NCBI RefSeq assembly: GCF_000230835.1
Contig: NZ_CM001240.1
Coordinates: 5,970,279 to 6,034,278 of the forward strand
Direction: 5' to 3'
DNA length: 64,000 nt
DNA from: Clostridium sp. DL-VIII
GTDB lineage: Bacteria > Bacillota > Clostridia > Clostridiales > Clostridiaceae
Shown here: piece by piece, positions 1 through 64,000 of the stretch
Layout: each line of letters begins with the position of its first letter
How positions within the stretch are numbered: position 1 is the first letter of the stretch
Translations under genes and position numbers: made by a program
Notes under the pieces: model-generated
The model's database searches: none
Seen by the model: the letters and a program-made list of their open reading frames with translations, nothing else
What the model was told of the DNA's origin: nothing

Positions 1-1635
1 CTTTTTCCCATCTTTTCTATTATCCTTTATTATCAATTTACAAGGATATTCCTTAGAATTAGCAGTTACAGGAACATTTAAATAATAATACTCATTACTC
101 ATAGAATTAAACACTTTAATGTCACTAATATTGTTTTTTATCAAATTCATTATCTTTTCGTAACTATCCCCTTTTATTTCTGTTTGAGTTATTATATTCT
201 TAACCATATCCCTTATATTGTTGATTTTATCTTTTATTTCACCTTTTATTGATTCTTTGACATCTAATCCGCTTCTTGAAAATATATCTTCCGCATCCAT
301 TTTCCCAATATTTATCTTATTGGAGATTGTCTCCTTAACCGCATTATCTGACGCTTCCTTAGGCTGTATACTATCATTATTAAAATCCATAAATGGATTT
401 TCTTTAACTACTTCTTCTCCTTTAGACTTACTATTTAATAGCTCGCTAAATGCTTTGAATTCGCTGTCTGTAAGTTTAACTTCTCTTCCTTCCATGTTAC
501 TTAATAATTCTTCTAACTTTATCTTATTTGCTGATTCAACAAGGCGATCTGCTTGTGTTTTAGAAGCATTATTAGTTACCAAATCATCCCCAACAGTATC
601 TTTTATTATTTTTACAATATCTGGGTTATCTAGTTTTTCTAATAGTGCTTCAGGAAGATTCGCTTTTTCCATACTCGAACTGCCACTTTCCTGTCCAGCA
701 CTTTTTTGTATCATACTAAGCTCACTATCTTCACTTCCAGCCAAAGTTTTCAATACATCCAATATATTGATTTTCTTAGATAACGGATCATTTTCATTGT
801 AAGCCTTCGATAAGAGTGCTGTAGTTTTATCTGAGGAATTCCTATTTAATTCTAGTTCCTTATTTATCATTTTTTCATCAATGGATACTTGAGAAGCATT
901 GTTATCTTGAACACTTTTCCCATTCCCATCAGAATTTAACGAATCACTTATCTTCATGATAATCTCTTCAATTGAAGAATTTCCTTTAAATAATTTATTA
1001 AAACTTTTTATACTTTCTTCTGAAAAATCTAGCTTATTTTCTATAAATGCAAGTATATCATCTGAATTTATATTTTTATATTCATTTAAGAACTTAGTCA
1101 ATAACTCTTTAATAGCTTGACCTTCCGAACTATCAGAAGATATTCCTTTACTTTGTAGATATGTCTGAATAAATGCATCTAACTCTTTAGGATTAGCACT
1201 TATTCTCTCATTAAATTGAATTAATCCCTTAATTTCATTAATATTCTCTCTAGTTAATGGGATATTATGCTTAACCATATTTTTTAATATGTCAATATCT
1301 TCTTTTGATAGTCCTTCTTTATCTATAACATCCTGAAAATTTTCATCTTCATTTGTTCCTTCATTTGTTGAATCTTGTACCAATTTCAATTTTAATTTTC
1401 CATTTTGAAATCCATCTACTTGAAATTTAATTAGTTTAAGGTCGTCTAAATCAACATTACCATCAAGTTCTGCAATAAACTGCCATCCATCTGCAAGCTT
1501 TACTGTAACATCCTTTCCATTTCCTTTTTCAACTACTCGTCCTGTAAAACGCTCTCCAACTTCAAAGGTTAACTTACTGGAAACTTTTTTCGTGTTTGTA
1601 TTATATCCATTATTTACATTCCAAACTCCTGGCAT
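1..1635 (-). CDS. Large hydrophilic protein, C-terminus beyond the window (possibly FliK-like)
   Basis: An uninterrupted minus-strand frame of 545 codons runs from an ATG at 1635 (preceded by GGGGGAG at good spacing) to the left edge, so the C-terminus is missing. It opens with MPGVWNVNNGY, followed by a compact beta-rich stretch (about residues 20-70, containing FEVGERFTGRVVEKG). A long Ser/Asn/Lys/Glu-rich, probably helical or disordered middle follows, and the visible end (YYLNVPVTANSKEYPCKLII) looks folded. No signal peptide or membrane segment is seen. A low-complexity middle with a folded C-terminal domain resembles flagellar hook-length proteins (FliK class) and uncharacterised clostridial relatives. 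That is a resemblance only; no defining motif is visible because the end is cut. Confidence 0.8.
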   Translation of the reverse strand, partial: MPGVWNVNNGYNTNTKKVSSKLTFEVGERFTGRVVEKGNGKDVTVKLADGWQFIAELDGNVDLDDLKLIKFQVDGFQNGKLKLKLVQDSTNEGTNEDENFQDVIDKEGLSKEDIDILKNMVKHNIPLTRENINEIKGLIQFNERISANPKELDAFIQTYLQSKGISSDSSEGQAIKELLTKFLNEYKNINSDDILAFIENKLDFSEESIKSFNKLFKGNSSIEEIIMKISDSLNSDGNGKSVQDNNASQVSIDEKMINKELELNRNSSDKTTALLSKAYNENDPLSKKINILDVLKTLAGSEDSELSMIQKSAGQESGSSSMEKANLPEALLEKLDNPDIVKIIKDTVGDDLVTNNASKTQADRLVESANKIKLEELLSNMEGREVKLTDSEFKAFSELLNSKSKGEEVVKENPFMDFNNDSIQPKEASDNAVKETISNKINIGKMDAEDIFSRSGLDVKESIKGEIKDKINNIRDMVKNIITQTEIKGDSYEKIMNLIKNNISDIKVFNSMSNEYYYLNVPVTANSKEYPCKLIIKDNRKDGKK

Positions 1636-1739
1636 ATTATTTCTCCCCCACTAATTCACTACTTCTATAATATACTTATCGTATAAATGATATATAAATT
1701 GAGTTATATAAAAGAAATTTAAGATTCTAATTTAAATAG

Positions 1740-1775
1740 TTTACAATGAAAAGCCTACAGGCTTTTCATTGTAAA
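1740..1775 (-). terminator. Perfect 16-bp hairpin downstream of buk
   Basis: TTTACAATGAAAAGCC and its exact reverse complement flank a 4-nt TACA loop, about 90 nt past the buk stop. There is no long T-run, so it may be a terminator without a strong tail or a member of the small palindromic repeats scattered in this window. Confidence 0.45.
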
Positions 1776-1862
1776 TAGTCACTATTTTGTTTGTTACCTT
1801 AACTTATAAAAAAATATCAATTCTAAGCTATAAGTCTAGTCCATATATTAGATATACATATC

Positions 1863-2933
1863 CTACTTATATTCTTTACCCTCTTCTTCTCCATTTAACA
1901 CTCTAATTACTCCTTGGGCTAATGCAAGCATTTCATCTTCACCTGGATAAACTACTATAGGAGCTATAAATTTTACCTTTTCCTTTATAAGATCTACCAT
2001 TGGTTTTCCATAAGCCATTCCTCCTGTTAAGATTATAGCATCTACTTTTCCATTAAGGACTGTTGCTGCTGCTCCTATATCCTTTGCAACCTGATATCCC
2101 ATGGCATCATGAACAAGCCTTACTTTAGGTTCACCTTCTAAAGCAGCTTTTTCTACAACTCTTGCATCATTTGTATTAAGATAAGCTACAAAACCGCCCT
2201 TTCCTGTAATTTTCTTTAGGAGCTCTTCTGATGTATACTTTCCGCTAAAGCACAATCTAACTAAATCACCTGCTGGAACACCACCACTTCTTTCTGGCGA
2301 AAAAGCCCCCTCTCCGTCAAGAGCATTATTAACATCAACTATCTTTCCATTTTTATGTGTCCCTACAGAAACTCCCCCTCCCATATGAGCTACTATGACA
2401 TTGATATCTTCATAATTTTTAGAATTTTCTCTTGCATATTTCTTAGCCACAGCCTTTTGATTTAAAGCATGAAAAATGCTTTTTCTAGGTAATTCCGGAA
2501 TACCTGATAATCTTGCTATCTCTTCCATTTCATCCACAACCACAGGATCTACTATGTAGGCTGGTTTCCCGATAGAATCACCAATTTCTCTTGCTATTAT
2601 AGCACCAAGATTAGATGCATGCTCCCCTTGCACACTGTTTTTTAAATCTTGTAACATTTTATCATTTACATTATATGTTCCGCTAAGTATAGGCTTTAAA
2701 AGCCCACCTCTTCCAACTATTGCATCTAATTCTTTTATGTCCATATCAGCATCGTTTAATATTTTTAATATAATTTCTGTTCGAAAATCTTTTTGGTCTA
2801 ATATATGTTTGTACTTACCTATTTCTTCTGAAGAATGCCTTATGGTCTCCCCAAATATTTCTTTTTCTTCTTCATAAACAGATATTTTAGTTGACGTAGA
2901 GCCTGGATTTATTATTAATAATTTATAACTCAT
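1863..2933 (-). CDS. buk: Butyrate kinase
   Basis: Catalyses butyryl phosphate + ADP to butyrate + ATP, the ATP-yielding last step of clostridial butyrate formation, in the cytoplasm. The N-terminal [12 protein letters not shown] phosphate-binding motif and later HMGGGVSVG and [10 protein letters not shown] segments are those of the acetate/butyrate kinase (ASKHA) fold. I start it at [11 protein letters not shown], where GGAGG lies 5 nt upstream; that gives 356 residues, the usual family length. A longer frame starts 14 codons earlier without a good ribosome site. No phosphotransbutyrylase (ptb) gene is adjacent, so this is a stand-alone buk, perhaps one of several paralogues as in related species. 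The close relative branched-chain/isobutyrate kinase cannot be excluded from sequence alone. Confidence 0.93.
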
Positions 2934-3009
2934 TTTTACCTCCATATCATATATTTTTATTTTTAATATTCCCATATTATTGAAATATTAAACTTTATCT
3001 AAAAAATAA

Positions 3010-3035
3010 AAAGCATCACTCTCCTGTGATACTTT
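3010..3035 (-). terminator. Terminator of tlp
   Basis: Stem AAAGTATCAC / GTGATGCTTT with a 6-nt loop, followed on the minus strand by TTATTTTTTAG, about 70 nt past the tlp stop. Confidence 0.65.
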
Positions 3036-3104
3036 CTATTTTGTTAAATGCTAATAATAATTCTAAATAATCTCTTATCTATTCTCCTTATCCAGTGCTT
3101 CTTC

Positions 3105-3296
3105 TCAAATCTCTTTTCTCATAGCACAAAGAGCTTCTTCTCTTCTTTCATTTTTTTCTTCTAACGTTTGCTTCATGTTTAGGTCATCTGTTTTTGCAAT
3201 CATTTCATCTGCAAGCTCGCAATTTAAAATAGTTTTATCAATATTATATTGGATTCTTTCTACATTATCCGTTCTATCATCTGGTTCACTTTTCAT
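3105..3296 (-). CDS. tlp: Small acid-soluble spore protein Tlp
   Basis: A 63-residue protein opening MKSEPDDRTDNVERIQYNI and ending with EEKNERREEALCAMRKEI. These segments match the Tlp family of small acid-soluble spore proteins (PDDR-DNV-IQ-NI at the start, EEKN-RR-EAL near the end). Members accumulate in the forespore and are degraded on germination; the molecular role is not settled. ATG is preceded by AAAAGGAAGTGATG. Transcription would be expected from forespore sigma-G; a possible promoter is noted upstream. The gene is monocistronic, with its own terminator. Its presence shows a spore former. Confidence 0.92.
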   Translation of the reverse strand: MKSEPDDRTDNVERIQYNIDKTILNCELADEMIAKTDDLNMKQTLEEKNERREEALCAMRKEI

Positions 3297-3320
3297 AATT
3301 GCATCACTTCCTTTTTCACT

Positions 3321-3351
3321 TAGTATATTGTTTTAATGGTGAGGTTTATAC
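3321..3351 (-). promoter_or_regulatory. Possible sigma-G promoter of tlp
   Basis: On the minus strand GTATA (fits the sigma-G -35 pattern) is followed after 19 nt by TATACTA (one mismatch to CATACTA), 25 nt before the tlp start. The spacing is about one base longer than usual, so this is tentative. Confidence 0.35.
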
Positions 3352-3529
3352 GTAATCACCTTTCCTTTGTATTATGTGCATTGAAATAATTTATTATGTG
3401 AAGTTATTTTTCTAATCTAATGCTTGATAAATAGAAAAGTTTTATTAAGAATAATAGAATTTAATTACCCATAGCTTTCGGATATGCAAAGAAAGATAGT
3501 TGTTCAAAAATTTTATTTTAATAAAAATA

Positions 3530-3570
3530 AGCTCTATATACTAGAAAATATATTACTAGTATATAGAGCT
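3530..3570 (-). terminator. Terminator of tyrS
   Basis: Perfect 15-bp arms AGCTCTATATACTAG / CTAGTATATAGAGCT around an 11-nt loop, 16 nt past the tyrS stop. On the minus strand a T-rich tail (TTATTTTTATT) follows. Confidence 0.8.
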
Positions 3571-3585
3571 TTAAGATTGATTTTA

Positions 3586-4806
3586 TTACTTCACTTCTAT
3601 TTTATTGTAATTTTTCTTTCCTCTTTTAATTAAAGCTGCACCATCTTTAAAATCTTCTTCATTTAAAGTTCTAGTTACATCTTCAACCTTAACTCCATTG
3701 ATAGATAGTCCACCTTGTTCAATTAATCTTCTGCCTTCCTTTTTAGATGGAACAATTTTAGTACTTGCCATAATGTCTAAAATTTGTAATCCAATTTCCT
3801 CTTTAGTTATTGTCACAGTTGGTATATTTGACATATCAGCTCCACCTGCAAATAAGGCAGCAGCAGCTTCTTCTGCTTTTTTAGCTTCTTCTTCACCATG
3901 AACAAGCTTAGTTATTTCGTATGCAAGTACTTTCTTAGCTGTATTTATTTCAGCACCTTCTAAGCTTCCAAGCCTTCTTACTTCATCCATTGGTACAAAA
4001 GTTAATAAAGCTAAACATTTTTCAACATCTGCATCATCTACATTTCTCCAATATTGATAGAAATCATATGGAGAAGTTTTTTCTGGATCAAGCCATAATG
4101 CTCCACCAACAGTTTTACCCATCTTTTGTCCTTGACTGTTAGTTAATAAAGTACAAGTCATAGCCATAGCTTCACCTTGTGCTTTTCTTCTTACAAGTTC
4201 AACTCCAGCTATCATGTTAGACCATTGGTCATCTCCTCCAAGCTGCATTTTACAATTATACTTTTGATTTAATTCATAAAAATCATATCCCTGCATTAAC
4301 ATATAATTAAACTCTAAGAAGGATAATCCTTTTTCTAATCTTTGTTTAAAACATTCTGCTGTTAACATTCTATTTACCGAGAAGTGAACTCCAACTTCTC
4401 TTAAAAAATCAACATAATTAAGATTTAATAACCAATCTGCATTATTTGCGAGTATTGCCTTACCATCAGAAAAATCTATAAATCTTTCCATTTGCTTTTT
4501 AATACATTCAACATTATGCTGAATATCATCCTTTGTAAGCATTTTTCTCATATCAGTCTTACCACTTGGATCTCCAACCATAGCTGTTCCACCGCCAATT
4601 AAAGCTATTGGTCTGTGTCCTGCTCTTTGCATATGTGCCATGAACATCATCGCTATAAAATGTCCTACATGTAGACTATCTGCTGTTGGATCAAAACCTA
4701 TATAAAAAGTTACTTTCTCATTTTCTAATAACTTTCTTGTTTCTTCTTCATGCGTAAATTGTTTTATGTATCCTCTTTCTAATAGCTCATCTAATACGTT
4801 TGCCAT
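3586..4806 (-). CDS. tyrS: Tyrosyl-tRNA synthetase
   Basis: Charges tRNA-Tyr with tyrosine in the cytoplasm. 406 residues, normal for the bacterial TyrRS of the TyrS type. The class I signature appears as [12 protein letters not shown] (HIGH-type, about residues 39-50), the Tyr-binding region as YMLMQGYDF and GGDDQWSN, and the KMSKS loop as KMGKT. A C-terminal S4 RNA-binding domain ([18 protein letters not shown]) closes the protein. The ATG has AGGAGG upstream. Clostridial tyrS genes are often under T-box control, but the ~225-nt leader here shows no T-box core sequence; a plain sigma-A promoter is seen instead. Confidence 0.97.
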
Positions 4807-4912
4807 TATAACAGTACCTCCTAAAAATCTTCTTATTTAAAATTAAATTAAGCTTTGACCGTAAAATCAATTTTTAATTTAATAACACCACATTGTTTAA
4901 ATCACTTATTAT

Positions 4913-4941
4913 AGTATATCCTCAACCTTCAAATTTGGCAA
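4913..4941 (-). promoter_or_regulatory. Sigma-A promoter of tyrS
   Basis: Minus-strand TTGCCA, a 17-nt spacer, then TATACT, about 107 nt upstream of the tyrS start. Overlapping TATAAT-like bases follow, so the exact -10 may shift by a few bases. Confidence 0.55.
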
Positions 4942-5032
4942 CAATTCATAATTCTCAAATTTTCGTTTGTTATCCATACAATAGCTTAATGTAACAATAT
5001 AGCTTATAGAAATAAGAACTGAAGGAACGCTA

Positions 5033-6184
5033 CTAAGCTTTAATTGATAAAACTCCTGGTAATATAACCTTAAAGCTATGCTCCGCTCTGGAACTTATAA
5101 ATTTGACTTTTCCTTTTCCTTTAAATGCATTTTTTATAATTTTAAATCCGTTTCCATTATTTAAAAATCTCTTTTTTTCATCTAACGTTATTAATTTTTC
5201 ATAGAGCCAAATGTTTCTTTTATTGTAGCTAGTCCTCTGTCCCTTAATATTTTCTCCAATAAATTCACCTGGGCTTGAAATTATAATTTTATTTTTGTCT
5301 ATAACTATTTCTATTATTTTATTTAAGTCAAAATATTCCCTATATAATACGGCATTTTTCATAGCTTCAACTATTGCTTGTATAGGATACGTCTTAGGTA
5401 CGATCTTATTGATCTCCTCTTCTGCTTTATCAATCATTGATAAAAGACTCCCTTGAATTATCTGTGCCTCTCCATTTGCACTATATTTATTAATAATTTT
5501 TATCATATTGTTAGGAATATATAAGTAATTTTTATCAGAAAATACAAGAAGTCCTCCATATGTACATATAAGTGGTGAAGCTTCCTTCTTTTCATAAACA
5601 ATTCCTGCACTTAGCAATAAATACTTTCTATTTTCACCATTAACTTCTATTCCTTTTTTATTAAAATAACTATCAACCAATTTCATGTTAAGCATATCAG
5701 TATTGCTTTTAATTAACGGGCAAGTTTCAATTGTTAAACTTAAGTTTTCTTCAAATAAAGCTATTAATTCCTGCTTTCTCATCACATCTGTTGTAGATCC
5801 TCTTCTAATATAGAAAGCACCATTTTCTCTAACCTGATATGGTTTCTGACCTCCATCATATATTGATATTACACCTATTTTTTTATTCTTAATATCAATA
5901 AAATCTACTTCTATTGGAATTGGAGGTTCGCACCTTGCTGTCACTATTTGTTGTATTTGTTCTTCTTGAAATATATCATCATCTTGAAGTCCTATAACTT
6001 TTTTAGTTTTATCCTCTATTCCAACAATTATATACCCTCTTCCGCCACTTGAATTGGCTATGGCACATATATCCTTAGTTAATTCTTTCTTTCCCGTTTC
6101 ATAATTAAGTTCTAATCTTAACTTAAAATCTAATTTTGTGCCTTCTTCTCTAGCTATCAAAGATAGTAATTTTTTACTATCCAT
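5033..6184 (-). CDS. AlbA_2/Schlafen-type ATP-binding domain protein
   Basis: 383 residues. The N-terminal ~140 residues have the AlbA_2 (Schlafen AlbA-like, formerly AAA_4) pattern: EGTKLDFKLRL, then KDICAIANSSGGRGYIIVGIED, then PYQVRENGAFYIRRGSTT. The C-terminal part (VEAMKNAVLYREYF, IIISSPGEFI) looks like the GHKL-related domain often paired with it, acting as a regulator or helicase-like protein. The family is annotated variously as transcriptional regulator or putative DNA-binding protein; the role is unknown and some members sit in defence islands. ATG follows AAGGAGGAG. It is a single gene between tyrS and a repeat element; no partner gene is seen. Confidence 0.8.
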   Translation of the reverse strand: MDSKKLLSLIAREEGTKLDFKLRLELNYETGKKELTKDICAIANSSGGRGYIIVGIEDKTKKVIGLQDDDIFQEEQIQQIVTARCEPPIPIEVDFIDIKNKKIGVISIYDGGQKPYQVRENGAFYIRRGSTTDVMRKQELIALFEENLSLTIETCPLIKSNTDMLNMKLVDSYFNKKGIEVNGENRKYLLLSAGIVYEKKEASPLICTYGGLLVFSDKNYLYIPNNMIKIINKYSANGEAQIIQGSLLSMIDKAEEEINKIVPKTYPIQAIVEAMKNAVLYREYFDLNKIIEIVIDKNKIIISSPGEFIGENIKGQRTSYNKRNIWLYEKLITLDEKKRFLNNGNGFKIIKNAFKGKGKVKFISSRAEHSFKVILPGVLSIKA

Positions 6185-6256
6185 AATTCACTCCTCCTTA
6201 TAATTCACATAAACACCTATATATAAACCATACTTATAGATAGAATAATTATCTAT

Positions 6257-6515
6257 TTAAGTTAAACTTCTATGTGTATCTATATTAGAAATCATATACA
6301 TTTTTGTGAAGCAGGCATTTGAAATTGAGCTGCTGAAAGTTATTAATGGGAGCTCGTTCCATTTATTGCTTCTCACGAACTTGTTTCGGGAGCATGCAGA
6401 AATGGATGCGTGCTCGCATTTAGAACTTTCCAGCGAAAATTTCACAAGTCCTGCGGAATAAAAATGTATGTGATTTCGGTAATATACCACATAAGTTTAA
6501 TTTCAAAGTTGAATA
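6257..6515. repeat. Full-length intergenic repeat, family F
   Basis: The 389-nt gap between two genes is mostly filled by an imperfect inverted element. AAATCATATACATTTTT near 6285 is repeated in inverse (one mismatch) as AAAAATGTATGTGATTT near 6461-6477. Shortened relatives of its right-hand end lie at 10033-10088, 40318-40412 and 48681-48760. A 77-codon minus-strand frame inside it has no ribosome site and looks incidental. I do not know its function. Confidence 0.6.
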
Positions 6516-6573
6516 TCTATAAAGAACAAAAAAGCACCCTTATTTTAAATAAGCTTGCTTTATAATAATATTA

Positions 6574-7656
6574 TTACATTTTTAATATATGCCCACTCAT
6601 AAATTTATTCTTTCCACTCTCTTTAGCTTTATATAATAGATCATCAGCATTGCTAATAAGTTCATTTAAATCTGTTCCATTCAAAGGGAAGAATGAAACT
6701 CCAAAACTAGCTGTAACAGACTTACATTTATCATTAAAAGTCACTTTTTCTTTTTCAAGATTCTGTCTTATTGCTTCAATTTTTTCACAGACTTTGTCCT
6801 CATTCTCGTAACCTGAAATATATAAAATAAATTCTTCTCCACCATATCTAGCTAAAATATCGCCTTCATCTATACCGTTTTTTATAATGCTAACAGTACT
6901 CATTAATATTTTATCCCCAAATTGATGCCCATAAGTATCATTTATCTTTTTAAAATCATCTATATCTATCATTATTATTGCAAACTTATCTTTTGCTTTT
7001 CCAATCTCGTTCTTTTCAAGATATTCAAAAAAATATTTTCTGTTGTATATTCCAAGTAGAGGATCCCTTTGATTTAATTTCTCCAATTCCTTATATAATA
7101 ATGAATTTTCTATTGCTATTGCAATCTGATTTGCAATTGATCTAAGAAAGAGCTTTAATTCAATAGTCATAAATTTGTAAAGATTATGCTCTACAATTAT
7201 GTATCCTATAAATTTCTCTCTTACTTTAATTGGTGCTCCCATACTTGAGTGTATATCTACTTTATGTTCTCCTGTTTGCTTTAATGGCTTTTCAGAATTT
7301 ATTAAAAATTCTTCTCCCTTATTTACATATATGTATTCTTTAGACGTTAGATTTATATTCATATTCTCGATATTACTAGCTTTTACAATCAGCTCGTCAT
7401 TTTCCATTAAGAATATAGTTGAATATGTAACGCCTAATATCCCAAGTATCATATCATTAATCATTGATATTAAGTTATCACTGCTGAAGTAAGTATTTAT
7501 GTATTTACTTACTTCTATTATATTTGATAAAGAATCTATGCTTTTTTCTAGCCTTACATTTTTTTGGCTCAGTTCTTGTATACGCTGTTCAGAAAATTTT
7601 TGGTAAGTTTCATATTCCATTTTTAAAGAATTATATAGCTCTTCATAATTCTGCAT
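6574..7656 (-). CDS. GAF-GGDEF diguanylate cyclase
   Basis: Predicted to make cyclic di-GMP from two GTP. The 360 residues split into an N-terminal coiled coil (about 1-50, QRIQELSQKNVRLEKS), a GAF sensor domain (about 50-190) and a GGDEF domain (about 195-355). The active-site motif is intact as RYGGEEF, with IMIDIDDFKKINDTYGHQFGD as the usual metal/nucleotide region. The inhibitory I-site (RxxD five residues before GGEEF) reads DEGD, so the product-feedback Arg is missing. No membrane segment is seen, so it is probably cytoplasmic. ATG is preceded by GATGGTGAG. The gene stands alone; target processes cannot be told from context. Confidence 0.9.
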   Translation of the reverse strand: MQNYEELYNSLKMEYETYQKFSEQRIQELSQKNVRLEKSIDSLSNIIEVSKYINTYFSSDNLISMINDMILGILGVTYSTIFLMENDELIVKASNIENMNINLTSKEYIYVNKGEEFLINSEKPLKQTGEHKVDIHSSMGAPIKVREKFIGYIIVEHNLYKFMTIELKLFLRSIANQIAIAIENSLLYKELEKLNQRDPLLGIYNRKYFFEYLEKNEIGKAKDKFAIIMIDIDDFKKINDTYGHQFGDKILMSTVSIIKNGIDEGDILARYGGEEFILYISGYENEDKVCEKIEAIRQNLEKEKVTFNDKCKSVTASFGVSFFPLNGTDLNELISNADDLLYKAKESGKNKFMSGHILKM

Positions 7657-7865
7657 TTATTCTCACCATCCCTTAACCATAAATTCTTTATGATAAATAA
7701 CTCATTCTCATACTTATCTTAATTATACTACATTTAATATGATAATTGAACATATAGATAAACAAATCAAAAACATTGCTTGCAAGTTACACATCTAGTT
7801 TATATTTTATATATCTATATAGAATGCTTATTGGTGATTTATATAAACACAATTTAAAAACCCAC

Positions 7866-8414
7866 CTAATTTGCGACTGAAATATCCTTTGCTTTTATTA
7901 CTACTGCTCCTAAAGCTAAAGCAATTACAATTCCAGTAGTAACTTGAATTATATTCCCAATTATATCTTTAGATGAATATATTAAGCCTTGAAAAAGCCC
8001 TACTTTGTCTGTTAGAAAACCAGCTATTACTATTCCGGCAGCAAAATACCCAATAACCATAAAAATTCCGCCAGCTACAAAGGCTATAATATGCTTTGTA
8101 AAATACCTCTGTTCACTCATTTTTTCTAAAATGCTTCCTGCTATATATGCCATTATTCCCTTAATTAAAAATGTAAATGGTGCCCATAAGTAATATCCTG
8201 CGAGTGCATCTACAAGAAACATTCCTAGTGCACTTGCTGCTGCTCCTCTTTTTTTACCTAATATGACCACTGATAAAAATACCATACAGTCTCCCATCTG
8301 CACAAACCCACCAAATGTTGGAATCTTTATTATACTTCCAGCTATCCAGATTAAAGCAATCATTAGTGCTGTTAACACCATATCTTTAGTATTTAGTATT
8401 CTATTACTTTCCAT
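7866..8414 (-). CDS. ECF-type transporter S component (vitamin or precursor uptake)
   Basis: A 182-residue hydrophobic membrane protein with about 5-6 helices. The start region TALMIALIWIAGSIIKIP, the FVQMGDCMVFLSVVILGKKRGA loop and YYLWAPFTFLIKG fit substrate-binding S components of energy-coupling-factor transporters (ECF_trnsprt group, HmpT-like). The ligand is not evident; pyridoxine-, thiamine-precursor- and riboflavin-type members look alike. I start it at MESNRILN because GGAGGAAG lies 5 nt upstream; an earlier in-frame ATG overlaps that ribosome site. No ATPase or T component is encoded nearby, as is usual for group II ECF systems. A perfect palindrome at 8504-8523 may be its operator. 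Confidence 0.82.
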   Translation of the reverse strand: MESNRILNTKDMVLTALMIALIWIAGSIIKIPTFGGFVQMGDCMVFLSVVILGKKRGAAASALGMFLVDALAGYYLWAPFTFLIKGIMAYIAGSILEKMSEQRYFTKHIIAFVAGGIFMVIGYFAAGIVIAGFLTDKVGLFQGLIYSSKDIIGNIIQVTTGIVIALALGAVVIKAKDISVAN

Positions 8415-8503
8415 GAAATCTTCCTCCATACAATCTTTATTTAATCTAAAAACTATGTTCTTTGATATTTTATTAATATTATATTTGCATTATTTCAATG
8501 TTT

Positions 8504-8523
8504 CAAATGTATGGATACATTTG
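8504..8523. promoter_or_regulatory. Palindromic operator candidate between divergent genes
   Basis: CAAATGTAT and ATACATTTG form a perfect 9-2-9 inverted repeat, about 90 nt upstream of the S-component start and 80 nt upstream of the plus-strand small membrane protein. No known regulator consensus is recognised. Confidence 0.5.
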
Positions 8524-8602
8524 AGTTTATATTTCATGAATTTCATTTGTAATATAGGATACAATAACATTGCAGAATTAATTTTTACAAGGAGATAAAA
8601 TA

Positions 8603-8761
8603 ATGAGAATTATACAATGGTTATTAGGTATGTTTATGTTTTTATTCATTTGTACGATGTTCATACAATTTGGCAATTCAATATTAAGTACATTATTACT
8701 CATTTCGTTAGCCACTCTTGGCATAAAATTTTTACTTGAGCAGAATATCAGACATTATTAA
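8603..8761 (+). CDS. Small membrane protein, 52 residues
   Basis: ATG at 8603 is preceded by AAGGAGATAAAATA, an excellent ribosome site. The 52-residue product (MRIIQWLLGMFMFLFICTMF at the start, LLEQNIRHY at the end) is almost all hydrophobic, with two likely membrane helices split by QFGNS. It is divergent from the ECF S-component gene and is followed by its own hairpin terminator. No family is recognised. Ribosome site, isolated position and terminator support it as real. Confidence 0.65.
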   Translation: MRIIQWLLGMFMFLFICTMFIQFGNSILSTLLLISLATLGIKFLLEQNIRHY

Positions 8762-8826
8762 TCTGAAAGATTTTCTATTTATATTACATAAAATATCATC
8801 TGAAGCTTATTTTTAAATTTATAAAT

Positions 8827-8860
8827 AAATCCTAAAATGTAGCAATACATTTTAGGATTT
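8827..8860. terminator. Bidirectional terminator between convergent genes
   Basis: Perfect 15-bp arms AAATCCTAAAATGTA / TACATTTTAGGATTT around GCAA. It lies between the plus-strand small membrane protein and the minus-strand glycosyltransferase; both flanks are T-rich outward. Confidence 0.75.
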
Positions 8861-8924
8861 ATTTACTTCGATATATAGTTAGGCACAATCAAAAAACTAA
8901 CAAGCTCATGTGCCTTAAATATGA

Positions 8925-10013
8925 TTAAACACCTTTAATTATATTTTTATAAATTTCATCAACATGTTTGAAATTATCTTCGATATTATAGTTTTCTTCT
9001 ACGAACTTCCTTGCACTCTTTCCCATGCTCTTCATAAGTTCTTTATTTCTAACTAGCATTTCAATCTTATCAGCTAAATCTTCTACAGATTTTTTCTTAG
9101 CTACCAAGCTTGTTACATTAGGCTTTGTTGATTCCATGAGTCCACCAACATCTGTTACGACAACCGGTGTACCACACGCTTCTGCTTCAACTGCTGCAAC
9201 GCCAAAACTTTCACTATCTAATGTCGAAGGGAAAACTGCTAAGTCAAAATTTTGAAATTCCTTAATTACATCATTAGGCTTTACAAAACCTAAAAAGCTA
9301 ACATCTTCAGTTACATTAAGTTCTTTTGATAATTCTTTTAAATACCCCTCTTGACTTCCTTTTCCACCAATTCTAAGCTTTAGATTTAAATCTTTATTTC
9401 TATCTTTTACTTCCTTAAAGGCTTTAATCAAGTATTGTATTCCATACTTCTCCTCTAAGGTTTTAATAGTTCCAATCACAAGCTCCTCTTTTTCAATTTT
9501 ATTTGGAATAAATTTATTGATATCTACACCAAAAGGAGTCACTTCTATGGGTTTATTAGTATATTTTTGAGTTTCTATTTTCATAACATTGCTCGTTGAC
9601 AAAATATAATCTGCTTTTTTCAGGTTATGTTTTATTATAAATTTATGTATAGGCGATTTAACCGGGAAGTCATAGATATCAGCTCCCCATACTGAAATAA
9701 TATATGGGTGATATTTTGCTATAGCTCCGAATAATCCATAACTGCTAGCATAATGAGCATGTAATATATCAGGATTGATTTCTTTAATTAAAGCCCTGAC
9801 TCTCTTTATCTTTTTCAAATATTCTAATAATTTATTCTTATCTGAAGATCTTTTCATAACGTTATCCTGCACATCTAATGAATGAACTGTTACTCCTTCA
9901 TACTCACCTTTTCCAAGGGATATAACATGAATGTCATACCCCTTGTGTATAAAATAATTTAACCATTTATGAGTGTGTGCACTATTAATATCTGCTAAAT
10001 AGCATATTTTCAT
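8925..10013 (-). CDS. Glycosyltransferase family 4
   Basis: Predicted retaining sugar transferase using a nucleotide sugar, acting at the inner membrane face on a lipid-linked oligosaccharide. 362 residues, GT-B fold. The N-terminal domain begins MKICYLADINSAHTHKWLNYF; the C-terminal domain carries VIGTIKTLEEKYGIQYLIKAF, LRIGGKGSQ and the GT4 nucleotide-sugar motif ESFGVAAVEAEACGTPVVVTD (E-x7-E). ATG follows GGAGGCC. It is the last gene of a minus-strand surface-polysaccharide group (14441 down to here), just after galU. The sugar and acceptor are not predictable. Confidence 0.9.
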   Translation of the reverse strand: MKICYLADINSAHTHKWLNYFIHKGYDIHVISLGKGEYEGVTVHSLDVQDNVMKRSSDKNKLLEYLKKIKRVRALIKEINPDILHAHYASSYGLFGAIAKYHPYIISVWGADIYDFPVKSPIHKFIIKHNLKKADYILSTSNVMKIETQKYTNKPIEVTPFGVDINKFIPNKIEKEELVIGTIKTLEEKYGIQYLIKAFKEVKDRNKDLNLKLRIGGKGSQEGYLKELSKELNVTEDVSFLGFVKPNDVIKEFQNFDLAVFPSTLDSESFGVAAVEAEACGTPVVVTDVGGLMESTKPNVTSLVAKKKSVEDLADKIEMLVRNKELMKSMGKSARKFVEENYNIEDNFKHVDEIYKNIIKGV

Positions 10014-10032
10014 AAAATTTAGGCCTCCATAA

Positions 10033-10088
10033 TCTATAGATATCCAATTTTCAACTTAGCCTTATGTGATAGCTTACCGAAATCAATA
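10033..10088. repeat. Degenerate copy of family F repeat
   Basis: TATAGATATCCAATTTTCAA followed by CTTATGTGATAGCTTACCGA and AATCA resembles the right-hand end of the 6257-6515 element read on its minus strand. It lies in the short gap between galU and the GT4 gene. Confidence 0.45.
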
Positions 10089-10093
10089 TTATT

Positions 10094-10966
10094 CTATATT
10101 TGTTCCCAAGGTTTAGTATTTAAATAATTTATAAAATCTTCTCTTAATTCATCCTTCTTTAAAGCAAATTCTATAGTTGCCTGTAAGAAACCTAATTTAT
10201 CTCCAACATCATACCTTTTTCCTTCAAAATTATATGCATACATAGCTTCTTTAGTAATTAATGTTTTTAAAGCATCGGTTAATTGAATTTCTCCGCCTTT
10301 TCCAGGTTTAGTATTTTCTAATATATTAAATATTTCTGGTGTAATGATATATCTTCCAAGTATTGCAACATTACTTGGTGCTTCTTCAACAGATGGTTTT
10401 TCAACTAAATCCTTTACTTTATAAACTCTATCTTCTATATGAATTCCATCTACGATACCATATTTAGGTACATTTTCCTTGGCTACTGTCTGAACTCCTA
10501 AAATGGTAGTCTTATATTCACTATAACAATCTATTAATTGTTTTAAGCATGGAGTTTCACTGTCAACTACATCATCTCCTAGTAAAACTGCAAATGGTTC
10601 ATTTCCAACAAAAGTTTTTGCACAATGGATTGCGTGACCTAATCCTCTAGGTTCCTTTTGTCTTATATAGTGTATATCAACCATGTCAGAAATATCTCTT
10701 ACAAGTTCAAGTAATTCAGCTTTTCCTGACTTCTCTAGCTCTAATTCCAATTCAATTGACTTATCAAAATGATCTTCTATAGATTTCTTATTTCTACCTG
10801 TAATAATAAGAATTTCCTCAATTCCAGAAGCAACTGCTTCCTCAACAATATATTGAATTGTTGGCTTATCAACTACAGGAAGCATTTCCTTTGGTTGAGC
10901 CTTAGTTGCTGGTAAAAATCTTGTTCCAAGCCCTGCTGCTGGTATAATAGCCTTTTTTACTTTCAT
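10094..10966 (-). CDS. galU: UTP-glucose-1-phosphate uridylyltransferase
   Basis: Makes UDP-glucose from UTP and glucose-1-phosphate, the precursor for UDP-sugars used by the surrounding polysaccharide genes. 290 residues, normal for bacterial GalU. It has the nucleotidyltransferase signature AGLGTRFLPATKAQPKEMLP at the N-terminus, KPTIQYIVEEA after it, LLGDDVV (metal-binding Asp) at about residue 130, and GLGHAIHCAK and GEIQLTDAL, both typical of GalU. The start ATG follows GAGAGGATGATAGG. It lies between the Gfo/Idh oxidoreductase (11202-12305) and the GT4 gene. The 235-nt upstream gap contains AT-rich imperfect repeats only. Confidence 0.95.
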   Translation of the reverse strand: MKVKKAIIPAAGLGTRFLPATKAQPKEMLPVVDKPTIQYIVEEAVASGIEEILIITGRNKKSIEDHFDKSIELELELEKSGKAELLELVRDISDMVDIHYIRQKEPRGLGHAIHCAKTFVGNEPFAVLLGDDVVDSETPCLKQLIDCYSEYKTTILGVQTVAKENVPKYGIVDGIHIEDRVYKVKDLVEKPSVEEAPSNVAILGRYIITPEIFNILENTKPGKGGEIQLTDALKTLITKEAMYAYNFEGKRYDVGDKLGFLQATIEFALKKDELREDFINYLNTKPWEQI

Positions 10967-11201
10967 GACCTATCATCCTCTCACTTTTAAAATTTCTATT
11001 TTTTAACTTCAAAATATATAAATAAATGAATTAGAAATTTGATTTCTCGCTTATAACTTTTGGATTATCTACATATAATTAGAAGTTATGAGTTATTAAT
11101 TATAAGTTATAAATTAAATTTATATTTTGGATATCTATACATAACAAATATATATTTTACTTAATATGCTTTTATTATCCTTAATTTATAATATAAACAT
11201 T

Positions 11202-12305
11202 TTATTTTCTTCCCTTAAATGTATCTTTCATATCCAATGTTTTAAAATCTTTTAACGGAAACTGCACTGGCATTCCTGTCTTTCTCGATTTATATGCCGC
11301 AAGTATTATTGACATTGCCTTTTTACCTTCTTCTCCAGATACCAATGGAGCTCTATTAGTATTTATCGCATCAATTACATCTTTAAATAAAGGTGTGTGT
11401 CCTTCACCATATACGTTATCTATTTTAACATTTACCGATTTCTTAATAGCATCTTCATCTTCGCCGTCAAATCTCCAAGTTTCAAGTTCATTAACTGCAA
11501 GACCTCCAATGGATACTGCTCCAGTTTCTCCAAAAATACTTAAAGTTTCTTCAAGATTTTTTGGATATACACATGCTGACCCTTCAACAATTCCAATAGC
11601 TCCATTTTTGAATCTTATCACTATAGCTCCAAAATCTTCTGCTTCAATATCTCTTAAATATGTATCGCATTCAGCATATACTCTTTCAATTTCTCCACCC
11701 ATCATCCATTGAAGTAAATCAATATTATGTATACATTGGTTCATTAGAGTACCGCCATCTAAAGCCCATGTTCCTCTCCAAGGTGCTTGTTCATAATAGC
11801 CCATATTTCTATTCCAAAGTATCCTTGCTGTACCGTTAATCAATCTTCCAAATTTATTATCTTCTACTGCTTCTCTTAATTTTTGTATTGGCTTATTAAA
11901 TCTATTTTGATGGCAAACTCCAAGCTTAACATCGTTTTCTTTCGCTACCTTAATCATTTCATTAGCATCTTCAATAGACATTGCCATTGGTTTTTCAACT
12001 AATGCATTCGCTCCATTTTTCATTGAATAAATAGCAATTTCTGCATGATATCCACTTTCTGTAGCAATTGTAACTACATCTATTTCTTCCTTTTCTAACA
12101 TTTCCTTGTAATCTGTATATGTATGAACAGACCCTTCTGCTGCTCCAGTCTTTTCAATATATTCTTTTTTCTTTGCTTCAGCATTTTCTAAAATAACATC
12201 ACAAGTTGCAACTAATTCTGCTTCTTCATTATTTTTTGCTAGAGCTTCAACATGCTTATAAGAAATTCTTCCACAACCAATAATTGCAAATTTTAATTTT
12301 TTCAT
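11202..12305 (-). CDS. Gfo/Idh/MocA-family sugar oxidoreductase
   Basis: NAD(P)-dependent dehydrogenase, probably acting on a UDP-sugar for surface polysaccharide, by analogy with WlbA-type enzymes. 367 residues. The Rossmann domain starts KKLKFAIIGCGRISYKH; the family Lys lies in VEKPMAMS (about residue 100); the C-terminal alpha/beta domain includes GGTLMNQCIHNIDLLQWM with the usual catalytic-region His. I start it at MKKLKFAI, with GGGAGAAGG upstream, rather than 16 codons earlier where no ribosome site is seen. Neighbours (GT4, priming transferase, galU) support a role in sugar-nucleotide supply. The exact substrate is unknown; inositol- or glucose-type dehydrogenation cannot be excluded. 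Confidence 0.87.
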   Translation of the reverse strand: MKKLKFAIIGCGRISYKHVEALAKNNEEAELVATCDVILENAEAKKKEYIEKTGAAEGSVHTYTDYKEMLEKEEIDVVTIATESGYHAEIAIYSMKNGANALVEKPMAMSIEDANEMIKVAKENDVKLGVCHQNRFNKPIQKLREAVEDNKFGRLINGTARILWNRNMGYYEQAPWRGTWALDGGTLMNQCIHNIDLLQWMMGGEIERVYAECDTYLRDIEAEDFGAIVIRFKNGAIGIVEGSACVYPKNLEETLSIFGETGAVSIGGLAVNELETWRFDGEDEDAIKKSVNVKIDNVYGEGHTPLFKDVIDAINTNRAPLVSGEEGKKAMSIILAAYKSRKTGMPVQFPLKDFKTLDMKDTFKGRK

Positions 12306-12481
12306 AATATGTTTACCTTCTCCCATTATATTATTAAACAATTGACAATGCATACTTAATGCCCTTTACAGGTAGTCTTCGACCAATTGTAGTTGAAAGC
12401 AATAGGCTTTCTCTTAATTTATTTTTTGAAAAGCCTTTAGCTTTTCTCACTTCACTGACAATTGTTTATAATCAATTGTCA

Positions 12482-12523
12482 ACTGAATTAAATGCATTTT
12501 ATACTGAATTAAATGCATTTTAT
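12482..12523. repeat. 21-bp tandem duplication at the end of a sugar transferase gene
   Basis: ACTGAATTAAATGCATTTTA plus T occurs twice head to tail (12482-12502, 12503-12523). The second copy covers the stop codon and last residues of the phosphosugar transferase, so the first copy duplicates the gene end into the spacer. Confidence 0.85.
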
Positions 12524-13114
12524 TATTGTCTTTAGTATGATATAAATATCAATAAAAATATTATTTCTGTTAATATACTCCAAATTTAGTGCAAGTTTAT
12601 CCGGCATTATTGTATTTATATAAAATTCATCCGGATTTTCTGCTTCTCCGAGTAAATCATTTTCATCCCTATACCTAATCGATGCTAAATCAGTTATCCC
12701 TGGTTTAACTTCTAATACTTTTTTTTGCTTCTCATCATACAGTTTAACATATCTTGGTACCTCTGGTCTTGGTCCTACCAGACTCATATCCCCTTTAAAT
12801 ACGTTTATTAACTGTGGTAATTCATCTAACTTGTATTTTCTTAAAAATGCTCCTATTTTAGTAATTCTACTATCATTTCCTACTGTAATCTGTCTTCCTA
12901 ACTTTTCAGCATTTACAACCATAGTTCTAAACTTAAGGATCTCAAACTCTCTATTCTTTTCACCAACTCTTATCTGCCTAAAAAATACTGGTCCATCAGA
13001 ATCTGTTTTTATCCTAATTGCAATTATAATCAAAATCGGGCTTAATATAATTAACCCCAAAGTAGAGCATACAAAATCAAAGATTCTTTTAACTACTTTA
13101 TTAAATTTATTCAT
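12509..13114 (-). CDS. Undecaprenyl-phosphate phosphosugar transferase (priming enzyme)
   Basis: Starts a surface polysaccharide by moving a sugar-1-phosphate onto undecaprenyl phosphate at the membrane. 201 residues match the short single-domain bacterial sugar transferases (WcaJ/PglC C-terminal type). A membrane-entering helix (residues about 9-32, RIFDFVCSTLGLIILSPILI) is followed by EILKFRTMV, LRKYKLDELPQLINV and GDMSLVGPRPE (the conserved catalytic Asp-Glu and phosphate-binding segments), then VKPGITDLASIRYRDE. ATG follows TAGGAG. It lies after the GT4 gene at 13224-14441 in a probable operon. Sugar identity is unknown. Confidence 0.93.
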   Translation of the reverse strand: MNKFNKVVKRIFDFVCSTLGLIILSPILIIIAIRIKTDSDGPVFFRQIRVGEKNREFEILKFRTMVVNAEKLGRQITVGNDSRITKIGAFLRKYKLDELPQLINVFKGDMSLVGPRPEVPRYVKLYDEKQKKVLEVKPGITDLASIRYRDENDLLGEAENPDEFYINTIMPDKLALNLEYINRNNIFIDIYIILKTIIKCI

Positions 13115-13223
13115 GTATCTACTCCTAAAAAATTATTTAAAATCATATTATCATACATTAATTATTTTACAACAATTTAATATACTTAACCTCATAATTT
13201 GCATTTCTTCATAAATTTTTAAG

Positions 13224-14441
13224 TTATTTCAATGCATCTAAGAACTTTTCTGCAAGTCCATGATAAGTATGATTTTCTAGCACATAATCTTTTCCATTTT
13301 GACCTAATTTATTTTTCTCTTCTTCACTTAAACTCTTTATTTTCATAACAGCATCTACTATAGCTTGTGGATTTTCAGCTGGTACTGTGATGCCACAACT
13401 TGAGTCTTTTACAGGATCATTTGAAGCCTCCACTGCATATATTACTGGTCTTGCTGCCATCATATAGTCAAATAATTTATTAGGACTTACTCCATAGTTA
13501 AATAGGTTTTGCTTTTTTAACCCTATATAACATATGTCTAATAATTGTAGTACATTATCCATATTGTCTTTTAGCACTGGATCTAAAAATTCTATATTAG
13601 TTACATTATTTGTCTTTGCATATTGAATCAATTGATCTTTTACATTTCCATTTCCAACTAGCACATACTTTATTTTTTCATCTGTTGTCTTTTTAGCTGC
13701 ATCAATAAGTGTATCTAATACATTTGCTGGAGAGTGATTACCTGTATATCCTATTAAAAAATAGCCTTCTTCTTTTAATTCTTTCAATCTCTCAATTGTC
13801 TTTTCCATAGGAGCATTTTTCTTTTCTCCCACAATAATTCCATTAGGAACATGAACATAATTACTTGTATTAAATCCTCTATCTTTAATATGTCTATCTG
13901 CATTCGGTAAAATTGAAATTATTTTATCGCTGTTTTTAAAAGCAAAGTCTTCTGCCCTTTGAAGCAATACTATGGCTGGATTATTCTTAGAGTATCCCCC
14001 TATTTCCATAGGTGTCAATGGCCATAAATCATGTATTTCAAAGAAAACCTTTCCCTTAGCTCTTTTAGCAATCCTATGCGCTGGATATATATCTAAAGGG
14101 TAAGTAGAAGATGCTATGACTGCATCTGGCTTATATTTATCTGAAACTTTTTTATAATTCATTCTTAATTTATACATAAACGCTGCTATATTTTTTATTC
14201 TTCCAACGCCATTTCCATGATATTCAGGTGTCTTAACCCATACATATGTAATTCCATCAATTATTTCCTCTTGAAAATCTTCTTGTATCTTAGGGTTTTT
14301 CTTTCTTAAATGAGAAAAATCAGCGGCAAGTATAGTCACCTTGTGTCCCATATTAGCCCATTCTCTCCCCATATAATAAGGTCTAAATTCCATTCCATGA
14401 TAATCAGACCCAGCATAGTGATTTATAAGTAAGATATTCAT
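13224..14441 (-). CDS. Glycosyltransferase family 4 (WbuB-like)
   Basis: 405-residue GT-B enzyme, first gene of a probable minus-strand operon. It begins MNILLINHYAGSDYHGMEFR, has EIHDLWPLTPMEIGGYSK in the N-terminal domain, and VHVPNGI, LIGYTGNHSPANVLDTLIDA and KYVLVGNGNVKDQL in the nucleotide-sugar domain, with GVSPNKLFDYMMAARPVIYA as the GT4 donor-binding region. That combination resembles WbuB-type fucosamine/aminosugar transferases of O-antigen clusters. ATG is preceded by AAAAAAAGGAG. The long upstream gap holds an extended -10 candidate (TGTTATAAT) near 14489. Donor and acceptor are not certain. Confidence 0.9.
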   Translation of the reverse strand: MNILLINHYAGSDYHGMEFRPYYMGREWANMGHKVTILAADFSHLRKKNPKIQEDFQEEIIDGITYVWVKTPEYHGNGVGRIKNIAAFMYKLRMNYKKVSDKYKPDAVIASSTYPLDIYPAHRIAKRAKGKVFFEIHDLWPLTPMEIGGYSKNNPAIVLLQRAEDFAFKNSDKIISILPNADRHIKDRGFNTSNYVHVPNGIIVGEKKNAPMEKTIERLKELKEEGYFLIGYTGNHSPANVLDTLIDAAKKTTDEKIKYVLVGNGNVKDQLIQYAKTNNVTNIEFLDPVLKDNMDNVLQLLDICYIGLKKQNLFNYGVSPNKLFDYMMAARPVIYAVEASNDPVKDSSCGITVPAENPQAIVDAVMKIKSLSEEEKNKLGQNGKDYVLENHTYHGLAEKFLDALK

Positions 14442-14530
14442 CTTAATTTGCTCCTTTTTTTACAATATAATGCTAATTAACCCTATAGATTATAACACAA
14501 GTGAGAGTCAAAATCTATGATTTTGCTTCT

Positions 14531-14570
14531 CAAACTTGCTCAGCGAGCGTATGCGAGTCGAGTTTCCTTA
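14531..14570. repeat. Imperfect intergenic repeat, copy 1
   Basis: CAAACTTGCTCAGCGAGCG followed by TATGCGAGTCGAGTTTCC resembles 14645-14682 (same order AACTT, CTCAG, GCGA, TCGAGTTTCC). It is visibly richer in G and C than the surrounding spacer. Confidence 0.5.
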
Positions 14571-14644
14571 GAAAAAAGAACCTTAAATCTACCCTAACGT
14601 TATATTTGCGCTTTATACTTTATTATACCTCTACGATTTTCTAG

Positions 14645-14682
14645 GCGAACTTACTCAGTGAACGAAGCGAATCGAGTTTCCC
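14645..14682. repeat. Imperfect intergenic repeat, copy 2
   Basis: GCGAACTTACTCAGTGAACG followed by AAGCGAATCGAGTTTCCCC, direct repeat of 14531-14570 about 114 nt away. Confidence 0.5.
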
Positions 14683-15011
14683 CATATAAAAATATTATTT
14701 CCACACTCTTCAACATAATTTCTTATCCCACGATTTTTTTGGTTTTACTAATCTTTTAACATTCGTAAAATTCGCTAAATCTTTAATTAGTATTTCTGAG
14801 AATCATAATCTCGTAAACCTATATATCAGTATTCTACTGTTATAAATAATTTTACTCTTCCTTATAATTACAACATATAAATTATAAGTGTATGATTAAT
14901 GAATATAATATGCTAAAATAGTACTGTATTTTTAGATGAATATTTAATCCTAAAGAAAACATCAAGTATATGAAGGAAAATAACTTTTTTAAATTTAAGG
15001 AGGAATAGTAC

Positions 15012-16076
15012 ATGAAAGTACTAACTGTTATAGGCGCTAGACCACAATTTATAAAAGCTGCAACAGTATCAAATAAAATTAGAAGAAATGGAAATAGTGA
15101 AATATTAGTACACACTGGGCAACATTATGATAATAACATGTCTGATATATTTTTTGAGGAGCTTGGAATCCCAAAGCCTAATTATAACTTAAGTATTGGT
15201 TCATCAAATCATGGTCATCAAACTGGCAGTATGTTAATAGCTCTTGAAGAAATATACTTAAAAGAAAAGCCTGATATGGTTTTAGTTTATGGAGATACAA
15301 ATTCAACTCTTGCTGGAAGCCTTTGTGCCAGCAAACTATTAATACCAGTGGCTCATGTAGAGGCTGGACTTAGAAGCTTTAATAAAGTCATGCCAGAAGA
15401 ACAAAATAGAATCTTAACCGATCATATATCTGACTTACTTTTCACACCAACCTTAACAGCCGTAAATAATTTAAAAAATGAAAATATTACAAAGGGTGTT
15501 CATAATGTTGGTGATGTAATGTATGATGCTGTAAATCTTTTTAAAGAAAGAGCTAAAGAAGTATCTACTATACTCGAAAAATTAGACTTGGCTCCTGAAA
15601 GCTACATACTATCTACAATACATCGTGCAGAAAATACAAACAGCATAGAAAGATTAACTTCAATAATTAATGCTTTAAGCAATTCTGGAAAGAGAATAAT
15701 ACTTCCTCTCCATCCAAGAACAAAAAAATTCATTGAAGAATATAATCTTCATATTGGAGATAATATTAGAATCATAGAACCTGTCGGATACTTAGATATG
15801 CTTTCCTTACAAGGAAATTCTCAAAAAATAGTTACAGATAGCGGCGGAGTTCAAAAAGAAGCTTATTTCTTAAAGAAGCCATGCATAACTATGAGAGACG
15901 AAACTGAATGGGTAGAAACGGTAGATAATGGCTGGAACGTCATAGTTGGTAGTGATTCTAATAAAATCATGGATGCATTAGAATCGTTTAATCCAACTGG
16001 TACTCCTGCTTCTGTCTTTGGAAATGGAGATACATCTTCAGTGATCACCCAAATCATCGAAGGTTATTTAAAATAG
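15012..16076 (+). CDS. wecB: UDP-N-acetylglucosamine 2-epimerase (non-hydrolysing)
   Basis: Interconverts UDP-GlcNAc and UDP-ManNAc, supplying ManNAc for surface polymers. 354 residues, GT-B-like fold. The start MKVLTVIGARPQFIKAA is the family signature; HTGQHYDNNMSD, VYGDTNSTLAG, HVEAGLRSF, MPEEQNR and TDSGGVQKEA carry the conserved catalytic and UDP-binding residues. ATG follows AAGGAGGAATAGTAC. It is one of few plus-strand genes, divergent from the GT4 operon and ended by its own terminator, so it is a single transcription unit within the polysaccharide region. Confidence 0.95.
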   Translation: MKVLTVIGARPQFIKAATVSNKIRRNGNSEILVHTGQHYDNNMSDIFFEELGIPKPNYNLSIGSSNHGHQTGSMLIALEEIYLKEKPDMVLVYGDTNSTLAGSLCASKLLIPVAHVEAGLRSFNKVMPEEQNRILTDHISDLLFTPTLTAVNNLKNENITKGVHNVGDVMYDAVNLFKERAKEVSTILEKLDLAPESYILSTIHRAENTNSIERLTSIINALSNSGKRIILPLHPRTKKFIEEYNLHIGDNIRIIEPVGYLDMLSLQGNSQKIVTDSGGVQKEAYFLKKPCITMRDETEWVETVDNGWNVIVGSDSNKIMDALESFNPTGTPASVFGNGDTSSVITQIIEGYLK

Positions 16077-16094
16077 TACAAGAAAATAATTTCT

Positions 16095-16139
16095 AAAAAA
16101 ACGAATTATGTAACTAACTATTACTTAATTCGTTTTTTT
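16095..16139 (+). terminator. Terminator of wecB
   Basis: AAAAAAACGAATTA / TAATTCGTTTTTTT, 14-bp perfect arms with a 17-nt loop and built-in T-run, 18 nt past the stop. Confidence 0.85.
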
Positions 16140-16214
16140 ATTATAAGATTTCAAAGTCACTTATATTTTAGTAATTATATATTTTTTTATTTTATTAATG
16201 CGATGAAAAATTAC

Positions 16215-16242
16215 TTGTATATTATGTAATATATGTTATAAT
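16215..16242 (+). promoter_or_regulatory. Candidate promoter upstream of amylase
   Basis: TTGTAT, 16-nt spacer, TATAAT. It lies 29 nt before an operator-like palindrome, a position suited to repression. Confidence 0.5.
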
Positions 16243-16270
16243 ATGTAGGAAATGATATTTTGCTAATTCA

Positions 16271-16284
16271 TGCAAACGAATGCA
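16271..16284. promoter_or_regulatory. LacI/CcpA-type operator candidate 1
   Basis: TGCAAACGAATGCA: TGCA ends with central ACG, close to cre and MalR-type sites, placed just downstream of the candidate promoter. Confidence 0.45.
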
Positions 16285-16701
16285 GAAATACTTTCCATTA
16301 TATTCTATTTTTTCATTAAATAGATTATTGGATATTAATTGTTTAGCTCTGTAATTAATACTAATAATTTTAGTAAAATACGTTTAATTAAATCACTTCT
16401 TATTCAAACTATTCCTCAAACTATAATCATAGTAGTAAAGCTAAAAAAACTTTAATGTACTGCTAGTTATATTCTTAAATAATTACCTAAAATTTAAAAT
16501 TTCAGCAATTTGTATGAGCATATCTTAAGCTACTTATTAACATAGGTTACAACTATGTCTTTCTAAAGCCTTAAGATTCCTCAATAAATTAAATATAAAA
16601 ATTCAACTAAAGGAGGCTGATATTGGCACAAAAACATTCACATTAAGGAGAAGTTTATTTAACAGTATACACACAAGATAAAGTATAATATTTTTATATT
16701 A

Positions 16702-16715
16702 TGCAAACGTTTGAA
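16702..16715. promoter_or_regulatory. LacI/CcpA-type operator candidate 2
   Basis: TGCAAACGTTTGAA contains the perfect palindrome CAAACGTTTG, 39 nt before the amylase start; the central CG fits the LacI family including CcpA. Confidence 0.5.
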
Positions 16716-16753
16716 TAAGAATTTCAATAATGTTATAAGGAGTGTGTAAGTAA

Positions 16754-18763
16754 ATGAAAAAAAAATTAATATTGAGTCTAACCGCTATCGGATTATTTTT
16801 AAGCTTAGCAATCCCCCCTAGCAACAGCATGAATCAGGTTACAGGTAGTTTTTCAACAGTAGCATATGCTGCCGGTAACTCTTTACCAGCCAACACCAAA
16901 GATGGAACTATTCTTCATGCCTTTGACTGGTCTTTTAATACAATAAAGAATGAATTACCAAATATTGCAGCAGCAGGCTTCAAATCAGTTCAAGTTTCTC
17001 CTGTACAAGGAACTAAAAGCTCATCTACTGATGCAAGTAATTGGTGGTTATTATATCAACCAACCAATCAGTCTATTGGTAATGCTCAACTTGGAACTGA
17101 GGCTCAATTCAAGGAACTTTGTACTGAAGCCGCAAAATATAATATTTCAATTATTGTAGATGTAGTAATGAATCATATGGCTAATAATGGGAATGCAGAC
17201 CAATTAGATTCCTCAGTAGATTCTAGTTTTCAAAATACTAATTATTATCATAACTTAGGACAATGTGCTAATTGGAGTGATAGGTATTCTATTACACAAG
17301 AAGGAATTGGTATGCCGGACTTAAATACCCAAAATTCTGAAGTCCAAAGTAAAGCAATTACTTTTTTAAATCAATGTGCATCAGATGGGGCTGATGGCTT
17401 CCGCTTTGATGCAGCTAAGCATATTGAAACTAATATAGGCTTAGATGCTGGTAAGTCCTGGGCAGGAAATTACTGGACTAACGTTTTAGGAAATCTCACA
17501 AATGAATCAAATTTATTCATATATGGTGAAATATTGCAAGATGGAACAGTAGATAATATTTCCTCCTACGAAACATTTATGAATGTTTCCGCAAGCAATT
17601 TAGGATATGGTATTAGAAGCGCAATCACTTCTAATAATTTAAGTTCTATTGGCACTACCTTTTATGGAATCGATTCCAATAAAGCTGTAGATTTTGTTGA
17701 AACTCATGATAACTATGAAGATGGTACAAGTAAAAGCTTAACAGATACTCAAAGGAAAATGGGCTGGGCAATTGCTGCTGGTCGTGCAAATGCAACTCCT
17801 TTATTTTTTGACAGGCCTACCAGTTCAATTGGGAGTGAAGGAGATTCCTTATGGAAAGACCCTGATATAATTGCAATTAATAATTTCCATAATGCAATGA
17901 TAAGTCAAAATGAATATTTAAGATGGACAAACAATAATCAAACTATGTTAATAGATCGTGGCGCTATTGGTACCTTAATTGTTAACGATGGTTCAAATAC
18001 ATCTATTAATTGCTCGACTAACTTGGCAAATGGAACTTACACTAACCACGGTAGTTCAAGCTGCACATTAACTGTTTCAAACGGAACAATTTCTGGAACT
18101 ATTCCAGTAAATTCAGTCATAGTACTTTATAATGTCAGTTCAAATACAAGTGGAAATAGTGGTGGTTCAACTACAACTTATTCACCAACTTCAGGCTATA
18201 AGGTAGATTATGATAGCAGCACTCTTACTCAAGGTAATAGTTTTACAATATACTATAATGGTTCTCTAGCTAGTTCAAGCAGCGTTTCTCTTCATTTGGG
18301 ATATAACAGCTGGACAAATCCAAGCGATGTTGCCATGACAAAAGATTCAACAAGTGGTTTTTGGAAGGGAAATATAAATATTCCTACTTCAGTTACAAAA
18401 TTGGATTTTGATTTTACTAACGGAAGCAGTTGGGATAATAATAGCAGTCAAAATTGGCATTTACCTGTATATTCAAGCTCTGTTCCAGTACAAGTAACTC
18501 CAGCTCCAACTGCTGGAAAAAGCATTACAGTTTATTATAATGGAAGTTTAGCTTCTAGCGCTTCTTCTATGACATTACACTGGGGATATAATAATTGGGC
18601 AAGCACAAATGATGTCACAATGATTAAGCACTCTGATGGGAAGTGGTCTGCTACAATTACAGTACCATCTGGTAGTTATATGCTTAATATGTGTTTTAAA
18701 AATAATTCAGATACTTGGGATAGTAACAGCTCTAGTAACTACAATTATTCCGTTGCAGAATAA
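16754..18763 (+). CDS. Secreted alpha-amylase with two starch-binding modules
   Basis: Endo-acting starch hydrolase, exported. 669 residues. The signal peptide covers about residues 1-40 (MKKKLILSLTAIGLFLSLAI, AYAA end). The GH13 barrel follows: DVVMNHM at about 136-142, GFRFDAAKH with nucleophile Asp219, YGEIL with acid/base Glu259, and THDN with Asp319. After the C-terminal beta domain and a Ser/Thr/Gly linker come two similar modules (about 500-580 and 590-669, each with YYNGSLAS and a conserved Trp pattern) of the CBM25/26 type that binds starch granules. ATG follows AAGGAG. It lies alone inside the polysaccharide region, so its placement gives no functional hint. Operator-like palindromes suggest carbon-source control. 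Confidence 0.95.
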   Translation: MKKKLILSLTAIGLFLSLAIPPSNSMNQVTGSFSTVAYAAGNSLPANTKDGTILHAFDWSFNTIKNELPNIAAAGFKSVQVSPVQGTKSSSTDASNWWLLYQPTNQSIGNAQLGTEAQFKELCTEAAKYNISIIVDVVMNHMANNGNADQLDSSVDSSFQNTNYYHNLGQCANWSDRYSITQEGIGMPDLNTQNSEVQSKAITFLNQCASDGADGFRFDAAKHIETNIGLDAGKSWAGNYWTNVLGNLTNESNLFIYGEILQDGTVDNISSYETFMNVSASNLGYGIRSAITSNNLSSIGTTFYGIDSNKAVDFVETHDNYEDGTSKSLTDTQRKMGWAIAAGRANATPLFFDRPTSSIGSEGDSLWKDPDIIAINNFHNAMISQNEYLRWTNNNQTMLIDRGAIGTLIVNDGSNTSINCSTNLANGTYTNHGSSSCTLTVSNGTISGTIPVNSVIVLYNVSSNTSGNSGGSTTTYSPTSGYKVDYDSSTLTQGNSFTIYYNGSLASSSSVSLHLGYNSWTNPSDVAMTKDSTSGFWKGNINIPTSVTKLDFDFTNGSSWDNNSSQNWHLPVYSSSVPVQVTPAPTAGKSITVYYNGSLASSASSMTLHWGYNNWASTNDVTMIKHSDGKWSATITVPSGSYMLNMCFKNNSDTWDSNSSSNYNYSVAE

Positions 18764-18798
18764 TACCATAATTGATTAGTAATATATTTATTAAATAA

Positions 18799-18875
18799 AG
18801 AGAACCAAGCATATATCCTTAGGAGTTAATCATAAATTTAATTTAATAAAACTCATGAGATAATGTTTGGTCTCT
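18799..18875 (+). terminator. Possible terminator of the amylase gene
   Basis: AGAGAACCAAGCAT pairs with ATGTTTGGTCTCT (one bulge, one wobble) across a ~50-nt loop, followed by ATTTTCTC. The long loop makes it uncertain. Confidence 0.4.
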
Positions 18876-18935
18876 ATTTTCTCTATGTTATTAAGACTAT
18901 TCTTTTATTTTTAATAAAGCACATACCAATAAATA

Positions 18936-20435
18936 CTATATAATCTTATACTCTTTTATTGAATTTGCTGATCTATATCCATTATTTTCTCTTCTATATA
19001 CTTGTATACATGCTACTGAAAATCCAATTAATATCCAATATGAAAATACATATGTTATTGAACTTGGACCAAAACTAGCTGGTGCAAAGGCAATTAAACC
19101 TGCAACTGCTGCAAAACACATAATGCTTCTTTTCTTTATTCCAATAATTAAATTACTTATAAGCAAGTATAAATAATATACTCCATACAATACTATACCT
19201 GGTAATCCAAAGTCACCTAGAATTTCTATTGGATAGCAATGTGGACTATAAACTGTTTCCGTATTTCCTTGATTTCTTATAAATTGTTCAACATTACCTA
19301 CCCCATATCCAAGGAATTTCTTATCTTGTAGAACTCCTCTTAAAACATCCTTTATAATCGTTCCTCTAACATTTATAGATCCCGCTCCGCCTTCTTCAAT
19401 ATCTAATGCTTCTAGAGAATGTAATTTACCAGAAAGTCCATTAAAATTTTCTATTTGTTTATCATTCACTGGTTGTATTTTAACAAGCATATAACTATAT
19501 CTATACGATATAACTAATCCAACTATTAATATTATTGGAAAAATCATTTTCCCAATACCTAATTTTTTAATATTAAATATTGAATAAATCACATATACTA
19601 TTAGCCCAAAGGTTACTGCAAAAATTCCAGTTCTTGATGTCGTAATAGTAACTATAGTAATACCCGCCCATGACACTAATGCAAGCCAAATTTTAACTGC
19701 AATATTATCAATTTTATAAATACCATAGAAACAAATTGGTAGTAATACTGCAATAGCCGCTGCTAAATTATTTGTATTAAATGAAAATACTATTGGCCAT
19801 GCTTTTATTGTATTAAGAGATATAGGTGCTAAGCTGTCTTTAAAACTATCATAGTAGTGCTTTATAGGCAATTGCTGTCCCACAAGTACTTCTACAGAAC
19901 CAATGATAACTACTAAAGAGATTAATAATAACAATAAATTTATAGTCTTGTTAATTCTTTCCTTATTTATATTGTAAATCATCATATCAACGATAAATGC
20001 AAACATCATTAAGTATATGGCTATGTACTTAATGGATAAACTTCTATTTAATGCCCATAGTATACTAATACAAGCATAAATAAACCATATAGCATATATA
20101 GCTAGAATCTTCTTGTCTATATTTATAAAAACCTCTCTATCCTTAAATGCCTTATATAACGATACAAGCGTAAATATGCCTAAAACTATATGAAACATAT
20201 ATACATTTTCTCTTCCTGGAACATATAGTGAATAATCATAAAATGCAGATACTAAAAGTACTCCATATAACACATTATATAAATCTGTATCTCTAACCAC
20301 AAGAATTACTGCTATAAGCACAGTTAATATATACATTCCAGCTATAAGATAATTTCCACTTGCTATCCCTAAAAAACCACTAATAACAAATATAATCAAT
20401 AATAATATGCTTCTCATTACATTTTCTCTAGTCAT
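18936..20435 (-). CDS. O-antigen polymerase/ligase-like membrane protein
   Basis: 499 residues with about 10-12 membrane helices and one large loop (about residues 310-390, GGAGSINVRGTIIKDVLRGV and GYGVGNVEQF). That layout and the loop's placement before the last helices fit the Wzy_C / WaaL-like group, which polymerises or ligates lipid-linked repeat units on the outer membrane face. It starts 2 nt after the stop of the CapD-type dehydratase gene, with a GGAG ribosome site inside the upstream gene's end, so the two are co-transcribed. Whether it is polymerase or ligase cannot be read from sequence. Confidence 0.85.
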   Translation of the reverse strand: MTRENVMRSILLLIIFVISGFLGIASGNYLIAGMYILTVLIAVILVVRDTDLYNVLYGVLLVSAFYDYSLYVPGRENVYMFHIVLGIFTLVSLYKAFKDREVFINIDKKILAIYAIWFIYACISILWALNRSLSIKYIAIYLMMFAFIVDMMIYNINKERINKTINLLLLLISLVVIIGSVEVLVGQQLPIKHYYDSFKDSLAPISLNTIKAWPIVFSFNTNNLAAAIAVLLPICFYGIYKIDNIAVKIWLALVSWAGITIVTITTSRTGIFAVTFGLIVYVIYSIFNIKKLGIGKMIFPIILIVGLVISYRYSYMLVKIQPVNDKQIENFNGLSGKLHSLEALDIEEGGAGSINVRGTIIKDVLRGVLQDKKFLGYGVGNVEQFIRNQGNTETVYSPHCYPIEILGDFGLPGIVLYGVYYLYLLISNLIIGIKKRSIMCFAAVAGLIAFAPASFGPSSITYVFSYWILIGFSVACIQVYRRENNGYRSANSIKEYKII

Positions 20436-20437
20436 AA

Positions 20438-22303
20438 CTACTCCTTATCTGCATTTTCTGCAGCCACTTCATCTTCATTTTTATAATGATATGTTGGGAC
20501 AATTTTTTGCATTTGATGCTTAATTTCTCCTATATCATTAACTTCTAATAAACTTTGTAGTTGTTCAAGCTTCTCCTTTAAAGTATCCATATCTTCAAAT
20601 GTAGGCTTTCCAACATATATCTTATTATGAACGGTATTTTCTAAACCTTCTTCGCTCATTAAAAGCTCTTCATATAATTTTTCACCTGGTCTGAGCCCTG
20701 TAAATACAATTTTTATATCTCTATTAGGTTCTAGACCTGAAAGCTTAATCAAATCACATGCTAAGTCATAAATCTTAACTGGTTTCCCCATATCTAATAC
20801 AAAAACTTCTCCACCCTTAGCAAATGCACCTGCTTGAAGCACTAATTGAGCAGCTTCTGGAATCAACATAAAATATCTAATAATCTTTTTATGAGTTACT
20901 GTTACTGGACCCCCATGAGCAATTTGTCTTTTAAATATAGGTATAACAGAGCCATTACTTCCAAGCACATTACCAAACCTAACAGCTACAAACTCTGTTT
21001 TAGACTGCTTATCCATAGCCTGAATAATCATTTCACATAATCTCTTAGTAGCTCCCATTATATTTGTTGGATTAACAGCCTTGTCTGTTGAAATCATAAC
21101 AAATCTTTCAACATTTGCGATACTTGCTTCCTGAGCTAAATTTAATGTTCCAAACACATTATTTTTAATAGCCTCCTTAGGGCTGTCTTCCATTAATGGA
21201 ACATGCTTATGAGCGGCTGCATGGAACACAACATTTATCCTATATCTAGTAAATACCTCATGAATTCTCTTTTTATCTCTAACAGAACCTATTAATACAG
21301 TAAGGTTCATGTCTGGAAAATCTTCCTTAAGTTCATTTTGGATATCATACGCGTTATTCTCATAGATATCAAATATAATAAGCCTTTTAGGATTATACAT
21401 AGCTATCTGCCTGCAGAGTTCTGAACCTATTGAACCACCGCCTCCAGTAACTAATATCGTTTTTCCTTCAATATAATGAGATATTCCCTTGTTGTCCAAT
21501 TGAATCGGGTCTCTCCCAAGTAAATCTTCTAAGTCAACATCCTTAATTCTGCTGACTGTAGCGTCCCCACTTAATATCTCATACATTCCAGGTATTATCT
21601 GCAATTTGCAATTAGTATTTTTACAAATATCTATTATTTCTGCTTTATTCTTTGCATCTAATGATGGAATAGCGATTACGATTAAGTCAATCTCCTGCTC
21701 GCCTACTATATAAGGTATATCATATCTGTTACCTTCAATTTTTACTCCTGATATTCTTTTACCAATCTTATTTTTATCATCATCTATAAGAACTATAGGA
21801 TTATATTTAAGTTCTCTTCTTGCCATCATTTCATTAATAATCATAGTTCCAGCAGAACCTGCTCCAACTATCATTACCCTTCTTTGGTCAGCTGAATACT
21901 TGAACGGTATGTACAAAAGTGTTCTTCTATAAACTCTATAAAGAATTCTGTAACCTAATACAAAAAAAATACTTAAAAGTATTCCAACAACACAAACATT
22001 TAAAGGAACTGTATTTCCCAAAGAACTTCTAGTATATCCAATAGATATTATACCTGCTAAAATATTTCCTCCAACACCCAATAAAAATTCATCTGTACCA
22101 GTTAAATGCCATAAACTTTCATACATTTTAAATAAATAGAAACATATCAAGTAAACAAAACTTAATACTATACAATCATGACTATATATTCTTGCTATTT
22201 CTGTAAAGTCACCACTATTCGTTATGTTTATAGCAAAAAGGTATGCCATATTAACCATAAACATATCAATAATCATAATTATTAATGTTTTCCAACTTCT
22301 CAA
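20438..22303 (-). CDS. CapD/WbpM-type UDP-sugar 4,6-dehydratase, membrane-bound
   Basis: 621 residues. About four N-terminal membrane helices (1-110) precede a first Rossmann-like domain (VMIVGAGSAGTMIINEMM, about 143-160) and a second catalytic SDR domain (ILVTGGGGSIGSELCRQI, about 285-302). The active site reads STDKAVNPTNIMGATKR: the usual SDR Tyr is Met, the Ser-Met-Lys pattern typical of this large dehydratase class. It likely converts UDP-GlcNAc to a 4-keto-6-deoxy sugar, the first step to rare aminosugars such as FucNAc or QuiNAc. It is overlapped closely by the polymerase gene downstream; GT2 and LicD genes lie upstream. Confidence 0.93.
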   Translation of the reverse strand: MRSWKTLIIMIIDMFMVNMAYLFAINITNSGDFTEIARIYSHDCIVLSFVYLICFYLFKMYESLWHLTGTDEFLLGVGGNILAGIISIGYTRSSLGNTVPLNVCVVGILLSIFFVLGYRILYRVYRRTLLYIPFKYSADQRRVMIVGAGSAGTMIINEMMARRELKYNPIVLIDDDKNKIGKRISGVKIEGNRYDIPYIVGEQEIDLIVIAIPSLDAKNKAEIIDICKNTNCKLQIIPGMYEILSGDATVSRIKDVDLEDLLGRDPIQLDNKGISHYIEGKTILVTGGGGSIGSELCRQIAMYNPKRLIIFDIYENNAYDIQNELKEDFPDMNLTVLIGSVRDKKRIHEVFTRYRINVVFHAAAHKHVPLMEDSPKEAIKNNVFGTLNLAQEASIANVERFVMISTDKAVNPTNIMGATKRLCEMIIQAMDKQSKTEFVAVRFGNVLGSNGSVIPIFKRQIAHGGPVTVTHKKIIRYFMLIPEAAQLVLQAGAFAKGGEVFVLDMGKPVKIYDLACDLIKLSGLEPNRDIKIVFTGLRPGEKLYEELLMSEEGLENTVHNKIYVGKPTFEDMDTLKEKLEQLQSLLEVNDIGEIKHQMQKIVPTYHYKNEDEVAAENADKE

Positions 22304-22503
22304 TTTGACTTTCCTCCTATCTGGAAAGATTTTTATTAAAATCTTAAACTCTATTTCTAGGTCATATTAAAAAATAATACCTTAATAAGGTTAGTCTATT
22401 TTTTATTACTCTATAAAAATGCGGTCACCTAATAATTCATAACTATGAGGTAGCATAACTATCTACTAGCTACAAAATGCACCTCACATCCTAGACTATT
22501 ATT

Positions 22504-23487
22504 TTATTTCATATGCCCAAAAACTTTCAATAAAATATTAGGAAAATATAATATTCCTTTACATTGAATTAAATACCTAATATAATTTTTATTAATTTTC
22601 TGTACTTTATAAGCTCTTAAATAATTTCTAACATGCTTTTTACTTAAAAATTCATGAAGCTCTCCATGAAATTGCTTATCTTTTGATAACATAGAAAAAA
22701 TATGACTTACTGCATATGGAATTTTATATTCTATAAGGAACTTCTTTATTTCTTCAAAATCACCCTGTGAATCAAGGTATTGCAATAAATCAACATACGA
22801 ATAATAGCAATCAAGATGTCTTAATGATACTGAATTAGTAACTGATAAATCCCATCTAACATAAAACATTAGAGCTTTATTTAGAGACATTATCTTTTTC
22901 ATTTTTAGTAATGACTTAACTGTAAACACAACATCTTCGGCATATTTTCTACTGCTATCAAAAAATATTTCATTTTCCTTTATTATGGAAGTTTTATATA
23001 ACGCACTTCCCATCCCAATTGTTATGTCACAATTCAACTGCTTTAATGCGCCTTCCCTTCCACTTATGTCATGCTCTAAAAATCTAGTTGTACTTGGAAC
23101 TAATACGTTATCTTTTGGATCTACTTGAATATAATCACAAAAAACTAAATCATATTTAAATTCTGCTGCTTTTTGATACATGAGTTTTATGTAATCTTCA
23201 TGAATATAATCATCAGAATCTAAGAAGCATACATATTCCCCTTTTGCCTCTGATATTCCTTTATTTCTTGCAGCACTAACTCCACTGTTTTTCTGGCTTA
23301 TTATTCTATAATTTACATCTGAATTTATAAGTAACTTTTCGGCTATTTCAATGCTCCTATCTTTTGAACCATCATCTATAAGCAAAAGCTCAAAACTCTT
23401 AGAACTCTGATTTATGATAGAATTTATTGTTTTTTCAATGCATCTTTCTACATTATAAACTGGAGTAATTATAGATACATTTATCAA
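22504..23487 (-). CDS. Glycosyltransferase family 2
   Basis: 327-residue GT-A enzyme, cytoplasmic. It begins INVSIITPVYNVERCIEKTI, with LLLIDDGSKDRS, NSGVSAARNKGI and the metal-binding FLDSDDYI (DxD type). The start codon is TTG at 23487 with AAAGG about 11 nt upstream; no ATG fits the domain start. The C-terminal ~100 residues resemble those of the GT2 at 24579-25565 (AYKVQKINKNYIRYLI versus KYKIYKLKKDRIKDFI), so the pair are probably paralogues flanking licD. Donor sugar is unknown. Confidence 0.9.
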   Translation of the reverse strand: MINVSIITPVYNVERCIEKTINSIINQSSKSFELLLIDDGSKDRSIEIAEKLLINSDVNYRIISQKNSGVSAARNKGISEAKGEYVCFLDSDDYIHEDYIKLMYQKAAEFKYDLVFCDYIQVDPKDNVLVPSTTRFLEHDISGREGALKQLNCDITIGMGSALYKTSIIKENEIFFDSSRKYAEDVVFTVKSLLKMKKIMSLNKALMFYVRWDLSVTNSVSLRHLDCYYSYVDLLQYLDSQGDFEEIKKFLIEYKIPYAVSHIFSMLSKDKQFHGELHEFLSKKHVRNYLRAYKVQKINKNYIRYLIQCKGILYFPNILLKVFGHMK

Positions 23488-23612
23488 TATTATTCACTAC
23501 CTTTACAATTCATTCTTTCTTCTTGAATTATACTAATATTGCTTACGATATGCAATATTTAGTCATTTTTCTTAAGTAAAATTTCATATTTTTGCCACAT
23601 AAAATCAAACAG

Positions 23613-24470
23613 CTAATTGTTCACTTTCAATTTTTTAATTTCCTTTGCATGCCATACGCGGTCTTCTTCCTTTGGCATAGTCATATAATCTCCATATAAT
23701 TGAGTTAATACAGCATCATAATTCTTAGGAGCATAAAAATGCTCTCCTTCAAATTCTAATTTAATTAATTCAAAATAATCCGTCTTTTTATAAATATACT
23801 CGCTCCAATAAGTATCAACTCCATATCCCATGTACTCTGAGTTTGGATCGTTCCATTTTACTAAAAAATCAAAAAATCTTAATCGTCTTTCATTTGGGAA
23901 CATAGTTGCAACTAATTTATAAAATGAAAAGGTAAGCTTGTTCTTAAAACTTAATTTTTCAGGCTTATCTCTAAGTCTCTTAAAGCTTTTCAGTATGTTG
24001 TAGCTAAGCGTTCGCTGTATTTTATACACAAAATTATGTTTAGGCAAACTATCATATGGAAATACATCTATAAAAATCCCATTATGCATTTTATAATTTT
24101 CGTTTGCACCTTCTTCTAGAAATATTGTATCATTATACCTAACTTTACATGGAACAGGATATACATCATAATATTCATCTGTTTCAAAGGTTTGTAAAAA
24201 TAAATATCCAGGAAGCTCTTTTTTAGCTATTTCCAAGAATTTTTTAAAATCTTCTCTTGGCATCCCAATATCAATATCATCATCCCATGGAATAAATCCC
24301 TTATGTCTAACAGCTCCAATTAATGTGCCTGCATCTAAAAAATATCTTAGTCCATGTTTTTCACATACATCATGAACGCTTTTTAAAATCTTTACCATGA
24401 TAATTTGAGCATCTCTTAATCCTAGATTTTCATAATCATCCTTATTGTATGTATAGTTATTATCCTTCAT
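23613..24470 (-). CDS. licD: LicD-family phosphotransferase
   Basis: Members transfer phosphocholine (or another phospho-substituent) from a CDP donor onto a surface glycan. 285 residues with the family's hallmarks: FLDAGTLIGAVRHKGFIPWD followed by DDIDIGMPREDF (nucleotidyltransferase-like metal Asps), VPCKVRY, and GIFIDVFPYDSLP in the middle. No membrane segment is seen. ATG follows AGGAAAGG. It lies between two paralogous GT2 genes in the minus-strand polysaccharide operon. LicC- and LicA-like genes occur 24-27 kb away in this window, supporting phosphocholine as the substituent, although some LicD relatives use ribitol or glycerol phosphate. Confidence 0.9.
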   Translation of the reverse strand: MKDNNYTYNKDDYENLGLRDAQIIMVKILKSVHDVCEKHGLRYFLDAGTLIGAVRHKGFIPWDDDIDIGMPREDFKKFLEIAKKELPGYLFLQTFETDEYYDVYPVPCKVRYNDTIFLEEGANENYKMHNGIFIDVFPYDSLPKHNFVYKIQRTLSYNILKSFKRLRDKPEKLSFKNKLTFSFYKLVATMFPNERRLRFFDFLVKWNDPNSEYMGYGVDTYWSEYIYKKTDYFELIKLEFEGEHFYAPKNYDAVLTQLYGDYMTMPKEEDRVWHAKEIKKLKVNN

Positions 24471-24578
24471 TACTTGTTTTCCTTTCCTACTACTCTTCCA
24501 CTGCTTATAGGTTAATGAAATTTCTAAATTTGATCTTTATTTTTTATTTGAAATACTTTAAATTTACTTTTAGCTTAT

Positions 24579-25565
24579 TTAAACTTTTTTGCTATAATAT
24601 TTCTCAACTATATCCGGCTTATATAAAATTAACCTACTTAAGATAAAATCCTTAATTCTATCTTTTTTCAGCTTATATATTTTATATTTACATAGATACT
24701 TTCTTACATCTGGATTTTTTATAAATTTATACATCTCATTATGTAATTCTCGTTTTACAGCAAATGCCACTACAACATTTACGATAGATTTTGGAATTCT
24801 ACTATGAATCATTGCATTTTCAAGTTCAACATTATTAACTCTTTTCTTCAAATACTCTAAAGTTTCGATATTTGAATAATACATATCCAAAAAGTTCAAT
24901 GATATATTATTCATAACAGATTCTTCCCATTTAACATAATGAGAGTATATTTTTTTTAAACAATATACTTTTTCAGCATATGAATAAGCTTTTATTTCAA
25001 AAGCTATATCCTCAGCAAATTTTCTATTAGTATCAAATTTGATATCATTTGAAATTATAAGTGTCCTTTTAAATAAATTTGCCATAATATGAGTATGTGA
25101 AGTACCATATATAAGCCCAAGAGCTGCTTCTTTACCAGTAAATAGGCCTTCTTTTAAATCATCTAAATTATTTAAAATCTCTGTCCCATTACTCTCCTCA
25201 AAGACATAGCCAGAATAAATCACATCACTATTTGTATCAATTGCTTTTTTATATAAATTCTCAAGCATATTGTCATCTATATAATCATCTGAATCTAAAA
25301 ATTGAATATACTCGCCTTTAGCTTCCTTAATTCCTAAATTTCTTGCTGAACTAACTCCACCATTTTCTTTTTTTATTATTCTATAAACAACATCAGAATT
25401 TTTTAAGTAGTCATTGGCAAATTCACTACTGTCATCTGGTGAACCATCATCAATAAATAAAACTTCAAAATCTTTAAAGCTTTGAGATTTAAGCGATTCT
25501 AGAGTCCTTAAAATCCTATTTCTAACCTTATAAACTGGTATTATGATACTAACCTTATAATCCAT
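24579..25565 (-). CDS. Glycosyltransferase family 2
   Basis: 328-residue GT-A enzyme: MDYKVSIIIPVYKVRNRILR start, VLFIDDGSPDDSS, NGGVSSARNLGI, and FLDSDDYI as the DxD-type site. I start it at MDYKVS, which has GGAGGCATTTAT upstream; a frame extending 20 codons earlier lacks a ribosome site. It is a paralogue of the GT2 at 22504-23487 along its full length. It lies between another GT2 gene upstream and licD downstream on the same strand. Confidence 0.9.
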   Translation of the reverse strand: MDYKVSIIIPVYKVRNRILRTLESLKSQSFKDFEVLFIDDGSPDDSSEFANDYLKNSDVVYRIIKKENGGVSSARNLGIKEAKGEYIQFLDSDDYIDDNMLENLYKKAIDTNSDVIYSGYVFEESNGTEILNNLDDLKEGLFTGKEAALGLIYGTSHTHIMANLFKRTLIISNDIKFDTNRKFAEDIAFEIKAYSYAEKVYCLKKIYSHYVKWEESVMNNISLNFLDMYYSNIETLEYLKKRVNNVELENAMIHSRIPKSIVNVVVAFAVKRELHNEMYKFIKNPDVRKYLCKYKIYKLKKDRIKDFILSRLILYKPDIVEKYYSKKV

Positions 25566-25670
25566 ATAAATGCCTCCAAATTCGCATAAGCTAAATACTT
25601 TTAAGATTATTACCATAAATATCAATTATAATTCGACGACATCTAATATCTCATTATTGAGAACTCATAA

Positions 25671-26555
25671 CTAGTTGTGTTTATTTATCTTTACATGCTT
25701 AATGTATAATTTTAAGGCATATCCAAATTCTCGTACATATAAAAATCTCTTTGCAAAGCTCAATATCCACTTATTTATGTACTCTACAGTTTCTTCTTTT
25801 TCCTGCTTATATAAATCGCTTAAAATCTGTCTTTTTACTAATTCTTTATATTCTTTTTTATTACTAATATATTGCTTTTTGCTAAGTTCTAATGTTTGAT
25901 TATACATTAACTGAGTTTTAGAATCAGAAAAACTTTCTCCATATACTCTATATTTAAATAAATATTCTGGAATGTTATGAATTTTTGTCATCTTAGCTAT
26001 TCTTGTCCATAATTCATAATCCTCAACGGCATAGGATTCTTTACTCCCATATAAATTCTTCTTAAACAATTCAGTTCTCCCCATTATACTTCCATGGGCT
26101 AAAGGACAATTTAATGATAAAAATAATTTAATTAACTCATTACTTGATGGATAACTTACATTATATTGCTCTTTTCCTTCACCATCTATAACAGTATAAT
26201 GAGTTCCTACCAATCCATAGTCCGGTGAACTTTCTAAAAACTCCACCTCTTTTTCTAATCTCTCTGGCATGGAAACGTCATCACAATCCATTCTTGCTAT
26301 ATATTTACCTCTTGCAAGAGATATACCTTTATTCAGGGATGCAATTAACTTTAAATTTTTTTCATTATTAATTAGTCTTATACGTGGGTCTTTATATGAC
26401 TCAATTATTTTTACACTATTATCTGTAGAGCCATCATTTATTATTAAAAACTCAAAACCAGTAAAAGTCTGATCTAGTATACTTTCAATTGCTTCTTTAA
26501 GGAATTTCTCACCATTATATACTGACATTAAGACAGTTACCATTGGCTTATCCAT
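25671..26555 (-). CDS. Glycosyltransferase family 2
   Basis: 294-residue GT-A enzyme, first gene of this minus-strand group. PMVTVLMSVYNGEKFLKEAI at the start, FLIINDGSTDNSVKII, and KYIARMDCDDVS carrying the DxD-type metal site; HGSIMGRTELF and YAVEDYELWTRIAK fit the family's acceptor-side region. It is different in sequence from the other two GT2 proteins nearby, so it probably makes a separate linkage. ATG follows GAGGTGATAAG. Donor and acceptor are unknown. Confidence 0.9.
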   Translation of the reverse strand: MDKPMVTVLMSVYNGEKFLKEAIESILDQTFTGFEFLIINDGSTDNSVKIIESYKDPRIRLINNEKNLKLIASLNKGISLARGKYIARMDCDDVSMPERLEKEVEFLESSPDYGLVGTHYTVIDGEGKEQYNVSYPSSNELIKLFLSLNCPLAHGSIMGRTELFKKNLYGSKESYAVEDYELWTRIAKMTKIHNIPEYLFKYRVYGESFSDSKTQLMYNQTLELSKKQYISNKKEYKELVKRQILSDLYKQEKEETVEYINKWILSFAKRFLYVREFGYALKLYIKHVKINKHN

Positions 26556-26861
26556 AACTTATCACCTCATATATTTTTGCGTGGTATGCTTCACGACAAA
26601 ATTTTCATAAAAACCTTAATTCATCGAAATACCACTCCACCGCTTGAACATAAAAATTATCATTGATTTTTATATTCAAACACATATATTTTACCACTTA
26701 AAGGCTTTCCAAACAACAGAAATAGCTATTCCAAAATATTTTTAATTTTGAAATAGCTTTTTGCTTTATTTTATTTCTTAAACTATTTTGTAAATGTTCA
26801 TTAATTTCAACATCTTATATAAATTCTATTGTCAGCTATATAATGAAGTACTAAATAAATA
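26556..26861. other. 306-nt spacer between operons
   Basis: It contains a short inverted repeat GTGGTAT / ATACCAC (26581-26635) and the hairpin at 26724-26758. Short frames across the end of the downstream surface-protein gene have no ribosome site. No gene is supported. Confidence 0.5.
26724..26758. terminator. Terminator-like hairpin after the 575-residue surface protein gene
   Basis: AGCTATTCCAAAAT / ATTTTGAAATAGCT, 14-bp arms with one mismatch and a 7-nt loop. It lies about 100 nt past the gene at 26862-28589; the T-rich tail is better on the plus side. Confidence 0.5.
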
Positions 26862-28589
26862 TCATTTTTTAGATGCTTCTTTATCTTTAGTTCCATTTGA
26901 ATTATTAGTCTCTTCCTTAACATTATGGGTATCTTTTGTACTTTCATCATTATTCTTTTTATTTTTTTCCTTACCTGCATCATAATCATAATCTATCTCT
27001 GAATCTGGATTAAGTAATAATCCATCATGCCCCAATTTATATTCTTTACCATTCTTTCCGACAACAATTGCATCTTTTTGCATGACCCCATCTTTATAAA
27101 AATAATACCAGCCTCTTTCAGTTTTTAACCATCCTATAGCTTTTTCATCATTATCTTTATAATAATACCAATCCCCATTTCCTTTTCTCCACGATGAATC
27201 ATGCTCCCTATAATCATTATCCTGTGTATTAGTACTATTAACTTTGCTGTTGTCATTTTCTTTTGAATCATTATCTTTTAATGTTGGTTTAGCTTGTTCA
27301 ACTTCTTGATAATTTTTGTTTTCTTCATTTTCGTTCAATTTGTTTTTAGAATTAGAATCAGTATATTCATTAATATTTTTATATGCATTTTTTAGCGTTA
27401 ATTTATCATTGTCATTTTTTAACTTATTTGTGTTATCCTGAAAATATTCAGCTAAATCATAAACTAAATATCTGTTTTTAATTTTTTTATTTTCTTTATC
27501 ATAATTTTCTTCTTTTACTAATACATTTTGTGAATCAACCATATGAATGCTTATTTTACTATCATCACCATATATTTTGGGTATTTCAATAAGCATATCA
27601 AATCCTTTTTTCTCAAGCTTGGCTAAATATATTTTTTTACCACTTTTATCATCATCTTTTTTAATTAATATATATTCTTTATAAAAACTATCATATCCAT
27701 ATAAAGTTATATTGTTTAATTGTTCTGTAAATTTATCAGCTATCTCATATTGATTAATATTAATACTGTCCTGATATTTATCATTATAATCTACCCCTGT
27801 GTATGCCTCGCCTTCTAAACAATATGTATAATTTAAAGAATTATTAGGAAGCTTTTCATTTTTAACCTCATGATCCTTATCATTAACTTTCATATCATCA
27901 TATTTTTCTAAGGTAAAATTACTTTCAGCAAAATTTATTTCTTTTACCACATTATTTGGACAAATCACATAAAATTTTTTTGATATGTCATCATAAAATA
28001 TTCCATTAATAACATCGTCACTATCAATATTACACTCGAATTTATATTCTTCATTACTGTTAATATTATATAATATGTATTTTTTACTCTGAGAGCTATT
28101 TTCTACACATAAATAATAATCAACGTTTCCGGAAACAGGATACCAACTTGTACTTAACTCATCATTTTCATCGGCAAGTAGTTTATATTCCTTTCCAGAT
28201 TGCCAATTAAAATATCCATCCTTTCCAAAAATCTTATCTCCATAAATACTTAGCTCGCAATTTGAGTAGTTATCTGGTAATTTAATTTCACATTCTTTTG
28301 TACTTCCATCTTTATTTAAAATGAAAATATTATTATTATATAATTTTTTGTTAATTGAGTCGTATTTTATTAGATATATATTTCCATTGTTATACCCTAG
28401 CGGAACTTCTTCATAAGCATCATCAATTTCATCTTTTATATCAATAATACTTTTTATATTATTAATGCTGACATCTGTATTTAAAACTTCAACCTCTTCA
28501 TGACCTTTCTTTATGTAATCACGATAATACATACAAATACAAGAAAATATAACTGCTAATAAAGCTATCAAACTAAATATTTTTTTCAT
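26862..28589 (-). CDS. Surface protein with C-terminal cell-wall-binding repeats
   Basis: 575 residues. A hydrophobic N-terminus (MKKIFSLIALLAVIFSC) is a signal peptide or anchor; the Cys after IFS is a weak lipobox candidate. Residues about 60-390 form short repeated beta units (NGNIYLIKYD, KKYILYNINSN, KKFYVICPNN) that look propeller-like. A Lys/Asn/Asp-rich linker follows, then a pair of choline-binding-type repeats (GDWYYYKDNDEKAIGWLK, GWYYFYKDGVMQ) and a charged tail. I start it at MKKIF, with GGGAGGGG upstream. It lies downstream of another repeat protein and the two-component genes, all minus strand. Function beyond wall association is not known. Confidence 0.8.
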   Translation of the reverse strand: MKKIFSLIALLAVIFSCICMYYRDYIKKGHEEVEVLNTDVSINNIKSIIDIKDEIDDAYEEVPLGYNNGNIYLIKYDSINKKLYNNNIFILNKDGSTKECEIKLPDNYSNCELSIYGDKIFGKDGYFNWQSGKEYKLLADENDELSTSWYPVSGNVDYYLCVENSSQSKKYILYNINSNEEYKFECNIDSDDVINGIFYDDISKKFYVICPNNVVKEINFAESNFTLEKYDDMKVNDKDHEVKNEKLPNNSLNYTYCLEGEAYTGVDYNDKYQDSININQYEIADKFTEQLNNITLYGYDSFYKEYILIKKDDDKSGKKIYLAKLEKKGFDMLIEIPKIYGDDSKISIHMVDSQNVLVKEENYDKENKKIKNRYLVYDLAEYFQDNTNKLKNDNDKLTLKNAYKNINEYTDSNSKNKLNENEENKNYQEVEQAKPTLKDNDSKENDNSKVNSTNTQDNDYREHDSSWRKGNGDWYYYKDNDEKAIGWLKTERGWYYFYKDGVMQKDAIVVGKNGKEYKLGHDGLLLNPDSEIDYDYDAGKEKNKKNNDESTKDTHNVKEETNNSNGTKDKEASKK

Positions 28590-28650
28590 CTTTCCCCTCC
28601 CAGCACAATACACATATAAATAAAATAGTAATCTAAAATAAATCAGAGCA

Positions 28651-28698
28651 GCCTTATAATTACTTTCTAAATTAATTCAATAGAAATAATTATAAGGC
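28651..28698 (-). terminator. Hairpin between two surface protein genes
   Basis: GCCTTATAATTA / TAATTATAAGGC, 12-bp perfect arms with a 24-nt loop, 50 nt past the stop of the gene at 28748-29782. Its sequence also covers a possible promoter (TTGAAT-16-TATAAG) of the next gene, so it may be an attenuating or dual element. Confidence 0.5.
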
Positions 28699-28722
28699 AA
28701 ACTTATTACATAATTGTTAAAT
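28699..28722 (-). repeat. 24-bp repeat shared with the response-regulator promoter region
   Basis: AAACTTATTACATAATTGTT then AAAT is identical to 32264-32287. It lies 110 nt upstream of the 575-residue protein's start and contains, on the minus strand, a TAACAA-N5-TAATAA pattern similar to the stronger boxes at 29888 and 29939. Confidence 0.7.
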
Positions 28723-28747
28723 TAAAAACTTAATTGTATTGCAGATA

Positions 28748-29782
28748 TTATTTAATCCAAGCACCATCTGTACCTAAGACATATTTAATATCCTGGTCTA
28801 TTATAGTTGTATTTTTTTGCATTATACCATCTTTATTGCAATAATACCACTTACCATTATCTTGAATCCATCCTTTCTCTTTATCCCCATCAGAATTCAT
28901 ATAATACCAATTTCCATCTACCTGTTTCCACTCATAATTATCATCATCAAATGTAATGTCTGGTGTGCTTTTATTAATTAATGCTCCATCTGCATTTAAT
29001 ATACAATCATTACCTTTCTCACTTTTAACTGTTGTACTTTTTTGCATTTTTCCTTCTTTGTTAAAGTAGTAAAATAGTCCATTATCTTTTTGCCAGCTGT
29101 CAACAATTTTAATTCCTTGGTCTCCAAAGTAATAATACCAATCATTACCCACCTTTTTCCACTGCTTATGACTCTCTTTATAAGCTTCGGAGCTATCGTA
29201 AGTAACTTCTTCTCCATCAATGAGATCATATCCATGCTCACCTACAACTACCCCCTTTTCATTGAGCTTTACTTCTTTACCAGTAAGATCTTTAACGGTT
29301 GTATTTTTTTGCATTTCACCTTTTTCATTATAGTAATACATTTTACCATCTACATCACAAACCCATCCTGTTTCTTGATCCGAGGCGTTGCAATAGTAAA
29401 TTTTCCCATTTTTAATTTTAATATGTGCTCCATATTTATTTAAGTCTTCCTCCGCTTTATCAGTTACATTGTCACTAACTTGAGTTCCATTTTCGTTAAG
29501 TGCTATTCCATTTTCATCAAATTTAAAATTTTTGTCATTTATCTTTAAAGTTGTATTTTTTTGCATTTCACCATTCTCATTAAAATAGTACCATTTATTA
29601 CTAATATTAACCCAACCTGTTTCTTTTTGGCCTAATCCATTATAAAGGTATGTCTTACCATCTTCTGTAACCATTCCTGTTTGACTTTTCACTTCTGCAT
29701 TTGCCGGTGCAATCCCCGCTGCTAAAATACTTCCACAAACTAAAACTGATGCAATTAATTGATTTAATACTTTTTTCTTCAT
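28748..29782 (-). CDS. Secreted protein made of choline-binding-type repeats
   Basis: 344 residues. A classic signal peptide (residues 1-30, KKKVLNQLIASVLVCGSILA, cleavage near ANA-EVK) is followed almost wholly by repeat blocks. Each has a Trp-Tyr-Tyr unit (KWYYFNENGEMQKNTT, KMYYYNEKGEMQKNTT, LFYYFNKEGKMQKSTT, KWYYCNKDGIMQKNTT) and a short beta-hairpin spacer. This is the CW_binding_1 class known to bind choline in wall polymers of Streptococcus and Clostridium. No catalytic domain is seen, so it may be structural or adhesive. I start it at MKKKVLN, with GAGGAGG upstream; an earlier ATG overlaps that site. Its promoter region has phased direct repeats that may bind the adjacent response regulator. 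Confidence 0.88.
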   Translation of the reverse strand: MKKKVLNQLIASVLVCGSILAAGIAPANAEVKSQTGMVTEDGKTYLYNGLGQKETGWVNISNKWYYFNENGEMQKNTTLKINDKNFKFDENGIALNENGTQVSDNVTDKAEEDLNKYGAHIKIKNGKIYYCNASDQETGWVCDVDGKMYYYNEKGEMQKNTTVKDLTGKEVKLNEKGVVVGEHGYDLIDGEEVTYDSSEAYKESHKQWKKVGNDWYYYFGDQGIKIVDSWQKDNGLFYYFNKEGKMQKSTTVKSEKGNDCILNADGALINKSTPDITFDDDNYEWKQVDGNWYYMNSDGDKEKGWIQDNGKWYYCNKDGIMQKNTTIIDQDIKYVLGTDGAWIK

Positions 29783-29845
29783 TAATTTATTCCTCCTCAT
29801 ATAAACAATAATAAATATTTAACTTGTACATTTGGTACAACATCC

Positions 29846-29873
29846 ATAATATACTCATTCTGGATACATTCAA
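29846..29873 (-). promoter_or_regulatory. Sigma-A promoter of the repeat-protein gene
   Basis: Minus strand TTGAAT, 16-nt spacer, TATTAT, about 65 nt upstream of the start codon and 15 bp downstream of a TTGTAA-N5-TTGTAG box. Confidence 0.55.
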
Positions 29874-29887
29874 TGCTTTTTACATTT

Positions 29888-29904
29888 TTGTAATGTTATT
29901 GTAG
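29888..29904. promoter_or_regulatory. Response-regulator box, proximal
   Basis: TTGTAA-TGTTA-TTGTAG (plus-strand reading): direct hexamers 11 bp apart, the usual OmpR/PhoB-family arrangement, immediately upstream of the -35. Confidence 0.55.
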
Positions 29905-29938
29905 TATCTCTTTAACATCTATCACTCATTTAATAATT

Positions 29939-29955
29939 TTGTAACACCATTGTAA
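29939..29955. promoter_or_regulatory. Response-regulator box, distal
   Basis: TTGTAA-CACCA-TTGTAA, perfect direct hexamers 11 bp apart, 51 bp (about five helical turns) from the proximal box and just past the histidine-kinase stop codon. Confidence 0.55.
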
Positions 29956-29959
29956 TATC

Positions 29960-31363
29960 TTAATAAAAATTCTGGTTTAATAAATAGAAAGAGATTTGAT
30001 TATCTCTTATTTCATAACTTAAAGTAAGCATATTCTTTTGAGCTAGATCATTACATAAATACAGACCCAATCCAGAACTTGAAATACTATCCTCTAAGTT
30101 TCCATCAAATTCATTATATTTGACAAATGGCTCTAATAAATTTTCAGAAATATTTTTAGGTATTGCAGTAATTTTATTTTTTATTTCAAATATAAACTTA
30201 TCTTTACTTTTTTCAAATTTATTTAGAGAAATATATATTTTTTTACCTTTAGAGTATTTTAAAGCATTATCAATTAAATTTAAAATTATATGCTCAATAT
30301 CTTCTTTCACAGCCATTATAGTAATTTCATCTATATTAATAATAAACTCTTTATTTAATCGCCTGCTTCTATCAATTAATCTATCACATATCTCTTTAAT
30401 TAATATATTAAGCTTCACCTCTTGCTTTATATCCTTTTTTCTAACACTGCCCCTAGAAATTTCAAGAAGCTTTTGTATAAGTTCTTTTAACTTTCCACAT
30501 TCCAGCATTATTCTATTGACAGCTCTTTTTTTAAATTCTTCATCCATGTTATTTAAATCTTCTTCTTTTAGTATTTGAACATACCCATATATCGAAGTAA
30601 CTGGAGTCTTAAGCTCATGAGTTGCATTATTAAAAAAGTTTTTTGATATATTCTCTAATTTTTTCTTTTCCTCAATCATTTCATTAAAAGACTTAGTAAC
30701 TTGTCCTATTTCATCTTTAGCTTTTACTAAAATCCTATCAACTTCTTTTCCTTCTCCATATTTTTTCATCTCAACACTAAGCTTTTTTAAAGGGCTTATT
30801 ATTTTATTTATGAAATAATTTAAAGCGCCTATTATGACCATTAAAAGAACAATTTGTGCAGCTATTATGCTGGTCATAGTACTTTTAATGTTATTATAGT
30901 AATCATCATAGCTTTTTTGTAGAACTAAACTAGAATCATATTTTCCATTAAGATAAACAGGATATACATATGTACAAATTAGTCCGTTTTTAATATTAAA
31001 CATTATTATTGAACTTTTTCCCTCAGAATCCTTCAGAATATTATTAATGCTATCTTCAAATAATGTATTGCCTTTATAATCTATTGGATTATTGTTCAAA
31101 TCATATAATCCTACATAACAATCGTAATTACTGTTAACTTCATAAACAGTTTTGTTTTTTACCTTGCTATCATCTTCAATAACCATAGCACTATATTTTA
31201 AAGTGCTTATACTAAACTTTCTGATACTATCCATATCATCTTTAATATTATTTTTTATATTTGTATAAAAAGTATTATATATAAAAATACTTAACCCCAA
31301 ATTAAAAATAATGAGAGAAAAAATAATTCCTATCATTATTTTTCCTTTTAGTGTTTTAAGCAT
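29960..31363 (-). CDS. Membrane sensor histidine kinase
   Basis: 467 residues. Helix 1 (about 8-30) and helix 2 (about 170-192) enclose an extracytoplasmic sensor of ~140 residues; a HAMP linker follows. HisKA has NNATHELKTPVTSIYGYVQI with the phospho-His, and the ATPase domain has HIILNLIDNALKYSKG and SSSGLGLYLCNDL. It autophosphorylates and passes phosphate to the response regulator encoded just upstream in the operon (25-nt gap). I use the ATG of MLKTLKGK (AGGAAGTG upstream) rather than a GTG three codons earlier. Signal unknown; the adjacent wall-repeat genes suggest envelope sensing. Confidence 0.93.
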   Translation of the reverse strand: MLKTLKGKIMIGIIFSLIIFNLGLSIFIYNTFYTNIKNNIKDDMDSIRKFSISTLKYSAMVIEDDSKVKNKTVYEVNSNYDCYVGLYDLNNNPIDYKGNTLFEDSINNILKDSEGKSSIIMFNIKNGLICTYVYPVYLNGKYDSSLVLQKSYDDYYNNIKSTMTSIIAAQIVLLMVIIGALNYFINKIISPLKKLSVEMKKYGEGKEVDRILVKAKDEIGQVTKSFNEMIEEKKKLENISKNFFNNATHELKTPVTSIYGYVQILKEEDLNNMDEEFKKRAVNRIMLECGKLKELIQKLLEISRGSVRKKDIKQEVKLNILIKEICDRLIDRSRRLNKEFIINIDEITIMAVKEDIEHIILNLIDNALKYSKGKKIYISLNKFEKSKDKFIFEIKNKITAIPKNISENLLEPFVKYNEFDGNLEDSISSSGLGLYLCNDLAQKNMLTLSYEIRDNQISFYLLNQNFY

Positions 31364-31388
31364 ATTTTTCACTTCCTAACTTAAGGTT

Positions 31389-32114
31389 TTATCTTACCAT
31401 ATATCCTACACCAAAAACTGTTTCTACAACTGGATTCTCCTTATCATCTCCAAGATTTGCTCTCACTCTCCTAATATGTACATCAACGGTTCTAGTATCA
31501 CCATAATAGTCATATCCCCAAACCTCATTTAAAAGCTGCTGCCTTGTAAAAACAATTCCTCTATTCTTATACAAATAACTTAATAAATCAAATTCTTTTT
31601 TCTTTAACATGATTTCCTTTCCATCTTTCAGCACTGTTCTTCTATCAAAATTAATAGAAATTTCATCTTTCGTAAAATTATTCTTAACATCATTATTTTC
31701 ATTACATTCCAAAACATTTTCTTTAACACTTATATTTTTATTATCTAAAACATTTTTACGTGCCCTTCTAAAAATAGCATTTATTCGTGCTATAACTTCT
31801 CTTATCTCAAATGGCTTTGTTATGTAATCATCAGCTCCAATTTCCATTCCTAATATTTTATCAATCACATCATCCCTTGCAGTAAGCATAACTACATAAC
31901 ATTTCTGGTTCATTACCTTGCATAATTCAAAACCATTTATGTCAGGAAGCATTATATCCAACAAAACTAAATGAGGTTTAAATTCCTCAAGAAGTTTCAA
32001 AGCACTTTTCCCATTGTATGCTCCTATTACTTCAAAGTTTTCCTTTAAAAGAGCGAATTTCAAAGTATCATTAATTGAAAATTCATCTTCTACTACTAAT
32101 ATTCTCTTTTTCAA
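31389..32114 (-). CDS. OmpR/PhoB-family response regulator
   Basis: 241 residues. The receiver domain has phospho-acceptor Asp53 in [11 protein letters not shown], and TARDD and KPFEIREV (conserved Thr/Lys). The winged-helix DNA-binding domain ends with [20 protein letters not shown] and [15 protein letters not shown]. Between them is an unusually long Asn/Glu/Lys-rich linker of about 40 residues. Start is TTG at 32114, seven nt after GAGGGGG. It is first in the operon with the histidine kinase. Direct-repeat boxes suited to this family lie upstream of the next gene, 28748-29782. Confidence 0.95.
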
Positions 32115-32137
32115 TATACTTCCCCCTCACACTGTTC

Positions 32138-32171
32138 ATTACTCAAATGCAATTAATTACACTTGAGTAAT
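32138..32171. promoter_or_regulatory. Imperfect palindrome in the response-regulator leader
   Basis: ATTACTCAAATGCAA and TTACACTTGAGTAAT form 15-bp arms with two wobble pairs, right before the ribosome site. Could be an operator or an RNA hairpin; no family recognised. Confidence 0.4.
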
Positions 32172-32263
32172 TTAATTCACTTTAAACCAATTATATCATA
32201 CTGAATTTTAATCATAATAAGTCACATTAAAACTCAATGAATCTCCTTCCATAATTATAAATT

Positions 32264-32287
32264 AAACTTATTACATAATTGTTAAAT
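32264..32287 (-). repeat. 24-bp repeat upstream of the response-regulator gene
   Basis: Identical to 28699-28722; 150 nt before the response-regulator start. The rest of the 384-nt gap (32115-32498) holds the 32138 palindrome and the terminator at 32341. Confidence 0.7.
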
Positions 32288-32340
32288 AAATACTTCTCTT
32301 GTGCATAAAATTATTTTCAAATAAAATTAAAGCAAGAAAG

Positions 32341-32378
32341 AAGCCCGACATTCATACTACAGTACAAATATCGAGCTT
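32341..32378 (-). terminator. Terminator of the cellobiose PTS operon
   Basis: AAGCTCGATATTTGTACT / AGTATGAATGTCGGGCTT (minus strand), 18-bp arms with wobble pairs and a 2-nt loop, then CTTTCTTGCTTTAATTTTA. It lies 120 nt past the IIC stop. Confidence 0.65.
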
Positions 32379-32498
32379 CAATCTTAATTCATTGAAATCT
32401 TTAGTTTAAATATATTTTTAAATTGTTAATAAAAGGGCTACTTCATTAGCTTGCTATGCAAACTATATTTAATTTTTAATTATTTTATAATAAACTTA

Positions 32499-33836
32499 CT
32501 AAGCTTCTACGCCTTTCCCATGCTGTGCAGCTAATTCATCTGCAAATGCCATAGCATCTACTTTCTTGAAGAATGGGAAGTAAATCAAAGCTGAAGTTAT
32601 TAAGAATACAAATTGTGCTATAGCATAACTTGGACCACCAATTATGAAACCTGAGAATATAGTTGGTACTGTCCAAGGTGGCATAGCTCCACCCATTGGA
32701 GCAAGTATATGTGATGAAATTGCAACATAAAGTAATATTGCATTTATCACTGGTGTAAATATAAATGGAACAGCCATCATTGGATTTAATACTACTGGAG
32801 TACCAAATAATATTGGCTCATTGATATTAAATATATTGGCTGGCAATGCTAATCTACCTAATTGTTTGTATTGAGCAGATTTTGCAAAAACTACTAATAG
32901 TATTGTAAATGCAAGTGTTTGACCACTACCTGTCAAGTTAATAAAGTTATCATAAAATTGTTGAGTTACTATATGAGCTCCATGAGCAAGATCTAATGTT
33001 CCTGCTGCTTGTAAATTCGCATTATCTGCAGTATTAGCTTGTAACAAAGCAGTTACAACTCCACTTACTGTTACACCTCCATGTATTCCAAAGAACCATA
33101 AGAATGGTACCGCAAAAGCGATAAGAATTGCTCCAAATGGAGAATCTGATGCTGCTTGTAATGGTGTTTGAACAACTTTGTATATAAGTTCTGAAAAAGA
33201 AGTATTAAATACAAACTCAAGCACAGCATATATAACACATGCACCTGTGAATATAATAGCAGCTGGAATTAAAGCTGCAAAACCATTAACAACTCCTTGA
33301 GGAACACCCTCTGGCATTTTTATGGTAATATTTTTATTTATTAATGCAGAATAAATGGCTCCAACGACTAAACTTATAATAATTGCAGTGATCATACCTT
33401 TACCACCCATCCAATCTTGCGAAAGGACTCCTCCAACTTTAATTGGAGTTGCAGATGGATCTGCTGCAAACATAGTATATTCATTGGTAACAATCATGAA
33501 TACGGCTAATGAAATTACAGCACATGAAAAAGGTTCAACGCCCTCATTCTTTGCATAGATATAGGCAATACCAATAACGGCCACTAGTGCCATAATTCCC
33601 ATTGTACCATGTTGTACTTTATATAATGGCTCATTCCAACTTGGTCCGAAAATTCCAGTCATAAAATCTGTAAATGGTTTCCATGGAAATGCGGCAATTA
33701 ATAAGAAAATGGATCCAACAATATTCAATGGTAAGGTAAATAGTATACCATCTTTTAATGCTTGCAGTCCTTTTAAATTGACGAATTTCATTACCGCTGG
33801 TACTACTTTTTCGTTTAATGTTTGATTGACTGACAT
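32499..33836 (-). CDS. celB: PTS cellobiose-type permease IIC
   Basis: Membrane channel of a lactose/cellobiose-family PTS, importing beta-glucosides (cellobiose-like) with phosphorylation. 445 residues, about 10 helices. GIHGGVTVSGVVTALL, NIFNINEPILFGTPVVLNP and GAMPPWTVPTIFSGF match the family's substrate-binding and NEP motifs. ATG follows AAGGGGGAAAAG. It is the last gene of the IIA-IIB-IIC operon, 210 nt after IIB. The downstream 6-phospho-beta-glucosidase genes would hydrolyse the imported phosphodisaccharide. Confidence 0.95.
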   Translation of the reverse strand: MSVNQTLNEKVVPAVMKFVNLKGLQALKDGILFTLPLNIVGSIFLLIAAFPWKPFTDFMTGIFGPSWNEPLYKVQHGTMGIMALVAVIGIAYIYAKNEGVEPFSCAVISLAVFMIVTNEYTMFAADPSATPIKVGGVLSQDWMGGKGMITAIIISLVVGAIYSALINKNITIKMPEGVPQGVVNGFAALIPAAIIFTGACVIYAVLEFVFNTSFSELIYKVVQTPLQAASDSPFGAILIAFAVPFLWFFGIHGGVTVSGVVTALLQANTADNANLQAAGTLDLAHGAHIVTQQFYDNFINLTGSGQTLAFTILLVVFAKSAQYKQLGRLALPANIFNINEPILFGTPVVLNPMMAVPFIFTPVINAILLYVAISSHILAPMGGAMPPWTVPTIFSGFIIGGPSYAIAQFVFLITSALIYFPFFKKVDAMAFADELAAQHGKGVEA

Positions 33837-34046
33837 AATACTTTTCCCCCTTAAAATTATATTTATGAATAATTACAAATAATAAATTTGCTATTATTAC
33901 CGTTAATAAATTTTAACAATTTCCAATATTTTATAATCGTTTACTTAGTTCTTATAAGTTTGCTTTAATCTTAATAAGGCAAACTGTACTTTAATATTTA
34001 TTTATCAATTAAGTTATTTTCACATTTCATAAATCAACATTGTTTT

Positions 34047-34355
34047 TTATTTTTGAGCCAACTTTAATGCTAAATCTAAAACTTTAGCTCCATTCATCAT
34101 TCCATAATCAACCATTGGTATTACTTCTACAGGAATTCCTTTTGGTTCACAAAGTTTCTTTGCTTTTCCTAAAGTATATCCAACTTGTGGTCCAAGTAAA
34201 GCAACATCCATACTGTCTAGATGTCTATCCATTTGTGCTTCTGGAAAAGCCACTATTTCTGCTTCTATCCCTTTGCTTTTTGCTGCATCTTTCATTTTAT
34301 TAACCAAAACACTTGTAGACATTCCTGATGCACAGAATAATTTTATTGTTATCAT
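34047..34355 (-). CDS. celA: PTS cellobiose-type IIB
   Basis: 102-residue cytoplasmic phospho-carrier. The phosphorylated Cys is Cys8 in KLFCASGMSTSVLVNKM, the classical P-loop of lactose/chitobiose IIB; later LLGPQVGYTLGKAK fits the fold. ATG follows TAGGAGGAGAG. It accepts phosphate from IIA and gives it to the sugar bound by IIC. It is separated from IIA by 213 nt holding a large palindromic repeat. Confidence 0.95.
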   Translation of the reverse strand: MITIKLFCASGMSTSVLVNKMKDAAKSKGIEAEIVAFPEAQMDRHLDSMDVALLGPQVGYTLGKAKKLCEPKGIPVEVIPMVDYGMMNGAKVLDLALKLAQK

Positions 34356-34395
34356 AATACTCTCCTCCTAAATATTTAAAAATATATTATACTTT

Positions 34396-34516
34396 TATAT
34401 ATGTTACAATTAAAAATTTATAATATACAATTGACAATTATGATTAAAATCCTTACAGGATTTCTTCAACAATTGTTAATTGTAAAACGTACATTTCGAA
34501 TTGAAATACATATATT
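34396..34516. repeat. Nested palindrome element, copy B (inside the cel operon)
   Basis: ~120-nt imperfect hairpin with TATATATGTTACAATT on the left and a diverged right end, center AAATCCTTACAGGATTT. Located between the IIA and IIB genes. It is one of five copies in this window (others at 41921, 55562, 61600, 62194). Confidence 0.85.
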
Positions 34517-34568
34517 ATATTTACTATTTAACATTGCCTAGCTTGTATCGTTTTCTCTTCATTTACTA

Positions 34569-34889
34569 TTATTTTAATAACGTGTTTACAACTTTTCTTA
34601 AATCAATAATTTGTTCAATTAAATTTTTTTCTGATATAGCTGTCATTAAATGGTCTTGCGCATGAACAAATAAAACTGATAACTCTATTTTTTCTCCAGC
34701 AGCTTCCTTTTGAAGCATATCTGTTTGAGCATCATGTGCTTTACCTAAAGCTTCATTAGCTAATTCCAATTCTTTCTCAACATCTTCATACTTTCCTTCG
34801 TTTACCATATTAAGAGCCATATAAGCATGATTCTTGCAATCTCCTGCGTTAATTATAATATTCATAATTGCCATTTCTAATTGATCCAT
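34569..34889 (-). CDS. celC: PTS cellobiose-type IIA
   Basis: 106-residue helical protein that takes phosphate from HPr and passes it to IIB. The family motif SVLFVHAQDHLMTAI contains His76 and His80, one of which is the phospho-His; EKELELANEALGKAHDAQTD is the conserved helix. ATG follows AGGAGGCGAGAAG. It is first in the operon, 47 nt downstream of a strong sigma-54 (-24/-12) promoter, with the activator gene divergent. Confidence 0.95.
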   Translation of the reverse strand: MDQLEMAIMNIIINAGDCKNHAYMALNMVNEGKYEDVEKELELANEALGKAHDAQTDMLQKEAAGEKIELSVLFVHAQDHLMTAISEKNLIEQIIDLRKVVNTLLK

Positions 34890-34936
34890 CTTCTCGCCTC
34901 CTGTTTATGCTTTTATTGCTTTATGCCATTATATAT

Positions 34937-34952
34937 AGCAACACCTATGCCA
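34937..34952 (-). promoter_or_regulatory. Sigma-54 (-24/-12) promoter of the cel operon
   Basis: Minus strand TGGCATAGGTGTTGCT matches TGGCAC-N5-TTGCW with exact GG-GC spacing. A CAAACACTA half-site touches its upstream edge. Confidence 0.85.
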
Positions 34953-35143
34953 AACACTAAAAATCACTAAAAATTTTCAATATATTTTATTATTTTTTAT
35001 ATTATATATATCTCTTTAGCGGATGAAAACCTTTTAATTTCAATATGTTTCACACTTTGCATTTTTATTATTTTTTTATATATTATTTTTTTACTATTTT
35101 ATACTCATCTATTGATTTAAATTAACTGTTTATTATAAATTTC

Positions 35144-35202
35144 TAGTGTTTGATATTATAAATATAGTGTTTATTCTTTATTTTAAACACTATCAAACAC
35201 TA
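35144..35202. promoter_or_regulatory. Upstream activating sequence for the LevR-type regulator
   Basis: Nested inverted repeats: outer TAGTGTTTGATA (35144-35155) / TATCAAACACTA (35191-35202), perfect 12-bp arms; inner TAGTGTTTA (35165-35173) / TAAACACTA (35184-35192). It lies ~190 nt upstream of the sigma-54 promoter and ~115 nt upstream of the activator start, a typical enhancer position. Confidence 0.7.
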
Positions 35203-35317
35203 TAGCAATTGTTATTTGACTCAATTAATAAATTTATGATATCATTTTCATTGAAATATAGAAAATATTAAATTAATATATACTAATGTAAATACTGATT
35301 ATAATAGGAGGATATCA

Positions 35318-38008
35318 ATGACAAAAAAAGATTTAGTTTACCAAAAACTGCTCCAATTAAACCTTTCAGATGGTATAGATACTCAAACACTATCAACATT
35401 AATTAATATGTCCAGAGCAAATTTGAGTCATGAATTAAACGAACTTTGCAAAGAAGGTAAATTATTCAAATCTTCTACTAGGCCAGTACTATTTTTTCTT
35501 TCAGAGAATAAGGTTACAAGTAAAAAGTCTCAGTTGGATTTATTAGCAGAGCATAATGTTTCACTTAAAGATTGTGTCGAGCAAGCCAAAGCTGCTATAT
35601 TATATCCACCTAAGGGCATGAATTGCTTAATACTAGGTAGTACTGGTGTTGGTAAATCTATGTTTGCTTCTTTAATGCACAATTACGCTGTAGAAATGAA
35701 CGTAAAATCTGCTGATTCTCCATTTATAGTGTTTAATTGTGCTGATTATAGTAATAATCCTCAATTGCTTACCTCGCAGCTTTTTGGTGTAAAAAAAGGT
35801 GCTTATACAGGTGCTGAAGCTGATAAAACTGGATTAATCGAACAGGCAGATGGCGGAATTTTATTCTTAGATGAAATTCATAGACTTCCTCCTGAAGGCC
35901 AGGAAGCTCTTTTTGTATTTTTGGATAGTGGTACCTTTAGGAGAATTGGTGATTCTGAAACTAGAAAATCAGATGTTTTAATAATTTCAGCTACCACAGA
36001 AGATCCAAACTCTGCCTTACTAAATACTTTTACTAGAAGAATTCCAATTGTAATTAATATTCCTTCTCTTAAAGACAGAACTTTAGATGAGCGCTTATTT
36101 TTAATCAAAAACTTTTTTAAACATGAAAGTATTCGTATAAATAAAGACATTTATGCCTCCTTAAATTCTCTTAGGGCTCTCCTCTCCTATGATTGTCCTA
36201 ACAATATAGGTCAACTAAAAAGTGATGTTCAGCTTCTTTGTGCAAAAGCTTATTCAGAATTTCTAACTAATGTTAAAAAAGATGTAAGAATTCATAGTAA
36301 AATATTACCCCCTTATATTAAGGAAGGTCTTTATAAAGAAAAGGAACATAGGGTTTTATGGAATAAACTTATGAGTGAGGAAATCGAGTATTTTAGATTT
36401 AACGGCTCTAATGAAGATACAAATACCATATTCAATAATAGTGATAATACAATCTATGATTTTATAGAAAATAAACTTGAAAAACTCAAGTCTCTGGATA
36501 TCTCTAATATTGATATTGAAAATATTCTTGAGAAAGATATCGCAAAACATTTTAATAAAAATAACTCCGAAGTACCTAAAGAAATAAATAGACAAAACTT
36601 GTTAACAATAATTGATGAAAGTACATTAGGCTGTCTTGATGAAATAATAACTCACATTACCAAAAGACTTCCTATAATCTTTGATAACAATCTTTACACT
36701 GCTTTTGCTTTGCACATTAATACGTTAATAAATAGGATAAAAAGCGATAAGATAATAATTAATACTAATTTAAACAAGATTAAAGAACTTTATCCGGCAG
36801 AATTTGCCATAGCCCTTGAGGTAAAGGAACTTATTGAAAACCACATTAGTAAATCAATTCCAATAGATGAAGCTGGTTACTTAACCCTCTTTTTGATACC
36901 AGATAATACTTTTAATGATGTGTCTCAAGATAAAGTAAAAGTTATACTTATTGCTCACGGAGAATCTACAGCAACTTCAATGGCTGATGTTGCTGGGAAA
37001 CTTTTAGGTGAAGATTATGTAATTCCTATAAATGCGCCTGTTGATGTTGCTCCATCAAAAGTTTTAGAAAGCTTAAAAATATGTATACAAGATAATCCTA
37101 CTTCTGCAGGCTATCTCTTATTAGTTGATATGGGTTCTTTAACTACATTTGCAGATGTTATAAAAAAAGAATTTAATGTAGATATTAAAGTAATATCTCT
37201 TGTTTCAACTTTGCATGTATTAGAAGCTACAAGAAAAGCATTAATCGGATCTTCTTTAGATGATATTTATAACGATGTGCTTATGGTTAATTCTTATGTA
37301 GAAATACATAAAAATATAAATAATGTATCTGAAAATCAAGATAAGATATTGATTATAACAGCCTGCTTAACAGGAGAGGGTGCTGCCATTGCTATCAAAA
37401 ACTTTTTACTTAGCAATCTTAGATTAAATAGTGACTACTTTGAAATTGTATGCTTAAATTGCCTTGACAAAAATTACTTCAAACAAAAAATTATTAATCT
37501 TCAAAAGCATAATGAGATATTGTTTATAGTTTCTTCTTTTCCTGTAAATTCACCTATAAAACAATACGCTATGTATGAAGTATTTAATATGGACGTACTA
37601 AAAGAGCTTCAGGCTGCTATTGATTCCAAAAACACTATGCTTAATTTACCTAAGATAATAAAAGAAAATATTTACAATATTGATGGTGCTGAGTTATTTA
37701 AAGATGTAACAAACTTATTAAATACATTACAAGAAAAACTATCTATTAAATTATCAGACGAAAATACTGTTGGTATTATTCTTCATTTATCCTTTGTCGT
37801 TGGAAGGCTTAGAAATGATGATAATCCGGCTGTTTATCCTAATAAAGACGCTTTTATTAAGGAAAATATTAATTTATACAATATAGTAAGAGAAAATCTT
37901 AACTTTATAAATATTAAATATAATATAAATATAATAGATGATGAGATTTGTTATTTAATGAATCTTCTGTTAAACACAGAACCTACACTTGCAGATAAGC
38001 TCAAATAA
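35318..38008 (+). CDS. LevR/ManR-type sigma-54-dependent PTS activator
   Basis: 896 residues, normal LevR length. Domains in order: N-terminal HTH (about 10-60); AAA+ (about 90-330) with Walker A LGSTGVGKS, the sigma-54-contacting loop as GAYTGA (GAFTGA class), and Walker B GGILFLDEIHR; PRD1 (about 430-530); EIIA-Man-like domain (VKVILIAHGESTATSMADVA, about 540-670) with a His; EIIB-like domain (LIITACLTGEGAAIAIKNF); PRD2 to the end. PTS phosphorylation of PRD/EII domains tunes activity. Divergent from the cel PTS operon, whose promoter is sigma-54 type, so it almost certainly activates it. ATG follows ATAGGAGGATATCA. Confidence 0.95.
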   Translation: MTKKDLVYQKLLQLNLSDGIDTQTLSTLINMSRANLSHELNELCKEGKLFKSSTRPVLFFLSENKVTSKKSQLDLLAEHNVSLKDCVEQAKAAILYPPKGMNCLILGSTGVGKSMFASLMHNYAVEMNVKSADSPFIVFNCADYSNNPQLLTSQLFGVKKGAYTGAEADKTGLIEQADGGILFLDEIHRLPPEGQEALFVFLDSGTFRRIGDSETRKSDVLIISATTEDPNSALLNTFTRRIPIVINIPSLKDRTLDERLFLIKNFFKHESIRINKDIYASLNSLRALLSYDCPNNIGQLKSDVQLLCAKAYSEFLTNVKKDVRIHSKILPPYIKEGLYKEKEHRVLWNKLMSEEIEYFRFNGSNEDTNTIFNNSDNTIYDFIENKLEKLKSLDISNIDIENILEKDIAKHFNKNNSEVPKEINRQNLLTIIDESTLGCLDEIITHITKRLPIIFDNNLYTAFALHINTLINRIKSDKIIINTNLNKIKELYPAEFAIALEVKELIENHISKSIPIDEAGYLTLFLIPDNTFNDVSQDKVKVILIAHGESTATSMADVAGKLLGEDYVIPINAPVDVAPSKVLESLKICIQDNPTSAGYLLLVDMGSLTTFADVIKKEFNVDIKVISLVSTLHVLEATRKALIGSSLDDIYNDVLMVNSYVEIHKNINNVSENQDKILIITACLTGEGAAIAIKNFLLSNLRLNSDYFEIVCLNCLDKNYFKQKIINLQKHNEILFIVSSFPVNSPIKQYAMYEVFNMDVLKELQAAIDSKNTMLNLPKIIKENIYNIDGAELFKDVTNLLNTLQEKLSIKLSDENTVGIILHLSFVVGRLRNDDNPAVYPNKDAFIKENINLYNIVRENLNFINIKYNINIIDDEICYLMNLLLNTEPTLADKLK

Positions 38009-38017
38009 TATATAGTT

Positions 38018-38057
38018 AAAATCAGCCATGTTTACCTTTATAAACATGGCTGATTTT
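38018..38057. terminator. Bidirectional terminator between convergent regulators
   Basis: Perfect 17-bp arms AAAATCAGCCATGTTTA / TAAACATGGCTGATTTT around CCTTTA. It ends the plus-strand activator and the minus-strand RpiR gene, whose stop codon overlaps it by two bases. Confidence 0.85.
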
Positions 38058-38787
38058 AATTTTCTAAGACTTTATTATGCAGTCTTTTTCCAATGCTTTC
38101 TATTATGTATAATACCGGTATTTGAGTAGTTATGTCGCTGATCCCTATCTTTTCTCGTTGCACATAATAAGATATGTTAAGATCAGATATTTTAGCTATT
38201 GTGCAATTTTCACTATTAGTTATGCTTATAACTGTACTATATTCTCTTTTTAAATTACTTATGTGATCAATAACTGTAGGTGTTTCACCAGAAACTGATA
38301 TTGCAATTATTACAGATTCTTCATACATTTTATAATTTCTTGGGAAATACGGGTCATCTATATACATTGCAAATCTGCCTATTGAAGAGAAATATCTTGC
38401 AGCATATTTGCACAATATTCCAGAGGTTCCTGTTCCTATAAATATAACATTTCTCGCCTCTTTAATAAAATCACAAACAACATTGAGTTTCCTGTCTAAT
38501 TCGCTATTGTCCAATTTTCTAAAAAAATCAATTATTATGGATGTATCATCACTTATTTTATTTTCTTCATTTTTCTGTATATGCATTTTTAGTTTTACTT
38601 TAAATTCTGAGTAGCCTTCACAATTGACCTTTTTGCAAAATCTCAATATGGTAGTCGTTGATACATGTGCCTCATCGGATAGTTCCCTAATTCTCATGTA
38701 AACAACTTTTTCTGCATTTTTCATTATATATCTGTATAACAATAATTCTAAATCGTTCAGACTTTGAATAATTTCATAATTAAACAT
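38056..38787 (-). CDS. RpiR-family transcriptional regulator
   Basis: 243 residues: N-terminal HTH_6 (about 1-75, ELSDEAHVSTTTILRFCKKV) and C-terminal SIS phosphosugar-binding domain (about 110-235, NVIFIGTGTSGILCKYAARYF, IIAISVSGETPTVID). Members sense sugar phosphates and repress or activate catabolic genes. Its location beside the cel PTS and the 6-phospho-beta-glucosidase genes suggests it responds to a phosphorylated glucoside; no operator could be assigned. Confidence 0.92.
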   Translation of the reverse strand: MFNYEIIQSLNDLELLLYRYIMKNAEKVVYMRIRELSDEAHVSTTTILRFCKKVNCEGYSEFKVKLKMHIQKNEENKISDDTSIIIDFFRKLDNSELDRKLNVVCDFIKEARNVIFIGTGTSGILCKYAARYFSSIGRFAMYIDDPYFPRNYKMYEESVIIAISVSGETPTVIDHISNLKREYSTVISITNSENCTIAKISDLNISYYVQREKIGISDITTQIPVLYIIESIGKRLHNKVLEN

Positions 38788-39177
38788 ATATCATCACTCC
38801 GTTAATCAGTTTGCAGTTAACAATTCATAGTTAACTGTTGAGGAAGAAAAAGCTCTGGCTTTTCAAAAAATGTATTTTAGAAATCTCCCCAAAATGAGCA
38901 ATTTCATCATTAGCTTATCCCTTTCCTCTTATCACTTGTAACTATTCTAAGTGTAGCATAAGCTAAAAAATTACAATTAATACAATAGTTCTTTAGTGTT
39001 ACCTATATAAATAATATATCATAAAGTAAACATTTTCTACACTAAAAAGGGCAAAACATATGTATCACCAAATTCTCTACTCACCTTAAAATTTAGGCTA
39101 TATTTGATATAATATTGAAATTTAATGAAAAATCACAGTTGAAATTATCTATTTATAATTTTTCATTTGACATATAA
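38788..39177. other. 390-nt spacer
   Basis: It contains a degenerate relative of the palindromic elements (about 38808-38870, with GTTAACAATTC and AGTTAACTGTTG) and a weak AATGAAAAAT / ATTTTTCATT hairpin (39124-39167) after the M50 gene. No open frame with a ribosome site is seen. Confidence 0.45.
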
Positions 39178-39918
39178 TTATTTAAATCGAGAAATGCTTT
39201 TAAATATATCTTTATAATCAAATATATTATACAGGTATATTGCACTGACTGCTAAGGATAGAACCAATATACTATATATAATTATAAACTTTATCCTACT
39301 ATATTTATCCAGTTTATAATAGGAATCACTTCTGTATTTTATAGTAAAATTATATGTTTGATAAATACCTGCTATCATAATAAAAATCAATAATATCCTA
39401 CTCTTTAATTTACTTACAGATATAAACAAATATATTAAAAATGGAAATCCAATATAGCATAGAATAGGAGATATCGCTTCAACTATCTGACCACCATCAA
39501 GAGGTCTTACAGGTATTAAGTTTACTAAATTTAACATTATTGAAGTAAGCGTTAATACTAAAAATGTATAATCTCCTGTAACATAGTAAACTATATAGTA
39601 AATGAGCCCAAGTATGCCCCCAAATACCGGTCCTCCCATTGCAATAAGTGCATTTTCCCTACAATTTTTAGTACTTCCATGAACTATATATGCTCCAACA
39701 GGCGTAAATCCTCCAAAAACAACATTTATCTTTAAAAATTTTGCTGTAATATAATGACCCAATTCATGAATCATAAGAATAAATAAATATCCTACTGAAT
39801 ATTTAAAACTTATAGCCAATCCCAATACTAAAATTATTAAAGAAACTATTAAAATATTTAATGTAAATTTTTTTATACCTAATTTCTTAATTAAATTTTC
39901 ATTATTTTCTTTCTCCAT
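39178..39918 (-). CDS. M50-family (site-2 protease-like) membrane zinc protease
   Basis: 246 residues, about six membrane helices. The zinc site HELGHYITAKF lies at about residue 50 and the second motif VRPLDGGQIVEA gives the third ligand (Asp) about 90 residues later, both in membrane segments. Members cleave membrane-bound anti-sigma factors or pro-sigma factors (SpoIVFB class) or small exported peptides. ATG follows ATAGGAGGCAAAG. It is a single gene between the RpiR gene and a beta-glucosidase gene; its substrate cannot be inferred. Confidence 0.88.
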   Translation of the reverse strand: MEKENNENLIKKLGIKKFTLNILIVSLIILVLGLAISFKYSVGYLFILMIHELGHYITAKFLKINVVFGGFTPVGAYIVHGSTKNCRENALIAMGGPVFGGILGLIYYIVYYVTGDYTFLVLTLTSIMLNLVNLIPVRPLDGGQIVEAISPILCYIGFPFLIYLFISVSKLKSRILLIFIMIAGIYQTYNFTIKYRSDSYYKLDKYSRIKFIIIYSILVLSLAVSAIYLYNIFDYKDIFKSISRFK

Positions 39919-40426
39919 AATGCACTTTGCCTCCTATCTAGATGTCTTATCCTTTTAAAACTTTGAGATTCTGCTTAACTTACTTGCAAACCTAAGATAA
40001 GAATTTCTTCTAAAGCTTATAGTATTTGTTCTTTCTGATATGATAATAAGTTTTCAATATAATTTAATATAGACTTAGAATTTGACATGATTCTATCTCC
40101 TAAACATTATCCTGTCTACATTATAATCTATTTTTTAATAAGCATCCATTTTAAACAATACCTTGAAACATATCCAAGATCTAAAATGCATGTTCAATAT
40201 TTGCTAAACTTAAGCGTATATTCAGACAAAGAAAAAAGATATATATATGAAATTACTCTATTATACATATATATATCTATTGTAGATACCAAACTTCTGT
40301 ATTTTAATTATAAGTAGTCAGCATTTGAAAATAAGCTATTGAAGCTAGTTAATTAAACAAATATACATGTGATTCCAGTAAGTCACCACATAATTTTAAG
40401 TGCAAAACTATTATTTATTTTAAATC
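39919..40426. other. 508-nt spacer with one degenerate repeat
   Basis: Apart from the family F copy at 40318-40412, only AT-rich sequence is seen. A 76-codon plus-strand frame (from 40087) has no ribosome site and low-complexity content, so I do not call it. Confidence 0.5.
40318..40412. repeat. Shortened copy of family F repeat
   Basis: GTCAGCATTTGAAAATAAGC and TGTGATTCCAGTAAGTCACC plus ACATAATTTTAAG match both ends of the 6257-6515 element, with its middle missing. Confidence 0.55.
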
Positions 40427-41905
<1,479 letters not shown>

Positions 41906-41920
41906 TTAAAATTTTCAATC

Positions 41921-42037
41921 TATATATGTTGCAATTAAAAATCTACAATGTACAATTGACAATTACAGTTGAAATCCTTACAGGATTTCTTCAATAATTA
42001 TTAATTGTAAACTGTACATTGCGAATTGCAATATATA
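41921..42037. repeat. Nested palindrome element, copy A
   Basis: TATATATGTTGCAATT left, AATTGCAATATATAT right, central GAAATCCTTACAGGATTTC. Lies between the two GH1 genes. Confidence 0.85.
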
Positions 42038-42129
42038 TTTTTTTAACGAATATCTATGGATGTCTTTTATCAACTGTCAGCTAAAAGTTGTCCACAGGAT
42101 ATCCTAAATAACATAAATTGTGCACTTGC

Positions 42130-44965
<2,836 letters not shown>

Positions 44966-45280
44966 AAACTCTCATCCCCACTTCTAACCAGTTTATAGTT
45001 CACAATTTACAGTTATCAGTTATTGTAGAAATTCTTAACTGTACACTGTTTAAGTCTTTACTTTAATTTATCATACATTGAAAACAATTACTTCGATTTC
45101 TGCACTTTAGGAACACTTGCTGCTTTTTAGTTATTTGTTTTTTTTGAAAACAAGATGTTTTTTATTCGTAAATCTTCTTTTAAAATCAGCAACTCTTCTT
45201 TTGTGTATAAAAAATAAGAACAGTATAGATATAAATGCGCTATTTATATCTATACTGTTCTCTCATTAATTTTGTGAATA
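44966..45280. other. 315-nt spacer
   Basis: It holds a degenerate palindromic-repeat relative (about 44990-45056, GTTCACAATTTACAG and AACTGTACACTG) and the terminator at 45217-45261. No clear promoter for the GH4 operon could be assigned. Confidence 0.45.
45217..45261 (-). terminator. Terminator of the DMT permease operon
   Basis: Perfect 20-bp arms AGAACAGTATAGATATAAAT / ATTTATATCTATACTGTTCT with a 5-nt loop, then TATTTTTTATAC on the minus strand. Confidence 0.85.
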
Positions 45281-45547
45281 TCAATCTTTAATGTATTTAT
45301 TAATTGTAGCTGCCCCATCCTCATTTGCATGATAGTACACTCTTAAGTTACCTGTTTGATCCATTTCAAATCTTGTTTCTTCAAGAAGACCATTAGCCTC
45401 AGCTGTCATCAAAGCCGAAATCACAGAGTTTCTATTAAGCGCCTTAAACTTACCATATTCACCTTTTAAAGCTTTAATAACATCTTCTGCACAAGCTTCT
45501 TCAACTTTTGTGAAGTATTTTAAAATAGCATAATTAAGTGGTTTCAT
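45281..45547 (-). CDS. Small winged-helix-like protein, partner of the permease gene
   Basis: 88 residues: MKPLNYAILKYFTKVEEACA, then KALNRNSVISALMTAEANGL (helix-turn-helix-like) and RVYYHANEDGAATINKYI. No family is recognised with certainty; the helix pattern and beta end suggest a small winged-helix fold. It starts 1 nt after the permease stop, with AAGGAGGAAAA inside the permease gene's end, so translation is coupled. It may regulate or assist the permease. The terminator follows. Confidence 0.75.
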   Translation of the reverse strand: MKPLNYAILKYFTKVEEACAEDVIKALKGEYGKFKALNRNSVISALMTAEANGLLEETRFEMDQTGNLRVYYHANEDGAATINKYIKD

Positions 45548-45548
45548 A

Positions 45549-46634
45549 CTATTTTTCCTCCTTTTTTCTGAATAAATCCAACGGATTCATCGAAATTACT
45601 AATATACCAATTATCATTAGTATAGCAGCCCCCCAAGCTATTGGAGGCAATGACCAGCCTTCTATACCATAGAACACACCAAGTATTATCCAGCAGCAAA
45701 ATGGTCCCCAGAATGAATATGTACCATTACAAGCCATACCAAGGGCTGCTCCACACATACTGTTTCCTTTATACCAAGTCATATATGAAATAAAGGCACA
45801 AAGACCGCTTATAGCAAGCCAAATCATAGCTGGCCCGCTTGTAAATGCTTGAATTGTAAGCTCTGTTGAAAGGCTAACGCTGCCAGCCATCATACCTAAA
45901 ATAGGAATTAAAATAATTAAATTTGAAAGACCTGATGTTGCCTGACGAATGGTGATACCTATCTCTGAATCAATCATAGCTGTGCCGTAACCAGCTACGC
46001 AACCTTCAAATCCCCATCCAAGTGCAGCAATGAATGCAATACCAAGACCTAATAGCATATTTTCCGGTGCATCTCCAGTAATACTTGTGCTGCCGATCAT
46101 GAAACTTGCACAAACGCAAATGACAATCCCAAGCATCATGCGCTTATTTAATTCCTGCTTAAATAAAATTCTACCTAAAATAGCGCCAATAGCTGGACAA
46201 AGAGCAGTAATAGGAATAACTATTGAGCCTGCCATTTGAAGTCCAACAACATAGGCTGTACTCGAAACAGGTCCTCCTATAAGTGCTGCTAAAATCATAA
46301 CACGACCTGGAGTAGTATTTATACATCTTAAAAAATCGCCAAACTTACCTTTAACACCTGCATAAAGCATTGCCCAAACAGCACTGCAGGTATCATTTAC
46401 TGCACTTCCAAGTGCAGCTAATAAATATGTAATAGCAAATGCTGATAATCCAATTGAATTACTTCCATACCAGTCACTCCAAACGCCTTTTGTCATACCC
46501 AAAGTCAAAAATGCTGAATAAAATCCATACATGAGACCTGAAAATAACGCAATTGTAATACCTTTTTTAAAAAATTGTGAAGATAGCTTCTTCTTTGCAG
46601 CAATTGCCGACGCATTAATTATATTATTTTCCAT
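45549..46634 (-). CDS. DMT/EamA-family permease (possibly LicB-like choline/amine uptake)
   Basis: 361 residues, about ten membrane helices in two EamA halves. KKGITIALFSGLMYGFYSAF, MILAALIGGPVSSTAYVVGL and IAFIAALGWGFEGCVAGYG recall the order and wording of LicB-type choline permeases as I remember them, but the protein is longer by a loop near residues 40-90. That similarity is from memory and needs alignment. ATG follows AGGGGGATTT. Its promoter carries the GTTC-N7-GAAC palindrome also found at the LicA-like gene, which supports a link to amine or choline use. A sugar or other metabolite exporter is the alternative. Confidence 0.75.
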   Translation of the reverse strand: MENNIINASAIAAKKKLSSQFFKKGITIALFSGLMYGFYSAFLTLGMTKGVWSDWYGSNSIGLSAFAITYLLAALGSAVNDTCSAVWAMLYAGVKGKFGDFLRCINTTPGRVMILAALIGGPVSSTAYVVGLQMAGSIVIPITALCPAIGAILGRILFKQELNKRMMLGIVICVCASFMIGSTSITGDAPENMLLGLGIAFIAALGWGFEGCVAGYGTAMIDSEIGITIRQATSGLSNLIILIPILGMMAGSVSLSTELTIQAFTSGPAMIWLAISGLCAFISYMTWYKGNSMCGAALGMACNGTYSFWGPFCCWIILGVFYGIEGWSLPPIAWGAAILMIIGILVISMNPLDLFRKKEEK

Positions 46635-46795
46635 TATAAATCCCCCTCTAATATTAACTGTCTGCTTTTTATTACTATAATTCCTATATTTTTTTATTTA
46701 CAAATTAAATAAATTTCTTTATAACTTTTACCTTTATTCATAGATACAACAATTATTTCGCAAACATAACATATCTCATAGTTCAATTCTCTTTA

Positions 46796-46810
46796 GTTCA
46801 TTTTGTGAAC
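46796..46810. promoter_or_regulatory. Operator GTTC-N7-GAAC of the permease gene
   Basis: GTTCATTTTGTGAAC, 3 nt downstream of the minus-strand TATAAT. Same half-sites and spacing as 51446-51460. Confidence 0.6.
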
Positions 46811-46986
46811 ATTATTATATTACCATCGTTCAATGTTCATAGCAATATGTTCAAAAAATTTTTTTCAAATATATTTAAATAAATCGCTATAATTTTTATT
46901 CTTCTAACATTCCTCTATAAAAAGACATATTTATTGCCTTTAACTATTATCTATCTTCTATAAAATTATTACTAACGTAAAAAAAT

Positions 46987-47036
46987 AAAAAGGGGTAAAT
47001 TATTAAAAACATTTTTTTAATAACTTACCCCTTTTT
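46987..47036 (-). terminator. Terminator of the flippase gene
   Basis: AAAAAGGGGTAA / TTACCCCTTTTT, 12-bp perfect outer arms, followed on the minus strand by TTTTATTTTTTTACG; 23 nt past the flippase stop. Confidence 0.8.
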
Positions 47037-47058
47037 AATATTCTTAAACAGATGAGAC

Positions 47059-48519
47059 TTATCTTTTAATTTTTAACTTCATAAAAATTTTATCTGCTAA
47101 TTCCAAAAATACTTGGTCTTTAACAATAACTAATATTCCTACATAAACTAAAGCACATACTGCCCCTTCTAATACACATGCAATTAATATATTATGTACA
47201 GCAAATTTTATTCCAAAAGTTATTGGAATAAATATAAGCGAATAAAAGAAGTACTTTATATTTTCATAAGCAAATAAGTGTATATCTAATTTAATAACTT
47301 TCTTTACTAACCAATATTCAAGACATATTACAATTAAGTTTGCAATAAGAGTAGTTATTATAGCACTTACCATATTGAAAGCTCCTGCAAAAATTAATGC
47401 AAATTTAAGCAGCAAGTTTAATACACCTCCAGCCAGCACCAGCATTGCATCTTCTCTTTCTTTTCCGTGAAGGTATATCATTTGATTCGCAATTACACCT
47501 TCCACTCCAATACTTAGCATATATACTGCAAATACTACCATTACCGGAACCGCTCCTAAGAAATCTGCTCCTCCAAAAATATATATAGCCTCCTTAGAAA
47601 GACATAACAATCCTATCGATGCTGGGAACAGAATCAAGAAGTAAATTTTAATTACTCTTTTTAATAATACCAGATATTCACCCTTAGATTCATTTCCCAG
47701 GTAATTAGACAATCTCGGCATAGTAACCTGAATCACTGTAAGAAGTAATGTATTTATTATCAGCATTATTCTCTGGGCCATATAATAATATCCGACAGCA
47801 GTAGTTCCTCCAATACTATCTTTTAACATAATTTTATCAAGCTGAGTATATAAAACTCCTGTATTAGAAAGAATTACGACATAAAGCATAGGTTTTACGT
47901 GTCTAAAGAATTCCAAATTAGAAAAATCAAAACGTACCTTTCTTTTCACGTAGACAAAACTAATTATATTATTTATAAAATTAAATCCTATAACTAAATA
48001 TAGATAAAATAAATAATCTCCCTGACCCCTTACAAATAATAAAATTAACGCAGAATATATAATTCTAACTACCATTGTTTTAATAGCTATGAAATCATAA
48101 TTTTCTAAAGCTTCATTAACCCATTCCACATAGAAAAGATTAAATACTAAATTAAACCCCATAACTATACAAGTATAAAAATATGGTTCATTCTTATAAT
48201 AAATTCCGACAAATATCATATATGCTGCCGAAGCCACAATATTTGTAACAGTTGTAAACAAAAATAGATTAGTAAACGTTTGTCTAAGTTTTACTTTATC
48301 GTCACGAACTTTACTTATTTCTCTTAATCCATATTGATATATACCAAAGCTTGCAAATATCAAGAAATACGCAGTTAGCGAATCCCCATATCCCATATAA
48401 CCATATAATTCTTTTCCAACAGATCTAGTTACTAGTGGAATTACTAGTATTGGCAGAATTATATTGAATAAATTAAGCATTGCCTTAAAAATTGCATTCT
48501 TTGAAATTGATTTAGCCAT
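47059..48519 (-). CDS. Wzx-type polysaccharide flippase
   Basis: Moves lipid-linked oligosaccharide across the membrane for assembly by the polymerase. 486 residues, about 14 helices in the MATE-like/PST fold (MAKSISKNAIFKAMLNLFNI start, PLVTRSVGKELYGYMGYGDS, FASFGIYQYGLREISKVRDD). Start chosen at MAKSISK because GGAGG lies 9 nt upstream. It is followed by its own terminator and preceded by LicC, suggesting its glycan is the one that receives the choline-type decoration. Located 26 kb from the Wzy-like gene. Confidence 0.9.
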   Translation of the reverse strand: MAKSISKNAIFKAMLNLFNIILPILVIPLVTRSVGKELYGYMGYGDSLTAYFLIFASFGIYQYGLREISKVRDDKVKLRQTFTNLFLFTTVTNIVASAAYMIFVGIYYKNEPYFYTCIVMGFNLVFNLFYVEWVNEALENYDFIAIKTMVVRIIYSALILLFVRGQGDYLFYLYLVIGFNFINNIISFVYVKRKVRFDFSNLEFFRHVKPMLYVVILSNTGVLYTQLDKIMLKDSIGGTTAVGYYYMAQRIMLIINTLLLTVIQVTMPRLSNYLGNESKGEYLVLLKRVIKIYFLILFPASIGLLCLSKEAIYIFGGADFLGAVPVMVVFAVYMLSIGVEGVIANQMIYLHGKEREDAMLVLAGGVLNLLLKFALIFAGAFNMVSAIITTLIANLIVICLEYWLVKKVIKLDIHLFAYENIKYFFYSLIFIPITFGIKFAVHNILIACVLEGAVCALVYVGILVIVKDQVFLELADKIFMKLKIKR

Positions 48520-48662
48520 ATTTTTAGCCTCCATAAATATGAGGATTTCTCATATTAAATTATACGTCCTATTACATTTTTCACTTTTTAAATTGTACAT
48601 TCTACTTAATTTATTGTCAATTCATATTCCAATTTAATGCAAAATATATATTTATACAAAAA

Positions 48663-48776
48663 AAATTAGATACATGTTATAGATAAACAACTTTAAATTC
48701 AGATTTATGCAGTGATTAACCGAAATCACACGAGCTTAAATTTAAGGTTGTATATCTATAAAATTGTATCTAATTT
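48663..48776 (-). terminator. Long terminator hairpin of the licA/licC operon
   Basis: Outer perfect arms AAATTAGATACA / TGTATCTAATTT, then an inner imperfect stem, followed on the minus strand by eight T residues. The loop contains a family F repeat (48681-48760). Confidence 0.7.
48681..48760. repeat. Family F repeat inside a terminator
   Basis: TATAGATAAACAACTTTAAA, ATTTATGCAGTGATTAACCG and AAATCACACGAG follow the same order as the right-hand end of the 6257-6515 element. Confidence 0.5.
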
Positions 48777-48784
48777 CTTTATAT

Positions 48785-49480
48785 TTATAATTTAAGTGTT
48801 CGTTTTAAATATTCTAAATCTTCCAGAGAATCTATCTCAAAGATATCATTTGACTGTATTTTTTCAATATATACATCCATATCCTTGAGGTTATCTACAG
48901 CAATACTATCCCAATATAAATCTCTAAAGTCACCTTTATTTATAGTTTCTTCTACCTTTTCTGAAATAAGCATCCCGTCTTTTGCTGTCCAAAATGATGC
49001 TCCTGACATTATAAAATCAGGCTTATCTCCTTCTTTTCCAATTTCAACATTATGTATTCTATTATTCTCATCATATTTTAATATCCACTCACCTGTTATA
49101 TTTTCCTTGCAGGCTGAATAATATATTGATGTACTTGGCTTAGTCTTTGGTAGAAAATTTCTAGTAATATAATTATCTGCATCAATAACAAATGCATCTT
49201 TTAAATATTGTCTAACTAAATACATAGTATAGATGTTATTATAAACATCATACTTATCATTAATAACTTTAATTAAATTATATTTTTTAACTATAGGATC
49301 AAATTTTTCATGCAAGTAACCTGTTAATACTATAATTTCATCAATTCCAATTTCCCTTAAATTTATTATCTGTCTTTCCAGTAAAGACATTCCATTAACT
49401 TCAATTAAAGACTTTGGAGTATTTTCAGTTAATGGTCTTAATCTAGTTCCCATACCTGCTGCCATTAAAATTGCTCTCAT
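48785..49480 (-). CDS. licC: CTP:phosphocholine cytidylyltransferase, LicC type
   Basis: Makes CDP-choline from CTP and phosphocholine. 231 residues. Signature AAGMGTRLRPLTENTPKSLI at the start, FVIDADNYI (metal Asp), GEWILKYD, and MSGASFWTAKDG, GDFRDLYWDSIAVDNLKDMD and NDIFEIDSLEDLEY, which are the segments I associate with pneumococcal LicC. Starts 1 nt after the stop of the LicA-like fusion gene, with the ribosome site in that gene's end. CDP-choline would feed LicD. Confidence 0.88.
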   Translation of the reverse strand: MRAILMAAGMGTRLRPLTENTPKSLIEVNGMSLLERQIINLREIGIDEIIVLTGYLHEKFDPIVKKYNLIKVINDKYDVYNNIYTMYLVRQYLKDAFVIDADNYITRNFLPKTKPSTSIYYSACKENITGEWILKYDENNRIHNVEIGKEGDKPDFIMSGASFWTAKDGMLISEKVEETINKGDFRDLYWDSIAVDNLKDMDVYIEKIQSNDIFEIDSLEDLEYLKRTLKL

Positions 49481-49481
49481 A

Positions 49482-51347
49482 TCACACCTCGAGTTCAGCT
49501 AACTGTTTTAAGTATTCTTTTGCTCTATTATATCTATCTATTCCATAAGTACCAAAATCATCGCCTTCAGCTTCTTTTACCAAGGTCCATACTGCCCACA
49601 ATGTATCTTGGCATATTTGATGGATTAATAATCTTCTTCTTGAATTCTTATCTGCTTCTTTTCCATTAAAATATAATCTAAACATTAATTCAATATCATC
49701 TTCTGAGAATTCATTTTCTAAGGATAAAGCAGCTAAATCCCACATATCATCATTAATTCCGCTATATTCCCAGTCTATTAAATAAATTCTTCCTTGTGTA
49801 TCTTTAACAAAGTTTTCTGAAACTAAATCATTATGAGATGGTACAAATACTCTATCACATTTCTTTAATTCTTCTTCAAGAGCCATTACTTCTGATCTTA
49901 CTTCATCATAATCTTCAAAGAAACTTCCATTATCACTTTTTAAGATATTTTCATATTTTTCAAGTTCTCTGAATACATTAAATTCATTATCCATATGAAA
50001 ATCATCACATTCATGTAAATTTCTTAAGATTGTTGTAACTTGTTTTAAATTTTCTTCTTTTTTAATACTTCTATGAGTCAAAGTTTCCGCATTTTCTATA
50101 AACTTTGATATTTTAACTCCAGTTTCAAGATTAAAGTAAGGCACTTCAACATTATATCCTTTTTCAGAAGCAATTGCAGAGTTAAACATTTCTGTACTTC
50201 TATTTATCATCTGCTCTGTTCCCGCACCTGCAACTCTTAGAATAAATCTTTCACCTTTAACACAGATTCTATAGTTTTTATTAGTCATACCACCAGCTGG
50301 TACAACTTCTGTAATATCTTCATCATTAACCTTTAGTGATTCACGAACAATAGCCTTTATGCTGTTCATTTCATAACTAAGTTCTCTTCTTCTTATGGTT
50401 GGATATAAATAATTTTTAATTTTTTCATACTCCTTTGCAGTATCTGCATCTCCCCAGGCAAGATCATCTATTTTAACAAATCCTATATTATAATTTCTAG
50501 CTACATCTAATAATACATATTCATAGTTTAAATACGGATTAACATTTCCTTTAAATTCTTCAAGCATCATTGTATATAATTTATAAGAAATCTTAGTAAG
50601 CCCTATCATTTCTCCATCAATTCTATTAAATTGATGAATATCTTTTGACATTTTAAATAAATGATTATCCCTTATTTCAACAAAGGCTTCATCTCCAGAA
50701 CCACTTTCATTAGTAAAAAGTATACAGTCGTGATTAGAGCTTTCTGCTAATTCCTTAATCGCTCTCTTTTCAAAGATTAAATCATTTTCTATAAGTAAAA
50801 AGTCATCATCAATATAATCTTTTGCTAAAGATAATGAATGCATAGTACCTGTCCATTTGTATGTATCGCTCTTAACTAAAGCAATGTTTTTACTATTTTT
50901 AAAATATTCCTCATAACGTTGACTTTCATAACCTGTTACTATAACAATTTTAGTTATCCCATTTTCCTTTAAAATATTTAAGGTTCTGTCTATTAACTTA
51001 AAGTCTTCAATTTCAAGCATTCCTACAGGCTTTCCAAACTCTTCTGCTTTACCTGCAGCAAGTATTACAGCCTGCTTTACAATCTTTCTTTCTGCTTCAT
51101 GAAGCTTTAATCTTGTATTCTTTGCAGATGCAATATTCTCTTCTAAAAACTTCATTCCTTTTTCAGTAACTTTATATAAAGTTCCTCTGTTATTTGTTAT
51201 TCTATCTATAAATCCGTCTATTGTAAATTCTTTTAAAACCGCGTTAACCTTACCTAGAGATATATTAGTTCTTTTCGCTAACTCTCTTTGATTAATATTA
51301 AAGTTATCATTTAACGTCTTTAAAATCTCTATTCTATCCTCTAACAT
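49482..51347 (-). CDS. HTH-nucleotidyltransferase-choline kinase fusion (LicA-like)
   Basis: 621 residues, three parts. N-terminal winged helix (about 1-80, NFNINQRELAKRTNISLGKV, DRITNNRGTLYKVTEKG). Then a nucleotidyltransferase-like domain (about 90-310, KQAVILAAGKAEEFGKPVGM, LLIENDLIF): the glycine loop lacks the usual GTR pattern, so activity or substrate may differ. Then a LicA/APH-type kinase (about 330-620, AGGMTNKNYRICVKGERFIL, catalytic SHNDLVSENFV and IYLIDWEYSGIN metal site) phosphorylating choline or a similar amine. Downstream licC is translationally close. The HTH with an operator just downstream of its own promoter suggests autoregulation. Aminoethylphosphonate use is the alternative. 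Confidence 0.88.
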   Translation of the reverse strand: MLEDRIEILKTLNDNFNINQRELAKRTNISLGKVNAVLKEFTIDGFIDRITNNRGTLYKVTEKGMKFLEENIASAKNTRLKLHEAERKIVKQAVILAAGKAEEFGKPVGMLEIEDFKLIDRTLNILKENGITKIVIVTGYESQRYEEYFKNSKNIALVKSDTYKWTGTMHSLSLAKDYIDDDFLLIENDLIFEKRAIKELAESSNHDCILFTNESGSGDEAFVEIRDNHLFKMSKDIHQFNRIDGEMIGLTKISYKLYTMMLEEFKGNVNPYLNYEYVLLDVARNYNIGFVKIDDLAWGDADTAKEYEKIKNYLYPTIRRRELSYEMNSIKAIVRESLKVNDEDITEVVPAGGMTNKNYRICVKGERFILRVAGAGTEQMINRSTEMFNSAIASEKGYNVEVPYFNLETGVKISKFIENAETLTHRSIKKEENLKQVTTILRNLHECDDFHMDNEFNVFRELEKYENILKSDNGSFFEDYDEVRSEVMALEEELKKCDRVFVPSHNDLVSENFVKDTQGRIYLIDWEYSGINDDMWDLAALSLENEFSEDDIELMFRLYFNGKEADKNSRRRLLIHQICQDTLWAVWTLVKEAEGDDFGTYGIDRYNRAKEYLKQLAELEV

Positions 51348-51445
51348 ATTTTAACTCCCCCTTTTGTTTGGCATACCAAAAAAATAATGCATCGCATCAT
51401 CAGATGCTTGTTATTTTGATTTATATGCCTGCTATATACTCTAAT

Positions 51446-51460
51446 GTTCGAATTTTGAAC
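51446..51460. promoter_or_regulatory. Operator GTTC-N7-GAAC of the LicA-like operon
   Basis: GTTCGAATTTTGAAC, 7 nt downstream of the -10 of the promoter at 51468-51496, so it covers the transcription start. Shares half-sites and spacing with 46796-46810. Confidence 0.65.
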
Positions 51461-51467
51461 TATAACT

Positions 51468-51496
51468 ATTATATTCCTTGAAATTATGGATGTCAA
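51468..51496 (-). promoter_or_regulatory. Consensus sigma-A promoter of the LicA-like operon
   Basis: Minus strand TTGACA, exact 17-nt spacer, TATAAT. About 120 nt upstream of the start codon. Confidence 0.85.
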
Positions 51497-51607
51497 TAAG
51501 GCACACTAAAATAAATAACACGTCTAAAATTATTATGAATATTTTCCATCGAGTAAGAAGGCTAGTTGCCCTCAGAGCGAAGTTATTATGTCAATTGTTC
51601 ATAAAAA

Positions 51608-51643
51608 AACAGGATTGATATTAAAAATAATATCAATCCTGTT
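51608..51643 (-). terminator. Terminator of the cadherin-like surface protein gene
   Basis: AACAGGATTGATATTA / TAATATCAATCCTGTT, 16-bp perfect arms, 4-nt loop, followed by a T-run on the minus strand; 10 nt past the stop. Confidence 0.9.
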
Positions 51644-51653
51644 CCTCTATCCT

Positions 51654-54600
51654 TTAAGCTATAACAGTACCATCTTGTCCAAAAGTATAATTTTTATCAT
51701 CCACAAACATAGTCTGATTTACTACCATTTGACCATTTGGAGTAAAGTAATACCACTTTCCATTTAAATATAACCAGCCTTTATGCATTACACCATTTAA
51801 TTCCAAGTAATACCAGCTGTTATTTAAATTTATCCATCCTGTTCTCATTTCTCCAGTTGATGAATCTAAATAATATGTCTTTCCATCAGCTTCATCAACT
51901 TTCCAGCCTGAAGCTCTATATCCTACATTATTTAAATAATAAAGTTTTCCCCCAGTTTTTATCCAAGCATTCTTAACTTGTCTGTGGTTCTTATCAAAAT
52001 AAGTTGGCTTTCCATTTACAGTTCCCCATTCATCATATTTTCTTGTATCTACCCAACAGTCGTTATAATCATCATAATATTGATCGTCATCGTATTGACT
52101 ACCATCTCCAGAACCGCCATTCCAGTCAGATACATCAACTCTATAAACTTTTAGCGTATAAGTTTTACTCTCTGATCCATCTTCTGATTCAACAACAATT
52201 TCAATTTCTGTCTTTTGAGATCCTCTAAGACTTACACTTATGGCACTATCAGAATAATCTTCTCCATTAACAGTAACTTTCGACTTAGAATCCTCTGGAA
52301 TTGGAGTTACTTGAACACTTGCTACATTTTGGTCTACTCGAACCTCAGTTGGATCTTTCTTTGGATTAAAATCATAGTCACCTGTGTTTAAGATTACATT
52401 CTTCAAACCAGCATTACTGCTTTTTTGATTATTTTTTATTACAACACTATATGTTTCAGTAGTAATTCCATCTTGTGCAGTAACTAGTATTTTTACAGTA
52501 GTAGTTCCATTTGAATTTAGAGGTAATTCAGTTTCTTCTCCTGAAACTAAATCATAGCTATCATTACTTCCATTTATAGTTGCTACAATTGAGCTTACAT
52601 TTTCATTTGTAGGTTTTACAGTTATCTTCTCACTTGTATCACTTTTTGAAACAGTAGTAGTATAGGATAACTTATCGCTTGAAAAACCTTCACTTCCATC
52701 AGCATCTTTCAATGTATATCCCTTAACACTTAAAGAACTTAAAGAAGCATCATTAGAATTTTGTTCTGGTGGAGTACCATCAGAAGGCTTATAATTTTGC
52801 GGTAAATAGAATACATACTTATCTCCAGCTGGATAACTTCCAACTAACACCTTTTGGGTTGTTTTGTTACCACTTGAATCTGTAACTTCCTTATCATCAA
52901 ATTTATCATAATACGTTTGAATATATATTTTTTCATAATTTTTCAAATTGATGGTAATGCTTGGATTTCTTTTTAAAAATGTACTTGAGTCTTCATCTGA
53001 ATCATAATTATTATTTTTAGATTCATCGAACTCTGTATAACTATTGCTATCCTTATTAGTTGCATAGAAGACTCTTATATACTCATTTCTATCACTTTGC
53101 TCTCCTGTATATTTTATTGTTACTGGATCTGCAACCTTATCTAAATTTACATTTCCAAAACATAAATCATAAGTGACTCTTGATGGATTAAATGTTAAAA
53201 CACTATCGCTTACACCTGGTTGCCTTAAATAAGGCTCTGGCGATCCAGCGAATTGTAAATTCATAGTAGAGTGACTTCCTGTCTCAATAATAACATCTAA
53301 TGAATATCTAGCTAATATTGTTGACGAATCTGTTATATTTCCATCGCTTCCTTTATATACGTCTAACTGTATCTTATTGCTATAAGCGCCTTTTTGAAAA
53401 TCAACATAGTTCTTTCCGTCTCCTCCACTGAGAGAAGCCTTTATTTCCTTAGTCGTCCCATCTGCAGTCTCTTTATAATTATTCTGCACACTATATCCCA
53501 AGCCGGACTTCGGCACTATGAGCGTAGGATCTAAACTTATTTGTTTAGCTCTTGAATCTATAGTAATGGTTCCATTATAAATTGGAAATCCAGAGTTTGG
53601 ATCTCTTGTAACTGAAAATGTTTTGCCTATATATGCATCAACATCACTATCATCATTCATATATTGTTTAGTTATACCTGCATCTTTCAAACTATAATCC
53701 TTAGAAGCATCTAATGCACTATATTTTATCTGTAAAGCATAAGACCTTGTTATCGGTGTACTATCACCCGACTCAGTTGATTTTATTCTTATTACTATTG
53801 AGGAAGATCCTAAGTTAGATAATGATCCTTGTAATGATTCATCTCCAAACTCGATAGATTTATCTTCCTGTCCATTTAAAAACACAATAGCATCTTCTAA
53901 ACTTATATTAAAATTCATAACATACTTTAGCATATAAGTTGAATCAGGTACATTAAAATTATATCTAAGTGGTATATTGGGATCTGCTTCTGCTATTTGT
54001 GTATATAAAAATGGTTTTTGATTATTTTTAGGAACTAAAACTGTATCACCATCAAAATCGCTTTTACCACCTACATATGACTTAAATATTAAGCTTTGTA
54101 TTTTTTGTATAGCAAATGAAGTTCCATACTCTATTGTTATTGTTTTATCACTAATATTAGTGGAATCTTTAGTATCTCCCCATGTTATTGTCCCATTACC
54201 AGTTGGAGTTCCATCTGCATTTAGTTCTGGAGTATAAGTAACAGTTTGAGTTGTTTGTATTATTTCATATGAAACAGTGTTAACACCATATGGTAATCCA
54301 ACTAACCTCTTTCCGACTACATCTTCACCATTTGTATCATCAGTACCATCTATTCTAGTAACATCTATCCCCATATTGGTTGATATTTTAGTAGGCGAGC
54401 CGCTATCTATTGTGTCTGTTATGCTTTGAGCATCAATTGCTTTAATTACAACTCTCTGACCTACTATAAAAGTAGCATTAGTTGGTTTAGTAGTTGCAGC
54501 ATTTTTCACCTCATTCTCCATCTGAGTAGTATCAGTCCTATAAACCTTCGGAACTGTTAAATCGAACCCTGTTGTTCCACTTTGATCCTCACTTATTACG

Positions 54601-54791
54601 CTAGGATGCGAATAAATCACATCAGTTCCAGATGTTGTTGGTTGAATATATTTTTCATTTGTAACATTTACTCTGATACCTGATGTAGTAGCTGCCTCTG
54701 CTACCTGTCCACCAAATTGCACTGGCAAAAATGATACTATACTTGTAAACACCATAAGCAGCGCTATAAACTTACTTTTGACTTTTCTCAT
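51654..54791 (-). CDS. Large secreted surface protein: cadherin-like domains and wall-binding repeats
   Basis: 1045 residues. Signal peptide (1-35, KSKFIALLMVFTSIVSFLPV, end VAEAA). About 35-680 is a beta-rich, Thr/Asp/Ser-rich region with no recognised domain name. About 685-880 holds two cadherin-like beta-sandwich units (ASLSSLSVKGYTLKDADG, NAGLKNVILNTGDYDFNP; each ends in YSVVI or YTLKVY). The C-terminal ~110 residues form about five choline-binding-type repeats (KLYYLNNVGYRASGW, SWYYLELNGVMHKGW, KWYYFTPNGQMV). Likely wall-attached and possibly adhesive. Start follows GGAGGGCGAC. Divergent in content from all other genes here; its tail shares the repeat class with three neighbours. Confidence 0.87.
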   Translation of the reverse strand: MRKVKSKFIALLMVFTSIVSFLPVQFGGQVAEAATTSGIRVNVTNEKYIQPTTSGTDVIYSHPSVISEDQSGTTGFDLTVPKVYRTDTTQMENEVKNAATTKPTNATFIVGQRVVIKAIDAQSITDTIDSGSPTKISTNMGIDVTRIDGTDDTNGEDVVGKRLVGLPYGVNTVSYEIIQTTQTVTYTPELNADGTPTGNGTITWGDTKDSTNISDKTITIEYGTSFAIQKIQSLIFKSYVGGKSDFDGDTVLVPKNNQKPFLYTQIAEADPNIPLRYNFNVPDSTYMLKYVMNFNISLEDAIVFLNGQEDKSIEFGDESLQGSLSNLGSSSIVIRIKSTESGDSTPITRSYALQIKYSALDASKDYSLKDAGITKQYMNDDSDVDAYIGKTFSVTRDPNSGFPIYNGTITIDSRAKQISLDPTLIVPKSGLGYSVQNNYKETADGTTKEIKASLSGGDGKNYVDFQKGAYSNKIQLDVYKGSDGNITDSSTILARYSLDVIIETGSHSTMNLQFAGSPEPYLRQPGVSDSVLTFNPSRVTYDLCFGNVNLDKVADPVTIKYTGEQSDRNEYIRVFYATNKDSNSYTEFDESKNNNYDSDEDSSTFLKRNPSITINLKNYEKIYIQTYYDKFDDKEVTDSSGNKTTQKVLVGSYPAGDKYVFYLPQNYKPSDGTPPEQNSNDASLSSLSVKGYTLKDADGSEGFSSDKLSYTTTVSKSDTSEKITVKPTNENVSSIVATINGSNDSYDLVSGEETELPLNSNGTTTVKILVTAQDGITTETYSVVIKNNQKSSNAGLKNVILNTGDYDFNPKKDPTEVRVDQNVASVQVTPIPEDSKSKVTVNGEDYSDSAISVSLRGSQKTEIEIVVESEDGSESKTYTLKVYRVDVSDWNGGSGDGSQYDDDQYYDDYNDCWVDTRKYDEWGTVNGKPTYFDKNHRQVKNAWIKTGGKLYYLNNVGYRASGWKVDEADGKTYYLDSSTGEMRTGWINLNNSWYYLELNGVMHKGWLYLNGKWYYFTPNGQMVVNQTMFVDDKNYTFGQDGTVIA

Positions 54792-55101
54792 TATTGTCGC
54801 CCTCCCAAATTGTTATTTAAAATCAATAATCGGATTTAATTTTTTATATTATTTTGCATCTATCTCATCACATTAATTAGATTTATAACTCACAGGTTAT
54901 GTAACTTAAGCTTTTAAAACATAGAATGTAAATTTTGAAATTAGAATTATTAATATAATTAACGTGTCATATAATTGATTTATGTATACCACATTTTAAA
55001 TATCGAACCATTTATGCTTACCTTTAGAAAAATATAAAAAAACCTCCCATAATATAATACAATAGTTATATACTATGAAAGGTCTTTTATCCTGCTTTAA
55101 T
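54792..55101. other. 310-nt spacer
   Basis: AT-rich; the terminator at 55042-55083 closes the zinc-ribbon gene. No promoter could be named with confidence for the 1045-residue protein. Confidence 0.4.
55042..55083 (-). terminator. Terminator of the zinc-ribbon gene
   Basis: ACCTTTCATA / TATGGGAGGT (minus strand) with two wobble pairs, then TTTTTTTATATTTTT; about 20 nt past the stop. Confidence 0.7.
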
Positions 55102-55500
55102 TTAAGATTTTGCCTTAAAAGAATTTTTACACTTAGGACATGTAATAGAAATTTTCCCCTGCCCTCTTGGCACTCGTAGTTTTTGTTTACAATTTTTACA
55201 TACAAAATACTTATGAGTTCTCATGTCTCTCAATTTATTTGATCTATGTTTAAACCAATCTAATACTTTATTTTTTCTTATTATATATTTGTAGTTTTCT
55301 TGTTGACGCTTATATATATTTTTTGAAAAAATTCTAAAAATGCAAATTACTGTTGGAATATATGCTATAACTACTAGAATTGATAAATTTCTCGGCAAAA
55401 AGTTTGTTAATATTAATAATACAAAAGATAATCCAAGCAATGCTCTTGACAGTTGATCTCCTCCATATCTTCCATACATCATTCTTTTAAACCATTCCAT
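55102..55500 (-). CDS. Membrane protein with C-terminal zinc ribbon
   Basis: 132 residues. Two hydrophobic helices (about 20-40, LLGLSFVLLILTNF; about 43-60, ILVVIAYIPTVICIF) follow a basic start; the Lys/Arg-rich middle (IYKRQQENYKYIIRKNK) is cytoplasmic. The tail FVCKNCKQKLRVPRGQG then ITCPKCKNSF is a CxxC-x15-CxxC zinc ribbon. No named family recognised; many clostridia have such short two-helix zinc-ribbon proteins. ATG (55500) chosen over an in-frame GTG three codons earlier because GAGGTG lies about 9 nt before it. Confidence 0.75.
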   Translation of the reverse strand: MEWFKRMMYGRYGGDQLSRALLGLSFVLLILTNFLPRNLSILVVIAYIPTVICIFRIFSKNIYKRQQENYKYIIRKNKVLDWFKHRSNKLRDMRTHKYFVCKNCKQKLRVPRGQGKISITCPKCKNSFKAKS

Positions 55501-55561
55501 ATTTCTCACACCTCATTCTCTTATAGATATCCCACATTTAAACCAAAGCGCACAAATATTC

Positions 55562-55684
55562 CATATATATAATTGTCAATTGAAAATTTACAATGTACAA
55601 TTGATAATTATAGTTGAAATCCTTACAGGATTTCTTCAATAATTGTTAATTGTGAACTGTACATTGCAAATTGCAATATATATA
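55562..55684. repeat. Nested palindrome element, copy C
   Basis: CATATATATAATTGTCAATT left; ATTGCAATATATATAAT right; center GAAATCCTTACAGGATTTC. Confidence 0.85.
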
Positions 55685-55834
55685 ATGATTTATTATAATG
55701 TATAAATTTGCTTTTGATTTATTACTTTTAATTTTCAGATTATAATTCACACAGTTATAAGTCTAATACATATGTTAGATATCTATATATATTACAACTA
55801 TCTTATATTAATATTCAAATTATATCAACCTTTT

Positions 55835-55886
55835 AAAAAAAGTATCCCCTAATGACTGCCTTTATCATCTATGGGATACTTTTTTT
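55835..55886 (-). terminator. Terminator of the hydrolase pseudogene
   Basis: AAAAAAAGTATCCC / GGGATACTTTTTTT, 14-bp perfect arms with a 24-nt loop and built-in T-run. Confidence 0.85.
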
Positions 55887-55927
55887 GCATGAATTAATCA
55901 TTTAAACATACAGCTTTTACCACAAAT

Positions 55928-56484
55928 TTAGATAGCTGCTGCAATTGCCCTTGCAATTCCTTCTGCTTCTAGATCTTGGTATGATGAATCTGCACATCTT
56001 TTAGCTTCATCTGTATTTGTTATAAATCCAAATTCAACTAGTACCGAGGGCATTTTAGTATTTCTAAGAACAAATAAATTTCCATCTCTTGCTCCTCTAT
56101 TTATGGAACCAGTACTATTTGTTAAAGACGTTGCTATAGAAGATGCCATATTCATACTTGCTGAAAGCCTCTCATCACTATATCCTCCTCCAAAGCTTGA
56201 ATCCTGTGCTTTTGAGCTATAGTAAACTTCTACACCATTTGCTGATATTGTAATTAAATGTCTTGGATCATATGTATTATTTCTCGAATAACCATCAGCC
56301 CCTGCATAAAGTGCTAAATGATCTAGATGAGCTTATATCCCTTCATCCCATGAATCAAATCTTTCATGTGCACTTGGATCAGTATCTTCTCCTCCTACGT
56401 TTGTCTTTAATCCACATGGATTATGATAGTTTTCAAAACAGCTTTCATTTGGGTATCTATAATATAATACCAGCATCCAAATTT
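55928..56484 (-). pseudogene. Broken cell-wall hydrolase (glucosaminidase-amidase remnant)
   Basis: Minus-strand reading from about 56484 gives ENYHNPCGL, GGEDTDPSAHERFDSWDEG, an in-frame TAA (56333-56335), then AHLDHLALYAGADGYSRN and YDPRHLITI, all matching the glucosaminidase part of the intact neighbour (HNPCGLKK, AHQKFDSWDEGVQAHLDH). The frame then jumps directly to amidase sequence (YYSSKAQDSSFGGG, NLFVLRNTKMPSVLVEFGFI), with the whole repeat region missing. The 5' end is also lost: no signal peptide is found. Only the last 75 codons remain as an open ATG frame, which is too short to be a catalytic domain. Confidence 0.88.
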
Positions 56485-56557
56485 TTTTAGGTACTAATAC
56501 AGTATGATATTAACTTTTTCATCAAAAAAATGTCGAACTATAAAAATAACCAAGTAA

Positions 56558-56603
56558 AAAATAGGTATGCATATCCAAAATTGTATAAATGCATACCTAT
56601 TTT
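56558..56603 (-). terminator. Hairpin between the intact and broken hydrolase genes
   Basis: AAAATAGGTATGCAT / ATGCATACCTATTTT, 15-bp perfect arms, 16-nt loop; about 130 nt past the stop of the intact gene. Confidence 0.7.
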
Positions 56604-56735
56604 AATCAGTTATAAAAAATTATAAGTTATAGAATCTCTTTTCAATTTACATATACCTAATACAGCTTACAGTTTTTTCATCTATATAGCAGCTGCTAGT
56701 TCAACTTAAATATAGAATACCTACTTAATATTTAG

Positions 56736-58973
56736 TTAAATATTAGCCGCAATAACTTCAGCTATTGCTTCAGCCACCTTTTGCTGATTAGATGCATCTG
56801 CACATCTTATTGCTTCTTCCTTATTAGTTATGAATCCCACTTCGACTAATACTGCCGGCATATTAGCATTTCTGCATACAAATAAGTTTTGCTCTTGACC
56901 GCCTCTATTATTCAAATTAAGTTTATTTGCAATGTTGTCATTTATAAGAGCTGCCATCTGCTTACTTCTCTCTATTCTAGCATTATCCAATTTACCACCA
57001 AAATTAGCATCTTGCGTCTCTGAGCTATAAAGAGATAATACCCCTTTAGCAGTTTCTCCTGCTGAGTTATGATGTATGCTTATAAAGAAGTCTGCCTTTG
57101 AGTTGTTGGCTATGTTAACTCTATGAGTAAGACTATCAGTTAACGTACCATAAGAAGGTTTTTCTCCTAAATTTCTTGTCATTATTACATTATATCCTCT
57201 ATCTTGAAGCTCTGTTTTTAATTTATCTGCAACCTGCATATTTAAAACCGTTTCACTATAGGTTACTCCATCAATAGTGCTTTCAGCTCCATAATCATTA
57301 CCATAATCATGACCTGGATCTATTACTATAGTCTTACCTTTTGATGAATTATTATTTCCTGGTGTTGAACCTGGCTTAGAATTATCTTCATCAGTTTGAC
57401 TTGATGAATTCTTTCTCTTACCATCAGCGCCAATTTTATAGCCATCAATTGTAGTATTAGTAACTAACTTTCCTGATGATTTATCTAAATAGTATGAATC
57501 TCCATTAGATGCAACCCAGCCTGTTACCATTGCTCCACTATTATTTAGATAATACCAAGTTCCGTTAATATTGATCCAGCCCTTTGCCATCGCTCCATTA
57601 TCATATAAATAATAATAGTTTTCACCATCTGCAATCCAATCTGTTGCCATGCTTCCATCACTATTAAAGTAATACCAGTAATTATTGATTTGTTTCCAGC
57701 CAGTTATCATTGAACCACTGTCATTAAACATATGACTTTTATTGTCTATTTTCTTCAGACCAGTTACCATGCTTCCATCTCCTTGAAGGAAATACCAAAC
57801 ATTATTTTCTTTAAACCAACCAGTCTTTATTTTCCCACCATTTTCAAAATAATACCACTTATCATCCAATTTAGTCCATCCAGTATTAGTTGTCATAACT
57901 CCTGAGCTTTTTAAATAATAAAGGCCTGAACCATCATATTGAATTCCAGTGCCCATAGCACCTGTACTAGTTAAAAAGTACCAATCATTATCTAGTTGTT
58001 TCCACCCTTTTACCATAGCACCTGACTTATCTAGGTAATACCAGCTATTATTATCGTAAACCCATCCTGTTGTCATTTTCCCATCATCTTTTAAGTAGTA
58101 CCAATTGCCATCTGGATTAATCCATCCGATTGCCTTGGTATTATCTGATTTATAATAATACCAAGCTCCATTTTCATTCTTCCAGCCAATAGCTGATGTT
58201 ATGTTAGTTTTGTCCACATTAGTTGTATTTCCACTCTGGGGTTTATTTTCTTCAATAACATCCGATGCATTTAATCCACTCGGTTTACTTTCAATCTTCC
58301 CAGGATTTGGAGCCGAATTTGATGAATTATTTCCACTATTATTACTATTAGAACTATTATCATCCTTTTGATAATCTATTCCCGCGTAGTCTAATAAGTC
58401 TTCATACAATTTCCTAACTTCTTCACCATATGTAGCACTTGGAGCCCATTTACCACCCAGTGAATTTACTGTAGGTGAATTCCCCTTAATTGTTACAAAA
58501 TGCCTAGGATCATAAGTGTCGTCTCTTGGATATCCCTTAGCCCCTGCATATAGGGCTAAATGATCCAAATGTGCTTGTACGCCTTCATCCCAGCTGTCAA
58601 ATTTTTGGTGTGCATTAGGATCAGTGTCTCCGCCACCTGAAGCTTTTTTTAATCCACATGGATTATGATAACTTTCATCTAAAACTCCGCCAAATTTTCC
58701 AAACCCAGTTTCCTTTGCAGCTTGGACATATGCAATTGCCGGATTAACTTTTCCATGATCTTTAGAATATTCAAAGTATAAATCTGCCAAACCTACAAAC
58801 GTTTCCGTCGCACCTTTAGATTTAGCCCATTTCTCAGCTTGCTTTACAGTGACTTCAGTATCTGAAATTATTTTGAAATCAGTAGTTGCTGCTTGTACAC
58901 CTAATGTCGGAATAAAACTTAATACCATTGCAAAGGCTAAAACAAAGGTAGTAAATTTATTTTTAATATTCAA
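56736..58973 (-). CDS. Bifunctional cell-wall hydrolase: glucosaminidase, wall repeats, amidase
   Basis: 745 residues. Signal peptide (about 1-30, NKFTTFVLAFAMVLSFIPTL, GVQAA). Glucosaminidase domain (about 35-200; YVQAAKETGFGKFGG with the catalytic Glu, HNPCGLKK). Then a Ser/Asn linker and 12 choline-binding-type repeats (about 265-525, WYYLDKSGAMVKGW class). A linker leads to the Amidase_3 domain (about 550-745) with zinc ligands in VIDPGHDYGND, YSETVLNM, FFISIHHNS and catalytic Glu in VLVEVGFITN. Start is TTG at 58973 (GGAGG 12 nt upstream); a longer ATG frame 26 codons earlier hides the signal peptide. It would cut glycan strands and stem peptides of the wall, anchored by the repeats. Confidence 0.92.
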   Translation of the reverse strand: MNIKNKFTTFVLAFAMVLSFIPTLGVQAATTDFKIISDTEVTVKQAEKWAKSKGATETFVGLADLYFEYSKDHGKVNPAIAYVQAAKETGFGKFGGVLDESYHNPCGLKKASGGGDTDPNAHQKFDSWDEGVQAHLDHLALYAGAKGYPRDDTYDPRHFVTIKGNSPTVNSLGGKWAPSATYGEEVRKLYEDLLDYAGIDYQKDDNSSNSNNSGNNSSNSAPNPGKIESKPSGLNASDVIEENKPQSGNTTNVDKTNITSAIGWKNENGAWYYYKSDNTKAIGWINPDGNWYYLKDDGKMTTGWVYDNNSWYYLDKSGAMVKGWKQLDNDWYFLTSTGAMGTGIQYDGSGLYYLKSSGVMTTNTGWTKLDDKWYYFENGGKIKTGWFKENNVWYFLQGDGSMVTGLKKIDNKSHMFNDSGSMITGWKQINNYWYYFNSDGSMATDWIADGENYYYLYDNGAMAKGWININGTWYYLNNSGAMVTGWVASNGDSYYLDKSSGKLVTNTTIDGYKIGADGKRKNSSSQTDEDNSKPGSTPGNNNSSKGKTIVIDPGHDYGNDYGAESTIDGVTYSETVLNMQVADKLKTELQDRGYNVIMTRNLGEKPSYGTLTDSLTHRVNIANNSKADFFISIHHNSAGETAKGVLSLYSSETQDANFGGKLDNARIERSKQMAALINDNIANKLNLNNRGGQEQNLFVCRNANMPAVLVEVGFITNKEEAIRCADASNQQKVAEAIAEVIAANI

Positions 58974-59290
58974 AATAGTCTGCCACCTCCTTATATTAGA
59001 TTTTAGCAAAAAACGCCATGGCATAAAAGCTAATTTTTCTAAAATATGCACTTTATTTATAATAATTTTACATTAACTTTACTTTTGGAACATATTCTTC
59101 AAAAATCGAATTTTTATCCTAAGACATTAATTATCCATTATTCACTATAACTTTAATTTTTCTCTGAATATATATGTTAAAATTATCAATTAAAACCTTT
59201 CTAATTTCTTATTTCATAAGATTTCTCGGCTTAAAAAATTCTATGCTTTCCTATACAAAAATAAAAAGAGAGCCTGTTTCATGCTCTCTT
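58974..59290. other. 317-nt spacer
   Basis: AT-rich apart from the terminator at 59264-59292 that ends the Cys-rich protein gene. No further feature is recognised. Confidence 0.5.
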
Positions 59291-59292
59291 TT
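59264..59292 (-). terminator. Terminator overlapping the stop of the Cys-rich protein gene
   Basis: AAAAGAGAGC / GCTCTCTTTT (10-bp perfect arms, 9-nt loop), then TTTTTATTTTTG on the minus strand. The upstream arm shares two bases with the stop codon. Confidence 0.75.
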
Positions 59293-59605
59293 AGTGATTA
59301 TGGCGCCCTTTTCTGCAGTTTTCAAGATCATTTCTGCAATTATTAAGATTATCCATCATATTATCAACCATTTTGTCTGTAAGGCACATTTGATTACACA
59401 TTAATTTGTCATTCATACTTATTAAATAACAAATAAAGTTTTGATTAGTAAATGCATAAAGAAATAGTAATATCATTACTAATTTGCAGAATACTGCTCC
59501 CTGATTCCCTACAACCATTGTAGACAGCGTTAAATCATTTAATGGATTAGTCGCGTTATCACCCAAAGTATTGAAATCTGAATCACAACAGTCACAGTTA
59601 CTCAT
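59291..59605 (-). CDS. Small Cys-rich protein of unknown function
   Basis: 104 residues. MSNCDCCDSDFN start with three Cys, a hydrophobic stretch (about 40-65, AVFCKLVMILLFLYAF), then NQMCLTDKMVDNMMDNLNNC with more Cys and a basic end (RKGRHNH). Seven Cys in all. No family recognised; the pattern resembles small clostridial spore-coat or membrane proteins, which is only a guess. Start chosen at MSNCDCC with GGAGAG upstream; a terminator follows directly, so it is a single unit. Confidence 0.65.
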   Translation of the reverse strand: MSNCDCCDSDFNTLGDNATNPLNDLTLSTMVVGNQGAVFCKLVMILLFLYAFTNQNFICYLISMNDKLMCNQMCLTDKMVDNMMDNLNNCRNDLENCRKGRHNH

Positions 59606-59716
59606 TTTCTTTCTCTCCATGTACGAAAGTATTATATATTATAATAATATGATTATTAATACTTTTTGCTACCATAAAAAAATATATATTACAAAAAGTG
59701 ACTATAAACACTTAAA

Positions 59717-61312
59717 TTAGTCTTCGCTTTTTCCTACTGCTGATAAAATTAATCCTTTATTATGTTCTAAAGCCCAGTTGATGCCCCAGTCATTTTGGAA
59801 TATTAGAAGATTTCTGTCTTTAAAATCTTTAACTTTCTTAGTATCAGAAGTTAAATTTAAGGTATCCATATCAACATCCTTATTCTCTATCCATCTTACG
59901 AACCTGTAGTCTAATCTATCCATTTTAACATCAACATTATATTCACTATTTAATCTATATTCTAATACTTCAAATTGAAGTACACCAACAACTCCAACTA
60001 TAATCTCTTCCATTCCAATATGGATTTCTTTAAATACTTGAATTGCTCCTTCTTGAGCAATTTGAGAAACACCTTTTATAAATTGTTTTCTCTTCATAGT
60101 ATCCACTGGCCTAACTCTTGCAAAATATTCTGGAGCAAAGGTTGGAATACCTTCAAATTTAAATTTCTTTGATGGCATACATAAAGTATCTCCAATTGAG
60201 AATATACCTGGGTCAAACACACCAATTATATCTCCTGCATAAGCTTCTTCAACAATTTCTCTATCCTGAGCCATAAATTGTTGTGGCTGAGCTAATTTTA
60301 TCTTTTTTCCACCTTGCATATGATATACGTCTTCACCTTTATTAAACTTACCTGAACAAATTCTCATAAAGGCAATTCTGTCTCTATGTGCCTTATTCAT
60401 ATTAGCTTGAATCTTAAATACAAAAGCAGAGAACTTATCTTCAAATGGGTCAATAGTTCCTGCATCTGATTTTCTAGCAAGTGGTGATGTAGTCATTTCT
60501 AAGAAATGCTCTAAGAATGGTTCTACGCCAAAATTAGTTAATGCCGATCCAAAAAATACAGGAGTTAGTTCTCCACCACGTACAGCATCTAGATCTAGCT
60601 CATCACCAGCAATATCTAGAAGTTCAATATCTTCCATTAACTTATCATGAAGAGCATCACCTAAAATATCTCTAAACTTAGGATCATCTGGTGAACCTTC
60701 TATTGTTTCAACTTCGTTTTGACCATGATTTCCACCATTAAAAGCTATAATTCTGTTATTGTCTCTTTCATATACCCCTTTGAATTCTTTGCCAGAACCA
60801 ATTGGCCAATTCATAGGATAAGTTTTAATTCCAAGTTCATTTTCAATATCATCTAGTAATTGAAATGGATCCTTAGCTTCTCTATCCATCTTATTTATAA
60901 ATGTAAATATTGGCATTTCCCTTAAAGCTGCAACATGGAATAATTTTCTTGTTTGATCTTCTATACCCTTAGCAGCATCCACTACCATAACTGCTGAATC
61001 TGCAGCCATAAGTGTTCTATACGTATCTTCTGAGAAGTCCTGATGCCCTGGAGTATCTAATATATTAATGCAGTGATTGTTGTAATTAAACTGCATAACT
61101 GAAGAAGTAACTGAGATACCTCTTTGCTTTTCAATTTCCATCCAGTCTGAAACTGCATGTTTTGAGGCTTTTCTTGCCTTAACAGAACCTGCAAGTCTAA
61201 TAGCTCCTCCATATAATAAAAACTTCTCTGTAAGTGTAGTTTTACCTGCATCAGGGTGAGAGATTATTGCAAAGGTTCTTCTTTTTTCAATTTCTTTTAT
61301 ATAATCAGCCAA
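59717..61312 (-). CDS. prfC: Peptide chain release factor 3
   Basis: GTPase that removes RF1/RF2 from the ribosome after termination. 531 residues, family length. GTPase motifs: ISHPDAGKTTLTEKFL (P-loop), EIEKQRGISVTSSVM (switch I), LDTPGHQDFSEDTYRTLM (switch II), FINKMDREAKDP (NKxD). Later TLCMPSKKFKFEGIPTFAPE and GVVGVLQFEVLEYRL fit RF3 rather than EF-G. Start is TTG at 61312, after AGGAGG. Not in an operon with neighbours. Confidence 0.96.
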   Translation of the reverse strand: MADYIKEIEKRRTFAIISHPDAGKTTLTEKFLLYGGAIRLAGSVKARKASKHAVSDWMEIEKQRGISVTSSVMQFNYNNHCINILDTPGHQDFSEDTYRTLMAADSAVMVVDAAKGIEDQTRKLFHVAALREMPIFTFINKMDREAKDPFQLLDDIENELGIKTYPMNWPIGSGKEFKGVYERDNNRIIAFNGGNHGQNEVETIEGSPDDPKFRDILGDALHDKLMEDIELLDIAGDELDLDAVRGGELTPVFFGSALTNFGVEPFLEHFLEMTTSPLARKSDAGTIDPFEDKFSAFVFKIQANMNKAHRDRIAFMRICSGKFNKGEDVYHMQGGKKIKLAQPQQFMAQDREIVEEAYAGDIIGVFDPGIFSIGDTLCMPSKKFKFEGIPTFAPEYFARVRPVDTMKRKQFIKGVSQIAQEGAIQVFKEIHIGMEEIIVGVVGVLQFEVLEYRLNSEYNVDVKMDRLDYRFVRWIENKDVDMDTLNLTSDTKKVKDFKDRNLLIFQNDWGINWALEHNKGLILSAVGKSED

Positions 61313-61599
61313 ATCTAAATCCTCCTAATTAAGTCAGTTAACAGTTTACAGTTAACAGTTTTCAGTTAAGGATGAAATCGCTTCGTGATTTCCTTAATTT
61401 TTTATAAATTTCCGTGAACTTTTCTCCTTAATTGTTACTTATAACTTGCTGACTGTTACTTGAACTAGTATTGATAAATTTATTATTAAAGTATTTATAC
61501 AAATCTCAGCTACATTGGAATAATTCCTCCTATTCAATGCATCATTAATAAAATTCATTTTGTGATATTTATATTGTATGTTGTTTAATTATTTTTCTT

Positions 61600-61719
61600 A
61601 TATATATATTGCAATTAACAATTTACAAAGTGCAATTGACAATTGCAGTTGAAATCCTTACAGGATTTCTTCAATAATTATTAATTGTAAACCGTACATT
61701 TTAAATTGCAATATATATT
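61600..61719. repeat. Nested palindrome element, copy D
   Basis: TATATATATTGCAATT left, AATTGCAATATATAT right, center GAAATCCTTACAGGATTTC. Confidence 0.85.
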
Positions 61720-62193
61720 TCATACGTTCTATTAACTAAGCTATTATATCATAACCAATAAGTTATGTATACTTCATCCATCCTCCTTAGCTGCAATTAG
61801 AGAATGGTTTTATTTTTATAAAAACACAATCACAGGTTCTTTAATATATATAATCTTGTACAGTCAAATAATTAGCTTAATTTAAAATATTCACTCCACA
61901 AAAAACATATATATTTTCTGATTTATATAGATAGAAATTACCTTTCTAAAATGTTCATATGTATTTTAATTATGAGTATAAACTCTTCACCTTTAATTTA
62001 TTTACAAAAAATTAACTTTTTCCTGTAATACCGCTATGTATGTATGTTTATATATATACATATAAGCATTATCCAGCCTCAAATGGTATACATTCCCTTT
62101 TATTAAAGTATATCATATGTTATGATGTATTAACGATCACTACAATCCTTAATTATCCATTTTAGGGTAATTAAATTATAAGTAGTAAAGTTC

Positions 62194-62316
62194 CATATAT
62201 ATATTGCAATTGAAAATTTACAATGTACAATTGACTATTATGGTTGAAATCCTATAAGGATTTCTTCAAAAATTGTTAATTGTAAACTGTGCATTGCAAA
62301 TTGCAACATATATATG
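62194..62316. repeat. Nested palindrome element, copy E
   Basis: CATATATATATTGCAATTG left, CAAATTGCAACATATATATG right; the center is shortened to GAAATCCTATAAGGATTTC, so stem complementarity is kept while the loop varies. Confidence 0.85.
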
Positions 62317-62389
62317 TACTTATTGTAATGGTTAAACAGACTATTCTCTTAACTTTTTAATCTATTTTTTATAAAGGAGGAATATGAAT

Positions 62390-64000
62390 ATGATTAAAGG
62401 AAAACTAAAAATCACGGCTTTATTAGTAGCTGCAGCTTCCACTATGTCAATAGTGCCTGCTATGGCTTCTGACAAATTAGGAACAAAAGATGGAACTATC
62501 GAAAATGCAATAGCATTTGCAGATGGTAAATATGTATATCAAGGATATCGAAGTGACGACGATGATTTAGGTATCTACTATAATGATGGTGAAAAGGATA
62601 AGGAACTGGATGATGTAGAAGATGCTGATCTTAACATTGCATATGAAGATAAATATGCATTTGCTAATGATGGAGACGATCAATATCTTATAGATTTAAC
62701 AAATGGAGATGTTATTGATGATGATACTCCAGAAGATGATGCAGATAGTATTGCTTCAAAACTTAGAACAAAATTAAAAAAAACCGATAGATATGGCAGC
62801 GATCTAACATCTGATGCTAATGAAATTTTCGGTGATTATTATGACGGCGATGATGATTCAGTTGCAGCCTTACCTGGAAATAAATTTGGAGATAATTGGT
62901 ATTCATATAAAATAGCTTTATCATCAGATGCTGATCCAGACGGTAATGGAGTTACAGAAGAGGATGGTAAAGAATATTTATACGGATTTACTAATGATTC
63001 TGGTAAATATATAGATGCTTCTAATATAGCAAATATATATGCATACTCTACTGCAAGAGGTAAGATGATTAAAATTGAAGAATTCAGCAACAATCCCGAT
63101 GATAAGGATAAAGATTCAGAATTATTAGCTACATTGTTAGGACAACCAGTTGTTCTTGCTCAAGATAAAGATTATATCTATACCTTAATAAAAGTAGGTA
63201 TAACTGATTTTTCTGATAATGCAATTTCTACTGGAACTACTACTAGTGCAGCAGCAGTGGTAGTAAATAATCCTGATTTTGGCGATAAGTCAATGACTAT
63301 ACGTACTTATATACAAAAGATTTCTAAAGAGGAAGATGATCAAAAGGATGATGCTTATCTTCCAAAAAGTGTAACGTCTTATGAACTAGGAAACAAAAAT
63401 AACGATGGTACTGAATTTGACTGTGATGATGCTAAAGATGCATATGAAGCATTTGAAGATATCATTGGTGATCCAATTAATATTACTCAAAATTCCGTAG
63501 TTGATAAAGAAGAGGGAAAAGTTAAAGCTAAATTCACAGTAGTTAATGGTCAATTAATTGGTATAGATGCTGATAGTGATAAAGTTAAAGCAATAAGCTT
63601 TAATCTAAAAAAAGATAAAGTAAAATTTGATAAAGCAGTTCCAAATGACGAAACTAACAGCAGCGACGAAGGTAAATTCGACGAGGATGACAAGGTAGAT
63701 GCTTACTTCGTAGAAAAAGATGATGATGATGATGTAGATATCGATGCTGATTATGAATATGGTGCATATGATTTTGATATAGATGGAAATCCATGGGTTG
63801 TGACTGATGGGAAAATATACAAATTTAAAGATAATGAATTCAATAAAATATATTCTTGTGATAGTTCATTAGACTCAATAAATGTATATGATGAAAATAA
63901 TTTAATTGTTTGGGAAGATGATGGAGACATCTATACAACTGTATCTGAAGGGACTAAAGAAACTGAAGCTGAAGCTGGTACAAGCACTCCTGCTATAATA
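62390..64000 (+). CDS. Acidic secreted protein, C-terminus beyond the window
   Basis: Open for 537 codons to the right edge. Signal peptide (about 1-26, KITALLVAAASTMSIVPAMA). The mature part is extremely rich in Asp and Glu (clusters such as SDDDDLGIYY, DDDDDVDIDADYEYG) with recurrent beta units (DKYAFANDGDDQYLIDL, KIYKFKDNEFNKIYSC, NNLIVWEDDGDIYTT) that look propeller- or repeat-like and resemble the middle of the 575-residue surface protein. I start at the second of two in-frame ATGs (62390; AAAGGAGG 9 nt before); the first is only 3 nt from the site. Cell-wall repeats may follow outside the window. Family not recognised. Confidence 0.85.
   Translation, partial: MIKGKLKITALLVAAASTMSIVPAMASDKLGTKDGTIENAIAFADGKYVYQGYRSDDDDLGIYYNDGEKDKELDDVEDADLNIAYEDKYAFANDGDDQYLIDLTNGDVIDDDTPEDDADSIASKLRTKLKKTDRYGSDLTSDANEIFGDYYDGDDDSVAALPGNKFGDNWYSYKIALSSDADPDGNGVTEEDGKEYLYGFTNDSGKYIDASNIANIYAYSTARGKMIKIEEFSNNPDDKDKDSELLATLLGQPVVLAQDKDYIYTLIKVGITDFSDNAISTGTTTSAAAVVVNNPDFGDKSMTIRTYIQKISKEEDDQKDDAYLPKSVTSYELGNKNNDGTEFDCDDAKDAYEAFEDIIGDPINITQNSVVDKEEGKVKAKFTVVNGQLIGIDADSDKVKAISFNLKKDKVKFDKAVPNDETNSSDEGKFDEDDKVDAYFVEKDDDDDVDIDADYEYGAYDFDIDGNPWVVTDGKIYKFKDNEFNKIYSCDSSLDSINVYDENNLIVWEDDGDIYTTVSEGTKETEAEAGTSTPAII

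Follow-up and report, generated by a model that had tools for sequence, protein, structure and literature searches.

A conserved operator and a putative repressor-kinase in the lic locus of Clostridium sp. DL-VIII

To our knowledge, it is poorly understood how bacteria with choline on their teichoic acids adjust its uptake, activation and export to the supply. In a locus of Clostridium sp. DL-VIII, a LicA-like gene and a permease gene both carry a palindrome of the form GTTC-N7-GAAC at their promoters. A first-pass annotation of this DNA had proposed that one regulator controls amine uptake and activation, and had named the LicA-like protein itself as the natural candidate. This proposal was followed up in the window (the whole 64,000-nucleotide stretch of DNA), in the source genome and in relatives.

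The lic locus and its two palindromes

The genes and the promoter of the lic locus are as follows.

51491..51496, minus strand: lic −35, TTGACA, with a 17-bp spacer to the −10
51468..51473, minus strand: lic −10, TATAAT, 7 nt before the palindrome
51446..51460, minus strand: lic operator, GTTCAAAATTCGAAC on the gene strand (forward GTTCGAATTTTGAAC), at about +1 to +15
49482..51347, minus strand: fusion gene, 621 aa (winged helix, degenerate PntC/LicC-like domain and LicA choline kinase)
48785..49480, minus strand: LicC, CTP:phosphocholine cytidylyltransferase, motif intact (PDB match 1jyk, 2e-61)
47059..48534, minus strand: TacF-type teichoic acid flippase (PDB match 9xzn, 1.7e-62)
45549..46634, minus strand: DMT-type permease, 361 aa, a distant LicB paralogue (31% over 234 aa to a LicB-type permease)
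45281..45547, minus strand: PadR-like winged-helix protein, 88 aa, companion of the permease family (22.5 bits, Pfam cut-off 27)

Both 15-bp palindromes lie where they had been reported, at 46796-46810 (GTTCATTTTGTGAAC) and 51446-51460 (GTTCGAATTTTGAAC), and the second follows a consensus promoter at the distance given (TTGACA, 17 bp, TATAAT, 7 nt, palindrome). The permease had been described as distant from the LicA-like operon; its gene in fact starts 424 bp beyond the end of the flippase gene, in the same locus. It had no PDB match at 0.001, the solved LicB included, and no Pfam family, EamA included, and seems to stand in LicB's place in its species group, behind a conserved promoter. The permease palindrome had been placed 3 nt past a −10. 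A TATAAT does stand there, but relatives conserve TGnTAATAT, an extended −10 that lies 6 nt before the palindrome. The extra GTTCA/TGAAC half-sites noticed around this copy are real, and three TGAAC make up a conserved array, giving a composite promoter with the following parts.

46796..46853, minus strand: composite promoter-operator, 58 bp, with three TGAAC half-sites, −35, extended −10 and palindrome
46849..46853, minus strand: TGAAC half-site 1
46840..46845, minus strand: permease −35, TTGCTA, 17-bp spacer
46835..46839, minus strand: TGAAC half-site 2, 14 bp from half-site 1
46828..46832, minus strand: TGAAC half-site 3, 7 bp from half-site 2
46817..46822, minus strand: permease −10, TAATAT after TGn (extended −10, TGnTAATAT), 6 nt before the palindrome
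46796..46810, minus strand: palindrome GTTCACAAAATGAAC (forward GTTCATTTTGTGAAC) inside the composite

The 8-base pattern GTTC-N7-GAAC was found twice in the window against 0.31 expected (3 of 100 shuffles reach 2) and at 33 sites in the genome against 71 in the reversed control, and is too loose to serve as the motif that the first-pass annotation had made of it. The 10-base form GTTCA-N5-TGAAC comprised seven of the 33 sites, four of them inside composite promoters, while the pattern GTTCAHWWWWYGAAC, which admits the lic site too, was found at six distinct places in the genome (control, four); the lic and composite operators account for five of the six. When the palindrome alone was counted, most of eight genomes gave numbers near control. 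A background rate of the motif, which had been named as a refutation of the proposal, is what the genome-wide count gives, but not what is seen in position and conservation, and the two palindromes look functional. That the shared motif is a chance occurrence of an 8-base pattern in an AT-rich genome agrees with a count below the control, but is hardly credible and was rejected: the motif upstream of both genes is conserved amid otherwise diverged DNA, the spacing is fixed in 82 of 84 composites (see below), and only about 0.002 sites are expected per 350 nt from the genome count.

Distribution of the operator among relatives

Of 42 fusion genes, 35 have an exact GTTCN7GAAC in the 350 nt that precede them. 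With up to one mismatch, the operator GTTCA-N5-TGAAC was present upstream of 51 of 57 fusion homologues with the HTH (Clostridia, Streptococcus and Bacillus) and of none of the four without it, in a set of 61 fusions that are non-identical rather than independent, many being from close species, and in which L018 was scored as carrying the HTH on alignment. These four were the only HTH-less fusions found; a phylum-wide search of 398 genomes for more gave, besides G000, one kinase-only match only. Kinase-only or split matches (L021, L025, L029 and L161-L167) and weak fragments (L168 and L169) were left out of the 61, and five paralogues with HTH and NTP domains only were counted separately, two of which had no site within two mismatches. 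The six HTH-bearing fusions that fell outside the threshold comprise one with a 16-bp operator variant (L016), one that lies behind another gene with no visible promoter of its own (L026), three with two mismatches (L080, L144 and L151) and one with three (L158). Of 49 homologues, 41 have a −10 hexamer (at least 5/6) whose end lies 4-12 nt ahead of the operator, with a mode of 7-8 nt. Among control ORFs, 14 of 426 had a site with at most one mismatch; by coordinates, eight of these adjoin an intergenic region in which a lic or permease operator lies and two are the C. cadaveris targets described below, while the remaining four look like chance.

The palindrome was present at the permease promoter in all six genomes with this permease in the lic locus (source genome counted), while 38 of the 44 homologue loci fetched (one further match had no locus) lacked the operator and 23 of the 44 had a different, MerR-like promoter instead. 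Conservation upstream of orthologues holds for the HTH-bearing fusions (51/57) and the lic-locus permeases (6/6) but not for permease homologues at large, and an operator specific to the permease was rejected. The 88-aa PadR-like protein encoded after the permease might instead repress the permease site, and a short sequence motif placed it beside the permease in 27 of the 44 loci, including all six with the operator. However, in 21 further loci it is found next to a permease that has no operator, and 13 of these loci have the MerR-like promoter instead. Moreover, 15 of the 21 permeases behind composite promoters are LicB-type, and in the gene lists no such small gene follows these LicB-type permeases. 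This role is very unlikely, and the 88-aa protein was rejected as the regulator on account of the 21 loci.

The composite is common to four unrelated loci of the source genome. A search pattern written without the palindrome matched 22 of 206 family genomes (control, 0), and these are the same 22 that hold a fusion at least 72% identical; as the composites occur in the genomes with the closest fusions, the agreement may reflect descent alone. There were 84 composites in the 22 genomes; in 82, an exact copy of the palindrome stands at offset 43 or 44. Transport, nucleotidyltransferase or methyltransferase genes followed 82 of the 84: DMT permeases (21), methyltransferases (21), PntC-like (19), UgpB-like (11), Tau-like (6), UgpA-like (2), PhnD-like (1) and an ABC ATPase (1). 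One of the other two preceded a PHP-like protein and one had no called gene. A palindrome scan of 19 distant genomes gave a match in 15. In one of these, C. cadaveris, which has no composite, sites outside the lic locus were inspected; there, the palindrome precedes an aminotransferase, TPP-decarboxylase and PEP-mutase set, and also a LicC/PntC-like gene with a binding protein.

The five-half-site array is not built like the lic operator, so possibly a second protein acts at the array. A different regulator of the species group might bind the composites and perhaps lic, leaving the HTH of the fusion to bind its own promoter or nothing. The composite array was confined to 22 of 206 family genomes, the simple lic palindrome being far wider, and in-line half-site arrays are unlike a single MarR-type site. 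However, both promoter types have the same 10-base palindrome at an almost equal distance from the −10, the other targets in C. cadaveris are preceded by the simple palindrome alone, and no other regulator gene was seen to recur beside the sites in gene lists that were looked over, though not systematically. Such a regulator is unlikely. That a single regulator, for which the fusion is the candidate, governs both uptake and activation remains the best reading, because the operator follows the HTH (51/57 against 0/4) and the palindrome stands at all six lic-locus permeases. Its scope was drawn too narrowly, in that the predicted regulon also takes in aminoethylphosphonate synthesis, a methyltransferase and ABC importers.

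Domains of the fusion protein

Three domains were identified in the fusion.

51132..51347, minus strand: winged helix, putative DNA-binding, residues 1-72 (Pfam HTH_24, 4.2e-8)
50382..51080, minus strand: pseudo-cytidylyltransferase domain, residues 90-322 (6pd1, 8.4e-28; GXG(T/S)RX4-8PK lost)
49512..50342, minus strand: choline kinase domain, residues 336-612 (LicA 4r77, 1e-60; PF01633, 1.7e-23)

The N-terminal winged helix that had been noticed in the LicA-like protein is borne out by the HTH_24 match (33.1 bits, cut-off 21.9), with Pfam MarR falling below its cut-off (22.5 against 24.6). The structure model contains helices at residues 2-14, 20-27 and 31-44 and strands at 47-52 and 55-60; the HTH part had no match among the best 50 Foldseek matches. 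In the kinase domain, H505, D507, N512 and D525 (HxD...N and D motifs) are invariant (23/23), and with these catalytic motifs present the domain is a predicted choline kinase. The middle domain has a nucleotidyltransferase fold (Foldseek 6pd1_B, E 9.4e-19, 2.1 Å), and PntC (6pd1) is its best nucleotidyltransferase match. The GXG(T/S)RX4-8PK motif was missing from it in 61 of 61 fusion homologues and kept in LicC and in the 274-aa PntC, a regulon target that matched at 2.1e-53; in L024, PA replaces the PK of the catalytic motif. In PntC, loss of Arg15 or Lys25 leaves <10% activity (PMC6697681). The fused copy differs from PntC in being without the Arg and Lys of the motif. HTH-less fusions retain the degenerate middle domain, which is therefore not solely a partner of the HTH. 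Judged from its sequence, the middle domain is probably a ligand sensor, and the fusion appears to be an active-looking enzyme joined to an HTH with a conserved operator, a putative trigger enzyme.

NadR, which consists of an HTH, an NMN adenylyltransferase and a ribosylnicotinamide kinase and regulates its pathway including uptake, likewise joins a DNA-binding domain to nucleotidyltransferase-type and kinase domains. However, the domain families are unrelated: the fusion has a LicA-type kinase and a motif-less PntC-like middle in a choline/aminoethylphosphonate pathway, and neither NadR enzyme was present among its Pfam/NCBIfam matches at 0.001. In the comparison with the lic/tac pathway of Streptococcus pneumoniae, the kinase domain matches the solved LicA, the cytidylyltransferase LicC and the flippase TacF, and a LicB match is present in relatives. 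Unlike in that pathway, the LicA of this locus is joined to an HTH and a degenerate PntC-like domain, and the operator of the locus also stands at aminoethylphosphonate genes. NrtR, a Nudix-related autorepressor of NAD synthesis (PMC6800001), is likewise a regulator with kinship to an enzyme family, and it represses a biosynthetic pathway together with its own gene, as proposed for the fusion, but it has other folds and no LicA-type kinase attached. In the sections available of PMC7396694, GbsR and OpcR of Bacillus subtilis are MarR-type proteins that repress the uptake and use of choline, and GbsR is choline-induced and forms a roadblock beyond the start site; they differ in being regulators of osmoprotection with other targets, and no fused kinase is described in those sections. 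No earlier description of the fusion or the regulon was found in the open-licence literature among the matches listed, and searches for analogues brought none of use.

A predicted regulon for headgroup supply

It is probable that the fusion is an autoregulated repressor-kinase that governs headgroup supply for teichoic acid decoration. We infer that its own winged helix would bind GTTCA-N5-TGAAC as a dimer at the transcription start, and would thereby block the lic operon (fusion, LicC and TacF) and, in near relatives, two to five further promoters per genome. In the source genome, the four further targets would be the adjoining permease, an operon of PntC, PEP-mutase and phosphonopyruvate-decarboxylase, a methyltransferase, and a taurine-like ABC importer with a phosphodiesterase. 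Where the promoter is composite, the palindrome is accompanied by three in-line half-sites, which lie on both sides of the −35 and take up the spacer, so repression there would probably be tighter and cooperative. These half-sites might instead recruit or reshape polymerase, making the regulator an activator, given their location immediately before the −35 and inside the spacer, and the weakness of that −35 (TTGnnn). However, at either type of promoter the probable start site is covered by the palindrome, and the spacer is normal at 17 bp with an extended −10; activation is quite unlikely.

In the repressor-kinase reading, the kinase domain would produce phosphocholine, and the middle domain, without its catalytic loop, would probably bind phosphocholine, CDP-choline or an aminoethylphosphonate product and signal headgroup plenty to the HTH. 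Abundant product would then shut the supply genes and a shortage would open them, a ligand and a corepressor direction that we likewise infer. A kinase with a built-in DNA-binding domain, of which no description was found, would, if true, be a simple route to supply sensing, in which an enzyme domain has seemingly been turned into a sensor and the adjoining kinase left intact. This names a candidate sensor together with its operator and target list, and would place decoration with phosphocholine and with phosphonate under the control of one shared element. More tentatively, and with somewhat more doubt than confidence, the dead cytidylyltransferase domain could sense supply for a single regulon, governed through the winged helix of the kinase, of phosphocholine and 2-aminoethylphosphonate, two surface headgroups of similar chemistry, and this regulon would include a headgroup-converting methyltransferase. 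Among the 206 family genomes, the 186-aa regulon methyltransferase occurred only in genomes with this regulon, and it may convert one headgroup type towards the other.

The lic locus and conservation of its operator

The host genome consists of a single 6.48 Mb contig; among the named genomes compared, those closest to it belong to Clostridium species, C. chromiireducens and C. beijerinckii among them. The lic locus comprises the following genes.

49482-51347, minus strand: fusion gene, first gene of the locus, encoding a 621-aa protein with a winged helix, a degenerate PntC/LicC-like middle domain and a LicA choline kinase
48785-49480, minus strand: LicC (match to 1jyk, 2e-61)
47059-48534, minus strand: TacF-type flippase (match to 9xzn, 1.7e-62)
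45549-46634, minus strand: 361-aa DMT-type permease, starting 424 bp after the flippase gene
45281-45547, minus strand: 88-aa PadR-like protein, after the permease gene

TacF is the subject of PMC13385700. Choline-binding repeats are present in the proteins encoded at 51654-54791 and 56736-59051, adjoining the locus, which is consistent with a choline-bearing wall. One of these two large proteins has amidase and glucosaminidase domains.

The first-pass annotation had proposed that a GTTC-N7-GAAC palindrome shared by the fusion gene and the permease gene reflects one regulator, with the fusion as candidate. Both palindromes are present, at 51446-51460 (lic operator) and 46796-46810 (permease operator). 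Its reservation that the motif might occur at background rate held for the bare 8-base pattern, which was unspecific genome-wide (33 sites versus 71 for the reversed pattern), but not upstream of fusion genes, where the motif was conserved. The tighter pattern GTTCAHWWWWYGAAC occurred at six distinct places in the genome versus four for the control, and five of the six were lic and composite operators (see below). Comparison across genomes settles that the motif is more than chance. An exact GTTC-N7-GAAC was located ≤350 nt upstream of 35 of 42 fusion genes drawn from the genus and family searches, with an expectation from the genome-wide count of ~0.002 per 350-nt upstream region. The operator keeps its place just after the -10 despite widely varying leader lengths and flanks; among 49 genes with a usable operator site, a TATAAT-like hexamer (at least 5/6) ended 4-12 nt before it in 41 (mode 7 or 8 nt).

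When named genomes were added and identical copies taken out (85 to 61 fusions), GTTCA-N5-TGAAC (≤1 mismatch, ≤350 nt upstream) was detected for 51 of 57 fusions with a winged helix and for none of the four without (best 3 mismatches). The 57 also span Romboutsia, Peptostreptococcus, Streptococcus anginosus, Abiotrophia, Bacillus and Cytobacillus, and have in common a recognition-helix region around S-L-G-K-V-N. Five relatives with HTH and nucleotidyltransferase domains and no kinase had one exact site, one with 1 mismatch and one with 2 mismatches, while no operator site was found for the other two. As a control, the other ORFs of the named loci were scanned, and a ≤1-mismatch site preceded 14 of the 426; by coordinates, eight of these adjoin an intergenic region that contains a lic or permease operator, two are C. 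cadaveris targets and the remaining four look like chance. In two loci (L134, 8805 and 8893; L141, 8802 and 8901) the fusion gene is preceded by a pair of exact operators, separated by 88 and 99 bp respectively, perhaps indicating two promoters or looping. Two fusion genes per genome were observed in C. cadaveris (L142, in tandem) and in genome G142 (apart).

Composite promoters and their target genes

The permease operator belongs to a 58-bp composite promoter (46796-46853) of three spaced TGAAC half-sites, a -35, an extended -10 and the palindrome. Searching with the half-site array alone, palindrome left out, identified composites in 22 of the 206 genomes of the family; when one mismatch was allowed, the number among the 67 genomes of the genus was again 22, and the control gave 0 in both searches. 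The 84 places so identified amount to 2-5 in each genome. A fusion with ≥72% identity to that of the window occurs in the same 22 genomes, an overlap that could result from descent alone. Reading the surrounding DNA gave 84 distinct composites, 82 with the exact palindrome (offset 43 in 79, offset 44 in 3). The two without it at the usual offset were L186 (G137) and L244 (G127), one preceding a methyltransferase and the other no called gene.

First genes behind the 84 composites
DMT permeases: 21 (6 window-type, 15 LicB-type)
186-aa methyltransferase: 21
PntC-like nucleotidyltransferases: 19
UgpB-like binding proteins: 11 (matches under NCBIfam cut-offs)
Taurine-type ABC permeases: 6 (matches under NCBIfam cut-offs)
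UgpA-like: 2 (by eye)
PhnD-like: 1 (PF12974)
ABC ATPase: 1 (by eye)
PHP-like: 1 (by eye)
No gene called: 1

In the window's genome, the four composites lead the permease; an operon of PntC (6pd1, 2.1e-53), PEP mutase (TIGR02320) and phosphonopyruvate decarboxylase (TIGR03297); the methyltransferase; and an importer of the taurine type with a type I phosphodiesterase gene behind it. At 1e-30, the methyltransferase was detected in 20 of the 206 family genomes, each of them one of the 22, and its 21 full-length copies account for all 21 that follow a composite. No composite was found in C. cadaveris; there, simple palindromes precede two gene sets, one for an aminotransferase, a TPP-decarboxylase and a PEP mutase, the other for a LicC/PntC-like protein and a binding protein. 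What the targets have in common is that they would supply phosphocholine-like and aminoethylphosphonate headgroups.

Among side observations, the PHP-type target (L183, G122) is a 472-aa protein and the sole one of its kind; L305 (G079) holds a partial second methyltransferase copy with two internal stops; and in L127 a Cache-HAMP-PAS-GGDEF protein (16000-18009) lies between a LicB-type permease and a UgpB-type gene, each with its own composite.

Across the six genomes, the window's included, whose lic locus contains a window-type permease, GTTCACAAAATGAAC does not vary, and the TGAAC half-sites ahead of it keep a fixed spacing. Other species have a LicB-type permease (7b0k, 2.7e-41; sharing 31% identity over 234 aa with the permease of the window) at the same place behind the same promoter. 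Among 44 fetched homologues of the 361-aa permease, six had the operator, 23 a MerR-like promoter and none both. This MerR-like promoter (L032-L041, L043-L050, L055, L089-L092; by pattern) has the layout TTGAC..CC..GG..TATAAT, in which an inverted repeat lies in the -35/-10 spacer, an arrangement known from MerR-type control. Since the same promoter precedes LicB-type permeases and another is used elsewhere, the window-type permease appears to have taken over the place and promoter of LicB in this group of species.

The fusion protein and its proposed mode of action

In an AlphaFold2 model of the fusion (mean pLDDT 88.3, 23 sequences), a winged helix is joined to a nucleotidyltransferase fold and a kinase. 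The best 50 Foldseek matches listed include LicA (9.7e-25) and PntC (9.4e-19) and contain none to an HTH. The kinase motifs do not vary among the 23 sequences compared. The GXG(T/S)RX4-8PK loop is kept by separate LicC and PntC and absent from the middle domain of all 61 fusions; as alanine at the motif Arg or Lys leaves PntC with <10% activity (PMC6697681), the middle domain is probably not a cytidylyltransferase. We infer that it serves as a ligand sensor. The four HTH-less fusions retain this domain as well, so it may have a further role in tuning the kinase.

Enzyme-repressor fusions are an already known kind, exemplified by NadR. NrtR is a further example, and MarR-type choline-responsive repressors such as GbsR are known (PMC7396694). 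No description of the fusion or regulon was found among the matches listed in the open-licence literature; 'helix-turn-helix' and 'regulat' are absent from the main text of PMC6697681 (on PntC), and 'Clostridium' and 'helix-turn-helix' from PMC10434233.

The operator sits where transcription of an HTH-protein gene would start from a consensus promoter, a position that points to autorepression. The ligand is rather likely to act as a corepressor and not as an inducer, since the targets are supply genes, which would be switched off when product is abundant. By eye, one half of the lic operator is weakened to CGAAC in 17 of the 22 composite genomes; set against the perfect palindrome of nearly all composites, this suggests that self-repression would be weaker than target repression.
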